DNA of 64,000 nucleotides from Alitta virens. Taxonomy: Eukaryota; Annelida; Polychaeta; Phyllodocida; Nereididae. A program made the translations under genes and the position numbers. Location of the stretch: positions 61,543,829 to 61,607,828 of the forward strand of contig OW028573.1 in assembly GCA_932294295.1 (NCBI GenBank), read 5' to 3'. Shown here piece by piece: positions 1 through 64,000 of this stretch. Position 1 is the first letter of the stretch, and every line of letters begins with the position of its first letter. A model generated the notes under the pieces. That model was not told the origin of the DNA, did not search any database, and was given only the letters and a program-made list of their open reading frames with translations.

Positions 1-106
1 AAGGTGATATCCACTCGAAGAAAGGTTGCAACAAGGTTGTCCAGTCATTTCTAGAACAATAGAACATTAGCCTACTGCATGATTATGTGCCAATTCTTGG
101 CCGGGG

Positions 107-725
107 GTGAGTTCGTCACCCAGAGGGAGCACCACTGGTGCACCCAGGAGGAACTGGTGGAAGGCGGGCTCCTGGGGCCCAACTTCTTCGACTTACTCGG
201 GACCCAGGAGGTCGAAGTGTAGCGAGGTGCTACCCAGGTATCCTGTGGGGTACTGTCAGTGTAAGTTTGCTCCCCGGCCAGGCCACACTGAGGCTGACAT
301 CAGCAAGGAGTCGGAGTGTGACGAGTTGGCGGATGAGCCCTTGCCTGGGCTCTGTGACGAGGGTGACAAGGATTTCGAGCCCGTCTGGGGATTAGCCCAA
401 GGAGGGTGAGCCCGTCTGGGGTGGATCTCGGAGAGTGACCGAGAGAGCCCCATATCTGGGGAAGTGTCCATGGAGGCACATGCAGGGGACAAAGTGGAGC
501 TCTTGCGCCACCTAGAAGAGTTCTCTGGCTCCAAGACTGTGTTCAATGATGAGTCAGAGAGCGATTCATGTTCGCATTAGCCAATGTGTCCCACTTGTGA
601 CCTCTGCTGCTGTGGCTGCTGTGTCCGCTGGCCAGGTGCGTGCGTCAAGGGAGACAGAAGAGGCAATATTCCATGCAAACAGCGCAATTACATGTGTCTT
701 GAGAGGAGGAAGAGGCTCCGCTAGT
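107..725 (+). pseudogene. Unrecognised decayed coding-like stretch upstream of the SINE
   Basis: This GC-richer stretch has overlapping short open frames on the plus strand and no single long frame. It is separated from the zinc-finger/TatD-like remnant at 938-2470 only by a SINE, so it is probably the 5' part of the same decayed gene. No domain is recognisable. The composition (more G+C than the surrounding AT-rich DNA) is the main reason to think it was once coding. Multiple frames and stops imply frameshifts. The assignment to one gene with the downstream part is inference. Confidence 0.3.
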
Positions 726-739
726 ACCAGCAGGTGGGG
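726..739. repeat. Left target-site duplication of the SINE
   Basis: The 14-mer ACCAGCAGGTGGGG occurs here and again at 930-943. It immediately flanks both ends of the SINE at 740-929, as expected for LINE-mediated insertion. Confidence 0.85.
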
Positions 740-929
740 TGGTGGTGGTAGTGGATTAGGGTTTTATGTCCTGTATTTATGCACCTGATGGGCTAATTAG
801 GACAGGTATGGACCATGGCAATGAGACGAAGGATGAAACAGCCATCAAACATAGGCTCGACCGGGAATTGAACCCGGGACCCAGTGGTTGGAAGCCCAGC
901 GCGCTACCACTGAGCTAGGCCCCCACCCC
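740..929 (-). mobile_element. Full-length tRNA-derived SINE
   Basis: Read on the minus strand, the element starts near 929 with a tRNA-like head. It has an RNA polymerase III A box (TAGCTCAGTGGTAG) and, about 35 nt on, a B box (GGTTCAATTCC). A non-tRNA body with the phrase GATGGCTGTTTCATCC follows, and the 3' end is a short (ACC)n tail near 740. Perfect 14-bp duplications flank it at 726-739 and 930-943. The anticodon-stem pairing is imperfect, so it is a SINE head and not a working tRNA gene. Partial copies of the body lie at 4742-4836, 44670-44760 and 59560-59620. Confidence 0.85.
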
Positions 930-937
930 ACCAGCAG

Positions 938-2470
938 GTGGGGACCTCCAAAGTGTCCCGACTGGAGGATGAGATTGTGCCACCCCCTCCTGAGTTTGCT
1001 GACCTAGAGCCACAGCCCCATTGTTCTGGCTGGAGGCCCAGTTCGGTGCCACAGTCTAGTCCCTTTGGTTGGAGGCCAAGGCCTGCACCAGATGACAACG
1101 ATGAGGATGAAAGTGAGTCCAATATGGTTGAAGAGTCTTTGGTGACCCCCGTACCCAGCAAGTGTCTTTTGGAGACCAGTTTGCCCTGCCATCCACTGAC
1201 GAATCGCCAGGGGCCGGGATCTCGACATGGATATGAATGAATCCGAGTCGTATCCCCACTGCTCCCTCTGCCGCAGCTGCATCGGCGACAAGAAACTTCG
1301 TCACCACATTGAGGCCTGCCATTTACCCTGGTGGCTGGCTCCAGAACAAGCGTGCTAGCACTGTCAGGTGCAGGAGTCGACGGTGAGCAGCCTTAAAATC
1401 CGTCATAGCCAAACATGTGACCCTGCAGCTATGTCGAAGGAGATGCTGGGACCTGGGCGCATCTCTGCAATGGTGTTATGCCCCATCCGTATGGATCTGG
1501 GCTGCCAGTCCAATGCAGAGCTGCTTGGTCTGGTTGCCAGCAAGGTTATTATCCCCACGACCCTTCCCCTTTTCACCTTTCCATGAAGCAGCTGTTCCTG
1601 TTTCGTCTATGGGAAAGGTGCAGCGACCAGAACAGGGTAACCCCGTTGGAGGCCTTTCCGGTAAAGCTACCCAGCGCCGTGGCCTGTTTGTTGCACCAAA
1701 AGTTCTGGCGTGTATTATATGCCTGCCATCTGAAGCCGGTTACCATCAGGGCCATTGGACGTCTCCAGGAGCAATTTCCCGAGGAAAAGCCACCTCTTCC
1801 TCTGCATGTTCAGCTTGTTGTACATGCCCATATCCACCTTGACCGCTTGGGCTGCCAGTTTAGCCAGCATTTGGGATCCATCGACGCTGCAGTCTCAGGT
1901 ACAAATACCTGATCTGCACTTACGTCTTCGTCAAATATTGGTCAATGTGGGACGAGGTGAGCTCACAAACATCTTTGTATGCCAAGTTTGGCATCCATCC
2001 CAACGTGTGTAGTGCCATGGAGGCCGTAGTAAAGTACCATCGCCAGAGCCTACAAACCTGACTGCTATCCCCAAAATGTGTGGCACTAGGGGAAGTAGGA
2101 ATTGACACTGCCCCTTACCTGACTCCCCAACAGAAAGAGCAACAACAAATTGGGATTTGAAGAGCAGGTCTGTCTGCGTCCGGGAACAATGCATTGCCGT
2201 AATCCTGGGACCCTCGATGTGTCTTGAAATAATGGCCCATTGTGTGTGGCCAGGACAGTGGTGATTCCAAGTCCACTGCTTCCTGGGCACCCACTCAGAT
2301 GTGGCTCAATGGTGTGAAGCATTTCCAAATTGCATGTTTAGTTTAAGGCACAGATCCTTGGTGCAGACAGGGCTGCTGCTCAAGAACATGGACGGGCAGC
2401 TAGAGGCATTGGTAGAGTATAGGAAAGAGCTTATCATGTTGGCAGATGCAACATGTTACATTATGTATGT
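938..2470 (+). pseudogene. Decayed zinc-finger + TatD-hydrolase-like gene
   Basis: Joining frames by eye gives an N-terminal Cys/His block near 1253-1415: CSLCRSC, a HH...H run, the phrase CHLPWWLAP, then HCQ...RH. Its CW-type position reads TAG (1357-1359), which looks like a TGG-to-TAG stop. Downstream, in other frames, are pieces typical of TatD-family metal-dependent hydrolases: HIHLDRL near 1826 (metal-binding HxH), FGIHPNV near 1990, LGEVGID near 2089 (metal-binding Glu) and VHCFLGTHSDVAQW near 2270. At least three frameshifts and several stops interrupt it. TatD enzymes are metal-dependent hydrolases/DNases. The fusion with zinc fingers recalls uncharacterised invertebrate proteins, possibly mobile-element-borne. 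The copy is clearly dead. Family assignment is moderately sure, the N-terminal block less so. Confidence 0.5.
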
Positions 2471-2524
2471 CTTAGTCGAGAAAGTTGTCAAATTTTACAC
2501 CAGGTGCGTGGAGTGTGTGTGTGT

Positions 2525-3005
2525 GTGTGAGTTATTGTTTAACGCCTCATCAGCACCTGAGTGGGCTATGTAGAGGCTCTCTAGGTTAAGATTGATTATC
2601 TATATTTGGTAGTAGAAACCAGAAGCATATAAAAAATCAATAATTGTCTGGGTTGGATATCTAGTGAAGAGATGTTGTAAGGTAGTAGCTTGAAACAGAG
2701 GTCTTCTAATGCGTTGTAAGTGGCTGCAATCTAATTAAATATGTTTGATTGTTAGGGGGCACCGACAACTCTGGCATACCGGTGCCGGTTCATTGACTAA
2801 AAGGTGTAAATGTGTAAGTCTTGAATGTCCTATGAGGCATCTGTGATATATTCCTTGATCTTTGCGAGTATTGAACCTACTAGGTATTTTATTTTGAATG
2901 CAAGGTAAGATTGAATGCAACTTGTTGTTATTACATTCATTCCATTGTCTTTGCCAGCAAGACAAGGTGCGTGTAGTAATCTGTAGATGTCAGTAATCTC
3001 TTTGT
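2525..3005 (-). mobile_element. 3' fragment of a non-LTR retrotransposon (LINE), copy A
   Basis: On the minus strand this encodes the end of a LINE ORF2, just after the RNase H domain, in a 76-aa open frame ending near 2735. It is nearly identical to the longer copy at 14984-15647 and includes CCHC-like residues (CQSCRCPLTIKH). The 3' UTR follows, down to 2525, where it stops at a (TG)n tract (2513-2528), i.e. an (AC)n tail on the element strand. It is 5'-truncated near 3005 with a short diverged stretch after 2965. Confidence 0.75.
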
Positions 3006-4312
3006 TGGAATATTAGTGTTAAATTAGTTATCAATGTATATATAATGGCTAAATCAATAAAACCATGACAAAATTTTTTTTTTTTTGCATACTTTAACTG
3101 CTAGTTAAATACGTAATAGTATTTATTGACTCTACAAATGAAACAATTAACAAAGCTTTTATTCCAATTATTTTTCGATGAATGGTATATTGATGCATTA
3201 AATAAGTCAAATTGCTCCAATGATATAAACCAGAAAGAAGTGTAGCTAATTGTCTAATAATGCTAATATTATAATACATAACGAAATCTTAGAACAGAAT
3301 ATTTGTCTCATCCTTTCAGCTACAAAAAAACTTTCACAACACATAGAAAGCGGTTGAATATGTGCTTAAATATAGACAAGAGGGGTAAAAGTGGTTGGGC
3401 TGTTTTCCACAAGCAACAGGTTAAGTGGTGTGATGAGGCAACCAATTTCTCTGACCAGAAATCACCAATTGTACGTAGCACTGAAAGTAATTACAATACA
3501 TTACATGTACTTATTGCTGCCAACAGTATTCCCACTGGAATCCACTGGAATAATCCAGGACTACCAGTGTTGTTATTGACAGGCAGCTGGCCATGGTCGA
3601 CTAGATTGGTGGATACCTGTTCTGCAGATTTAAAAAAGACTATCCACAGACAGCATCCAGTTGCCTGTCAAATTCGTTGATCAATGTTATGAATTGAGGT
3701 GGTTTAGACATTCGCAATGCAGCATTCATGCCATTTCTGACATCTATCCAATCATTGAACAGAGTTGATTTTGTGTCCTATGTGTTTATTATCCCTTATT
3801 AATTACGTGGAATTGAAGTACTGTTTTGCTCTCAGTTGGCAGCTTACATCATGCTTTTCTAGGCATGCGATTGGACGGTCTCAGCTTTTCTGATGTAAAG
3901 AACTGAACATGACAAAAAAAGAGTTTGACAAATCATTTACTTTGTTCGGTTGTTTCATTGTTTATAATTGTTATCTGTTTGATTGTTTATAGTTATCCTT
4001 TGTTTTAATTCATTGTACTCTCAAATTGTTAACCAAGTTTTCCACTTGTGACAGCAATATAGGGATTAAAATAGGATTAGCAGACAAAACATAAAGCGAT
4101 GTCATCTTCTGACTGTGTGTGTGCAAGATTTCAATTATAATTCTTCATAATTACTACTGGGATAATGAAGTCTTAGCCTTGGCATTATTATTCACTGTCA
4201 AGACAGTGCTGATATCTAGCAGACCCAACCCGTCTCCTTACTTTAGACGGGAACGAGTCAGGTCATATATATATATCCGTCAGAACCTCGTCTTGCAGAG
4301 TAGTAGTAGTAG
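3006..4312. other. AT-rich intergenic DNA with one unassigned ORF
   Basis: No recognisable gene. A 125-codon plus-strand frame at 3303-3680 has no motif I can name and no flanking splice logic I can confirm, so it is not called. An imperfect (T)n tract lies at 3070-3086. Confidence 0.5.
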
Positions 4313-4438
4313 TGTTATTGTTTAACGCCTGATCAGCACCTGAGTGGGCTATGTAGAGGCTCTCTAGGGTACGATTGATCATCCATAGTTGGTAGTAGAA
4401 ACCAGAAGCATGCAAAAAAATCAATAAGTGTCTGCGCT
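4313..4438 (-). mobile_element. Short 3' LINE fragment, copy B
   Basis: It matches the terminal ~120 bp of the LINE 3' UTR seen at 2525 and 14431 (the phrase CCTCTACATAGCCCACTCAG on the minus strand). It starts right after a (TAG)n tract at 4302-4316. Heavily 5'-truncated. Confidence 0.7.
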
Positions 4439-4441
4439 ACT

Positions 4442-4741
4442 ATGGCCTTAGGGTCAGCATTCAGGCTGATGGAACAATGTCTCAAATGCCCTTATTCTAC
4501 TGCAATAACTACCATAGAGTATCTTTCAGAGTTAAAAATCGAAGATCAGCATGTCTGTTATCATTCTTATTTCAGACCAAATATTCACTTGTCAATTGAA
4601 CCAGCAAAAACTTTCGAGGATGCTTTATCCTGGTACGCAACTTGCACCCAAGGGACTGATTTACTGCAGGTGAATATGCATTCAGATTCATCGATCATGT
4701 TTCAGACATTCGTACCTTCCATATCAAGTGTGTGTGTGTGA
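4442..4741 (+). other. Unrecognised stretch with a 99-codon frame
   Basis: A 99-codon frame lies between a LINE fragment and a SINE fragment. I recognise no domain, and the frame runs into a (TG)n tract, so I do not call a gene. Confidence 0.2.
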
Positions 4742-4836
4742 TTGGGGCTTTACGTCCTGTATTTCTGCACCAGTTGTGCTAATTAGGACAGGCAGAGACT
4801 ATGGCAATGAGACGAAGGATGAAACAGCCATCCAAC
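4742..4836 (-). mobile_element. Truncated SINE body
   Basis: Same body sequence as 740-830 (GGCTGTTTCATCC...CATTGCCAT on the minus strand) without the tRNA head. A (TG)n tract (4729-4739) sits at its 3' tail. It abuts the TTA target duplication of the Harbinger-type element that starts at 4840. Confidence 0.7.
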
Positions 4837-4955
4837 TTAAGCCACTGTCACACGGGCCGGTTGTGCCGTAGTGAACCCGTAGTATTACGTAATAGTTATG
4901 TAACAGCTCTTTCCGCCGGTTTGGCGACCGGTTCTGGCAGCAAAAAGGGGCGGGG

Positions 4956-5160
4956 CAGCACCCGCCGGGTGCTACGGGTAACCCGCCGGGATACCCGCCG
5001 GCTTCCACGGGTGCCTCGGCGGGTTCTACGGGTGCCTCGGCGGGTTCTACGGGTTACTCGGCGGGTTCTACGGGTTACTCGGCGGGTTCTACGGGTTACT
5101 CGGCGGGTTCTACGGGTTACTCGGCGGGTTCTACGGGTTACTCGCCGAGTTGTAGGAGTA
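4956..5160. repeat. Subterminal tandem array of ~21-bp units
   Basis: About nine head-to-tail copies of a unit close to CGGGTTCTACGGGTTACTCGG. Because 21 is divisible by 3, the array stays open in a frame reading as RRVLRVT repeats; that frame is an artefact. A looser inverted set lies at 7560-7800. Such subterminal repeats are candidate transposase-binding sites. Confidence 0.85.
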
Positions 5161-5195
5161 AGCAGGCGAGTAACTCGCAGCTTCCAGGAGTATAC

Positions 5196-7530
5196 TTTAA
5201 AAGGCTGCTGCTCCCCTAATATTAGTCCGATTTTCGTTAAATAAGAACTAAAATTGTAGTATAGTTTATGCTGATTCCATATCTGTTTTCGGATCGAAAA
5301 TATACCAAATATTAAGCGAGTTATTCGTCTGAGAAGGTAGCTAGGTTGGCGGAGGCAAACAGTGGTGCTCTCGCAGGCGTCCGCGCCGGGACTGTATCAA
5401 TGCTGCTGCTCCCCTAATATTCGTCCGATTTTCGTCAAATAAAGACTGGATTGTAGTATAATTCATATTGACTCCATAGGTGTTTTCGGATTGAAAATAG
5501 ACAAAATATTAAGCGAGATATTCGTCTGAGAAGGCAGCAAGGTGCTCTGTGTATGTTCATGACTTGAATGGTGTGGTCAATATTTTTTACCATTATATAT
5601 ACATTGTCTGGATGAGCTTTATTGCAATTAATTTCTACTCATTCTGCCAACTGGCCAATGGGAAGGACTTTTCCTTTGGTTTTGTAAAGTCAATTAACCT
5701 ATATATGTAATAGCAATCTGCCTTGACCGTTATGTCAATTGCTATTAGCATTTTGAATAATACAAAGAATGGGGTAAGTCATGCTTTTTCATCATTGATC
5801 ACAAGCATGAATTGAAATCATTGATCACAAGCATGAATTGAAATTCTGAATTGACCGTTATGTCAATTGCTATTAACATTTTGAATAATACAAAGAATGG
5901 GGTAAGTCATGCTTTTTCATCATTGATCACAAGCATTAATTGAAGTTCTGAATTTCAACTGATTCCTGTTTAATATGCATATTAAAGAGGGAGATTGTTT
6001 TGATCATGGATGGAACATGCAATATCAATATTAATTTCAGTTGGATTATTTTCAGAAACAACAACGAAATATTGATAATTTATATAAACTAGAGTATATC
6101 TATCTATAGATAGTTGTTATAGCTCCATAGACATCTTTATCAAGTCGGAATTTTATTGGCAACAAGCAAACAAACATTGTTTTATTTTCGTTTTTTATTG
6201 ATTACGAATTAATGAATTATTGATAGTAACATATTATTAGGTGAAGATCTTATAACTATCTGTCTATCTACATATCTATATTCTATGAGGTATTACTAAC
6301 TTTATTAACAAGAATATTCTTGTTTGTGCCTAGTATACTCCATTAATTTTCCCCACCTTAACTATTATATAAATTCTACACATTTCCCTGAATAATTCAG
6401 TCTTTATTTGACGAAAATCGAATATGTGATAGACAGATAGTTTAGATAGACAGATAGATTTATATGCTTATTATATAATATAGAATATCTAGCTTAATAT
6501 TTGGTCCATATAAGTACATAAAAAATAGCATATAAAATCACAGATCAAATCACAAATACTAATTACAATATCAATATTACATTTAAATTTTACAAAAATA
6601 TACACAAAAAGATAAGAATGTTCACATGTATAAAAAAAATACCAATATACAAATATAATCATTGCCTGGTAATTACAATACAATATATTGTTTTTAATTA
6701 ATGAAAGCAATTACATCTTTTTGTAATTGTGAATGACAATCAAGACAATGTCATATTACTGTGTCATCTTTGAACAAACTATGAAATGACAGGTCAAAGA
6801 ACCCCAATTTAGGCAATTAGGCAATTGACACATGTATTGAGCATTTGCTGTATTCTCTACACCCATTCTTTATATCATTCAAAATGCTATTAGCAATTGA
6901 CATAACGGTCATGGCAGTTGGCAGAATGAGTAGAAGTGAATTGCAATAAAGCTCATCCAAACAATGTATATATATCATGGTCAAAAATATTGACCACACC
7001 ATTCAAGTCATGACCATACACAGAGCACCTGGCCGCCGCCAGAGAACTGCATTCTCAGATGAATATCTCGCTTAATATTTGGTCTTTTCAATCCGAAAAC
7101 ATGATCAGTATGAACTATGCTACAATACAGTTTTAATCGGACTAATATTAGGGGAGCAGCAGCCTTTCCTGCATTGATAGAGTCAGGGCGCGGACGTCTG
7201 CGAGAGCACCACTGTTTGCCTCCGCCAACCTAGCTACCTTCTCAGACGAATATCTCGCTTAATATTTCGTCTATTTTCAATCCGAAAACACGTATGGAAT
7301 CAGTATGACTTATACTACAATTCAGTCCTGATTTGACGTAAATCGGATTAATATAAATGGAGCAGCAGCCGCCGCAAGACAACTGCCTTCTCAGACAAAT
7401 ATCTCGCTTAATATTCGGGTTTTTTTAAATCCGAAAATACGTATGGAATCAGTATGAGCTATACTGCCATTCAGTTTTTATTTGAGGAAAATCGGACTAA
7501 TATTAGAGGAGCAGCAGCCTTTTTAAAGTA
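5196..7530. repeat. Long inverted repeat with the GCTGCTGCTCCCC core module
   Basis: The left arm begins AAAAGGCTGCTGCTCCCCTA and continues ATATTAGTCCGATTTTCG. The right arm ends with its reverse complement near 7483-7530. The module recurs two or three times per arm (5201, 5401; 7140, 7350, 7490). Arm sequence further in (5530-5760) is mirrored at 6870-7020, including a phrase around CCACACCATTCAAGTCATGA. A direct duplication of about 115 bp lies at 5724-5950. No ORF with coding character is present. Confidence 0.75.
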
Positions 7531-8039
7531 TATACCTCCCTGCCTACGCTGACGCTGGTAGCCACAAGCCGGCGGTATACGTGAAAGCCGGCGGGTTACA
7601 CGTGAAAGCCGGCGGGTTACCCGTGAAAGCCGGCGGGTTACCCGTAGAACCCCTCAACAAGCTGCCGGGGTGAAATTAGGGACGAATAATTCGCCGGGTT
7701 CTACGGGCCACCCGCCGGGTTCTACGGGCCACCCGCCGGGTTCTACGGGCCACCCGCCGGGTTCCACGGGCCACCCGCCGGCTTCCACGGGTTTTTTTTT
7801 TTTTTTTTTACACCCGTGAGATTTCTACGGTTGTGCCATGCAAGCGTGGCACAACCGGCTACCGGGGCCGGGTTTCGCGGCTTGGCCAAGGGTCCCACGG
7901 GTGCTTGACGGGTATCCACGGGTATCCACGGGTGGCCGTATTGGGGCCGCCGGCTTCGAGCCGGGTAGCGATTTCCGCAACTATTACGTAATACTACGGG
8001 TTTACTACGGCACAACCGGCCCGTGTGACAGTGGCTTTA

Positions 8040-8660
8040 GGACCATCCATATCACGAAGTTCAGTGGTCAACATTTGCTAGTGATCACTAATAATTTGAT
8101 GATTCAACATTTTAGCCTAAGTGGCACAATTTGAAAAGAAACTCACGGTTTCTTGACTAACAATGTCAAGGTGTGCATTTGCTACACAATTCGCAGTTAA
8201 AGAATTTGGCATAGATCTCATCACCCAAACAGAAGTTATATCATTTTACCCATCATAGGATAATTACCCAAGGGCAACCATAAAAGTTTAAGGACCCCAT
8301 GCTATGTTCTTCACTCATAGAAGTAAGCATGCTTCCATCAAAATATCATATACCATCAGAGCGAGTCTTTCTTCCACTGAAGAGCTCTATATACCTTAAT
8401 CAGAAGGTGCTGAGGCAGTCAACAATGCCAACAATGCTGACTGAGTCAATACTCGTCTGTTAGACGCTTATAAAACATTGTTTGACAAAAAACTAAAATA
8501 AAATTTGGTGTTAGCACGAAAACAATGAATAACATAAATATGTATCTTCGACTGTTCCTAGACCTATTGGGAGTTAAGAAATTCTGTGTCTCTGCATATT
8601 ATTTTTCAAGAAAATCACTCTGAATGAGAAGAAAAACTTTTAAAAGTAATGTACAAAACC
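8040..8660. other. Intergenic DNA between two Harbinger-type elements
   Basis: No gene, repeat or RNA feature recognised. Confidence 0.5.
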
Positions 8661-8663
8661 TAA

Positions 8664-9254
8664 TTGGAGCAAGCAGAGTTTTGGTCCCCAGCAAATGTTG
8701 ACTGGCGTATATTTGATTGCAGAGTCATCAACACTGTGACAGGCATCTATGGTTGGCTGATAAACACACTGGGCAAAGACACCTTTTCGGATGAGGCACA
8801 CACGGTACACAGTGGGATTGTGGACCTATACCATGCTCGCACAGATGACCGTAGTAAACAAAGAATAATTAATAGCTTTCCACTGAGAGATTCACCACTA
8901 AGATGTGTAGTAGCAACCATTGCATTTGGTCTAGGCATCAACATTCCGGATGTTTAATTTGTGCACCAGTGGGGTGCATCAAGAGATGTTCTTGCATATT
9001 GGCAGGAAGTCAGAAGATGTGGAAGGGACGGCAGAGCAGGAAAAGCAACATTACATAAATGTCCTGGTGCATGCTATAAGGCCAGAGTTGACGCAACATT
9101 ACGCATTGTGATTGAAAACAGTTTGAACTCCAAAAGCCCAAGAAAAGAAATTCTTGGTCAACTGTTTGTGACAGGCATGAGCGCAGATGCATCGGAAAAT
9201 TACAGTACAAAGCCCAAGTGCTACTTTGTTTGTGACAAAACAACTCATGTTTAG
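8664..9254 (+). pseudogene. RecQ-like superfamily-2 helicase fragment
   Basis: The translation resembles the C-terminal RecA-like lobe of RecQ helicases. It has GIYGWLINTLG, then VHSGIVDLYHARTDDRSKQR, then CVVATIAFGLGINIPDV (motif V), and after one in-frame TAA (8955-8957) FVHQWGASRDVLAYWQEV followed by RRCGRDGRAG (motif VI; the family has GRAGRDG). The ATP-binding lobe is absent upstream. One premature stop, loss of the first lobe and an altered motif VI make it a pseudogene or a fragment of a helicase-bearing mobile element. RecQ enzymes unwind DNA 3' to 5'; this copy cannot. An AATAAA at 9294-9299 may be the old poly(A) signal. Confidence 0.75.
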
Positions 9255-9574
9255 TGTTAATGATGTTACCCATTGTAAATGGTTGTTGACGTGAATAAAT
9301 GTCTGAGTGTGAGTCAGATTGAGTCCTAAAGCCCCGTTCCCACATAGCCGAGTTACTCGTAGTCAACTCGTAGGATTACGTAACACGCCTCTCGGGCCCA
9401 ACTCTTACTAAACTCGGCGATTACTCCTCGCACTCGAGAGATGCTCGGCGAGAAACTCCTGAGTCTCGTAGCGAACTCGTGAGATTTGGAGCCGAGTTTG
9501 CCGAGTCTCCCGAGTATGCCGTGCTGCACGGCACACTCGGCGGATTTTCAGGAGTTTCAAAATCTTGGTCATGT

Positions 9575-9785
9575 CTCGCCGAGTTACTCCTCGAACTCGC
9601 CGAGTTACTCCTTGAACTCGCCGAGTTACTCCTCGAACTCGCCGAGTTACTCGCCGAGTTACTCGGCGCTAATTTCACTCGTATTACACTCGACTGGATG
9701 TTCAGGAGTGCGAGGAGTAATTCGCCGAGTTGTAGGAGTAATTCGCCGAGTTGTAGGAGTAATTCGCCGAGTTGTAGGAGTGCCA
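9575..9785. repeat. Left subterminal repeat array of the Harbinger transposon
   Basis: Tandem ~21-bp units of the type CGAACTCGCCGAGTTACTCC, then a second run of ~21-bp units with GTAGGAGTAATTCGCCGAGT. The frames read as ELAELLLELA or similar and are artefacts. Likely transposase or ORF1-protein binding arrays (inference). Confidence 0.8.
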
Positions 9786-9929
9786 GAATTCAGTCGAGGG
9801 GGTTTAAAGTGTCACTCCGTGGGTTTAACCAGTGAATGATGTAGATCCAACGCGCTTGGACTAACTGCAAATGACGCAATGGTATCTGGGTTTGTTATGT
9901 CATCACAGCGGGGTACGCTCTCTAGGTAG

Positions 9930-9938
9930 TATATAAAG
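9930..9938 (+). promoter_or_regulatory. TATA box for transposon ORF1
   Basis: TATATAAAG lies 82 nt upstream of the ORF1 start codon (10020), consistent with a compact core promoter and a short 5' UTR. Confidence 0.6.
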
Positions 9939-10019
9939 ATTGACCAGTGATCAGGGGATCATTCAGCATTTTGCTAACACACATAGAAGACCAAAAGACC
10001 GCTCCAGAAATTTTTTATC

Positions 10020-11705
10020 ATGCCGATGAAAAAGACCAGGTTCGCCAAAAGGCCTGCAGTGGACACAGAACTATCTGCTGGATCTTCTGATGACTCTGAA
10101 AACCCGACAAAGACATCGCAGAAGACTGCTCTTCCTGTGAAGAAAATGAAGAAGTCTGCTCCAAGATCTCCTGTCAAGAGGACTACTGCTGCTGCAAGAT
10201 CTCCTGCCAAGAGGACTGCTGCTGCAAGATCTCCTGGCAAGAAGACTGCTGCTGCTGCAAGATCTCCTGCCAAGAGGACTACTGCTGCTGCAAGATCTCC
10301 TGCCAAGAGGACTGCTGCTGCAAGATCTCCTGCCAAGAGGACTGCCAAGACGCGTCTGCCAGTGCCAACAAGAACGTCATCAGATGCTGGCAGTAGTAAT
10401 GATGAGCCCCAGGTTGCTACTCCTGCGTCTGCTGCAGCACCTGCTACTTCTTCGCCTGCACCTGCTCCTTCGCCTGCTCCTTCGCCTGCTCCTTCGCCTG
10501 CTCCTTCGCCTGTTCCTTCGCCTGCTCCTTCGCCTGCTTCTTCGCCTGTTCCTTCGCCTGCTCCCTCGCCTGCTACTTCACCTGCTACGTCCGAAGTGCC
10601 TGCTACACTTTCCTATGTTGCCAGGAAAAAACAGGAAAAGTTGTTCCTGCCAGCCACTGATGAGCAGGATATCGCTGACTGGTTTAGAGACAATCCCATT
10701 TTTTATGACCGGACCTTGAAAGCCTACAAGGATTCAGGCAAGAAAATGGCCCTCATCAATGAGATGGCAAGGAAACTGAGTGTCCCCTGCACTGGATACC
10801 AATTGAAGACCTGGATGGAATCCATGCGGACTGTCGCAGGGAAACTAGTGCGGCAGGGACCATCTGGAACTGCGAAGAGGAACCCCACAGAGAAGGAGTG
10901 GTGGATTATATCGAATTTTGGATTCCTTGTGGACCACATTACACGTGTTCCAAGTCGCCGGGGGAACACTGCCCTCCAGAAGAAAATTGGCAAGGCACGG
11001 GAGACACTTAAAAATCTCGAGGAAGAAGAAGGGAGCTCTACTCCAGCTGATGATTCCGGGCCCCAGGAAATTTCTGATCCGGACATTTCTATGGATATCC
11101 CTCCTGTCCGGCAGACGAAGGGTGGTCCATACAAGAAAAGGAAAAGGTCCACGCCACCGCAATCTGGCATAGAAAATCTTGTTAACATTGCCAGACAGTC
11201 TACTGGAGTCATCCAGCAGACTATGCAGCAAATGGCCGTTCCTCCAAAGGGTTTGAAGGAGAGGCGAATCCGGGCGATGGGGGAGTTCATTGTCATGGAA
11301 TGCCTGTCCATGGATGATGAAGCATTTGAAGACCTGCACAGCAACCTGATCCCCACATTCATGCAGCTCAAAGCGAATGCCATTAGAGCCAGGTTCCAGC
11401 TGCAGCATCAACCCCAGCATCAACCTCAGCAATTCATGCAGCACCAGCAGCATCACCAGCAGCATCACCAGCAGCAGCACCAGCAGCAGCACCAGCAGCA
11501 CCAGCAGCAGCACCAGCAGCAGCACCAGTTCTATCCTCCTTCTGGGTCCCAGCATCAGGTGCACTTCCCACCAATGATAAGTCCAGAAAAGAATTGGCCA
11601 GCGGGAACCTCAGCAATGCCTCCTTCCGGAGCTCCATCCATGATTTCCGAGATTCCCACCACTTCAACTCCTGCTTTGAACATAAGCCAGTTTTTGAATG
11701 TTTGA
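10020..11705 (+). CDS. Harbinger ORF1: H1-tail + MADF/Myb-like DNA-binding protein
   Basis: Intact 561-aa single-exon protein. Residues 49-110 are a basic tail with six SPxKR/SPxKK repeats separated by alanines, the type found in histone H1 C-terminal tails that bind the DNA minor groove. Residues ~145-190 are a Pro-Ala-Ser repeat. Residues ~215-300 (DIADWFRDNPIFYD ... LKTWMESMRTV) look like a MADF/trihelix domain, the usual DNA-binding part of the second Harbinger protein. A basic KKRKRS nuclear signal follows. Residues ~400-445 (RRIRAMGEFIVMECLSMDDE) may be a BESS-like dimerisation segment, and ~460-515 are His/Gln-rich. In this superfamily the Myb/MADF protein helps import the transposase and bring it to the DNA. 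A TATA box precedes it, and a histone-type stem-loop follows 25 nt after the stop. It converges on the transposase gene. The H1-like tail is unusual. Confidence 0.88.
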   Translation: MPMKKTRFAKRPAVDTELSAGSSDDSENPTKTSQKTALPVKKMKKSAPRSPVKRTTAAARSPAKRTAAARSPGKKTAAAARSPAKRTTAAARSPAKRTAAARSPAKRTAKTRLPVPTRTSSDAGSSNDEPQVATPASAAAPATSSPAPAPSPAPSPAPSPAPSPVPSPAPSPASSPVPSPAPSPATSPATSEVPATLSYVARKKQEKLFLPATDEQDIADWFRDNPIFYDRTLKAYKDSGKKMALINEMARKLSVPCTGYQLKTWMESMRTVAGKLVRQGPSGTAKRNPTEKEWWIISNFGFLVDHITRVPSRRGNTALQKKIGKARETLKNLEEEEGSSTPADDSGPQEISDPDISMDIPPVRQTKGGPYKKRKRSTPPQSGIENLVNIARQSTGVIQQTMQQMAVPPKGLKERRIRAMGEFIVMECLSMDDEAFEDLHSNLIPTFMQLKANAIRARFQLQHQPQHQPQQFMQHQQHHQQHHQQQHQQQHQQHQQQHQQQHQFYPPSGSQHQVHFPPMISPEKNWPAGTSAMPPSGAPSMISEIPTTSTPALNISQFLNV

Positions 11706-11730
11706 AGACAACAGTTTTAAAACCATCCCC

Positions 11731-11746
11731 GGCCTTTTTCAAGGCC
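11731..11746 (+). terminator. Histone-type 3'-end stem-loop after ORF1
   Basis: GGCCTTTTTCAAGGCC forms a perfect 6-bp stem with a TTTC loop, preceded by a C/A-rich flank (ACCATCCCC) and followed by ACCAAA. This is the architecture of replication-dependent histone mRNA 3' ends (SLBP site). It begins 25 nt after the ORF1 stop. A histone-downstream-element-like AAAAGAG lies at 11760-11766, about 13 nt beyond the stem, the place where U7 snRNA would pair. Confidence 0.75.
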
Positions 11747-11759
11747 ACCAAATCCTCCC

Positions 11760-11766
11760 AAAAGAG
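11760..11766 (+). promoter_or_regulatory. Histone-downstream-element-like motif (ORF1)
   Basis: AAAAGAG lies about 13 nt 3' of the stem-loop and matches the purine-rich core that pairs with the 5' end of U7 snRNA. The same motif at the same spacing follows the transposase stem-loop. Confidence 0.5.
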
Positions 11767-12004
11767 CACGCCTTGTACACATATCTGTGTATAAACAATC
11801 AATCAAAAAAAAAAGTTCCAAAACCCTCCAAACTTTTCTCTATCTTTGTCCACGAAAGTATATTTTAGTCCAAAATCAATTTCTTCACATCAAGTAACTT
11901 GTTCATATTTCCTTTTCATTACAGCACAGATATTGGTCCATTTTTTTGTAATATTTCTTTTAATAAGGGTTAATAATTTTGATGAAAGAAGACATACTTT
12001 TTTT

Positions 12005-12233
12005 GGTTCAGAAGTGCCGTAGTTGTTGGTTGTTCAGAAGTGCCGTACTTTTTTTTTTGTTCAGAAGTGCCGTACTTTTTTTTTGTTCAGAAGTGCCGTA
12101 GCTGTGTCTTGTTCAGAAGTGCCGTATTATTTTTTTTGCTTCAGAACTGCCGTAGTTTTTTCTATTATACTGCAATGAAAATAATGAAAGTACGGCACTT
12201 CTGAACAACCAACAACTACGGCACTTCTGAACC
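12005..12233. repeat. Inverted-repeat cluster of TTCAGAAGTGCCGTA between the two transposon genes
   Basis: Six plus-strand copies of TTCAGAAGTGCCGTA (12007, 12033, 12060, 12086, 12112, and 12140 with one mismatch) are separated by T-rich spacers of about 11 nt. Two minus-strand copies follow (12191-12205, 12217-12231). The outer two copies on each side form a perfect 44-bp inverted repeat (12005-12048 with 12190-12233). It sits exactly between the two histone-type 3' ends. It may be a nested MITE, a binding array or a transcription barrier. Confidence 0.85.
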
Positions 12234-12303
12234 AATAAAATATTTTGTGTGGGTCAGACAGGAACTTTTTTTTTATTACACAAGAAGTGTACATGGTCTG
12301 CTC

Positions 12304-12310
12304 TTTTGGG
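12304..12310 (-). promoter_or_regulatory. Histone-downstream-element-like motif (transposase)
   Basis: On the minus strand the stretch after the stem-loop reads ACCAAATCCTCCCAAAAGAG, matching the sequence after the ORF1 stem-loop base for base. Confidence 0.5.
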
Positions 12311-12320
12311 AGGATTTGGT

Positions 12321-12336
12321 GGCCTTGAAAAAGGCC
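12321..12336 (-). terminator. Histone-type 3'-end stem-loop after the transposase gene
   Basis: On the minus strand, GGCCTTTTTCAAGGCC begins 20 nt after the transposase stop (12357). It has the C/A-rich upstream flank AACAACCCC and downstream ACCAAA, identical in stem and loop to 11731-11746. The two genes share no coding similarity, so the 3'-end block was either duplicated and kept or is maintained by selection. Confidence 0.75.
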
Positions 12337-12356
12337 GGGGTTGTTTTGTGGAATCT

Positions 12357-13682
12357 TTATACCATGTCATCTTGCCATGGCACTCTTCCTTCTTCTGAAT
12401 TGACAAAGTCCACCAAGTACTGCCGTTGATTCTTGGCTGCTTCAGTCATAGAATGCCCTCTATTTGTTGGTGGCATTTCATCGATTTCTCCAGCTGCCCT
12501 CCAAGTTCCTGGGATGATACGATGTGTGATTGGATCTTCATGGTCCAGCATGATGTTCTGAGCAGTCGGATAAGTTATTCTCATCAGATTGTGGAGGCAG
12601 CAACATGCAATGACTATAGATTCCACTGTCTTAGTTCTTTGTGGCATGGTAGTCAGGAGACACCTGAACCTTGCTGCAAGGATCCCAAATGCGTTTTCCA
12701 CAATTCTTCTTGCCCGGGAGAGGCGGTAATTGTATATCCTCTGCTCTTTGGTCATGTTTCTGAGAGGCAGTGGCTTCATCAGCCAGGTTCTCAAGGGGAA
12801 GGCATCATCTCCGACAATGAAGTAGGGAAGAGGTCTGTGACCAGGAAGAATTGGTTCAGGTGGAGGTAATCCAATGGTCCCTTCTTCAAGTCCTTCTCTC
12901 AGGAGTGTATCATTAAAAACTCCTCCATCAGATCCAGCGCCGTTTGCTCCACAGTCTACATAGAGGAACTTGTAATCAGCATCCACAAGAGCCATGAGTA
13001 CGATGGAATGGAAGCCCTTGTAATTGAAATACACTGAACCACCTTTTGGAGGACATTTGATGGCCACATGCTTCCCATCAATGGCTCCAATACAGTGAGG
13101 AAAGTTCCACCTTGAATAGAACAGTTTCGCAACTTCTCTCCACTCTTCTGGAGTTGTGGGGCATGCCAGGACATCTTCATTATACTCCGCAATGATGGCT
13201 TCACAGACTTCTCGAATTATGTTGCTGATGGTATTGTAAGCCACTCTGAAGCCATACATGAGGGACCTGTAGCTGTTTCCAGTTGCCAAATAGCGGAGGG
13301 TGATGGCAAGTCTGAGTCCTGGCTCCAAAGATTTCCTCCAGAAGGTGTCTTCTTTGGTAATCCTATGACCTATTTTGCCAAGGATCCCTTGAAACATGGC
13401 TGGTTCCATTCTCAAAAAGTTAGTATAACTAGAAGTGTCCTCTTGCATCAGTTCAGTCAGTAGACGCTCATACTGTCCCATCTGAGGTCTTCTCAGCAGC
13501 CAGGGCCTCACCCAATACCTCCTTCTCCTCTTCCTCCTCATGGCTGCTAATTTTCTTTCTTCTTTCTTCTTACTATCCTCATCCTCAAGTAATGCTGCTG
13601 CAACAACAGCAAGTTGCAGATTCGCATGAGCAGCTAGTAGTACCAAGACTCTATTCTGATGTTCTGTCTGATGCATGTCCAT
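12357..13682 (-). CDS. PIF/Harbinger (HARBI1-type) DDE transposase
   Basis: Intact 441-aa protein without stops. It has an N-terminal basic patch (MRRKRRRRYW, ~48-57), a helical region similar to HARBI1 (RLAITLRYLATGNSYRSL, ~124-141) and then the DDE nuclease fold: GAIDGKHVAIK with D202, GAGSDGGVF with D252, VGDDAFPLR with D292/D293, and RRIVENAFGIL with E329. D202 and E329 are clear catalytic candidates; which aspartate is the middle one I leave open. The family length is 350-450 aa, so this copy is full length. It cuts and inserts Harbinger DNA at TWA sites, normally with the Myb/MADF partner encoded here by ORF1. The start is supported by a TATA box ~60 nt upstream, and the 3' end carries a histone-type stem-loop. 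Confidence 0.92.
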   Translation of the reverse strand: MDMHQTEHQNRVLVLLAAHANLQLAVVAAALLEDEDSKKKEERKLAAMRRKRRRRYWVRPWLLRRPQMGQYERLLTELMQEDTSSYTNFLRMEPAMFQGILGKIGHRITKEDTFWRKSLEPGLRLAITLRYLATGNSYRSLMYGFRVAYNTISNIIREVCEAIIAEYNEDVLACPTTPEEWREVAKLFYSRWNFPHCIGAIDGKHVAIKCPPKGGSVYFNYKGFHSIVLMALVDADYKFLYVDCGANGAGSDGGVFNDTLLREGLEEGTIGLPPPEPILPGHRPLPYFIVGDDAFPLRTWLMKPLPLRNMTKEQRIYNYRLSRARRIVENAFGILAARFRCLLTTMPQRTKTVESIVIACCCLHNLMRITYPTAQNIMLDHEDPITHRIIPGTWRAAGEIDEMPPTNRGHSMTEAAKNQRQYLVDFVNSEEGRVPWQDDMV

Positions 13683-13740
13683 GGTCCTCTCTCTTCAGCA
13701 GCTACAGACAGAATGATCAAGAACAGAAGATGCAGCCCCT

Positions 13741-13749
13741 ATTTATATA
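13741..13749 (-). promoter_or_regulatory. TATA box for the transposase gene
   Basis: On the minus strand TATATAAAT lies about 60 nt upstream of the transposase start codon (13682). Its spacing resembles that of the ORF1 TATA box. Confidence 0.55.
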
Positions 13750-13819
13750 TTTTTGTAATTAAACACAGCTATTTGCATAATAATTTAAGTAATAACCCTG
13801 ATGAGTATCATGAGTATAA

Positions 13820-14060
13820 CTCGTCGACTTTACGAGTTACTCCTGGTACTCGGCGAGTTACTCCTGGTACTCGGCGAGTTACTCCTGGTACTCGGCGATT
13901 TACTCCTCTAACTCGCCGACACTCTCCTCGAGATCGTTCACTAATTGGCTGCAACTCGGCGAGTCACTCCTGGTACTCGGCGAGTCGCTCGCTGAACCCG
14001 CCGAGTAACTCGGCGAGTAATTCGGCGAGTAACTCGGCGAGTCACTCCTGGTCATTTTTT
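13820..14060. repeat. Right subterminal repeat array of the Harbinger transposon
   Basis: Repeated units of the type GGCGAGTTACTCCTGGTACT (~21 bp) with variants. This mirrors the left array but with a different consensus. Confidence 0.8.
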
Positions 14061-14158
14061 CCGCAAAAATTCGTCGCCAACTCCTCGAATTTTGGGTGTT
14101 ACGTAATTTTTGTTATTACTACGAGTTGACTACGAGTAACTCGGCTATGTGGGAACGG

Positions 14159-14430
14159 TGAGATTTTTCACTTTCCTCCATGAATCTAATGATTTGCTAA
14201 GTTGTTTTAGCTTGATCCCCAATTGTCTGCTGTTGTTGACCTTTCCGCTGTTTGTGAACTTTCTGAAAGACTTGTGTGACCGAGGTGGGCTATAGTCACA
14301 TAGGGCATCTCCGGAATACTCTTCAACTAATTTAATCAAGTCCTTTCTGTGCGCTGGGGTCATTTTTCCCAAACCTGGGTTAAACCCAGTGGGTGGGTTA
14401 AATTTGGGATTCATGTGTGTGTGTGTGTGT
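14159..14430. other. Host DNA right of the Harbinger transposon
   Basis: A short minus-strand open frame (to 14414) reads into the transposon end and has no recognisable domain. Not called as a gene. It ends in a (TG)n tract at 14415-14433. Confidence 0.4.
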
Positions 14431-14573
14431 GTGTTATTGTTTAACGCCTCATCAGCACCTGAGTGGGCTATGTAGAGGCTGTCTAGGTAAAGATTAATTA
14501 TCTATATTTGGTGGTAGAAACCAGAAGCATGTAAAAAATCAATAATTGTCTGTGTTGGATATCTTGTAAAGTT
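14431..14573 (-). mobile_element. 3' LINE fragment, copy C
   Basis: Terminal ~140 bp of the same LINE as at 2525. Its 3' end abuts (TG)n (an (AC)n tail on the element strand). First of three head-to-tail truncated copies. Confidence 0.75.
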
Positions 14574-14587
14574 AGGGTAGTTAGTGT

Positions 14588-14967
14588 TTTTGTTTAACGC
14601 CTCATCAGCACCTGAGTGGGCTATGTAGAGGCTCTCTAGGTTAAGATTGATTATCTATATTTGGTAGTAGAAACCAGAAGCATATAAAAAATCAATAATT
14701 GTCTGGGTTGGATATCTATTAAAGAGATGTTGTAAGGTAGTAGCTTGAAACAGAGATCTTCTAATGCGTTGTAAGTGGGTGCAATCTAATAAAATATGTT
14801 TGATTGTTAGGGGGCACCGACAACTCTGGCATACCGGTGCCGGTTCATTGACTAAAAGGTGTAAATGTGTAAGTCTTGAATGTCCTATGAGGCATCTGTG
14901 ATATTTTCCTTGATCTTTGCGAGTAGTGAACCTACTAGGTATTTTATTTTGAATGCAAGGTAAGATT
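14588..14967 (-). mobile_element. 3' LINE fragment, copy D
   Basis: About 380 bp of LINE 3' end, 5'-truncated at the AAGATTG that meets the (TG)n tract of the next copy. It contains the end of ORF2 and the 3' UTR. Confidence 0.78.
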
Positions 14968-14983
14968 GTGTGTGTGTGTGTGA

Positions 14984-15647
14984 GTTATTGTTTAACGCCT
15001 CATCAGCACCTGAGTGGGCTATGTAGAGGCTCTCTAGGTTAAGATTGATTAACTATATTTGGTAGTAGAAACCAGAAGCATATAAAAAATCAATAATTGT
15101 CTGGGTTGGATATCTGGTAAAGAGATGTTGTAAGGTATTAGCTTGAAACAAAGGTCTTCTAAAGCGTTGTAAGTGGCTGCAATCTAATTAAATATGTTTG
15201 ATTGTTAGGGGGCACCGACAACTCTGGCATACCGGTGCCGGTTCATTGACTAAAAGGTGTAAATGTGTAAGTCTTGAATGTCCTATGAGGCATCTGTGAT
15301 ATATTCCTTGATCTTTGCGAGTATTGAACCTACTAGGTATTTTATTTTTAATGCAAGGTAAGATTGAATGCAACTTGTTGTTATTACATTCATTCCATTG
15401 TCTTTGCCAGCAAGACATGATAAAAGATTTTATAGTCATTTTAAAATCAGTGTATGAAATGGTAAAATCAGTTATCTCTTTTGTAAGAGCCCTTTTTGCT
15501 GCCAGGTCTGCTTTTTCATTCCCTTCAATGCCAGCGTGTCCAGGAATCCAGCAGAATACTATGTCTTTGTATTCGTGAAGATAGAAATACTTAATAAGAA
15601 CATCTAAGATCCCAGGGTTATCAAGTTGTTTATTTTGGATTGCTTGG
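14984..15647 (-). mobile_element. LINE RNase H-domain fragment plus 3' end, copy E
   Basis: The minus-strand frame ending near 15188 encodes the end of an RNase H domain (FCWIPGHAGIEGNEKADLAAK, containing the conserved H and the GNE.AD segment) and a C-terminal region ending CQSCRCPLTIKH. An ORF2 with RNase H after the RT is typical of the I/Jockey-side non-LTR clades. The copy is 5'-truncated by the neighbouring transposon near 15648: residues encoded beyond that point belong to that transposon's terminal repeat. Its 3' end is at (TG)n 14968-14984. Confidence 0.8.
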
Positions 15648-18319
15648 AAAAACTGCCAAATATTAGGTCTATATCTCAATTAGTTTTCGTTTTACAGCCC
15701 TTTGAAATTTAATTAATTTTTTTAGTTTTTTTCGCCAATGCATATTCGGGCAACTTTGGCAGCTTATAGCTGCACTATAAATGCTAGTGTAAGGCTCAAA
15801 TTTGCTGCACTGACTATATCCATGCCAAGGAATTCGAAAATGGTCTCAAATCAAATGTATCTCCAGTTTATTTTGCATGGTTGGGCTACAAAATCAGTCG
15901 TAAAACCAATATAATAAAAAACGAGGCTTTTATTATTATAGCTCCAAGACTAATCATGATATGGTGCTGATTTTATTTTATAAATTTCCTATGATATTTC
16001 TCTGTATAAAAAAACATTCATTTTGCTTAAATCTTTAGTAGATCTCCTGTAATGAATGTAATTGTATGTGGGTTTTTTCGATTTTGCAAAAAATTGCCAT
16101 AGTTTGCATCAGTTTGACCATGTCACCAGTTATTCACCTCTTTCAAATTTTTACCATGTATTCTTACACATCTGAACATAATCTTTAAAAAAATTCAGGA
16201 AGGTGTTCAGCTTTATTTTTTAGTTATAATTTTTTTAGAAGGTGTCATTTGACAGGTTTAAGCTTTATTTCCGCAATCACATATAAACAGCTGTGTTGGA
16301 ATGAAGAAACAATAGGTGACTACAGCAATAATTCTTAATTCATGGGAATACATAATGATTTTATTGCACAATGAACTGTTCATATTTCAATGTTTAGCTC
16401 ATACAATACAATTTTAGGGGGGAAAATATTGAGTAAAAATATTTGCACAATTCTGCTGATGTAAGTTTGTCTCACCTAACGGTGAATTAAAAGTCTGGTC
16501 AATCTATGTTGTCACTATAGAGATCATCAGTTATCCGCTGAATGGCATTTTTTTGCCACTAGTCATGGCAAAAGCCCATGTGATGGGGTTGAGGGGACAG
16601 TAAAGAGGCTGGTGGCCCGAGCCAGCCTTCAGGCACCTATAGATAATCAAATTTTGAGTGTCACTGATATGTACAAATGGGTAAATGACCATATTCAGGG
16701 GATTGAATTTTTTCTTGTCAATCAGGTTTCAGTTCAGCAGAATTGTGCAAAATTTCAACTCCTGGAGAGCTTTGACAAATGCAAAACAGTGGCAGGTATT
16801 AGGTCACACCACAGCTTTGTTCCTCACTCTAGCAACAAATTTTACATCAGAAGGTTGTCATTGGGTGATATGTACACAATCGTAACTGTTGGCAGTGATA
16901 ATGAAAGTGAAGCTACAGCAGTTCAAGTGGAATCTGGTGATAGTGAAGATTACCAGCCAGTAAATATGTAGCATGTATGTATGATGCCGAGTGGTATGTG
17001 GGCAGCATAAAAGATAGATCTGAGGAGCATTCAGACGTTTTGGTATCATTTATGAAAAATATAATGATTTGTTTTCATGGCCTGCAAGATCACGAAAAGA
17101 TGAATGCTGGATTCCTTCCCAGCATAATCTTTGTCTGATAAGTGCACCTACTGTGCAAGGCAGCAGTGCTCGCCATTATGTTTTAAGTCAGAGTGACCTC
17201 AACAAAATCAAAACTAAATATCAGCAGTTTCTTCAAACTGAATAAATAATCTGGTGTTTATGTGATGATGTTTATTGATATTTCGATGTAAATGTTGCCA
17301 AGAGCTGTTATGGTTTTGATATGAAATAACAGACATTTCTAAAAAAAATTCATTAGTGGCACTTTATCAACTGTGATTGTGCTGTTTTTTGTACATGTAT
17401 ATTTGATATTATTTGTCTCTGTTGTCTATTAGGCTACTGCATCATCACTATGTATGCTTGATTTTAGTATTATTTAATTGAAGCAAACTATGTATGCAGA
17501 TATTTGTGTAAATGTGTTCTTAGAAAGCTATGTAATCTTGTAAACTTGTAAAAGCAACATTTTGGGTGTCTCTTACTATTTTATTTAAGCCTGAATGAAA
17601 CAACTTTTATAAATTCCAAATAATTCTGCTCATATGCCAAAATGTCTTTATCTAAATATGGAAGAAATGCAATACTTTCATATCAGGAATGTTTCGAAAG
17701 AACATGCTGAACGACACTTTCTAAAAAAATTATAACTAAAAAAGTAAGCTGAACACCATCTTGAATTTTTTTCTAGATTATGTTCAGATGTGTAAGAATA
17801 CATAGTAAAAATTTGAAAGAGGTGAATAACTGGTGACATGGTCAAACAATGATGCAAAATATAGCGATTTTATGCAAAATCGAAAAAATCCACATACAAT
17901 TAATTTTATTAGAGGTGATCTACTAAAGATTTAGGCAAAATTAATGCTTTTTTATACAGAGAAATATCATAGGAACTTTAAAAAATAAAATCAGCACCAT
18001 ATCATGATTAGTCTTGGAGCTATGGCTTATTAAATAAAGCCTCGTTTTTTGCTATATTAGTTTTTCGACTGATTTTGTAGCTCAACCATGCAAAATTAAC
18101 TGGAGATACACTTGATTTGAGACCATTTTCGTATTCCTAAAGGCATTGAAATAGTCAGTGCAGCATTTTTCAGCCTTACACTAGAATTTATAGTGCAGCG
18201 ATAAGCTGCCAAAGTTGCCCAAAAATGCATTGGCGAAAAAAAATTAATTAAATTTCAAAGGGCTGTAAAACGAAAACGAATTGAGATATAGACCTAATAT
18301 TTGGCAGTTTTTCATACTA
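15648..18319. mobile_element. Decayed DNA transposon with ~0.6-kb terminal inverted repeats
   Basis: The left end reads AAAAACTGCCAAATATTAGG and the right end is its reverse complement (18300-18319). Similarity continues inward for roughly 600 bp on each side (e.g. ACCAGTTATTCACCTCTTTC at 16126 against the mirror near 17820). The interior holds a broken ORF on the plus strand (16500-17245). The long TIRs, small interior and decayed ORF suggest an old non-autonomous or inactivated element. The superfamily is not certain. Confidence 0.75.
16510..17245 (+). pseudogene. C-terminal remnant of a transposase-like protein (CDGVxGTVKR motif)
   Basis: In frame from about 16520: AEWHFFATSHGKSPCDGVEG then TVKRLVARASLQ, and on to VESGDSEDYQPVNM and a TAG at 16969-16971. 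After the TAG come YDAEWYVGSIKDRSEEH...VLVSFMKN, then, after a frameshift near 17075, FHGPARSRKDECWIPSQHNL and a final TAA near 17245. I know this pairing (HGKxxCDGxGGTVKR followed by a WYVG..FMxPHGP...CWVP module) from uncharacterised transposon proteins of aphids, Hydra and marine invertebrates. The first two-thirds of the protein are missing. Dead by a stop and a frameshift. Confidence 0.6.
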
Positions 18320-18573
18320 TGGGTAGATAAGCACATATGAATTTTTTCAGGGCATTCTGGGGGGGTCACCTGGCACCCCCTGGATGATTTGACATACTGA
18401 CATTCAGTAATGTGTGTCCCCCACAAGCAGTAAAAAGGATTATGCAATCGTCAAGGAAGTGCTTGAGTGAGCGAGCTCTGAAGTAAAAGGTTACCCATTT
18501 AAAGAACTGAAAAAGGCAATACATGTGCAATTCATATTGACATTCAGTAATGTGTGTCCCCCCCCCCCCCCCT
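18320..18573. other. Short intergenic stretch with a poly-C tract
   Basis: The phrase ACATTCAGTAATGTGTGTCC occurs twice in similar form (18400 and 18540), and a (C)n tract lies at 18560-18573. No gene seen. Confidence 0.4.
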
Positions 18574-18574
18574 T

Positions 18575-18950
18575 TGGTTCTGTATGACCTCCCAGCATCG
18601 GTTCCTCATTGTGCCCACAAGTTTTTTCACTCTTTACTGTGGTACAGTTGCCCACGCCTCCTGGAGGAGGACCCGCGAACCAGCCAGGTCTGTGTCATCA
18701 ACTCTTGAGTACACACCCTGTTTCAGTTGATCCCACAGATGTTCTATGGGTTTAAGATCTGGCGAGTTTGCGGGCCACTCCATCCTTTCAATGCCCTCAT
18801 CCTCCAGGAAGTTATTAATAACTCTTCCTCGGTGGGGACCAGCATTGTCGTCCATGAAAACAAAATCAGGGCCTATGGTCCCTGCATATGGCAGCACATG
18901 AAAATGATATTTAAGCCCTACTATAGCTGCATATGGTACTATAGGAGCAC
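18575..18950 (-). pseudogene. Tc1/mariner transposase C-terminal fragment
   Basis: The minus-strand translation contains DFVFMDDNAGPHRGRVINNF (second catalytic Asp in the DNAGPH context) and WPANSPDLKPIEHLWDQLK (third catalytic acidic residue in the PDLxPIEHLWD motif), hallmarks of the Tc1 DD34E transposase. It continues to WATVPQ, a TAA stop (18634-18636), then RVKKLVGTMRNRCWEVIQ, which is the normal end of the protein. The DNA-binding half and first catalytic Asp are absent; upstream frame sequence is unrelated. Confidence 0.85.
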
Positions 18951-20980
18951 CTTCAGCTGTTACTTTTATTTGTTCATTTGTAGAGAATCCTACATTTTGT
19001 CTAGGAAAATGTATACAGCATATATACTGATACCGTTGAAGAGAACAACCGTACGTTTTGAAAGTCAGGCAAGTTTTAGAAATAACCCCAGAAAGTAGCA
19101 AATCGTTTGATGCAGAAATGCACCCAATTAATGTAGGGTTAAGCAGCACTGAAGAGTCAACGGACATCTACAATTCACGTTTTCAAATTGTTTTAAATCT
19201 TACAGAAGTTCACAATCCTATACAGACACAGCAAAAACTCTCAGCTGATTTTCCTTTCCTATGTATTTTTTTTTTAGTGAATGTCATTACACAGCATTAA
19301 GTTGTCCACTCTCCAGGAGACTGACGTTCAATATATCAAGACAAAATCCACCATATTGCACAGGCCATTACAGCACACTTAGTTTTTCCACGACTTCCAG
19401 GAGATTCACAGAACTTTGATGAAAGTTACGTTTTTTCCAAGATATATATCTACAGTGGTTCTCAGAATACTTTGATGAAATTCACAGTTTGCCAAAACGG
19501 AAACTTTTAAGATATATATCGACCCAGTCATTACACAAGATGATGGACAAAGTTTTAGTGTACAAAATTTTATTGTGTACAAATTAATTTTCTAATTAAA
19601 AAAAAATATATATATATATTTATATATATAACAGTATAGCTCAATAATAGGAGACAATTATCAACCCAGCAACAGTTCCAAATAAATATAGTTATGAATT
19701 GCAAAGCTGTCGTGGCACATATTCACTACGATGCGGAGTTCCATGATGAACAAGCAAGAAAATTTATGGCTTCCCGCATACCGTGTTGGCCCAACTTCAG
19801 CCCAAAATGGACAAATTTGGGCCGACTGAGCAACCCAACATGTCATGTTTACAGAGTTGATACACCACTAACTAGCTTCAGAGTTATACAACTACAAATA
19901 TTTTGAAGAAATATTTTGGAAAAACTAGAGCTAAAGTAAACTATACATACCATGATATCTATTTACACATTACCATTAATAATTATAATAAAACATTACC
20001 ATATATATTAATAATTACACATTACAGCGGATTGCATCAAAGTGTAGTCAACAGGCCATCAGTCCCAATTGCAAGTGTGCCAGCCACTCACTGTTTTGCA
20101 TGCATGAGTGCCTATAAATTGTACATGGTTAAGCTATATTAATCTGCTTGTGTTATTATGTTGTAGTGGATCCAGGATTACCCATCACCTATAATATTTA
20201 AGCAGTCTGATTTTGCATTTTTATATGAGGCCTAATTTCCTTGATCCACAAAACCTATATTACCCCCCCCCCCCCTCCCCCCACACTTGACTCAATCATC
20301 TACATGTACCAAATTGAAATTTAAATCTTCAGAGCCTAGCTGAGAACGTAGGAAGATAGGTAGAAAGACAGGTAGACAGGGAGATAACTACCTACCTACC
20401 TGTCTATTTGTCTATCTGTCTGTCTATCTATCGATCTATCTATGATTACCAGATGCTTTATTTGATGGTGCAGATGATCCAATTTTTAAAACACAGTGAC
20501 CTTGATTTATTTGCAATGTTTTGGATTCTGTTGTACCACAGGCCGGTGACCTACCTATCCAAACTTTCACTGGTGATAACACAATTAACTGACTAGCTGT
20601 AATTGAGACAAAAGAATTTTAAGTCTATTTCTGTTTATGGGCTTGACTAACGACCACTCAAGCATGGTAAATTGTGACATCACTAGCACACTTTGTTAAG
20701 TATATGATCACACTTCATTGCAATCCACTGTAATGATTATAATAACACATCACTATTAATAATTTGCAAGTCCCAAGAAGGGAAATCTCTAACATGATGC
20801 AAATAATATATATATAGTCAACTTCCACAAATATAAAGGTAAAAAGGGGTGTATAAAAAATATGTTAAGAATGTTATGGACCATCACAAATATATCACAT
20901 TCTGAATAAAATTAACACAACTTGAGCAAATCTGCTACCATATATCGAATGGTCTCACAATATGACGGAATTGATGTTGT
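18951..20980. other. Non-coding DNA with simple repeats
   Basis: (TA)n at 19607-19632, a (C)n tract at 20264-20280, and a compound GATA/TCTA-type microsatellite at 20345-20445 whose halves are roughly complementary. The stretch lies downstream of the minus-strand gene ending at 20987. No gene recognised. Confidence 0.5.
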
Positions 20981-20986
20981 GACATG

Positions 20987-23900
20987 TTATTGGCAAGAGC
21001 CACCAAGCACACTCCATAATGCCATCCCATTTGGTTGAAGTTTGCATTTAAGTTGGACAACTTTGCTATTAATGCTGGCAGTCCCTGTCACTATTTCATT
21101 TGGCACACCGCGCAACGTGATCTGAAGATCACCAGCAAATAAAGTTATGTCGGAAATCCTCTTTGGAGAGACAGCAATCCATTTGGTCAGCTCACCATTT
21201 AGAACAATTTTGTTACCTCTGAAAAAATTAAAGTAATATATAAGTACAAGGGGTAAGATGGTGCTTGACTTCAATCTCATACAATCTAAACAATAGCGAT
21301 TAATGGCAATAAAAAAGACATACCCCATATCAAACACAGGACTGACATAATATAGACAAAATTTGGCTTTTGTGCAATTTGACATCTTTAGTGGAGACTT
21401 TGCCGAAAAAGGTTGAGTCTTTGAAGGATCATCATATGGGAAGACAACAAAATTGTAGTCTGTCATCTGAAGCGAAAGAAATTTCAAATCAGGTATAATT
21501 TGAAATAATACACACAGCATTAGCTCAAATACAAATAACATCACTCTATTGCAAATCAAGCAAAAGCATGAAAAATTGTCAACATGTCATACCCATTCAG
21601 TAAATCCCAGAGAATCTGGATCAGCAACATAAGAATCATTTAGCTCTACACCAAAAATGATACCATATGTGAAAGGTCCAATCTTGCTGTAAGTTGTCCA
21701 AATCGTGCCATTGGGTCCAGACCCATCTTGGAAAGCTTTCTACAAATAAGGCAGAATATATTGTGTTTACAATCAGATTACGGCCATGGCAGCAATTTTC
21801 ATCAAAATATCAAAATCATGGATAATGAAACTTTGATATATTTACCTGCAGGAACACTCCATCTATAGAAGTAGCTGGCGCTGAAGGCTTTAAAATCAGT
21901 CCATCAGCATTGCAACACCTGCGTAAAAAAGACCATACAGCTGTATTCAGCAAAACTCCAGCAAATATTACAATGTAAGAGATTATGCATGCATGAACAA
22001 ACCCAATACAACATATGTACTTTCAAAAAGGTTCATGTAAATATGCTTTAAAAAAATAAACACAATTACTGATTATATATAAAAATTTATTAACATACTT
22101 CATGAGGACCTCCTTATCAGTTTTCCCAATTCCATCATCAAATGCCACAGGACCAGCTGTGAGTGATGATACAACAGACTGGAAAGCAGGGTATGGCTCT
22201 TTTTTACCTTAGAAAATTTCAAATGGATTGCATTAGGTAAACAAATTATTAAAGAATTTCCTCAACAGATTTTTCACTGCTAGTTATCCCATGAATTCAA
22301 TCATAATCCATGACAAGAGTTATAATACTAATCTGAGCATTCGCATTATGAGATAGAGTAAGTACACTAAAAACTTTCTCTTCACTGACCTGGATACTTA
22401 GGACAGTCTTGGTTTGTGCTTGTCCAGTATCCATCTTTAAATGGGCTCTGTCCTAATGCTGATACATACACTGAGATCTCACCCAAATCCCAGTTATTAT
22501 TGTCAGGACTGTAGTCGGTGCTTACTCGATTCTGCATCAGAGAAAGTCGGTGAACTTGGTACAGTTTTCCAGTCACAACAGTTACACGCCAACAATATCA
22601 TATGCAGAGATATACAGATAACAGCATTTATTTATCAGTTACTTACAATTATAACAGCATTCATTTCCAGAGCTGCAAGTACATGCCGAGGGTATGCTGT
22701 ACAAATCTCAATCGTAACCCCATTTTCCATGCAACCTTGATTCAACAAATGCATGAACCTCTTTCCGATTGTCACATTAGTTCGGAAAGCATCCAGCCCA
22801 TTAAACCACTGTCCAAGCCAATCCTGAAATAAAAAATAAAACAGTCACACCACTATCAAAAAATATTCATTATAATCAGGTTTCAGTGTGCAGTTTGATC
22901 TTCAAAATCAGGCAGAAATAAAAAAAACATTCCTGGGCAATCACCTTTGTTATAACTGCTCATTATAAAGAGGTTCGACTAACTTTCATTGGTACTTATA
23001 GATTTTTTTCCTTATGCACAAAATTATATTACATAAGGTGTAGGCTTATTGCAGTAACAGGTGGTCCTTACCTGGTTAAGCATCTGGTTTCCCCATTTTT
23101 TCGATGTAAAAATTAAGTCTCTATAAAACCTCTGAAAAGCAATATACAATGTGAAATATTGAAATTAAGTTATTAAGAAATATAACGATAAAATATGTTG
23201 ACTCATACAGTGTATAGTGTACATACTGGATCTAATGGTAAAGCCATTTTATCTTCAACAAGAAAATCATATTTTCCACCATTCTGCTTGGCTAATGGAG
23301 TAGAGGGTGACCTTGTAGAAAATTAAGAGACCAAACTTATATGTGCACAATCATAAATTAACAAAAGACTAGCAAAATAAATATCTGCCTCGCTCATTTG
23401 TTTAGATAGCTTACCACCACTTACAGTGACCTGTAGCACCTAGCTTGGTTTTCTTCATGACATATCTGAAACGTTAAATCATATCTCATATCAATAACCA
23501 GGTTTAGTGCAGTGTAGCGGACTTAAATTTATGCCCATATTTGGCATCCATGAAATATGAAATTCTATAAATTATATTACCAAGTTTGAGTTCTAGCACA
23601 ATTAGAATAACATTTGGTATAGATTTGGGAGCAGCAGCCCCCAAGAAAAAGAAAAAGTAAACAGCACTTTTACCGTGAACATGAAAACCGCCGTCATTAG
23701 TTTGTGATGTCTTACACTGAATTCAAGTTTTTGACGTCATATACATAGCAACGAGGCTCTCTAATTAAGGTTATAAATCTGGGTCCGCTATACTGCACTT
23801 TTTCCCAATAACCTAGTTTGAAATTGCATCTCCAGAATAATGTACCAAGGCATTGAATATCCAATTTTCGGCATGTCTCACCTCATACCATTAGGGAATA

Positions 23901-26900
23901 AGTCCTTCTCACCAACCCATTCCATTATTCCGCCATTTTCATCTTTAGGATACCACCAGGAATCATACTGCAAGTACCTTTAAGAAATATTTCTATATTA
24001 CAACATTGGACAAGCCAAATACCTTTTTTTTTTATTTTTAGTTTAGTTTTCAAATTTTTTGTATCTAAAATTTAAACTATTAATTATGAAGATGTGTAAC
24101 ATCCATGAGTGCTTATTACTTGCGCTAGTGGTGCCTGCTGCATACTTCAAATGCATTTGTCACAGCACCTTTACTCTATCACAACTAAAACATGTTCAGA
24201 ATAAGTATGATACGTACACAGAAGGATTACAAAATGTTACCTGACTGGAATATTTTCCTTTTCCAGATAATGAGCCACATCTAACATGGTATTCTCATAG
24301 GTAGTATTAATTTCAGTGTTATAGTAATAATAGGCCCCTGTAAACACAAAGTTTCAATTAGAGACAGGTCCATGACTGTCCAAACAGAAGGAAAAATAAT
24401 CACAAGAGTCAGACAAATGATCTACATAAAGTATGTTTAAGTCTTTAAGAACAAACATTCATGAACAATTAATCTAACAAGTTTACCATTATCTGTCCAG
24501 TAGCCCAAATAATTGTTGACAAAGTCAGTCTTGGCATATTCTTCGCTTTTACACTTGTAAAATGTTTTAAGTGCATCACCCCATCCTTGATAAGCCTGGA
24601 AATGGAATAAAGTGTCAGTTCAATCACCTGGCATACATGTAGTTCATTGCGATTTCATTTTTTCCAAAATATTAAAATCTATAAAGACGATTTAGCCACA
24701 AGCAAGAATATTTTCACTCTTAGACATGACACTTACTTTACGTATTCCATGGCAACTGTAATATAACATTGTCCACACAAGAAAATTAGCAGGTATCTTT
24801 TCTGCTCTTCCCAGAGGACCAAAATAGAGAGTTGTCTCATTTCTGTCATAATAGGTGGATGCAGCCATAAATTCCATAAAATGCGACATGATCACAGCAT
24901 TGTTATTCTTGTCAAAGAGAGCAATGGGCCCTATGTTCTGACCTGTGGCTAATTTGACAGACTTTGGCTTCCATCTGAATTAAACATAGGAAAATGAATG
25001 AATTATGTAATTTTCCACAAATTACAGAAAATTCACAGCATCTCTCAGAATTTATATGAAGTAAGACTATGCAATGCATTTCATTAGCCAGTGCATATGG
25101 ACTTGCCTCCCAAATTCCCGGGTGTCCCACCCAGAGAAATAGCCATTAGGTGCAAAATAACCCAATTCAGCAGTGGTCTTTGATAGATCAAATGATGGAA
25201 ACCCTGAAGCTGTCATTGTGTCATTATCAACACTTGTGCCTAACGTTTCATTCACATAATTCTGAAAATCAAACAATACAATTCAGCGCATATATCAATT
25301 AGATTAATTAAATATTAGTCATTATCAGATTAATGGGAGACTTTAGAGCCAATAGATGGAGCTCCATACTGGTCCTTAACTCTTTGTTTGATGACCTTAT
25401 CATACAATAAGGTCATTGAGTGCATTAATGACATCACAAAGGTAGTAAGGACTGGCATGAAGCTCCCTCTGTTTGCTCACAAGTATCCCATTCATTGTAT
25501 GCCTTGCATGAAACTGACAGATGAAGTATAAATTGAAAGTGAGAATCAGTAACAATCTCACCTGACCAAAGAGAATCAGTGGTCGTTCCTTGTAGTTAAG
25601 GATGAACAGATAGAAATATATGTTTGGTCTGGCAACATAAGTGAATTGATGAATATCATAAGGGCCCATGCTGTCCTTCCCTGAAACAAACATTTATGCT
25701 CTCAGACTTTGTACATTTAACATTGTTACAATCACTTTAAAAATACTGAATTTAACTCCACAGAAATTTCATTTAGAGCACACATTTTTTAGAGCTTTTG
25801 TGAGGGTAGTTATACAGGCCTGATAGCAAAAAATGAACATCTATACATTTGTAATTTTGTTTCAATGTCAAAATGCTACTGGGTCGGAAACTTAGTCAAC
25901 TTAATGACCAGCTCCCAGAGGCAGATGTAATAATTGGATTATATAGGGTTTTGAGTTAACACCATGTTACACATTTACCCCATGGATGGGTTCTTTTACT
26001 TGCCTCAGCAAAGACACCTTCAGAAATCACTGATGATCACTCATTCTTTGCCCATAACCTACCCACATCCTCCTCATAGTCTAGAAACTTGAGTGTGTTG
26101 TCCGCAGTTGAGTATCGCCTTCGATTGACTTGAAACCAGGTGTCGCCACTGTAGAGCCAAGGTGTCCCAGCCACCGATACTTTGTAATCACAGCCATCCT
26201 TCGCAATTGATACAGTCATGGCGCTGTCACATGGCTGATCTTTCAGTTTGGCAGAGATGCCTATAAACAAAACCAGCAAAGAATGAAAAGTTTGACAGTC
26301 AAATGCAATGCAAAGCACATACATAACATGCTATGGACACAATGCAGTATCAGAGGAAAATCTAAATATTTATAACCCTAGTAACTCTTCAGAATCTGCA
26401 TGTTATTGACCTGAAATCAAACTCTGGAACAAAAGAACTGAATCATCGGCTCAGTCACCTCATGACATGAAAGTCTCCCATGAACTATTGCATTGGGATT
26501 TTAATCAATACATTAGTAACCTGTACTAATAAGGCCTAGTTTTGTATTTACGCTACTGTGACCGTCTATGTTATCTCAGATTACCAAATGTTTATTGATT
26601 CAATGTTGATACACCATCATGTGAACAAGTGGCTATTCCGATAACAAGCTTCATTGCAAATTGCGGGGGACTAAATATTAACTAAAACATAAGCTGCACT
26701 GCAGCAAAACCCTCAGCGAATCCCTCATAGCACACAGGCATCATTCAACTCTATTGTTTAGAGTCTATCTGACAGACAGGAGGGCAGGCAGAACACTTTT
26801 GTTTCCGGAGCAGAACTACCAATACTAATGCACTTACCCTAACAGCAGCCGATCTCAGACACTGAGTGTTCAAAATAAGCCAAACTAAGTTGTCCGAGAC

Positions 26901-29900
26901 AACCATTTTCAGCTAAGGATGATCAATTATATAACCCAACTAGTCCGCTGGATGACCAATTTATTTATTGAGTGCTTTAATAGTGAACAATCGTGACTAC
27001 GCCTATATGTAGCATGGTACGCAATGGCAATTAGAGTCCAAGATGTCGTAATTTTTGAACTCTTGAATTTCTCAATTTGTTAATAGCATTCGGACAGGTG
27101 TGAATATATTAACAGCAAACCATCCTGTTCAGATTAAAGCCAAATGAGCATCAAAAGTATTGTATATCCAATCTTCCTTTATTAAGACCATCTTCGTATA
27201 GCTACGCTTGGCGGCCTTGCTAAATTTCACGGCAAAGCAGTGGTATTTTTCGCTGTGCCCCTCTAGTGGTAAATAGGTGCGTGACTAAGTAGGTCTGCCA
27301 ACGCAAGTGACACACCAGCATTTCAAAAGGCTCTACAGTCACTGCAGGCCACGTTGCTGTGCTAAATACAGAAACATTTCATTAGCACTGGTGCTGATTT
27401 GGCGCTCCACAGATTGTTGCAACCAATCAGACTGATATGTATAAACCAAGTAATTTAGCATATTTCTAGCAAGGCTGCATAGGATGGCGGGCTTCCTTAG
27501 GAAGATGTGTATATCCATTTCCTGCCATTTATTTGTTTGTTCCAGAGGTTTTATGCACAGTAAGGAGTATTCAGTTCACTAGAATTATCAATACAATAGC
27601 ATGTCCCTTAAATAATCAAAACTAAAGATTTTTACTTTTCTGTCCAAATACTCATACATGGGCTATGACAATGCTTCCAAAGGAATATATGGAATTCAGC
27701 AATTATACTTTAACACATAGGTAACAGTGTTGCAGAAGATATCTTAAATGTGTAGGGTATACCAGGGCTCAACATTAACACTTGTCCAATTGTCCGGGAC
27801 AAGTAAAAAGTCTCCAGGGACAAGCAGAATACTTCAGGCACTTGTCCAAATGGACAAGTAAAATCTTAATGGCTTAGTTTTCTTGTAGCTATTCAAATTC
27901 AATTCAACACTAGCAAATTGCAACTTGACAGATCATAGGTGTAAATATGAGTTGATTGAAATTCACTGCGAGTGTCAATGGTTAATTTCAATTTAACAGG
28001 AGTCCACAAGTTTCTAGAATAAAATGCATTGTGCTTAATCAAAGGAATTGAAATTCAGTTATCTTGAGGAAGTGGAGGACACTAGCATATTTAATGGTAA
28101 CTTATTGCAGAAATTCTGCTCAATGCACATAAACTGAGAGTAGAAGAGCAACCATGGTCACTTGTTTCAGCAAGATGTAATGTATCCATCACAAACTAAT
28201 TGCCTCAAGATACATATATTTATTATTTCAGAACACTAGATACCTTGATAAATGATAATGCGCTTATAAATTAAATTTCTTCTGTGTTCATACCAAAATT
28301 CTAAAACAAATTCCTTATTCCTGAATGACATATCTTACTTAAATACATTGTATACAACTCAGATGTATTGTCCATATGTATCATCTCAATCAGGACAAGT
28401 AAGATTCTCAGGGGGACAAGTTAAACTCCAAAGTTACTTGTCCGAGGGACAAGTAGATGGAAAAGTTTATGTGGAGCCCTGTATACATGGTATAATTCCA
28501 TGCAAAATAAACCTGCAAGATTTTTATTCAAAGGTATTTAAATAGATATTTAACGTTTAAATACAAATAAACACTCTTAAAGTTTATTTTGCATGGGATT
28601 ATACTTAACACACCAATACTCATACCTTCATAAGTCAAAATATTTTTCATACACTGCTATACATTATCAATTGCCATTCTCTTTAACTATTGAATAGTTA
28701 CTGGATTGTTTGGTTGCTGATTTGCATCAACTCAATGGTATTTAAATGAAAAAGTAACAATTGTCCCCTTTTTTTAACAATTCTCTGGTATTTACAGCCA
28801 TGAGACCTCCAAAAGGAACCACCAACTACACTATTTTAGACATATTATGGCAAAGTTTTAAGCATGTAGGTCAGGAGTGTCAGAGTTCTGCCCCCCTCCG
28901 GAAACAAACAACTTTTTTTTTTCAAATTTAGTAAAATACACCACTACGCCACAGTGTAATATGAAAATGCAAAATCATTGCGGCGTGCTTCAGTATATAT
29001 AGCGTGGGCGCGACGTTTTTGAGAGCACAACAGAATCTGCTCGATCCACAATCATTGCCTTTTTGCCACTGCCACGAAAACATGTACGGAATCAGTATGA
29101 AATATACTAAATGATGAACTACCATTCTGTTACGTAAGATTACTTTTAAAAGTTTTGAATCGGCGACGCAGCTTATGACGTTCGCCATCATCCTGGAGAA
29201 CCTGCTTTTCTGCCTTCTCTTGACTCATATCAATTTTAATTTTATGCAGCCTATCTTTCACATAAACTCACTTAAACTTTTCGAATCGATGACACTCATC
29301 ATGATGTCTGCCTAGCCGTTCGAGAATCTCGCGTTCAGAAAAACTCCTAGGGCATCCTTTGCACATGCACAAGATTGGCATTTTGTTGAATTCTACAATA
29401 ATCATGGGTCAAGTGACCTTTTGCCAGTTCGATCATACGGCCTACGAGCCTTCAGCTATTCCTGTACTAAATTTTGTTAGGGGAAGTGCATTAGTGTAAA
29501 TAGTTCTGCTTGGACACGAAAGTGTTACGCCCGCTCGTCTGCCCATCGGATGAAATGAATATTTCAAGTTATAACCAAATAACCTTTAGAAATTTCTTGG
29601 AACATACAATGAGGATTTGATGTCGATGTCTCAATGGTCTGAAACACATGAAATCAGCTTATATGACCATGCAGCACTGGCAGCAGCCAGAGACAGACAC
29701 CGGATATTACCGGCAAAAAATTAATTGTTTGATAGCAGGCAATATAAATGTCTGACAAATTGTTCGCCTTTTAAGAAGCTTATTGGCCTATGTGTTGAGT
29801 GGGAGGGACATTGCAGATTTTAATTTAATTGGTAGGTTAAAACGTCAATGATTGACAGATTTAGGAAAAAAAAATGTGTGGCAATAGTCTATAATGTAAC

Positions 29901-32900
29901 GAAAAACAAGCAATAATACACAATGTAGCAAGAAATGATGGACCAGACACATACGAATCCGATGTCTGATAGTTTTGCAGGAATTGCACTTGACTTATCA
30001 CCTTCACTTATAATTATTACATTAGTTCAGTCAAATAGTGGGAACTTGCAGAAATTATAGAAAGATGCAGATATTTGCTAACCTATTCTACTCTTTTTGA
30101 CCCATATATATTAAAGCAGGTATGCAATCTATTTTTGTTTCAATGCCCTGAGCCTGAAGTTTACTCAACTTATATTGTCACGTTCCAGAGTTTTGGTGTA
30201 CTTGTATTAATAAATTTATTTCATATATATTAGGTTATTAGGTGTACAGAGGAAATGGGTTTACTTGGTGTTGTTTTATTTCATATTGGTTAAGTATTTT
30301 ATTGGTAGTAGTGGTCTACAGAGTGAGTTGCTGCATTAATCCTTTTGTGGTGCTGTTAATGCTCATGAACAAGCATCTTAAGTTCAAAGTGCCATGTATC
30401 TAAAATGGGCTGATATGCTTGAGTGACTCCAAGGCTAATCTGGTGGCTCTAAACAGGTAACAAGGGTCATATATTTGCTGTTTTGAAGGAGTGGAGTGAA
30501 GAGCTCCATCTATCTGTTTGCTTCTTGAAGCATTACACTCAACCACCACGTAAGTGCATCTTTTCTAATTTATAATAAGAAAATAATAGCACATGTTGAG
30601 GTTACAGTAGCTGGTAACTCTAGTAAAAGTGTTTCAATTTTAACTTTGTTATATTTTTGCTTTAACCTTCTGAAGGTCAAATGGAACATGTGGTCAGGTG
30701 ACACATGTAATTGATATATACGAATTTCACATGCGTTATGGTAATAGGTATTACTTATATACATTCAAATATGTATACTATTCAGAGTTGTGAAGGTATT
30801 GTGTATTACAATTGGTTTATGTTTTGGGTAATTGCCCACATGACACATGTTATGTAATATTAATAGTCAAGGATAATAGTGTGGTACTTCACTATGGTAC
30901 ATCATCACCGGTTTATACATATATACATAGCCATATTTTCTTGTTAGCTTACAGACATCATCTTACGAGTCCAAACAGGACTGTGGCAACATCCTCATCC
31001 TCCATAGAGAAGAGCAAGACTGTGGCGATATCTTCCAAACCACAGTAATAGGACTGTTCCATCCACACACATGGTGTGGACTGTTCCATCCACACACATG
31101 GTGTGGACTGTTCCATCCAACACAGGACTGTTCCATCCAACACATACGGTTGATCATTTTGTGTGCCATGTGTCTATAGTCAAATTAATAAACTATTGTT
31201 TATATCTACATTACTCTTGTTGTCTCCTTTTGAGAAGCCTCGGGGCGCACATTCCGTAACAACCACCGAGTGTCATAATGATGAGATAAGGCTTGGACAA
31301 CATTTTACACATTTACACCATATGTGTGCTTGGTTCTCTTCTGTGATTGGCTGCTGAGGTGTTCATGATTATTAATAAGATTTGTGATCCTCACTGTTTG
31401 TGTAGGAATATCAATATGAAAAGTACAAGAATTTGGTCAAAACAATTCTTAACGTCTTAGTTTTCTCAGCTAAAAATACTGAAAATATCTGCAAATGTGT
31501 GGGGGGATAAAAATAAAACCCAACCAAAATGGTGGATCAGCTAATTGAAACCCATTTGTGAGCTGTCTGGCTACCAAACTCACTCGTGGCAAAGGCCACT
31601 CGTGGGTTCCTCTGCCAGACAGCTCACTCATGAGTGGTTTCATTGAGCACTTTGATGAGGTGATCCACCACTGTGGATGGGTTTTATAAAAGTGTACAAA
31701 CAGGACAGGCGAAACTTGTAATATTCAGACAATTTGGTAAATATGAATGAATAGAATTATGAACTCTGTTTAAATACACAAGAACTGCGTTTATTTTATT
31801 GCTTAACAGCCAATACCCTGATTTTTTTTTTTTTGGAGTATGAAATTAAAAATATTGGTGGATATCTCATGTACTATATTAATGGTATTATTTTTCATGT
31901 GCACATGATATTATATAATGCCTTACAAACTTATGAAGGTAAACTTGCAGGAACCCAGCAGCAATCCATTCTCTTCAGAGTAAAGCCAAGTAGGCATAAA
32001 AAGTATTGTCTATCCTTTTCCTGCGATTTAATTGTTCTGTTTCAAAGATTTTATGCACAATAAGGAGTATTCGGTTCAATAGAATTATCAACACAATAGT
32101 ATGTTCCCTTAACTAATCTACAACTAAGATTATCATTTCTTTGTCCAAAATAGTCGGCTAAGGCAACGAGCCTAAGGAATATATATCTGAAATTCAGCAA
32201 CAATGTTATGCCACATGAAGATGTTGGGTTTAATTTCATACAAAATCAACCTTTAAGGTTTGTATTTACTTTTATTTAAATAAAGTCTAAAAACAAATAA
32301 ATACATATCTTAAAGGTTAATTTTGTATGGAATGATACTCAACACACCCATTTTAATGCCATCATAAGTAAAACAATTTTTCGCTCGCTGTTTACTTTTA
32401 GCTGGCAACTGAAGGAACAATACATTATCAATTGCCATATTCCCTTCAACAGTTACTGATTTGTTGGATTGCTGATTTGCATTAAATCTATGGCATTTAA
32501 ATTAGTTATATATATATATATATATATATATATTTTTTAACAACGACTTTACAGGTGTATATTACGAAAACAATAATAGGTATTGGAGTCAAGTGAAAGT
32601 AATATACACTAATGGACTTTAAAAACGCATAACTCGGGTTTGTACAACATGCTTTACCTATGCGTTTTTAAAGTCCATTAGTGTAGATCATTATGTAACT
32701 AATTATTATGAAATTGTTAATTATATAAATGAATGGGTTGAGTATGGCAATACTATGATAAAATATGTAATGCACATGAATTCCACAACATTTACGGCTG
32801 TCAATGCTAAGTATGGGATGCTAAGGAATATGAAGTAAGCGACACAATTTTAGCATTTTTTCCAGATTTTCCATTATTATGAAAAAAAGAAGGATGAAAC

Positions 32901-34272
32901 AAATGTCAAAATGCTTAAAAGGTGAAAGTACTATAATCTAGATATATCATTGGCAAAATGTTATGTACAGATGTAAGGATCATAGCGTCATTGATATGGG
33001 GGTTTGAAAGATTACCACATTTTCATATTTTCCTTATTACCGCAACGGAGGGTATTATCGACACTCAAATTAGTTTAACAAAATTGTAAACATTTTAATG
33101 TGAGTGTCGAATACTGTCGACAATACCCGCCCTGTCGATAATACCCTCCGTTACGGTATATACAATTTTCTGTCATTAAATTAATGGTCATGAAACTCAA
33201 AAACGGTATCTTAGTAGACTCTACATTACTTCAGACATATTCTTACCAAGCTTTGTATGCATGCACACTCGGCGACAGTGAAATTCGCCACGACAAAGAG
33301 ATTCGCCATTCCCATCAAACATGATTATACACATTGCAAGTTGATGATTTGTTACAAAACTAATTGCTTATAACATTGCCAGTATTATATGGCCCTGACA
33401 GCCATCTAATAAGTGTTCATTGCAGTTTATTACAAGTGGCGAATCTCATTGTCGTGGCGAATTTCACTGTCGCCGAGTGTAGTTGCAGTAGTTTTTTTTA
33501 ATTTTCTCTTAATATTTATGAACACAGCTGAGATAATTATGTCAATGTGACTATCAAAAGGCACCACTATAATCTATACCGTAAAGGATAGTATTGAGAC
33601 AGGGCGGGTATTATCGACACTTACATTAAAATGTTAACAATTTTAACAAATTAACTAATTTAAGTTAAGTATTGTTAAGGTAATTGCATTACAGATGTAG
33701 TGTTAGAGTTTAACAAATTAACTAATTTAAGTAAGTATTGTTAAGGTAATTGCATTACAGATGTAGTGTTAGAGTTTAACAAATTAACTAATTTAAGTTA
33801 AGTATTGTTAAGGTAATTGCATTACAGATGTAGTGTTAGAGTTTAACAAATTAACTAATTTAAGTTAAGTATTGTTAAGGTAATTGCATTACAGATGTAG
33901 TGTTAGTTCTGCTCCGGAAACGAAAGTGTTACGCTCGCAATCCCGCCCGCCCGTCGGACATTGATGATAACAAAGACCCAATTCGGACTTTGTTCGCTGA
34001 GGGTTAAAAATCCTAGGCATTAGGCATTACGAACACAAAAATTAAAGAAGACAATTAAGGCGACTAGCTTAATCTTTGATGCTTATGTGCAATCAAAAAG
34101 TTGGGTCATGTGATGGCGATAAAACAAAACTGGCAAAATATTTTGTGTAGACTCAGACACAGAGCCAATAATTGGCAATAGTAAACGTCTGTTTTGTGTC
34201 AATTAATTACTCACCGGTTATTAACACTGACGCCACTAAAACTAGGGCAAGGTAGGTGTACGGGAGCTTCAT
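20987..34272 (-). CDS. Secreted TIM-barrel glycosidase-like protein, 762 aa, 18 exons
   Basis: The hand-assembled exons (minus) join in frame: 34272-34215, 26260-26063, 25680-25562, 25261-25107, 24974-24737, 24595-24487, 24337-24241, 23977-23882, 23465-23415, 23311-23227, 23131-23072, 22823-22647, 22531-22390, 22207-22099, 21918-21846, 21739-21593, 21466-21324, 21218-20987 (stop TAA). Exon 1 encodes a signal peptide (MKLPYTYLALVLVASVLITG), so the protein enters the secretory pathway. Aromatic- and acid-rich segments such as RYLQYDSWWYPKDENG (D330, ~325-340) and NQDWLGQWFNGLDAF (~421-435) resemble the strand ends of (beta/alpha)8 glycoside hydrolases of the GH27/36 type. NxT sites and cysteines fit an extracellular protein. 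All introns are GT-AG except 25106-24975, which starts GC. Family and substrate are not established; I recall similar uncharacterised invertebrate proteins. Confidence 0.82.
23882..23977 (-). other. Exon 8 of the secreted TIM-barrel-like gene (putative active-site strand)
   Basis: Encodes the phrase LQYDSWWYPKDENGG. An Asp next to paired Trp at a strand end is typical of carbohydrate-binding subsites, so D330 is the best catalytic or substrate-contact candidate I can point to. The assignment is inference. Confidence 0.45.
24975..25106 (-). other. GC-AG intron
   Basis: The exon ends TTTGGGAG and the intron begins GCAAGT, the classic non-canonical donor. It ends TTCAG. Joining gives GGG-AG|A-TGG (G-R-W) in frame. 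The alternative GT donors nearby break the frame. Confidence 0.75.
25865..25985. repeat. Dispersed repeat (shared with 29630-29705 and 44530-44640)
   Basis: Shared phrases are TGCTACTGG, then GACCAGCTxCCAGAxGCAGA, then ACACCATGTTACACATTTAC. Divergence between copies is substantial. The superfamily is unknown. Confidence 0.5.
26740..26838 (-). repeat. GTTCTGCTCCGGAAAC repeat, inverted copy
   Basis: The reverse complement of this stretch (AAGTGCATTAGTxTxxxTAG, then TTCTGCTCCGGAAAC, then AAGTGTT) matches 29480-29550 and 33905-33965. A partial copy lies at 28885-28910. The copies probably mark ends of a dispersed element. Confidence 0.5.
27125..28760. repeat. Intronic segment duplicated at 31970-32500 (copy 1)
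   Basis: Long imperfect similarity: TTTATGCACAGTAAGGAGTA at 27552 matches TTTATGCACAATAAGGAGTA at 32052, and ATACATTATCAATTGCCATT at 28660 matches 32420. Both copies include a hairpin-forming segment (28491-28605 and 32230-32335). Copy 1 alone contains the hAT-like MITE at 27763-28481. Confidence 0.7.
27763..28481. mobile_element. hAT-like MITE, 719 bp
   Basis: It begins CAGGGCTCAACATTAAC and ends with a complementary GTTTATGTGGAGCCCTG. Internal inverted copies of GGACAAGT/ACTTGTCC lie near both ends (27785, 27840; 28395, 28440). TATAC flanks both sides (27758-27762, 28482-28486). CAGGG-type ends are typical of hAT elements, although the usual 8-bp duplication is not evident. The paralogous intronic segment at 31970-32500 lacks it. 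Confidence 0.65.
28890..29600. other. Diverged repeat fragments in the first intron
   Basis: The phrase ACGGAATCAGTATGAAATATAC at 29087 resembles the core arms of the Harbinger-type element (7290), and 29480-29550 is a GTTCTGC...GAAAGTGTTACG repeat. No gene seen. Confidence 0.4.
29600..31030. other. Intron sequence without recognisable features
   Basis: Low-complexity AT-rich DNA inside the 8-kb first intron of the secreted-protein gene. Nothing called. Confidence 0.4.
31049..31142. repeat. Minisatellite with ~27-bp unit
   Basis: Tandem units of GGACTGTTCCATCCACACAC plus ATGGTGT, two full and two shortened copies. Confidence 0.75.
31513..31688. mobile_element. Fold-back MITE, ~176 bp
   Basis: The left arm (TAAAACCCAACCA...TGGTGGATCA...GAAACCCA...GTGAGCTGTCTGG) is complementary to the right arm (CCAGACAGCTCACTC...TGGTTTCA...TGATCCACCA...TGGGTTTTATA). 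Almost the whole unit can form a hairpin. Confidence 0.7.
31970..32500. repeat. Intronic duplicated segment (copy 2)
   Basis: Partner of 27125-28760, without the hAT-like MITE insertion. See that entry. Confidence 0.7.
32607..32683. mobile_element. 77-bp Tc1/mariner-type MITE
   Basis: Perfect inverted repeat ends CACTAATGGACTTTAAAAAC / GTTTTTAAAGTCCATTAGTG with TA on both sides, the Tc1/mariner target duplication. The interior is only ~27 bp. Confidence 0.8.
33038..33158. mobile_element. 121-bp MITE with TACCGCAACGGAGGG ends
   Basis: The arms TACCGCAACGGAGGGTATTA and the complement TAATACCCTCCGTTACGGTA enclose an AT-rich interior. A half copy in the opposite orientation begins at 33579 and runs into the tandem array at 33645. 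Confidence 0.75.
33265..33480. mobile_element. 216-bp MITE with ACACTCGGCGACAGTG ends
   Basis: Terminal inverted repeats of ~44 bp (ACACTCGGCGACAGTGAAAT...CGCCACGACAA...GAGATTCGCCA) with one mismatch. A diverged relative occupies 61242-61407. Confidence 0.85.
33645..33906. repeat. Tandem array, ~67-bp unit, four copies
   Basis: The unit contains TTTAACAAATTAACTAATTT, then AAGTATTGTTAAGGTAATTG, then CATTACAGATGTAGTGTTAG. The copies are nearly identical (one lacks 2 bp). The array starts inside the half MITE at 33579, whose interior resembles the beginning of the unit. Confidence 0.85.
34215..34272 (-). other. Signal-peptide exon (exon 1) of the secreted TIM-barrel-like gene
   Basis: Reads ATG...: MKLPYTYLALVLVASVLIT, then G split by a GTGAGT donor in phase 1. 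The next exon (26260) has a phase-1 acceptor and continues GISAKLKDQPCDS, restoring a textbook signal peptide with likely cleavage after ISA. The exon lies ~8 kb from the rest of the gene. Confidence 0.8.
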
Positions 34273-34560
34273 GTTTCCCGTAAAAATTATTCAACTGGCA
34301 GACGACATCAACTTCCAACTAGACAGGACAGATGGCGCTACGCATCTTCGCCCTACTGCAGCGACACGGGGTGGTAGATGGCTATTAGTTTTATAGACTG
34401 GGGCCGTCCTTTGCTGGAGCGGAAGTCTATTAGTTTTATCAAAGATTACTATGCGTGGTTTTATCATGCAATGAGTTATAATCCAAATCATTGAAACCCA
34501 AATAATTTTTATCATGTTAAATTCAACAATTGACAAAATTACGAAATTATCTATATACAA

Positions 34561-35880
34561 AACTGTGAATTTTTACTTAAAGTTGCATGCCCCTAAAGAA
34601 AAATCTTAGCCTTTTTGTACAAGATCTAAATCTACTATGATCAGGTTTACTATTTTTTTATTGGAGGATTGGTACAGTTTCGTCATCACTTTCTGTGCAT
34701 GCCCATATAAGGTAGTTCTGTAGCTGTGTTGCTCTATTGACCAGTTTCAACCGATTTTAGCCAAATATTGCTACCAAATGTATGCAAAATGAATAAATTA
34801 ACGTTTTAGACATAAATGAATCGATAACCATGGTATTTAACTGCAATAAAACAAGCTACACAACATGGGTCTAACAAGGGATTGACCACATGGCCTACAT
34901 TTGACTGTTATTTAGTCCAAGGAAAGTTGTACTATAAATAGCCTGCTGCAGTGGCCAAATGGTTTTGTCTTGGTATGATTAAAAGTAGGGGTTGAAGGGC
35001 CTGGGTATGAATCCAACCAGAGGAAAGTTTTTTTTTTTTTTTAATAAATATGTTTACATGTTATTCATTTAAATTAATTTTTCCATTTACAAAAAAAAAA
35101 GCAACCAAAAAAATCTTTATTTAGCACAATCTACAATAATCTCAAACAAGTCTGGTACAGGTGTCTTTTTTTAAAGACAGCTTTTCTTGTTAAAATTGTT
35201 TTTATGGTTATTTGTTAATTGCACTGGTCCCGGAGAAACAAAAATTTACAATGGCATCACATAATAAAATTTACAAGAAAAACAAAAAAAGAACTAGTCA
35301 CAATTAGCTCAATTAAAAAAAGATTCCGCAGGTGTGTGACATGTGCTTTGTATCGAATACACTGTAGGCCTATAGGCCTACTACATAAATGTGTACAATT
35401 TTCACATGATAATTGTAATAAGAGATATCCATATTTTAAAGATAATATTGTATAGTTTAAATATTGTGTAGTTTGCATGGTGTTAGAGCTGGCCAAGCTC
35501 AGCACAGCACCCAATCAGTTCGGTGGAAAACTCATAATATTCTTTCGTATTTGGAAGCCATTTGGATCCACGAGGATCACTCATGATCTAAGCTACAATA
35601 AATCATATTGTGATTAGCGACAATCAGTCATTAAATACCTTATATTTGTAACAGTTTAAAAAAATCGAAATAGGGGTAGCATTCCACGATTTACTTGCTC
35701 GATATTTAACAAATATGTTTAAGGGAGTCGCGTATCGGCCGTATCGAAAAGCATTAAAATTAGGATAGGCTTATTTTATTGTTCTACTTTGCCAAATAGG
35801 TTTATCTTAATTTTCAGGAGTTAATGTAGGCCCATATGGTAGATAACTTGTTGATTAAACCTATGCAGTCCTTGTTTATC
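34561..35880. other. Intergenic AT-rich DNA
   Basis: No gene recognised upstream of the signal-peptide exon. A homopolymer (T)n is at 35030-35042. Confidence 0.45.
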
Positions 35881-35883
35881 ATA

Positions 35884-37250
35884 TGGGCAGTGGTGGCAAT
35901 TGCCCCGGGTCCCGGAGGTCCAAGGGACCGGACCACAAAGATGAAATGCGAGTAAAGCTTTCTTGCCAAAGCCTCTTAGAACAAAACGTTTACGAAAAGA
36001 AAGGGGCCATCAGTATGATCAGGTCTCGCATAAAGTCAAAGAAATATGAACTATATTGTAAAATTTGAACATTGTGTTTGAATGGGACCCAAAGAGAGTA
36101 TTGGAAACCAAAATTCGTTCTTTTTTATAGTTAGAGGCCCCATCAAGTCAAGGGCCTCACACTATTGACACCAAGTCACAGAAACAGGAACGCACAAGCC
36201 CCGTGGAGTCAGGGCCCTCACTTCTCGTAACCTAGCTACTTCTCGTAACCTATACCAAGTTCAAAATTAACAAAAGGGGCCATACAGTTATTGTCCTTTT
36301 TACAATACTAAATTCTGTAATTTGGAAATAGATACAATGTCAATGTCAATTTTATGGAGATAATTGTAATGGAGTAGGAGAGGTTAAACAAAGGTTGGAT
36401 ACAGAGAAAGACAAGCTTAAGAATTTCAGAATAATGAGTTGAGAAAGGATAGCATCTTGGGTAAGAGAGTCTGCCCTCAGCGACCTTGTCATCAGCCTCA
36501 CCTCCTGAACAGAGCAGTATACAGGATCTAGTTATGTTGTTCATGACCCTAACCAAGTCTGTGAAAACACATGTACCTAACTGCAACAGCCCAGTTGAAT
36601 ACCAAAAAAATACTAACTCAATTTTTGGCTTTCTACTTGAGGTCAGTAGCAAGGGTTCCAGTGAATTGGTTTCAGCAGAAGGTGGTATCTGCATATCCAG
36701 AAGACTGAGTCACAGCTTGAGCTAGAAGGAGCTTGTTCCATTTTCTAGCCATTTGAAATTGTAAAAGCCTAAATTAATGCGTATATGACTTTAGAAGGAG
36801 ATGGATGGGATATTGGCATCTTCAAAGAGCTTCCTTTGGTTGCTAGTACGTATTCAAACATCATGTTACGGTTCAAAATTTACTTGTGCCTGATGTGCAG
36901 AATCAAAGATGTCCTAAGGAGGAAGGTAGTCTAGTATGCATAGCTGCATGTTGCCATAAAACCATGTATGGTGTAACCATAGAAACCTTGTAAGTTGTAA
37001 TAGGCAGCAAGACTAGCCATAGTCATAGGACAAAAAAATAAGACCAAAAAAAAAAAATTATTCAAAAGAAGGAGCCTGACTGTAATCCATAGTGTATATT
37101 CATTTAAATAAAAATACCACATTTTATGGGGTATTTTTTAGAGATAAAATATACATGGCTCAAAATGTTTTAGCTGGGAAGGTGGGGGGAAAGGGGCCAA
37201 GAGGTTGAAGTGCCCGGGGCCCATGGAACCCTAAATCTGGCCCTGAACCT
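35884..37250. other. Possible decayed hAT-type element
   Basis: The right side (reverse complement) starts GGGCCAGATTTAGGGTTCCA then TGGGCCCCGGGCACTTCAAC. The left side has GGCAATTGCCCCGGGTCCCG. Similar G/C blocks (AGGCCCCATCAAGTCAAGGG) sit at 36130 and 36200. No transposase frame survives. Only weakly supported. Confidence 0.3.
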
Positions 37251-37393
37251 ATTTAAAAAAAAAATTAACATCTATTATCATATTGATACATTTACTAAAA
37301 TTTGCACTTTAAGGAATAGGCCTTTGCATGATGTGAATATAAGTCTAATAATAGCTAGGGTCCTACTCACGTACACGACCAGATAGGAGCCTG

Positions 37394-38926
37394 AAGGGGC
37401 ATTCACACTATCACGTATAAAGCCTAGGTCTCACATAGCCGGTTTTGCCGTAGTATGACGTAACGGTTATGCAACAGATTTTTTCGCCGGGTTGGCGACG
37501 GATTCTGGCGGCAAAAAGGGTTCTATGGATGACTCGACGGGTTCTACAGGTCACTCGGCGGGTTCTACGGGTCACTCGGTGGGTTCAACAAGTCATTCGG
37601 CGGGTTCTACGGGTCACTCGGCGGGTATGGCCAATTAGTGGACGAATTCCACGAGAGACTCGACGGCTTCCAGGAGTAACTCGCCGAGTTGTAGGAGTGA
37701 CTCGCAGGGTTGTACGATACAGTCACTCGTCAAATGATATTTTGTATATACTTTAAAAGGCTGCTGCTCCCCTAATATTAGTCCGCCAACCTAGCTGCCT
37801 TCTCAGACAAATAACTCGCTTAATATATGGGGAGCAGCAGCCTTTTAAAATATATACAACCCCCCTCCCTGCCTACGCTGATGCTGACGCTGGTAGCAGT
37901 CGGCGAGTTACTCCTACAACTCGGCGGGTTACTCCTGGAAGCCGTCGAGTTACTCCTACTACCCGTCGGCTTACTCCTAGTAAACCGCTGGCTTTACTAC
38001 GGGTAAAATTAGGGACGGATAACTCGCCGACTTCGACAGGTAATCCGCCGCCTTCGATGGGTAATCTGTCGACTTCAATGGGTATTCCGCCGACTTTTGA
38101 CGGTTTTTGGGCACCCAGGAGTTTGCCAGAGTTGAGCCATGCAAGCATGGCTCACCCGGCTACTGGGCCTGACAATCCCGGCTTGGCCACGAGTCCCAGG
38201 AGTGACTCGACGGGTATCCACAGGTAGCCGTCAGGTTGGAGCTGGGAAGCGCGTTGCGTAACCGTTATATAATACTACGGGTTCACTACGGCAAAACCAG
38301 CTATGTGAGATGGGGGCTTAAGAGCTACGTATGACCAATTATGAAAATATTTTTTCACTCTTGTTCATCCTTGGCCATACGTGATTCACTCACCCAGTAA
38401 GATGCTCCTGGTCGCGCTTGACCATTCACAACAATATGTGGAGAGGGCAAAATTTTTAAACATGTTTGAATCTTTGGCGGACGTTGAGTAAATAGTTTAT
38501 ATTAGTCACGTAACTTGCTCGGGGATCAGTGGGCGTGCATCCTACGTACGTCCTACGTACGTAAGCTTGTACGTCCTTCATACATCCAACGTACGTTCTA
38601 TGTAGCCACCCCATCCTTGAACCACTCGCACGGGTCATCTACTGGTGATCTACAGGCGATCTACGAATGATCTACGAGTGCCTCACAGATGCCTCATGGA
38701 TGCCTGACGACGGATGTTCGGCGAGCGCTAGACGGACGTCCGGTGAGTTTCACGGACGTCCGGCGAGTGATTCACGACTGCCTCACGTGTGTTCGTGGAA
38801 AACATTTATCAGTGATTAATAGAGCCACGAGTGAGCACATATAGCTACGTATAGCTACGTATAGCCCATTTTTGACGTACGTGGTCACTCATAGGTTTAT
38901 TATACGTGACAGTGTGAATGCCCCTT
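37394..38926. mobile_element. Outer MITE carrying a nested Harbinger MITE
   Basis: Inverted ends AAGGGGCATTCACACTATCA...CGTATA and the complement TATACGTGACAGTGTGAATG...CCCCTT. The Harbinger MITE at 37421-38318 is inserted at TAA immediately inside the left end. The right part (38500-38800) holds degenerate repeats (CCTACGTACGTCCTACGTAC; GACGGACGTCCGGTGAG). Confidence 0.7.
37421..38318. mobile_element. Harbinger MITE, 898 bp, TSD TAA
   Basis: It starts AGCCTAGGTCTCACATAGCC and ends with CTATGTGAGATGGGGGCT, flanked by TAA at 37418-37420 and 38319-38321. Arrays of CGGGTTCTACGGGTCACTCG-type units lie inside both ends. A compact copy of the GCTGCTGCTCCCCTAATATTAG module and its inverse lies at 37747-37857. 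Confidence 0.85.
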
Positions 38927-38929
38927 TAG

Positions 38930-39035
38930 TCGAGCAGCTGTCATTCCACTGTAAATTCGGCAAGTGACCAATTCAAACTACTTTAATTTGTTTAAAGCAA
39001 TTAATTTAACGTGTTTACTGTCTAATTGCTACAAC

Positions 39036-39085
<50 letters not shown>

Positions 39086-40440
39086 TTAATGGTATATAGG
39101 TCTAACAACATGACCCATGTCTGAACCTAACAAAATGGTTGAAACTACCTGATCTGTGTCTCATTAAATGTTGCAATTATGTGCATGTTGCATCAAATTG
39201 GCCGTTTAAGGCAGGTACGGATGGCCATTTAGAGTTAAAATGCCTGGCCATGGAAGTATAATGTATGTGTCCATGTTACTGCCATTTCATTAACTACGTA
39301 CACACATGTTAATTTTGTTTCAGTTTAATTGACTTTGTACGTCATGGTTTAACTTAATTCTACTGGCTACTAACAAGTAAAAACATCATGCCCTCACTGA
39401 ACTGGACTAGTTCACTGGGTAAAAAAAAGTACCTAGCATATTAGTGGTGACAAAGTGAGTTGGGCAGAACTGAAAATAACTTCTGCCAAAGTCCTTACGT
39501 GACGTAGATCATCCTATAATATTTATTACTTTGTTTTATAATCAGTCAGGGTTGGCTGGGGATATTCAATGGTCTCTCAATGCTTAAATCTACAAACAAT
39601 AACAACTAATTGAAAATGTTTCATTATTTGCCAGTTTAACCACTTTTCTTCTAGGCACTATTATGATGATCAGCATATCAACAACTTGAAACAAGCCATA
39701 TGCACATATGCAAACTGACCAATCTGACGTACTCAAGTGGTCAACTGATTTGCCTACAATGAATTTCACTGCTCCTCTGTATACGTGGTTAGTGAAATGA
39801 CTGTAAAAGTCACTGTTCTACCGAAATTTCATGTCATTTTTAGATGAAGTTTATATTTACACAATATTAAAGTCAGGTTGTAGAATATATTTGTACATGC
39901 AAATCAGTTTATGATTAATGCAGTTAAAGCCCCGTAGGTGTACAGGTGAAATATATTATAGTTCCATATGCTCGTGGCAAGAAATAGATAGTATGCAATA
40001 ATAGTATCCTTGTAGTTTCAGCCAAACCCAGCAGTCAAAAAAGAAAATAAATATATCACAGACGTTTCCGTAGCGTCTAATTTTTGCAAGCATGCTTTTA
40101 TTTAATTTGGCTTGCAACCTATAATTTCATGTTACAAGGCTTAGCATAAGATTAAGTGCTATAATATCAGAATAGAGGGAAATACTAATAAGCCCAAATC
40201 AATACAGGTGTTCGTGAGTGAGTGCCAAAACTGGTTGTCTACTGCGAGCATTCTTATTGGACTCAAAACTCGCACATAAATATTAGCAAGAAGTGAATGT
40301 TATTAACTGTGTACTGTATACACTGTATATCCAGCAAATTACAGGAATGGAGTACATTTATCATGCATATCCATAGTTACAAGGCCATTTCTACAAACCA
40401 CAACGGAGTTATTTCTTTCCAAAGCTTCCCATGATTGACA
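38930..40440. other. Upstream region of the KY-like gene
   Basis: (TA)n(CA)n microsatellite at 39040-39084. No gene recognised. Promoter elements of the downstream gene cannot be assigned. Confidence 0.4.
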
Positions 40441-40443
40441 GCC

Positions 40444-43400
40444 ATGGGTTGTGGCAATTGCTTTGGCAGAAAAGAACCACCTAAATTTGTAAGTGGTATC
40501 ATAGCTTAAAGAGTACGTATTGAACATTTCCTCTTATAATATATTGATTTATTCTGAAATATTTTACCTTCCTTTCAGGAACCTCCTTATTCTATTGAAC
40601 CCCCTAAAAGAAGGAAGAAAATACTTTTTGATAAAAATAAGTACACAGAAGTCGACAAGCATGCATCGAAAGTGGCTTTAAGACTTTTAAAGAAAGATCT
40701 AGGCAAGCTTACTAACCATCTAAGAAAGAAAGTGGATGACCAAGATGACCTAGGAATGCTCAGGACTTTGTTTGTTTGGGTGACAAGATTGAAACTGAAT
40801 GACATTCTGGAAAGAGGAATACCAGAAGGCACGATGCCCAATCCAAACTCCCCACTTGATTTCCTTTCTAGCCTGAAAGCCAACCTCATCAACCATGCCA
40901 ACTTCTTCAAGATTTTATGCGAGTAAGTTAAGATCTGTATTGATAAGATAAGATAAGATAAAGTAAGAAGAGATAAGATAAGATAAGATTTCGTTTTACA
41001 TCGACTGTTAAATTTACAATAAGCATTCACCATTGGCTATTTGTCGACAAAACAAAACAGTATGGTAAAACATGTAAATTATTTGCTTTAAAACATTAAA
41101 ATACACTATATGAACAGTGCAATACTACATAATATGGCCAGCACAATGTGAATAGTGCAATACTACAAAATATGGCCAGCCTTTAGAATCACTGGGGTGA
41201 TCTTAAATAATATTTAGTGGGCCTTACTTCTGAAACCTTTCCAAATTGTTATCTGTTTTTGGACCCAGCAAAGTGTCTAACCTAGAAAATGAGGAAGTCT
41301 TAACCTGATAATTTGGTTGGTCTTAAATTGCAGGTTCCACTATTCATAGTATACATGTAAGTTCTATCAACAAAATATTCATTTTATTCTGTAACCCTTT
41401 ATACAGGCAAGCAAACATTCCATGCGAAGTCATCACTGGAATCAACAAAAATGCTTCATACAAAATCGGTCACCGTCTTAACCATGATCGTCTCAAAGCC
41501 CAATGGAATGCTGTTTACGTTTGTGGTGAATGGCGTTTTGTTGATGTCCACTGGGCATCAAACAGTTTCATGGGATCCAAGTCTACTGACTGGGTGGTTG
41601 TTAATATGAAGGAAACAGATGAAGAAGAATTCCAAGATTTAAATGAACCTGAATTAAAGGTCATCAATGATTTCTTCTTCCTCACAGATCCTGATATGTT
41701 CATCTGTACCCACTTTCCAGATGACCCTCAATGGCAACTGCTTCCACAACCAGTTCTGCTAAACCGATTTGAAAGCTCTGTGTATGTTAGAGACAAATTC
41801 TTTACGTTGGGTTTGTCTGTCAGTGACATCACGAAGAAGAATTGTGTCTTGCAAACAGTCGATGGCTTGTTGGAAGTTGGCTTTGACATACCAGAGGCCA
41901 AGTCAGCTAAAGCTGCTTTTAGGTTTCTTTTCTACAACTACAAACAGGAATTTCAATTTGATTCAGGATTTACTCTTGAACATTATGTGCTGAATCAACT
42001 GTCAGTTGATTCTGTTAATTTCACTCTGAGGTTTCCAAAAACTGGGACATTTAGGTTTGATATATTTGGACGAGAGAGCCCCAATGCCCTATTCGACATG
42101 GTGTGCTCTTATGTTGTACAATGTAAAGAACCAAGACCAAGGTGCCTTCCTCTGCCGTTTATCCCAGATGCAGGTTGGGGACCTACCATTGCCTGTCACA
42201 AGTTAGGCATCACACCGAAAACGCATAAAAATGCTGTGATAACGACGCCTGATGGAGTTTGTGACATCCAGTTCCATGTCAGTCGAACAATGTGGATGAA
42301 ATTTAAGGTTTTATCCACAGGAACAGAAGACTGGTTGCTAAAAAAGTCAGTTCTAGCATGGAGAGAAGAAGACAATGTCTGCCTCAGAACACGTTTCAGA
42401 GAAGAAGGAGAATATGCCCTGAAATTTGTTGCATCTGACATTCTCACTCTTGGCAAATCTGAAAATATCTGTAATTACTTGATAACTGTCCAGACATCAA
42501 GTAACCTGGCAGAATTTCCATTGGTCAGAGGATGTATGTTGGGACCAACAGACATGGCTGACACTTTCGAAGTGAAGCCAGTTTCACACGAATCCGCCAT
42601 AATCAGGACACCCAACAGGAACATCATCCTCACAATGGCTTTGGCTGAAAATGCAGAAATGTTGGCGGAAGTCACTAACAATGAAGTAGCTAGCAGTGTC
42701 ATATATGAAAACGTATCCAGGTCTCAAACTTCTGGGAATGTGGTTTTCAACATTGACTTCCCTTCTAAAGAAGAATTCGGAATAAATCTGTATGTAAAGA
42801 AACAAGGTGAAAACCAAGCTGTATATCACACCTACACGTATTATGTTGTCATAGATGGAAATTCTCAGTCCAACAGCCAGACCAGTCTTCAGAATTACAC
42901 AGTCTCAGAATCATCAGCTCATTCCTCAACACAGTCCGAAACTACATCCTCCCAACAATCCACTGAAAACGTTGCCTTACCAGAAATCATCCTCCCTGTT
43001 TCAGTTGCAACTGCCAAGAAAAGCATAGCAGCAAAAGTGGTAACGAGATTGAAGCAAATGTATTGTGAATTAAGCCCTGAAGAAACTTCACCATCTGCCA
43101 TCAGAAAGTTAGATATATCCAGTAGAAGTCGAGATACTGAAACTTTGTTCACTGTTGGTCTCCCTCATTTGGGAGAATACAACCTCAATGTATTTGAAGA
43201 AATATCACCTGGGTTTATTTCTATGTTTGCTACTTTCAACATCCACCGAAGTGAAAATGTCACAAAGGTAACAATTTTAGATAAAGCTATTCTGCTTTTA
43301 TAATAGTTTAACCATGCATCTTTTTCTTCATAATCTCATTACTAGTACTAAAGTTGCTTTTTTAACTATGTATTTCTCGACAGGAAATTGATGAAGTCAG

Positions 43401-45468
43401 TCAAGCCATGAGTTATAAAGAGAAGAAGTACCAACTGCTCTCAATGAAGCGAGGTACAAGCCCCTTTTATAACTTTTAATTACCAATTTGTATGTTGAAT
43501 GGTTCACACCAAGGTGTACGTATATAATAACGAACGTTTCTTTCAGAGGAGCAAGTTGCTGTTCTCAAGAGAGCTCTCAAAGTTGGAATACGAACAAAGA
43601 GTACTCAGATGCTGAAACAGACCTTGAAACAGATGGAAGACCTGCAAATAGAAGATGATGAGGAACAACTCATTAGCAAAGCCAAGGAAATGCTGCAGTG
43701 GCTCAAAATTAAAGACGGTAGCGTTGTGAAATTCTTACATCATCATTTTGCCAATTAAGCTATGATTGAGGAGAGCAAATATTAAAGTGTTAACTGTTTT
43801 AACAGAATTAACCAAAGCAATGTCCCAACGTGACCGCAAAAGACTGGAGTACCTCCTGGATTCTGTGACAAACAACAATTTGGTCAACAAACTCTCTGTC
43901 GAAGTTGCCGCTGCCAAAAGACTTCTAAAATACCTGAAACGATTGGAACGTCTGAAGCATCTACGTCAACAGCGAATCGATGTGATGAATCTTGATGCTC
44001 CCACCATGGCAGAAATCCGGTCATATTCAAAACCTCCTGTTCCAGTGCATCTGGTCCTCATGGCAACATGTATCCTGTTGGGAGAAGACAGTGATGAACT
44101 GCAGGTCATTTGCTTTTCCGTGACAATGATTTCATTGAAGTTTGGATGAGAAATTTCATGAAATTTTACAAAGCTAACATTTTGTTTCAGGATTGGAGTG
44201 ATGTTAAGAAAATCATCTCACAGTCAGGAAAGATGAGCCTTCAACACCGTGTGTACCATTACAACATGGAGGGTCTCACAATTGAAATGGCAAAAGAGGC
44301 CCAATGTGTCTTGAACAACTTGTCGATGGAAGATATACTTGTGGTCAGCCCTGCTGCTGCAACATTCTACGTCTGGGTAAGCAATTTATTAATGCATCAA
44401 AGTTTATAACATCCAATATTTGCCATGTGCCATAGCAATTAAATAAAAATTATTAAATATGTACAGACGAAGAAGGCTCATTAGCAGCCAATGGGAAATA
44501 CATACTGTTTTATCGTCCAGTTGTCTAATGTCTCAATGCTACTGGTTGTGAAGTTTGGTCAGCTTATATGACCAGCTGCCAGAAGCAGACATGATGAGAT
44601 GATACGCCTTGGAGTCCACACCATGTTACACATTTACCAATTTAACGTCTCATGTGACCGACATCCAGCGGGGATGTGGGTGGCTGCAATAGGGCTAATT
44701 AGGACGAGCAGGGCCCATGGCAATGAGATAAAGGATGAAACAGCCATCCAACTGGGATGTAGCTCAGGAAGAGTGCAGAGCTGGCATTAGCAGATTAGGC
44801 CACCCCAGCTGCTTGTACCAACCAATATACAACATTATGCTTGTGATCTTAATCTGGCTACGATTCTTGCTTAAGGTTTGAACATATTGAAACAGACAAT
44901 TTTAAATGATGCATGTGCAGCCTAATGGTTTAAGTGCTCATCAGTTTAGAAGTTCATTTCAGAAATCCCAAGGCCACCTTATTATGGTCCATTGAAAGAT
45001 ATCTAATAACAATTAAAACCACCCTGCCATCAAGACTACATTTTGTGATTAAAGGTGGTCTTAATGGCGAGGATGTAATGTACTAGCCTCATAAATAGTT
45101 TTTTTTTCTCACAGGCAAAAAGCACAGTCAATGAAGTAGAGATCCGATATGAAAAGGAAGGACTTTCACATACCGACACTAAACCGGCCTCTAAAAACCA
45201 TCACAAAATCCTAAGCATAGTTAATGACTATTTTGCTTCCAAAAGAGGGCATCCTCCAAAAGACGATTTTGACAATATTGACGCAGCTTTTGGTCAGCCT
45301 ACCAAGGAGGCACAAGTTTCTTCACAACCAAAAAATTCAATTTATGACTCAGGCAGAAGACAATCTCAATTTGCAGCATCACCTTCTTTGAGTTCCAAGA
45401 AGGAGAATAGTGATGCTGATCGTTTGGAGCATGTAAAATCAGTGTGGGACACACTGGACGATGAATAG
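40444..45468 (+). CDS. KY/hillarin-like pseudo-transglutaminase with dynein-stalk-like C-terminus, 1109 aa
   Basis: Eight exons join in frame: 40444-40488, 40579-40922, 41407-43267, 43384-43453, 43547-43717, 43806-44104, 44191-44376, 45115-45468 (stop TAG). The N-terminus MGCGNCFGRK has Gly2 for N-myristoylation and Cys3/Cys6 for palmitoylation, so membrane attachment is likely. Residues ~35-180 are the transglutaminase-like core of kyphoscoliosis peptidase/hillarin, ending WNAVYVCGEWRFVDVHW. The catalytic Cys position reads Leu118 (KANLINHANFF) and the His position Ala161; only Asp176 remains. Residues ~215-700 contain KY-type Ig-like repeats. A Ser/Gln/Thr-rich linker and a helical stretch follow. 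Residues ~891-1000 (DAPTMAEIRSYSKPPVPVHL...CILLGED...DWSDVKKIIS...VWAKS) resemble the dynein heavy-chain stalk/microtubule-binding region. Likely a cytoskeletal scaffold rather than a peptidase. Confidence 0.85.
40943..40990. repeat. (GATAA)n microsatellite in intron 2
   Basis: Short runs of GATAA/AGATAAG in the intron between exons 2 and 3. Confidence 0.7.
41090..41180. repeat. Twofold ~42-bp direct repeat in intron 2
   Basis: GTGCAATACTACATAATATG-GCCAGC is repeated as GTGCAATACTACAAAATATG-GCCAGC. Confidence 0.7.
44530..44800 (-). mobile_element. Composite repeat in intron 7 including a SINE body
   Basis: 44530-44640 matches the dispersed repeat at 25865-25985. 44670-44760 matches the SINE body (GGATGGCTGTTTCATCC on the minus strand), both within the intron between exons 7 and 8 of the KY-like gene. 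A short A-box-like TAGCTCAGGAAGAGTGC follows at 44760. Confidence 0.55.
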
Positions 45469-45829
45469 AGAAGCATATTCCAAGATAATCAACTTTTCAT
45501 GAAAACAACGAAATTGTTGGCTTCAGAATGCCCATCGAAAGTAAAAAATACTGTCATTTGTTAAATTTTATTGTATAAAGAAAATAAGAACAGATATATT
45601 CAATATCATCAATGAAAAGTTGTGGTCAATGGGATGATATCACATCTACTGTTTTAAAAAACAGCTATAAATATTACCTAAAACCTTCGACTCATATTTG
45701 CAATTTATCGTTAATTCAAGGTATATATCTAACCTTCTCCGATTGATGCGATCTAATAAATTATATAATTAATTTTCTGTTCCAAATATAAATCAACAGA
45801 TAGTGATAAAAGCATTAGATTGGTCAAGA

Positions 45830-46710
45830 GGCCATTAATCAAGTCAGATCTATAAAACTTTTAGGGATCATTCTTGATAATAAACTACACTGGGATAAAC
45901 ATATTGATAAAGGTAAAATGTCTCGCAGTATTGGAATTATTTGTAGAGCTAAAACAATTACTAAATATCAATACTTTAATCACACTATATTACAGTTTTA
46001 TATTTCCTTATATCAATTACTGCTTAAATGTTTGGGGTTCAACTCATACTATATTATTAATGCCTACTCTTAAATTGCTAAAAAAAAAAAAGGTGTTACG
46101 TATTATTAAATCTTTCTGAATCTATTTTTCAAGAATTTAGGATACTAGATGTCTACAAATAATATACTTTAAATGTTGGTCTATTTATGTTTAACTTCAC
46201 CGAGTGTAACCTACCATGTATTTTTGACCACTTCTTTGATTTCTTCCTTAATGATAATAATTATAATACCAGATAACATAATAAACTGCTCTGTCCTTTA
46301 TTTCATTTTTCTTTTGGTCATAATGGTGTAAAATTTTGGAATAATTTTTACAACAAAATTAATATTAATTGCTCTTTGCATTGTTTTAAAAAAAGGTTGA
46401 AACAATCTCTACTATTATATCACTTTAGTTTACAACAATAATTTTAATTGCATTGTAGCAGTATATCCACCAATTTATTATTATTTTTTCTTCTGTATAT
46501 ATAGCAAAGTTTTTAATTTTACTTAAATGTTTGTGTTAGTGTTACCTTTTGATTCCACTGAATGTATTAGTTTTAATTAATACACGCCAATGTGCCTTAT
46601 GGCATCTGTTTCCTTCTTTATGTTCAGTATACTTGTATGTCTACCTTATATATAGATGTTTGCATTTTTGTACTACTGTTCATAAGATAAAATAAAGTTT
46701 CAAGAAAAAG
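45830..46710 (+). pseudogene. Non-LTR retrotransposon remnant (RT C-terminal region)
   Basis: Across two or more frames: IKLLGIILDNKLHWDKHID, then SRSIGIICRAKTIT, then TLITLYYSFIFPYINYCLNVWG and LLKKKKVLRII. These match the thumb region after the reverse transcriptase in CR1/L2/Rex-type LINEs (FLGVxID..L.W..HI ... YYSLIYPYL.YC...WG). Frameshifts lie near 45930 and 46085. The 3' end is probably at the ATAAGATAAAATAAAG near 46685-46700. Located just downstream of the KY-like gene. Confidence 0.7.
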
Positions 46711-49388
46711 TCTACAACTACATTTACTACATCCAGATTATTGGTAACGCCCTGGACAACTCAAAAGTATTTATAATTTGTCAAGAGCTACCAGTTTGTA
46801 CCATCCAAAAGCAGACATAATTGAAATGACAATTTAATTTTGATGTGACAGCAAAAACTCAATCATGAATTCTACTTGCGATGATCCAATGGAACCAACC
46901 ACATCCTTCATCATGGAATAGTGTTTAAATAAAGACAAAACAATCCTCCAAGGATATTTAATGAAACTATATTTCGCACAGCACATTAGAAATCAAAAAA
47001 AAAATTTTTTTTAAAGTGAATTATCAAATCTGCAGTTGATATGTACTACAATGTGATACCTTTTTGGTCAGTACCAGTTGTGATCATAGTTAGTTTCATT
47101 AAAAACGGCTTCTCAATTGAACATAGAAAAAGCCAGACAACTTTTGCTATACCACACTACCTGCCGCTGACCTGAACGGTCTGGCTATAGCTGGCTACTC
47201 AAAGCCGTATCGTACATGCAGGAATGATTCAGCACCATATCAGATAAATTTCATACATTTACCAAGGTTTATATTTTTTGGCATAAGCAGACTTTATGCC
47301 AGGAGTAGACAGCTGGCCTTAGCCAGTTATAGCTACATCCAGGAATAGGTTGCTACAGCTGTCTAGAGTTGACCATATTTAAGAAACTAATTGAAGTTGA
47401 CTTCCTGTTGACTACCCAAAATTAGCTGTTGCAGCTGACTTAAATGAACATTTGAATGAACATTGCATAACGATTTTGATCATTTTAAATTGCATGTGGT
47501 CTGAAGTTCATCAGCTCCTACATCAGATATACTTTGGACTTTATTCCCCAATTGCAGCTATATCACTGAAATAGCGGGTGATACGGGCTGGTGATATGCA
47601 TTTCATATCACACAGAATAACGTTCATGCATTGCCCAAAGAAGGAAGCTCATGAAGTTGCAATGCCCATATATGGAAGAAACGTGTACGGTCGAAAAACC
47701 GCCCTTGCGACTACAGTTTGTCCGATAGATTGATAACAATCTCATATTATAGTTATAACTTATCTATGTAACAAAGTTAAAATTTGGAAATCGGAAAATA
47801 ATTGACTGAGTTATGCAGAAAATGAATCGCGAGTCGAAGACGATCATGACGCTGGTGACGCTGCATTCAGCTTGTTCTCATTCGAAATATAGACAGGATT
47901 CATGAACATTTTATGAAATGACTTTGTCAACTTTCATCCGATTTTAAAAATGTTAAGTTCCAAATAGCTGAAATTAATGGGAAATAAAAGGAAAACCACA
48001 TCTCGTCACTGCTCTATTCGACAGATCAGGGACTCGTGTGGTTTTCCTATTATATTACAGAAACAACCTTGTAACTCTTTGACAATTACCTTTTTTTCAA
48101 TTTTTGGAGGGCAGTGTATATGACTCTTATATATAACGAAGGCGTCGCTTACAGTATTACAACAGCTTTCAGTAATTTGCATTCTAGTAATCGGTTTCTA
48201 GGCCTGTTTCAACATTGTTTTCAAATTATATATAAATGCTACATCTCGTCAATTAAGTTGTTACTGTTGTTATTGATTACCTTGCAAACGGTCTCCAAAT
48301 GCAGGACCAAGAACAGACTGTTAAACTACAGCCTTGTCTGAAAGACATTCCTAAAAAGTTCACTGTTTCGTCAGTGGCACTCTTGGTCCACGCAAGAATT
48401 GTGACAAACAATAATACAAAAGACATCTACTCAGACCACACCCAAATCAAACTTTATCAAAAGGCCATAGGCCTATATCATGAGTGGAATCACTGGGCAT
48501 ACTTTACAAATGTCAATATAATCATTTTTAATCTTCATGAACTGGCCACCCCACCCATTCATCAAAGATATCCAAAAGTCAACTGACTTAATTTTTTGCT
48601 TGAACAAATACGTTCATCATTTCATGAATTTGCACAATGCCTGTTGAAATGGGAAGAAATATCAAAACAATATCAAAACAGATTGACGCATAGAGCATGA
48701 TTCATTTCATTAATTTTACTAATGAACCTTACTGATGAAGCAGAGTGCAATCAAATTGAATGATTGCTATAAAAACCCACTAAGAAGCTCATCAGTTACA
48801 TTACTCTGACATCAGATGATGCTGAGAGAGCTAACTCTTAGGTAAGTTATCTATTTTAGTCACTATAATAATTTCAGAAATTAATGTATAATTTTTATTT
48901 CATTGTTATTTTTTACTTCATCAAGCTTTTTGATAACTAAGGCTATTCCCACCATCAGTATAATCCCCAACAGTTCATGAGCAATGGACAATTCCAGGCC
49001 AAGATCAAGATGCTGTCTTTATATATTATTAATATTTCAATCTTCCCTGTCTTTATTATTGTTTATCATGATAGCAGACAGCTCGAGAAAAATCATGTTG
49101 CAAAAAAACATACATAAGGTGTTATTACTGAGTTGTGTCATCTTAAGTAATTTTACTTATAAGATCGCTGTCCATATATTGCACTGTTCCATGTTTTGTA
49201 TGACAAAATATGAGCAAAGCATATACGTTCTGATATAAATGTGTGTATGTGATAACATTTTCCTTGAGCAGTCGAATTTTAATCACGATTTTGTACACCT
49301 TTCCATTGTAGATACTGCATCAAATGATTTTGCGCATAATTAATTTTCAAAAAATATCATTAATTTACACCATAAATTATATTTAAAT
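46711..49388. other. Intergenic DNA between the LINE remnant and the GPCR gene
   Basis: AT-rich. A small hairpin pair GGAAAACCACA/TGTGGTTTTCC lies at 47991-48047. The 95-codon frame at 48299-48586 has no recognisable domain. Non-coding 5' exons of the GPCR could lie here but cannot be placed. Confidence 0.4.
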
Positions 49389-51462
49389 ATGAATTTATCA
49401 AGTGAGGACACGACCACATTCACTGTGATAAGTGACATAGAGGAGGACTCCGCACCTGACCTCGTTGAATATTTCGAAGATATAAATCTTGGAAAATTAA
49501 GAGCAAGCATACTGTTACGCACTTCTACAACTTATATATACCTTATTCTTGGCACATTTTTTAATATAATATCAATGATGGTATTCAGCAGAAAATCACT
49601 AAAAGCAACTTTGTCAGCCAAACTATTCAGACTTTTGGCTCTAATGGACCTCATCTTTATTTTGATTGCCAGTGTAAGTCCCATAGCTGAGGACATTAAA
49701 GGAGGACCAATAACAAGTACTACCTTATGTCACGTAATTTTCATAGTATCTAACGTTGCTAAAAATATGTCCTCATGTATCCTTTCCCTTGTTACCGTGG
49801 AACGTTTCATCGCAGTAATGTTTCCACATACAGCGAAGATAATTTGTAAACCTCGCCGAATGTATGTAGTAATATTTGTTGCATTTTGGATCAATTTGGC
49901 CATAAGTATTGCAGGTGGTTGGCATTTTATTGTCCTTATTCTTGCTACTAGAGGCAGAGAGTATCAGTATGGTATATGTGTTAATGGATCTCGCACCATT
50001 CCTAAACTTGAACATTTTCAAGACAAAATCTGGCCCTGGTTGGATTATCTCATGTATTTGATAATACCTGTATTGATAATGTTTCCCTTGGATATTGGTA
50101 TCATCATTACCCTTATCAAAGCCAACAGGAGGCGCTCCAGTCTGGCTGGAAATACACCAGGTGGCAGCTCAAGGGCTTCAACCAACGTCACCAGCATGAC
50201 TGGGATGCTCCTGAGCGTCTGCTTTGCATTCTTTGTGTTTGCTACACCTGATGCTATAGCATTCATGGATCCTAAGGTGGTAAGATAGAAGCACTTACAT
50301 TCCAACTGTTTGACAATTTAATTTAAATTACACGTTCTTATCATTTCTCAAATATTCCAGGGTTCCGTTCTGCCTACGTCAAAACAAAATATTGAGTCTC
50401 GAGTCTAATAGCTATTCGATTTTTGTTTAACTGTCAAATCACCTCATGGCTTATAAACAGATTAATATCCAGACCACATTAGGTTACTTGGTGCAAATGT
50501 AATAGAATGTAAATCATTTTTTATGCTCGGAAAATGGTGAAAGATACCAATAGAATAGTGTTGTTAAATTTGTTTCCCAGTTGTATCATTATCACTTGAG
50601 GTTTTAGAACAATTGCTGCTCCAAAGCTGTCCAAGAGACCTAATAATGTACTAAATTAACCAATTTCTCTGATAGTCCATATGCTGGCTTATGCGACTGA
50701 AGGGCTAACCATGAAATTACAGAATAATTAGATGTTCATGTGCTGAGTTTACGCAATTCTTGTTCTGACAAGCAGGTAACTCAGAAAAATAGCCTAAACT
50801 AAAAAAAATATGAATCCATTTCCCTTGTATTTTTAAGAGAAGATTTCTTTAGACAATACACACCCTATCAACTACATACTTTAACCAATTATATTTGCTG
50901 AACTAGGTAAACTAGCAAAAAATGTCCATAATTAGGTCGCTTGGCTAAGGTGACAACAGCTACTGTTTAAATACCTCTTATTAAACTAATTAGATTCACT
51001 ATTTGAAATGCAATGTTGCATATGCCTCTACTTTTTGGTGAGGCTTTCCATATCAGTTTCTGTCTATATCAGTTACTTATTTTAGCTTTTAATTGTTTTA
51101 ATTTTGCTTTATCTGTGTGCTCGGTGACCAACCTTAGTACTGACGTTTTGATGTTATTTTTTCTCCGAGGGTAAATAACATTTATTCTTATTTTTGTGAA
51201 TAGAACATGGCACCTTTACCAGTTATACAATACCTTATGATCTCATTTTCAGTTCAGTGATCCCCCAGGTGATTCCGAAATCTGGCAAACAGTAGCCATA
51301 GTGTGTCTCCTGAACAACCACTCTTTCAATTTGGTCTTTTATTGCCTGACAGGCAGGAAATTTCGCAGGGAAACTTGGGACATGTTGACATCTCGTTGCA
51401 AAAAACAAAACAGTGCATCAAATGACACTGTCATGACATCAGTTTCAAAAGTGGAAACGTAA
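49389..51462 (+). CDS. Rhodopsin-family G-protein-coupled receptor, 366 aa, two exons
   Basis: Exon 1 is 49389-50279 and exon 2 is 51253-51462 (stop TAA), joined in phase 0. An acidic extracellular N-terminus precedes seven hydrophobic segments: TM1 near 45-65 (TYIYLILGTFFNIISMMVF), TM2 with RLLALMDLIFILIAS, TM3 ending SLVTVERFIAV (an ERF version of DRY), TM4, TM5 (YLMYLIIPVLIMFPLDI), TM6 (GMLLSVCFAFFVFATPDAI) and TM7 in exon 2 (VCLLNNHSFNLVFYCLTGRKFR, with FNLVFY in place of NPxxY). A Cys in TLCHV and one in YGICVNG can form the usual disulphide. The NHSxNxxxYCLTGRKFR tail is typical of invertebrate neuropeptide-receptor-like orphans. The ligand is unknown. Alternative exon 1 end at 50276 cannot be excluded. 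Confidence 0.87.
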
Positions 51463-53050
51463 ATAAGTCTTGCAACACCGAAAAATATAAGCTGAGAAAA
51501 TTCAGTAAATTTAATAGATGACCAAGTACGGCCAGTATGGGCTTGTTAAAGGCTTGGGAACAGTTTCTTTTTCATTAATAGTATAGTCTTACAAAGTGAC
51601 AGACTTTTATCATGTTAATAATATAATCTAAATAAACTAATATGACATTCATTTAAGCAGTGATGCAGAATTGCATCTTCTGTTACCTAATTTTTTTCTA
51701 CGTCCATATAATCAATAAATGCATCTTCATAAACATATACTGTTGGCATTGTCTATGTGATGTTTGAAGCCTCATGGTTTTGTGTGGTGAAATTCTGGCT
51801 CCTTGCACTGGGATATAATACTGAGGTCATGTACATAACATGCACGTCATTGGAGTTAAGGTGAACAAATTTCACCAGAGAATGAGAAATAGCAGAAGAG
51901 TTTGGAAAGCAGTACTATACATGCACATTCTGGTTCCGTATTGGCTGCCAAAATGTTTCTCCAACACTTAATGAAGACGAGGATGACAAAAAAAATCATT
52001 TAAAATTGCAATGAATTGAGGTTGCAAAAGTTTATTTAACAGAACTTCAGAACTTTATTCATCACCATCATTAACATGTCATCATTATCTTTAACATTAT
52101 CATCAAGAGAAAAACACAAAAGGAGGGGAGGTAACATGGTGATGGGCCCCATCTTGACATCATAATTATCGCTTTTGAGGAGTCCTAATTAACACTAATA
52201 ATTTGGAGACCCTTCACTCCTCCATATTTTTTATATATCACAGTAACATGACGGCGATGAATAATAACCGGATATTTAGATAAAGAAGACAATATTTACT
52301 AAGTTAGAATGCAGTTTTCTCAAAACAAACCTCGTTCCATTCAAGTATACACTTGTATAGAAAAGTTTCTAACAAATCTGGCCTGCTTTTTAAAACATAT
52401 CCATTGCATGCAATCCAGACAATAAACAGACATGCAATTTGGGTTCTGTCGATCTTGAAATATCAATATTTACTGATCGCACTTACACCGGCAATGGTTT
52501 TTTTTTAGCTTGATAAGGTAAAATGTATGTCTGCTTTGTAAAATTAACTTTCCAGCAAACAGCAGAAGAATGCAATGATTTTGAATGATATTACACAACC
52601 AGATATATGTACGTGTTACAGGCAAAAATAGATTTCTTTGAACACAGCCATTTTAACAAATTATTACATGGATGAGGCAAATAAATGCATTATGTACATG
52701 AAGAATAGAAAGAAACATATTTGCATGGTTTTACGCTTTCCAAAGCATTCAATTCAATGTTTCTGAACGTTAATTCCAAGACACATGACACGAATGTGTT
52801 CCCTTTTAGTTCAGTCTCAGCTGTAGTTAAGGACAAATGAAAGAAATAGGTGAGCAAGACAATTTTACCAATATAGTAACCATAGCTGTACCCAATCTTC
52901 AAAAAGCATCTAAAATGAAGATTTTCCATATATATTCATCCAAATCTTAGAGTGTTACTTTTTATTCTGTGTTATAACTGTAGCCACAAAGGCCTATCAA
53001 CTGGGTAGAAGCCCTCTGAGGACACGATGTTGAAACATCCTAAAAAAATG
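51463..53050. other. Intergenic DNA downstream of the GPCR
   Basis: No gene, RNA or repeat recognised apart from short simple tracts. Confidence 0.4.
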
Positions 53051-53056
53051 TTCTAA

Positions 53057-53760
53057 AGACCCCATCTCACATAGCCGGTTTTGCCGTAGTGAACCCGTAG
53101 TATTACGTAACGGTTATGCAACGCGCTACCCGTCTCAAACCTGATGGCTACCCACCGATACCCGTCGAGTGACTCCTGGGACTCGTGGCCAAGCCGGGAG
53201 TTTCGCAGCCAGTAGCCGGGTATGCCATGCGTACATGGCATACCCGTGGCAAACTCCCGGGTGTCCAAAAACCATCAAAAGTCAGCGGATTACCCAATCC
53301 AGTCTTTATTTGACGAAAATCGGACTAATATTAGGGGAGCAGCAGCCTTTTAAAGTATATACAACCCCCCTCCACTGCTGCATGTACAAAATATCATTCG
53401 CCGGGTTCTACGGGCGACTCACCGACTTTCCCGGCGCTGTCGTAGCTACCTTGCTTTAAACTTCTTCTGAAAATAAGAACCCGGCGAGTCTATCGTACAA
53501 CCCTGCGAGTCACTCCTGGAAGCCATCGAGACTCTCGAGGAATTTCGTCCACTAATTGGCCATACCCGCCGAGTCACCCTTAGAACCCGTCGAGTCACCC
53601 GTAGAACTCGTCGAGTCACCCGTAGTCACCTGTCGGATGATGCCCCGCCCCTTTTTGCTGCCAGAATCCGTCGCCAACCTGGCGAAAAAGCCTCTTGCAA
53701 TAACCGTTATGTAATACTATGGGTTCACTACGGCAAAACCGGCTATGTGAGACCTAGGCT
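53057..53760. mobile_element. Harbinger MITE, 704 bp, TSD TAA
   Basis: Starts AGACCCCATCTCACATAGCC and ends GGCTATGTGAGACCTAGGCT, flanked by TAA at 53054-53056 and 53761-53763. It contains one inverted half of the GCTGCTGCTCCCC module (53313-53362) and short arrays of CCGTCGAGTCACCCGTAGAA-type units. Confidence 0.88.
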
Positions 53761-53763
53761 TAA

Positions 53764-55320
53764 GAACCAACACGATGGACTATATATGACAGACTATAAA
53801 GTTGAGATCTGCAGTTTACTGAAGCATTAGCTAAGGCAGTGAGATGGAGGAAACAATTGGTAAATTGGGAGGCATTAATGGACAAGATACCCACACAGAG
53901 GGACAAGCATCGAGTACCAGAAATATTGCAATTAAGATAAAAAATTAACTATAGGCAGTAGGTAGAAGTTTATGTAGAAACTACGAGAAGATGATAGCCA
54001 CAGAAGCCATGAGTTAACTATTCATTGAATATATTTAAATAGGGATGGCTCAATCAGCAGATGCTGTTTTCATTGAGGCCAAGAGACCTAGGACATTATA
54101 GGCATACACCAGAAATCATTTCACTTTAAAGTTGAGACTAGATAAGCACTGGCACCTAAGTGTTACTGGTCGCATCAAAATGGAAGAGAAGAAATTACAA
54201 TGCCAGTAAAATTAATGCTTGTACCTGCACCTAAAGTCTTCCACTCCATCATGATTCAGTTATTTATGTTAATAGGAATTTCCAAAGAGCTGGAGTTAAC
54301 AATTGAAACTATGCATATTTACAGACCAGAGGTCTGCCTCATCTCTAAGTTTAACAAAATGTATTCATCCTCTGACAGATGAAATTCACATCCATCCTGT
54401 ATCATATGGATTTCATATTGAGACTAATGTTTGCCTTAACCATTAGGTCATCAACTAATAAATTGTGAATGGATTCCTGACTCACTATGCCATCACAAAA
54501 TATGACCCAATCAAATCAATAAATATTGCATGTTTCTTTGGATGACATTCACATGCTGTAAAGCAGAGCATTTTCATATTCAAATGATGTCAACAATAAG
54601 ACCAGAACTCCATATGTGCCTCAATTCCCACCAAGCATTAAACACAACACTGTATCATTTATATCCACATGCATAAAAAACCATCAATAAATTAAAGAAA
54701 CAATTTTGTTTTATACAAATATTTAATACCAAAAAAATTCATTACTAATGGCACATTGACAAGAAGTCAAAACTATGTACAACAACCTGGCAACAAATCG
54801 GCAACAATTAAAAACTAAATTGTGGATTTCTAAGGTATGACCACCTGTGTATGATTATCACAAGCTTGTACCAGAGCAAACGCATTGCATGTGAGGAAAG
54901 AAACACTGCTACTTTGAATCATAAAATGTCAACTACTAAGACAAGAACGAGTGCTTCATTTTATCGTATAAGTTTCAAAAAGTTAAATTTATACAAGATT
55001 TAGTAATGGTACAGTATCTGTATAAATATCTTGTTAATCGAAAGCCTAATACATGCACTTAATATTACAATTTTTGGTCATGTAGGACAAAGTCATCAGA
55101 GAGAAAGCAAAGCAGAGTATTAGTTCTTTCGTATGATTTGATGAAGTAAAAAACATTGCACAACAAATAACACTAAAGACTAGATATAAGTAAGATATTG
55201 TGACACACTTCAAGCATGATACTGTGATAAAAATCACCTTTTGCTGAAATTTTCCAAGGTTACCTACTTTACAAATTATCACATTTTGAAATAGATCACA
55301 AAGCAATGATCAAGTTGTTG
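53764..55320. other. Intergenic DNA downstream of the RRM gene
   Basis: No gene recognised. Confidence 0.4.
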
Positions 55321-55323
55321 ATG

Positions 55324-58300
55324 TTAATGGCCAACCTCCTCTGCAACCTCTAACAGGACATATTGCAATTCACTCATCTGAAAAAGAAAAGAAAACCGCA
55401 AAACACTAAAAAAAAATATGGAAATTCGAATTAAATTACAAAAATTAAAAATTAAATTCAACATTCATTTATTCATAAATAAAACCATCAAATATAATCA
55501 TTCGTTTTTAGTAGTTGGTAATTTCCCAAAACTGCAATTGCAATATTAGTCATGGGATATACTAAGTTGTAAGACATTAATAAAATGAAGAATTAAACAG
55601 GATTTTCATTAAAATGTTGAAAACTTGTCTATGAATAAAAGTATGAACTTCAAAACAAAATTATCTTGCAAGTGATATGTTTTGAGTTCACATTCAATTT
55701 CACAACATGCCACCTTTGATTTTATCCAGAACGGACTACTTACCAACATCTTAATCCTTTCACAATAATGGCAATCATCTAACACTTCATCAACAAGTGC
55801 ATCGACTCGGTGGGCAAGGTCTGTGGCTTGTTGAAGCTTACTAACTGCTGGATGAGGGTGCGAGTTCATCTGCCCATGGAATGGTCGAGTACTCATTTTC
55901 ATGTTACCATGATGATTGTGTGAACCATGATGTGCACTGCCATGGTGACCAGCACCTGAAATGCATACAAAATTGTTAATATAATTGAAGAGGTAACTTT
56001 GACAAATATATACTGATTAGGCAATATTACGGATCCTGCGCTGTGCATTAATTTAAAAAAATTTGCAATTACATCTAACAGACAACCATTTGCTGCATTC
56101 AGTTTCTTTCAAAATGAACACGCATCAATATCAGACAAACACTTCTAAAAACTGGAGTACCAGTAATCCTTCATCATCATGTGAACCAAATAATATCCCA
56201 TGAATTCCCAAATTAACTTAAACAAAACTTCGTGGAAAATTTTTACAACTCATCATACCTGAAAATTCGTATGATATTGTAAGCATCCTGCCATCAACTA
56301 TTTGACCTTGGAGTTCCTTGATTGCTGCCTGAGCAAACCAGTCAGAATGAAGTCCTACTATTGCTTCCACACTGCAATTAAATAAATCATTCAAATATAA
56401 GTGAAATATCAAACCTTAATTGTATTACAGTGATCTGTTCTAAATACACATTTCATTAAAAATGAGGAAATACATAATTTTACTCACCAGTTTTTACTGG
56501 CCACGAACTTAATTTGCACATAAGTAGCACCACCGTAACGTGAGAATAAAGTGTACAAATGATTCTGTAAATGAAGTAATAGATTTTACAATTCATATCA
56601 CACATTCAAAAAAAAATAATTTTCACATTTTTGGAAGAACACTACGTTCAATTTGTAGGCAATTTAATATTAATACACACATGTGCAGTTTGATATACCT
56701 AGGCGAAATCATATTAATTAAATGTAAAGTCAAGTCTAATTACAATGCATAACACAACTTACTTCTTTTGTGTCCGGATGCATGTTTTTCACAAGAACTG
56801 CTATGGCATCCTGTGAAGGTTGTGAGGGAGAATAGTTCCCTAATAAGGAGACTCCTGCAGCTGAAAACCACAAAACATCTCGTCAAGTTATCATGTACAT
56901 CTGGTGGAAAATGTGCAGTTTATGTCTTCTCAGCAGGACAGGCCAATAATCTAGAGATAGGAAATAAAACTCTGCATTTACCGAGCAAGCATCCTCCTTT
57001 CTGAGTCAAGGTGACAGACTTTGGTTGCAAGAGTATACTTATTACTATATTTCATAGTGGGTTCACTCGGTTGAGTTATTTTATATCACCTAAATTGTTC
57101 ATATACATTAGATAAATCATAGCAGGTGCTTACTTAAATCGTTCATGTCAGGTTTTGCAGCATCTAAGTATTGGAACTTAAAGTATACCTTCCTCAGCTG
57201 AATCAGATGGATGTTCAGCCAGGCGACACATCAAGGCACGCCCTTTCAATACTTTTCCATTGATAATGCTGACTGCTTTTTTGGCAGAATTTAGGTTGGG
57301 GTACAGTACAAATGCAAACCTGAAAAGATACCAGACTCTTGAAAAACTGCAAAAGACTATTCCATGGGAGTAAGTATTTCCAATTTCCAAAAGTATTTCC
57401 AATTCCCAAAAGTATTTCCAATTTCCAAAAGTATTTCAAATTCCCAAAAGGCACAACTCACCCTTTGCCATTTTTGTTATGATACCTCAAACTTGTGAGC
57501 TTGGTGTCCTCAATCAACTTCTCAAGTTCTTTCTGCAATAATTTGGTAACAATACACTTATCAGAAAATCGTTTGTATAGCACATGGGAAACATTATGTT
57601 CCTGAGTAAAATCAATTCATTAAAACTTCCCTCATACCTTGTTAGAACTTAGTGAAATGTTGCCAATGTATACTTCAGTTGGACGAGGTGTTGAATCTTT
57701 AAACACAGTGGTGCTATGAATTTGAGAATGGTTGGAGCCTGGGCAGAAAAATATCAAAAATGATAAACTACATTGCACAATTGTCTTTAACTGTAAGCAT
57801 AATTAGTTCAGCTCGGTAGATATTTCTGGCACATATTTACAGCTACAATCAAGCATTATTTTGGAAATGTACCTCAACTTATTCACTTGTAATAATCAAC
57901 ATACCATGCATATTCTTCCCAGGACTTTTGACATGTGCAGGTTCCACATTTAAGACTCCTTTCAACCTTTTCAATGCAGCCATAGCACTTTCCTTGGCGT
58001 AGTATTTCACGAAGAAATTTCTGAGATAAAAATAAGGTCATGCATCAGTTATGATACCCTTGTTCAGGCAAAACAACTATGGATGCCATTAAATCTGTAG
58101 ATCACTTACTGTTCTAGGAAATTAATTTCAGCAACACTGCCAAAGAATACAAACTGCCTATAAGCCTCCTGGAAGGAAAAAAAGTCAAGTTATGGATTAG
58201 AGTAACGAATAGATGTGTACTCACTGAAACAATAGTACATATTTGTTTCAGAATACATAAGACAATTTCAATTATATTCCACACCCAACACAGATTAGAT

Positions 58301-59133
58301 GCCAGCGATATGTGACACTGACTCTGCATTGGCCAAACCCAGTATAATCCCTAGTAGATGCATGAAATTTAGATGCACACCGGACGCATCAGAAAAAATT
58401 TCCTATGGAAATGACTGGCTCAATCAAAAGAGCATTCACAACGTCTAAGTAGTAAAGACCTAATGGTTAAAATCACACTTCACAGTGCATGGGCAAACAA
58501 TGTCATACACCTGGTCAATTTATACATTTGGTTTTAATTATAAACTCATAGTACACTCTATTGACACAATTTATTACCTCATGTGTGTAGCCTGGATAAG
58601 GTTTTCTAACCCACAGGGAATAGGTACCACCTTTATCTAGGACCAAACCCAAGTCTGCAATTTAAAGATAACAGTAAATATTAATAATCCTAATCGTTGA
58701 TAAATAGTTTTACAAAAGGCTTTTCGGAAAGTCCATTCCATCAAGAGCCATCTTTACCTTTCTTCTTACTTTGTTGACCCGGTTTCTTTGCATCTTCTTT
58801 TTTCTTATCTCCATGATTAAATTTTTCCAGTGACTCATTTTTGGCTCCTTCACCAGTTTCTTGCTCTTTTTTGTTTTTATATTTTTTACCCTTTCTCCAC
58901 CGGTTTTGTTTCTTGTTCCTCTCTCCTGCAACTGCAGCTGCAGCTGCAGCTTTCTCCTCTGTCTTTGCATCATCTGTTGTTTGTTTGACATTTTCTTCAA
59001 GGTGGTCATTGTCTTGTTTGTCACCAGGTGATTCAGGAGGTCTGTTTTGGAAGTTGCCTTCATCTTCAGACGATACAGCTGACAAGTTTTCTTCATCATC
59101 AGAATTAGCCTTGGCACTTGCATTCTCTTCCAT
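55324..59133 (-). CDS. Multi-RRM RNA-binding protein, 494 aa, 12 coding exons
   Basis: Exons (minus) join in frame: 59133-58758, 58654-58578, 58168-58110, 58020-57905, 57738-57638, 57532-57462, 57319-57189, 56860-56763, 56564-56488, 56371-56259, 55955-55744, 55377-55324 (stop TAA). The acidic/basic N-terminus (MEENASAKANSDDEEN..., then KKQNRWRKGKKYKNKK) is disordered and nucleic-acid-binding in character. Three RRM-like units follow: ~128-205 (LWVRKPY / NFFVKYYAKESA), ~230-305 with RNP2 VYIGNI (232-237) and RNP1 KGFAFVLYP (~266-274), and ~328-410 with RNP2 IAVLVKNM and a degenerate RNP1 (NCVEAIVGL). A His/Gly-rich linker (HHGSAHHGSHNHHGN) leads to a C-terminal helix (LQQATDLAHRVDALVDEVLDD). 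Binds RNA, target unknown; I do not recognise the orthologue. The ATG lies 3 nt inside its exon, so a non-coding 5' exon probably lies upstream. Confidence 0.85.
57365..57450. repeat. Fourfold short tandem repeat in an RRM-gene intron
   Basis: Units of ~19 bp, AAAAGTATTTCCAATTTCC with small changes, between exons 7 and 6. Confidence 0.75.
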
Positions 59134-59136
59134 GAT

Positions 59137-60400
59137 CTGAAATAAAAATTGTAAATAATGCATAACTGCATATAAATCGACTATTCATGAAATTTTTAAA
59201 TTGGTAATACAATGTAGTCAAATCTGCCCTAACAGCCACCTGTATATCGAAAGGTCACTTGCCTTAAACGACTAATTCCAACTCCGACTAGATTTGCATT
59301 ATTTAGCCCCTGTATTAACAGCCACCTGTTGTCTGTGGCCAACAGCCATGCATTTTCACCCCAAATTGCATTCCTATTCCTTAAATGGTCAGTTGATGAC
59401 ACCATGCACGTGACTGCATGTGTAACACAGATTGGATACATCCAGACAGGAGTTTGTATAGTTGTGCCATGATTCTTTCAATCCATTTATGTAATATATT
59501 AAGGGCCAATTGACTTTACCATGGTGTGAGTTAGGGCAGTCACATAGCTGGCGATGGGTGACAGGGGCTTTACATCCCATATTTTTGCATCAGATGGGGA
59601 TGATCAGGACGTGAAGGCAGGTGTACATTAATTAAGTTGGGGCAATTAGGTGGATATCCATAGTTACGGGTCCATGTATTACATGTAAACGACCACCTCT
59701 AATAACGACCAGGTATAGGTCTGGTGTGTCTTAGGACAGGTAATATTAATCTAAATTAAAAAAAAATTGTAATCTACTTATTAAACTAGCATTTTGTATG
59801 TCTAATTCACAGATGGCGCCACAGACATAATAATAATTCTAAGATTAAGAGACCACAAACTAAACTATCCTCCCAGTCTGCACCGCACTTAATGAAATTT
59901 GACTGCCATAAATAGTACAGTTCAAGTTACGTGTAGGCCTTGCTGCTAAACACAATGACACAATAGTTCAAACAAGTAAAATGTCAATATATAAGCGTTT
60001 ATAGTTTTACCGGCACACTCGCTCGGTTTGCACGATAAACCAGTCTGGTTTTCAAATGATAGTTACGAATTTTTTGATTGTCCCAAAACATATAAGAAAG
60101 CAACATTGAATAGAAATACAACATAAAAATATATACAGAAATAAATGAAGAGTAACAGAATAAACCCCTTTTATCTTTTTTTTATCGCAGCTAAAATGTT
60201 GAGCTCATGCCATACCGTAAACACAAGCCGATCGACAACAAGCGCAAACTTCAAATACATTCGTGGGCATCATGAATGTACCGTTGAGGTAATCCTAGGC
60301 CTGATAATGTTACATTTATTGTGTAGGCCTAAACTGTTCTTTGTGTTGTGTGTAGGCTGTAGGATATAGACAGCCTCGGCGGCAGTGTCTCCTTGGTACT
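59137..60400. other. Upstream region of the RRM gene
   Basis: It contains a diverged SINE-like body near 59560-59620 (GGGGCTTTACATCC). A CAGATGGCGCCAC sequence lies at 59811. The region probably includes the promoter and a 5' UTR exon, which I cannot place. Confidence 0.4.
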
Positions 60401-60409
60401 AGTTGGTGG

Positions 60410-61125
60410 AACAAACATTCAGAGAATACAGGTCATTTCGTCGACAAGCAAACTCGTGGACATGCCAAGTCGTTGACACATTTGAGGGTCAGGTACAAAT
60501 TCGTTGACAAACCAACTCGTGTAAATTGAGTGACAAAGTCGTTGACAAACTTAAAACTGTAACCAAGTCGTTGACAGGTCATGACCAACTCGTTGACAAT
60601 TTATGCAAATTCTTTGACAGCAATTTGGCCATATACCATTTCGTCGACAGGTCGGTAAACTCCAGAGGCCGTGACTGGTAGTGCACGACAGGCAAAGATT
60701 TTGGTGTTTGTTGACCTCGTAAATATGGTAAATAGGCCCATTATGACAAGAAATAATGTGGAAATGACATTTTATGTGTTGTTCACATGAAATAAGTCTA
60801 CGCACTTGACTGGAATTTATGTTATTTGTTTCGATTAAAAAATTTAAAATAGTTAAACATGCAGTATGAAAGTAATGTTGTAAGGTGGCAGCACTGTTGC
60901 GACATCTTGCGAATTTGCGTGAACTAAATAACTAAATAAAAAACATTGTCAACAAGTTGGCACAACATGTCAACGACTTGGTATAGCCACGTTTTTCTGT
61001 CAACGAGATGGTCGTCCAAGGAAATAATTTGTCAACGAGTTTGTCCACCTCCTCTCGACGGGTTGGTTGTCAACGAATTGGTTGTCGACGATTTTGCGTG
61101 TCTACAAACTGACTTGATACCCATT
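60410..61125. mobile_element. MITE-like element with subterminal TCGTTGACA repeats
   Basis: The left part has about eight copies of a TCGTTGACA/TCGTCGACA-type motif in one orientation (60437-60650). The right part has about seven in the opposite orientation (TGTCAACGA, 60947-61095). Between them is AT-rich sequence. Opposed clusters of one short motif near the two ends are a common design of transposase-binding regions. Exact ends are unclear; a short CATTCAGAGA occurs near both sides. Confidence 0.6.
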
Positions 61126-61241
61126 CAGAGAGGCAGTGCTGTCGCCTAAAGGACCAGAAGGGGGGGGGGGGGGGGGTTACATATAGCTTGGCCATTATTT
61201 TATGTGAATAAGAGCACATGTTTATATATCATATGATAATT

Positions 61242-61407
61242 ACACATGACATCATTGAATTTCGCCTGAACATTGATATTCGCCACTCTTAAAAAACTGT
61301 CACAAACACCTGTGTGTTGGAACATTGTCAAATGATGTAAGTTTTATGAATAAGTTTGGGGGCTGGAGAATTTTGATGTCGTGGTGAAGTTCAATGTCAC
61401 CAAGTGT
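61242..61407. mobile_element. Diverged relative of the 33265 MITE
   Basis: ACAC...TTGAATTTCGCC...ATTCGCCA on the left and GTCGTGGTGAAGTTCAATGT...AAGTGT on the right keep the arm pattern of 33265-33480 with many substitutions. It lies just upstream of centrin-3. Confidence 0.6.
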
Positions 61408-61548
61408 AACACTGTACCAGTTTTGCTGCAGTTAGGCCACGGTTTTTTGATCTTATCTTTCTCGGAATTTTCTCGGACCGTTTTTCATGAGACAGTCGGA
61501 AAATAAAAAAAATCCCCAGAAAGTGTTTTTTTTTTTCATACATTTTTT

Positions 61549-61594
61549 CAATTAATAAATCAATGGATATACCATATCCATTGATTTATTAATT
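61549..61594. repeat. Perfect palindrome upstream of centrin-3 coding exons
   Basis: AATTAATAAATCAATGGATA, a 4-6 nt centre, then TATCCATTGATTTATTAATT. The ~21-bp arms are exact. Confidence 0.85.
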
Positions 61595-61680
61595 GAGCGG
61601 CACTGCAAAAGTTTGGCCGGCGGTGTCGAGTAACGAAAGATCAAAAAGCCGTCGCCTTATGAAATCTTTTTATTTTTCAG

Positions 61681-62962
61681 AGATTTATCTAAAACGAGAA
61701 GGAAACGCAGAGAATTACCTGAAGATCAAAAGATTGAAATCAAGGAGGCATTTGAACTATTTGATACAGATAAAGATGGAGCAGTCGACTATCATGAGCT
61801 GAAGGTTGATCAATTACTTGCAATGCAGATTAGTAGCTGCTTAGCTTTAGTAGCAGGCAGCGGAACAAAAAACTTTCAATTAACCTTTTGACTGCACACC
61901 TTTGAATTGCATCTGTATTGTGAAGGATGGGTAAAGTAGGACCCACATCGATAAAACATAGTGGGATATAATATGAGAAAATTGCTGTCTGTCTTTGAGT
62001 ATATGGAAACTTGGAATTAACTTCTTTTTTTAATGTTACCTTAAATACCACAATGAACATAGCTTTCTATAGCTATATAGCTATCATTTAAATTATTAGG
62101 CATAACAGCAGCTATTGTATCATTTAATTATTGGTAGTTGCTCTCTATTCATGACATCATTAACTAACTTAATAATTGCAGCAATAACACCTGGATTATA
62201 AACGCTTTGTTTTATGATGCAGGTGGCCATGAGAGCACTTGGCTTTGATGTCAAGAAGGCGGAAGTCTTGAAGGTTTTGAAAGATTATGATCATGAAAAC
62301 AGTGGAAAAATTTCACATGCTGATTTTACTGAAGTCAGTAAGTATTCCGAATCAACAGTATTCTGGTCCAGTGGAGTCATTCTATCAGTCAGTGCTTATT
62401 GTAAACCTTCTCCGTGTGCTCAGTACCTTTGTTGTATTTTCCAGTGACAGAACGAATGTTGGACAGAGATCCTAAAGAAGAAATGATGAAAGCATTTAGA
62501 CTCTTTGCTGATGACTCATCAGGGAAAATCAACATGAGAAATCTCAGAAGAGTTGCTAGGTATTTTGTTGCATTAAGTAATGTGATCCGTGAAGAAAAGT
62601 CATTTGCCAAAGCATTTCTCTTTTTTAATGATTAAGTATTATTATTATTTAATGAACATTTCTGTAGTGTACACAGCTCACAGGGGCTTGTATCTATGCA
62701 AAACCATTTATATATGAGTATTTCTTTTTCACAGGGAATTAGGTGAAGATATGCCAGATGATGAATTGAGGGGAATGATTGAAGAATTTGATAAGGATGG
62801 AGATGGAGAAAGTTAGTTATCTTACATTTACGATGACATATTAGATGTATGAGTGTAGTAAATTTAAATGCTTTGCCATTGCAATGTTTACTCAAAATAA
62901 CACTTTCTTTCTTTGCAGTTAATGAAAATGAATTCATTGCCATAATGACGGGAGACACATGA
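61681..62962 (+). CDS. CETN3: Centrin-3 (5' end not resolved)
   Basis: Exons 61681-61804, 62223-62337, 62445-62559, 62735-62811, 62919-62962 (stop TGA) join in frame, giving [20 protein letters not shown]... to FIAIMTGDT. The protein tracks vertebrate centrin-3 closely, including [17 protein letters not shown] and NLRRVARELGEDM. Four EF-hands: EF1 [12 protein letters not shown] and EF4 DKDGDGEINENE are canonical Ca2+ loops; EF2 ([12 protein letters not shown]) and EF3 ([12 protein letters not shown], first Asp changed to Ala) are degenerate. Centrin-3 acts in centriole/basal-body assembly. The exon with the start codon (the first ~10-15 residues) was not found. It should end in phase 2 before 61681, and a palindrome and a MITE lie in that intron or promoter. 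The first donor (GTTGAT) is weak but required by the frame. Confidence 0.93.
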
Positions 62963-63492
62963 CTCTGTGGAGCCTTGATAGAAGCAGAGACAAGATTTGT
63001 GATATTAAAGTATATTAGTATAGTTATGTTGGTGTACATTATTTGCTGTCCATGTAAAGAATGAAGTCACTTTGTTGTTGTATATCATATCATAAAAACA
63101 TGTGTATTATATTTAAACTATGAGTGGTGAATTCATTTCATGCACTCCAGAGAGTGTTCCCGGAGTAATTTCAGTCCATTTGATTTGCAATTTGTACATC
63201 AATGTGTACACCAATTTGTACATCAGTCCAGGTCCAATAATTTCATGTGATTCTGTGAGTTTTTCACTGCCTCATGAAATGTCCACCAGAGGGCAACAGT
63301 GTTTGGATGAGCTACACTAACGCCCCTGGTGGATTGTGAGTATTGAAGTAGGCGTGGCAGTGAAGCGAATCGGCAGAAGGTGTGGGGACACCCTAGCAAG
63401 CGGTGCTAAACTCTGGGACTGGATAAACTACTAAATAGTCATGATCTAGCTGGGATTTACTTTTTGGAGATTACCTGGGGACCAAGGACAAG
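62963..63492. other. Region between centrin-3 and AP-1 mu, with CTCF-like sites
   Basis: Contains CCACCAGAGGGCA (63283-63295) and the opposite-strand CCACCAGGGGCG (63321-63332), both close to the CTCF core. The AP-1 mu 5' UTR and promoter presumably lie between 63330 and 63492. Confidence 0.45.
63283..63295 (+). promoter_or_regulatory. Candidate CTCF-type site
   Basis: CCACCAGAGGGCA matches the CTCF core consensus CCAC-AG-GGGCA in full. A second, opposite-facing near-match is at 63321-63332. The call rests on motif only. Confidence 0.4.
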
Positions 63493-63534
63493 ATGTCCGC
63501 GTCAGCAGTGTACTTATTGGATATTAAGGGAAAG
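63493..63534 (+). CDS. AP1M1: AP-1 complex subunit mu, first coding exon (partial gene)
   Basis: ATG begins MSASAVYLLDIKGK and is followed at once by a GTGTGT donor. The AP-1 clathrin-adaptor mu subunit of animals starts MSASAVYVLDLKGK, with the first intron at this same place. The remaining exons lie beyond the window. AP-1 mu recognises tyrosine-based sorting signals at the trans-Golgi network and endosomes. The symbol is used for the invertebrate mu-1 orthologue; mu-1A versus mu-1B cannot be told from one exon. Confidence 0.85.
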
Positions 63535-64000
63535 GTGTGTAGCACTGGTTCTTCCTCTATCTGGCCATGTAGTTCAGCTCAGGTGAGCTGTGTCGCCCAG
63601 TGCATGTGTCAACGTGGCCCACTAGAGGTGACATACATGGCAGAGCTTGTCTGTAAAGTCTAATAAGTGGGATCATAACCTGCAGATCATAGATCCACGT
63701 AAATTAGGCCTGCAGTATGTCATAAGAACTGTCCAACTTAGTGGAAGTGAATCATTTATGCAGACAGCAAAGTAAATTTCTTGTAACAATCTGTGTCATT
63801 TATTTGTTTATACCAGACCTTCTATTTATAGCTATTTATGGAGCATACCAGCTTACCATAAATTTGATATATTTTGATCACGCGGTGTGCTGTAATCTTA
63901 AGTTTTATGTGCCCCCACCCCCCTTTAAAGAAAACAGACATAATTGATAGTGTAAGAAAGTGACATTTACACTTAAAATAATATGACCTTGATGTGTGCA
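63535..64000 (+). other. First intron of AP-1 mu (partial)
   Basis: No second exon recognisable before the window ends. A CCACTAGAGG sequence at 63620 and a (C)n-rich CCCCCACCCCCC at 63912 are the only notable items. Confidence 0.5.

Follow-up and report, generated by a model that had tools for sequence, protein, structure and literature searches.

Histone-type stem-loops and downstream elements at the ends of both genes of a PIF/Harbinger-type transposon in Alitta virens

Organization of the transposon

The DNA analysed here (the "window") is a stretch of 64,000 nt from Alitta virens (assembly GCA_932294295.1, contig OW028573.1, positions 61,543,829-61,607,828, forward strand). It contains a transposon with a gene pair of the PIF/Harbinger type, identified by profile matches to DDE_Tnp_4 (6.3e-30) and to a MADF/Myb-like domain (2.1e-6). 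Both genes are flanked by 45-bp terminal inverted repeats that are 96% complementary. The transposase, the ORF1 protein and the inverted repeats are all those of a PIF/Harbinger element. The features are as follows.

9334-9378, plus strand: left terminal inverted repeat, 45 nt, 96% complementary to 14114-14158
10020-11705, plus strand: ORF1, MADF/Myb-SANT-like protein (PF10545, 2.1e-6); the frame is uninterrupted over 9987-11705 and the start is the first ATG
11703-11705, plus strand: ORF1 stop codon
11731-11746, plus strand: histone-type stem-loop after ORF1, GGCCTTTTTCAAGGCC (RF00032, 28.8 bits)
11747-11767, plus strand: ACCA site, spacer and purine-rich downstream element AAAAGAGC at the ORF1 end (by comparison with host H3 and H2B)
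11773-11794, plus strand: second small hairpin at the ORF1 end, of the ACACA..TGTGT type, downstream of the element (predicted fold)
12277-12291, minus strand: second small hairpin at the transposase end, downstream of the element (predicted fold)
12300-12320, minus strand: ACCA site, spacer and downstream element AAAAGAGC at the transposase end (by comparison with host H3, H2A and H2B)
12321-12336, minus strand: histone-type stem-loop after the transposase, GGCCTTTTTCAAGGCC (RF00032, 30.7 bits)
12360-13682, minus strand: transposase, 441 amino acids (PF13359, 6.3e-30), uninterrupted frame, stop codon at 12357-12359
14114-14158, minus strand: right terminal inverted repeat, pairing with 9334-9378

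The two stem-loops lie mid-transposon in inverted orientation to each other. Subterminal repeats of the ACTCGGCGAGT type are also present. PIF/Harbinger elements duplicate a 3-bp target, TWA; a clear 3-bp target repeat was not seen by eye at one pair of transposon ends. The Spy and ISL2EU groups, which are related to PIF/Harbinger (PMC4482050), differ in target duplication, and the transposon may belong to one of these groups instead.

The 3' ends of the two genes

The same 16-mer, GGCCTTTTTCAAGGCC, lies 25 nt past the ORF1 stop codon and 20 nt past that of the transposase, in each case on the sense strand, as the first-pass annotation had reported. The stem-loop shape described there is also borne out: in the predicted fold both copies have a stem of 6 bp, a GG/CC base, a T-A closing pair and a TTTC loop. 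The ACCA after the stem and the downstream element are present at both ends, the latter being purine-rich, and ACCAAATCCTCCCAAAAGAGC directly follows the 16-mer at both. The resemblance to histone 3' ends extends over about 50 nt and includes a second hairpin, which exceeds the original description. Allowing up to two mismatches, the 16-mer has two matches in the window against 0.05 expected from shuffling. A chance match is ruled out by this expectation together with the 50-nt identity to host histone ends described below.

Scanning the window against Rfam with default settings gave zero matches at gathering scores. At the E-value level both stem-loops were matched by RF00032 (Histone3) over all 46 positions, with 28.8 and 30.7 bits. 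Both scores are below the gathering cut-off of 34 bits, which cannot sort members from non-members here because it is likewise missed by all four of the host histone ends that were scanned (H3 24.5, H2A 25.7, H2B 27.0 and H2AX-like 31.5 bits).

Comparison with host histone genes

Replication-dependent histone mRNAs carry a stem-loop bound by SLBP and a downstream element paired with U7, instead of poly(A), and histone genes typically have uninterrupted frames. Comparison with the host's own histone genes, which the first-pass annotation had suggested, revealed that these share the stem-loop exactly and the downstream element almost exactly. In the host histone loci extracted for this purpose, the 16-mer was found within 150 nt at 45 of 46 distinct H2A, H2B and H3 gene ends (H3 14/15, H2A 16/16, H2B 15/15), and the 34 nt after it are almost those of the transposon. 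Over these 50 nt, stem-loop included, the transposase end shares 94% identity with host H3, with H2A and with H2B, and the ORF1 end is 88% identical to H3 and 92% to H2B, the two compared. The ACAC...TGTG further downstream occurs in host H2A, H2B and H3 as well. We take this comparison, at the level of sequence, to be the decisive control. The RNA-binding domain of host SLBP was found in two pieces on contig C8.

The host also has an H2AX-like gene (L052), whose stem, GGCCCTTTTCAGGGCC, is followed by one additional C; an AATAAA lies further downstream of its stem-loop.

Candidate U7 snRNA

An RF00066 search for the host U7 gave five weak matches (E up to 10), none above the cut-off, with 65 of 159959 first-look candidates scored; the same search also gives matches in 12 of 14 control genomes. 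Three RF00066 matches were fetched as U7 candidates and none was convincing, one of them matching only partly. Locus L122 was likewise rejected, having no convincing U7 stem. A U7 pattern search gave 22 matches versus 8 for the reversed pattern. The candidate L123 has AGCTCTTTTGGGG ahead of a AATTTGTCTAG site and can form a 12-bp pairing with both window elements; it has no RF00066 match. Its pairing energy was reached by 3/500 and 1/500 shuffles of the two window targets. For the histone targets the corresponding numbers, per 500 shuffles, were 3 (H2AX), 5 (H3), 15 (H2A) and 42 (H2B), and for other targets 52 (the AAAACAGC form), 64 (Mutator-like), 67 (Polinton-like) and 281 (L016).

Conservation among copies and lineages

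Twenty further copies were chosen by their transposase, not by the stem-loop. A fully paired stem-loop follows the transposase in all 20. Retention in these copies is weak evidence, because their transposases are 90-100% identical to that of the window. The downstream element is AAAAGAGC in 10 copies, AAAACAGC in 8 and AACAGAGC in 1, and is lost in 1. Two forms of the element, CCAAAGAGAG and CCCAAAAGAG, can be distinguished. The transposon is young and multi-copy, 28 of 95 scored copies being at 100% identity.

The weight of the conservation argument is carried by the comparison between lineages, not by close copies. A diverged lineage has the stem-loop after both genes. Between the window and L039, whose transposases are 65% identical, the block is 94% identical while the flanks are 50 and 45% identical, both at shuffle level. 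Most flanks compared were at this level, with exceptions: in two of the three lineage comparisons, L011 and L048, there were flanks above it, at 58-64% (reached by at most 2/500 shuffles). Among 12 blocks a single stem pair varies, from T-A to C-G with both sides changed, and 72 of 72 cells pair. The pattern that the first-pass annotation had named as fatal to its proposal, flanks kept and stem pairing lost, did not occur in any of the copies or lineages compared.

On contig C1 the 16-mer lies at the end of 10/10 transposases of the same lineage and within 5 kb of 0/10 other DDE_Tnp_4 matches. It is no general need of such transposons, since these other matches live without it. The genome contains 1163 exact copies of the 16-mer versus 54 histone-fold matches. 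Up to five tandem stem-loops occur in one ORF1 end (L042), and in the tandem runs seen the downstream element follows the last stem-loop only. The block was also found in a Mutator-like element and a Polinton-like family, an assignment made partly by eye.

The 16-mer with ACCAAA had no match in a viral contig collection, and a transposase profile search found no relative among viral contigs. The same profile search of genome contigs found one contig, which is uninformative on the 3' end because it stops just past the transposase frame.

Poly(A) signals

An AATAAA lies 59 nt downstream of the start of the transposase stem-loop. At the ORF1 end, the 150 nt counted from the stem-loop start contain no poly(A) signal, and the same holds for the ORF1 ends of L041 and L039, the other two compared. 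A scan for A[AT]TAAA over 150 nt in 18 ends (14 from mobile elements, 4 from the host) found it in three, all from mobile elements (3/14, against 0/4 host ends). AATAAA is also visible in L040 and, outside the 18-end set, in the transposase ends of L042 and L043.

Interpretation

The match to host histone genes, the retention in copies, the co-location on contig C1 and the presence of SLBP indicate that the transposon carries the host-type histone 3' module on both genes. On this reading each gene terminates in a full-length equivalent of the module that processes host replication-dependent histone pre-mRNAs: an SLBP-type stem-loop, ACCA site, spacer, purine-rich downstream element and small downstream hairpin. 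The transposon pre-mRNAs would be cleaved downstream of the stem-loop by the host SLBP and U7 snRNP machinery, yielding mRNAs without a poly(A) tail, stable and translated chiefly during S phase. The transposase and the ORF1 protein might then appear together during DNA replication, and excision from replicated DNA could raise the copy number. We infer cleavage, poly(A) absence and S-phase timing of these mRNAs from the module. Histone-type 3' processing of both genes is, with high probability, the best explanation of the sequences, and the first-pass reading of mRNAs processed like those of histones is supported to that extent.

A related reading is that the ends are used in two ways, as in vertebrate H2AX, with processing in S phase and read-through polyadenylation permitting expression in and out of it. 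The AATAAA beyond the transposase stem-loop, its counterparts in L040, L042 and L043, and the host H2AX-like gene, which combines a stem-loop and the same element form with an AATAAA further down, are consistent with such dual use. The ORF1 ends without a signal and the small share of mobile-element ends that have one speak against it, and we consider it possible but rather unlikely; it overlaps with histone-type processing, and the two estimates are not meant to add up to one. The block might instead be a captured histone 3' end that spread with the transposon as a passenger, without effect on the mRNA. Retention among young copies needs no selection, since many are 100% identical, and the downstream element is altered in 9/20 copies and lost in 1/20. 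Such a relic is nevertheless quite improbable in view of the 94% identity of the block between the window and L039 lineages with both flanks at shuffle level, its position after both genes and its recurrence in unrelated elements.

The excess of exact 16-mers over histone-fold matches and the five tandem stem-loops of L042 could also mean that the transposon mainly soaks up SLBP or U7, any effect on its own mRNA being secondary. However, only the last stem-loop of each tandem run precedes a downstream element, a placement for which self-processing accounts, and we hold titration to be very unlikely. That the hairpin acts as DNA, as an internal transposase-binding or cruciform site merely resembling a histone signal, is scarcely credible: the inverted pair in mid-transposon would suit such a site, but the agreement with host histone mRNA ends (94% over 50 nt) and the position just past the stop codons would be left unexplained, and the subterminal repeats are likelier candidates for transposase sites.

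Returning to histone-type processing, we think it somewhat more probable than the contrary that several unrelated mobile elements here use the host pathway (at least two diverged Harbinger lineages, the Mutator-like element and the Polinton-like family), forming a replication-coupled class whose stem-loops far outnumber those of histone genes. If histone-type processing holds, the transposon proteins would be coupled to S phase through RNA processing, not through a promoter, and their mRNAs would be free of poly(A). Active transposons would then be missed by poly(A)-selected RNA-seq, and it would become directly testable when, with respect to replication, cut-and-paste transposition takes place.

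Comparison with known systems

To our knowledge, histone-type 3' ends have been considered nearly private to replication-dependent histone genes, and no earlier report of them on a DNA transposon was found in the titles and abstract openings searched. With PIF/Harbinger elements (the PHIS superfamily) the transposon shares the DDE_Tnp_4 transposase, the MADF/Myb-like second protein, the terminal inverted repeats and the many copies. It differs from them in its histone-type ends, for which the same titles and abstract openings gave no published description in this group; the 10 other DDE_Tnp_4 matches checked on contig C1 lack the 16-mer within 5 kb.

The replication-dependent histone genes of metazoans (RF00032) share with it the 16-nt stem-loop of host H2A, H2B and H3, the ACCA, a near-identical spacer and purine-rich element, the ACAC..TGTG, a short distance from the stop codon and uninterrupted frames. 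The transposon genes, in contrast, code for a DDE transposase and a MADF protein, not for histones. Vertebrate H2AX has dual 3' ends, formed by stem-loop processing or by polyadenylation. In the host H2AX-like gene the downstream element takes the CTCCCAAAAGAGC form, which is also found in the transposon; the stem of this gene differs, whereas that of the transposon is of the core-histone type.

Histone-type 3' ends of the transposon

The PIF/Harbinger-type transposon in the window (G000:C1:61543829-61607828; genome of 671 Mb in 23 contigs) carries a histone-type 3' module after both of its genes. The module is nearly identical to that of the host histone genes and is retained among copies of the transposon. 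ORF1, with a MADF/Myb-like domain, and the transposase, with a DDE_Tnp_4 domain, are convergent, and both frames are uninterrupted.

Boundaries of the transposon in the window (about 4.8 kb)
9334-9378, 45-bp terminal inverted repeat
14114-14158, 45-bp terminal inverted repeat

As stated in the first-pass annotation, the same 16-mer, GGCCTTTTTCAAGGCC, follows both genes, lying in the sense orientation 25 nt past the ORF1 stop and 20 nt past the transposase stop. Downstream of the stem, the transposase end reads ACCAAATCCTCCCAAAAGAGCAGACCATGTACACTTCTTGTG. The Rfam Histone3 model (RF00032) matches both ends at full length with 28.8 and 30.7 bits, against a cut-off of 34. Of the four host ends scanned with the same model, three fall below both transposon ends (24.5, 25.7 and 27.0) and one exceeds them (31.5).

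An A-run followed by GTTCC is common to both gene ends beyond the second hairpin (11805-11819 and 12261-12274), suggesting that the 3' module of one gene is a duplicate of the other's. Between the gene ends, at 11998-12240, there is a long hairpin with GTTCAGAAGTGCCGTA units repeated in both orientations, which several Rfam miRNA models match far under their cut-offs. Units resembling GTTCAGAAGTGCCGTA were also seen after the transposases of two other loci, L040 and L042. Subterminal arrays inside both terminal inverted repeats (about 9545-9790 and 13800-14060) contain ACTCGGCGAGT-type repeats, which are perhaps transposase binding sites.

Comparison with the host histone genes

A Pfam search of the genome gave 54 histone matches, 46 of which form a tandem cluster at 25.15-25.28 Mb of contig C12. 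The host sample consisted of 30 overlapping loci cut from this cluster, with 46 distinct H3, H2A and H2B gene ends; H4 was looked for in these loci and was not found. The supposed likeness to histone mRNA ends is borne out by these genes, the identical 16-mer being situated within 150 nt of 45 of the 46 ends (H3 14/15, H2A 16/16, H2B 15/15). Downstream of the stem, the host sequences are ACCAAATCCTCCAAAGAGAGCAGACCATGCACACATTTTTGTG in H2A, ACCAAATCCTCCAAAGAGAGCAGACCTTGTACACTTTTTGTG in H2B and ACCATATCCTCCAAAGAGAGCAGACCATGTACACATTGTTGTG in H3. A separate H2AX-like gene (L052, C-terminus SQEY) has the stem-loop GGCCCTTTTCAGGGCC and then ACCCAAATCCTCCCAAAAGAGC. A 5S rRNA gene lies within the histone cluster (L069 2730-2848).

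In the block formed by the stem-loop and the 34 nt downstream of it, H3, H2A and H2B each share 94% identity with the transposase end, and 96% with one another. Flank identities were judged against 500 shuffles. The 60-nt stretch starting at 66 nt is 40, 47 and 49% identical to the three host genes, values at the shuffle level, as are those of the 40 nt upstream with respect to H2A (53%) and H2B (49%). The same upstream flank is 61% identical to H3, above the shuffle level (reached by 6 of 500 shuffles), so that the likeness to H3 may begin slightly upstream of the block. The ORF1 block shows 88% identity with H3 and 92% with H2B. Downstream of it, the flank is 59% identical to H3, a value reached by 6 of 500 shuffles, and the other three flank comparisons with H3 and H2B are at the shuffle level.

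Retention in copies and diverged lineages

Exact copies of the 16-mer number 1163 genome-wide, and the reversed-pattern control gave none. A transposase search in which 95 of 2552 candidates were scored found at least 28 at 100% identity, including the window's own. From these 95, the 75 nt after the stop were fetched for 20 copies, picked by transposase match with a leaning towards older ones (90-100% identity, the 81% group being left out). The stem-loop is fully paired in all 20, with the exact 16-mer in 19 and a loop change in one. The purine-rich downstream element is AAAAGAGC in ten, AAAACAGC in eight and AACAGAGC in one, and is lost in one. In the part of contig C1 (the contig that carries the window) covered by the listed 16-mer places, all ten lineage transposases have the 16-mer at the gene end. 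The exact 16-mer was found within 5 kb of none of ten other DDE_Tnp_4 matches on C1, drawn from a search with 150 of 1656 candidates scored, and within 5 kb of 0.8% of random C1 positions.

The stem-loop and element are also found downstream of the transposase in a diverged Harbinger lineage, with transposase identities to the window's of 57-65% (L012, L039) and 45% over a C-terminal segment (L001). In L039 they follow ORF1 as well; L001 and L012 carry stem-loops on either side. The window and L039 are 94% identical in the block and 50 and 45% in the flanks, the latter at the shuffle level; for the closer L011 and L048, the block is 98 and 90% identical and the flanks 58-64%, above that level. 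In a set of 15 loci, 12 match the window transposase or ORF1 and one corresponds to the H2AX-like gene; the other two, L054 and L060, have no match to either window gene. Some ORF1 ends have two to five stem-loops in tandem, with the element after only the last of each run.

Tandem stem-loop runs at ORF1 3' ends
L040, 2171-2264
L042, 2353-2472
L053, 1021-1114

In an alignment typed from 12 distinct blocks, all 72 stem cells are paired. Five of the six pairs are invariant, and one changes on both sides, from T-A to C-G, in three blocks. The alignment lends modest support to the stem structure, because the stem hardly varies and a stem search was the source of several of the blocks.

Other elements with the same or a related block

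At L006 1501-3016, an element with a Mutator-like transposase (PF20700, 2.5e-34) in a broken frame carries the same histone-type stem-loop 30 nt past the end of that frame. Loci L027-L038 closely resemble one another in the region of the stem-loop; L027 has two stem-loops (1526-1541 and 2772-2787), one located 34 nt past a gene and the other 18 nt past a gene for a RING-like protein. L065, a neighbour of this family, encodes a PC4 domain (1.5e-10), and inspection by eye alone suggests one frame resembling a packaging ATPase and another resembling a capsid protein; on these grounds the many-copy L027/L065 family is labeled, partly by eye, Polinton-like. Pfam assigned no family to either of the two frames, and a PDB sequence search with the capsid-like frame gave no match. 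The stem is GGCCCTTTTAAGGGCC in L016-L025 and GGCCCTTCTAAGGGCC in L026, with related elements downstream. L016 (1525-1540) and L017-L025 belong to one repeated family, whose SGNH-like ORF has a weak match to GDSL and whose members end in GGCCCTTTTAAGGGCC.

Processing machinery and proposed mechanism

The SLBP RNA-binding domain of the host occurs in two pieces (C8:22055147-22055967), read as two exons of a single gene. Locus L123 (C1:47107046) has AGCTCTTTTGGGG upstream of an AATTTGTCTAG site, the Sm site sequence of vertebrate U7. It can form 12 bp with each window element and 13 bp with that of H2AX. The pairing energy is reached by 3 and 1 of 500 shuffled targets for the two window elements, 3 for H2AX, 5 for H3, 15 for H2A and 42 for H2B; pairing is weaker for several other elements and no better than chance for L016. 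Since L123 does not match RF00066, the Rfam model used for U7, it is only a candidate for the host U7.

The histone pathway comprises SLBP binding, the U7 snRNP, cleavage by CPSF73 and S-phase stability. By analogy, the transposon pre-mRNAs would be cleaved after ACCA, and the mRNAs would lack poly(A) and be made and kept in S phase. An AATAAA is present downstream of the transposase element, so that a dual mode of 3' end formation is possible for this gene. The benefit of histone-type processing might, as a conjecture, be transposition while replicated and unreplicated DNA coexist.

Among the papers listed by literature searches, judged by titles and the starts of abstracts and including few subscription papers or preprints, none describes a transposon with histone-type ends. 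PMC9160881 reports 26 histone downstream elements for a wasp genome, and histone stem-loops are treated in PMC6210712 and PMC5011920. Within the host, the element of the H2AX-like gene, ACCCAAATCCTCCCAAAAGAGC, is the form found in the window transposon.
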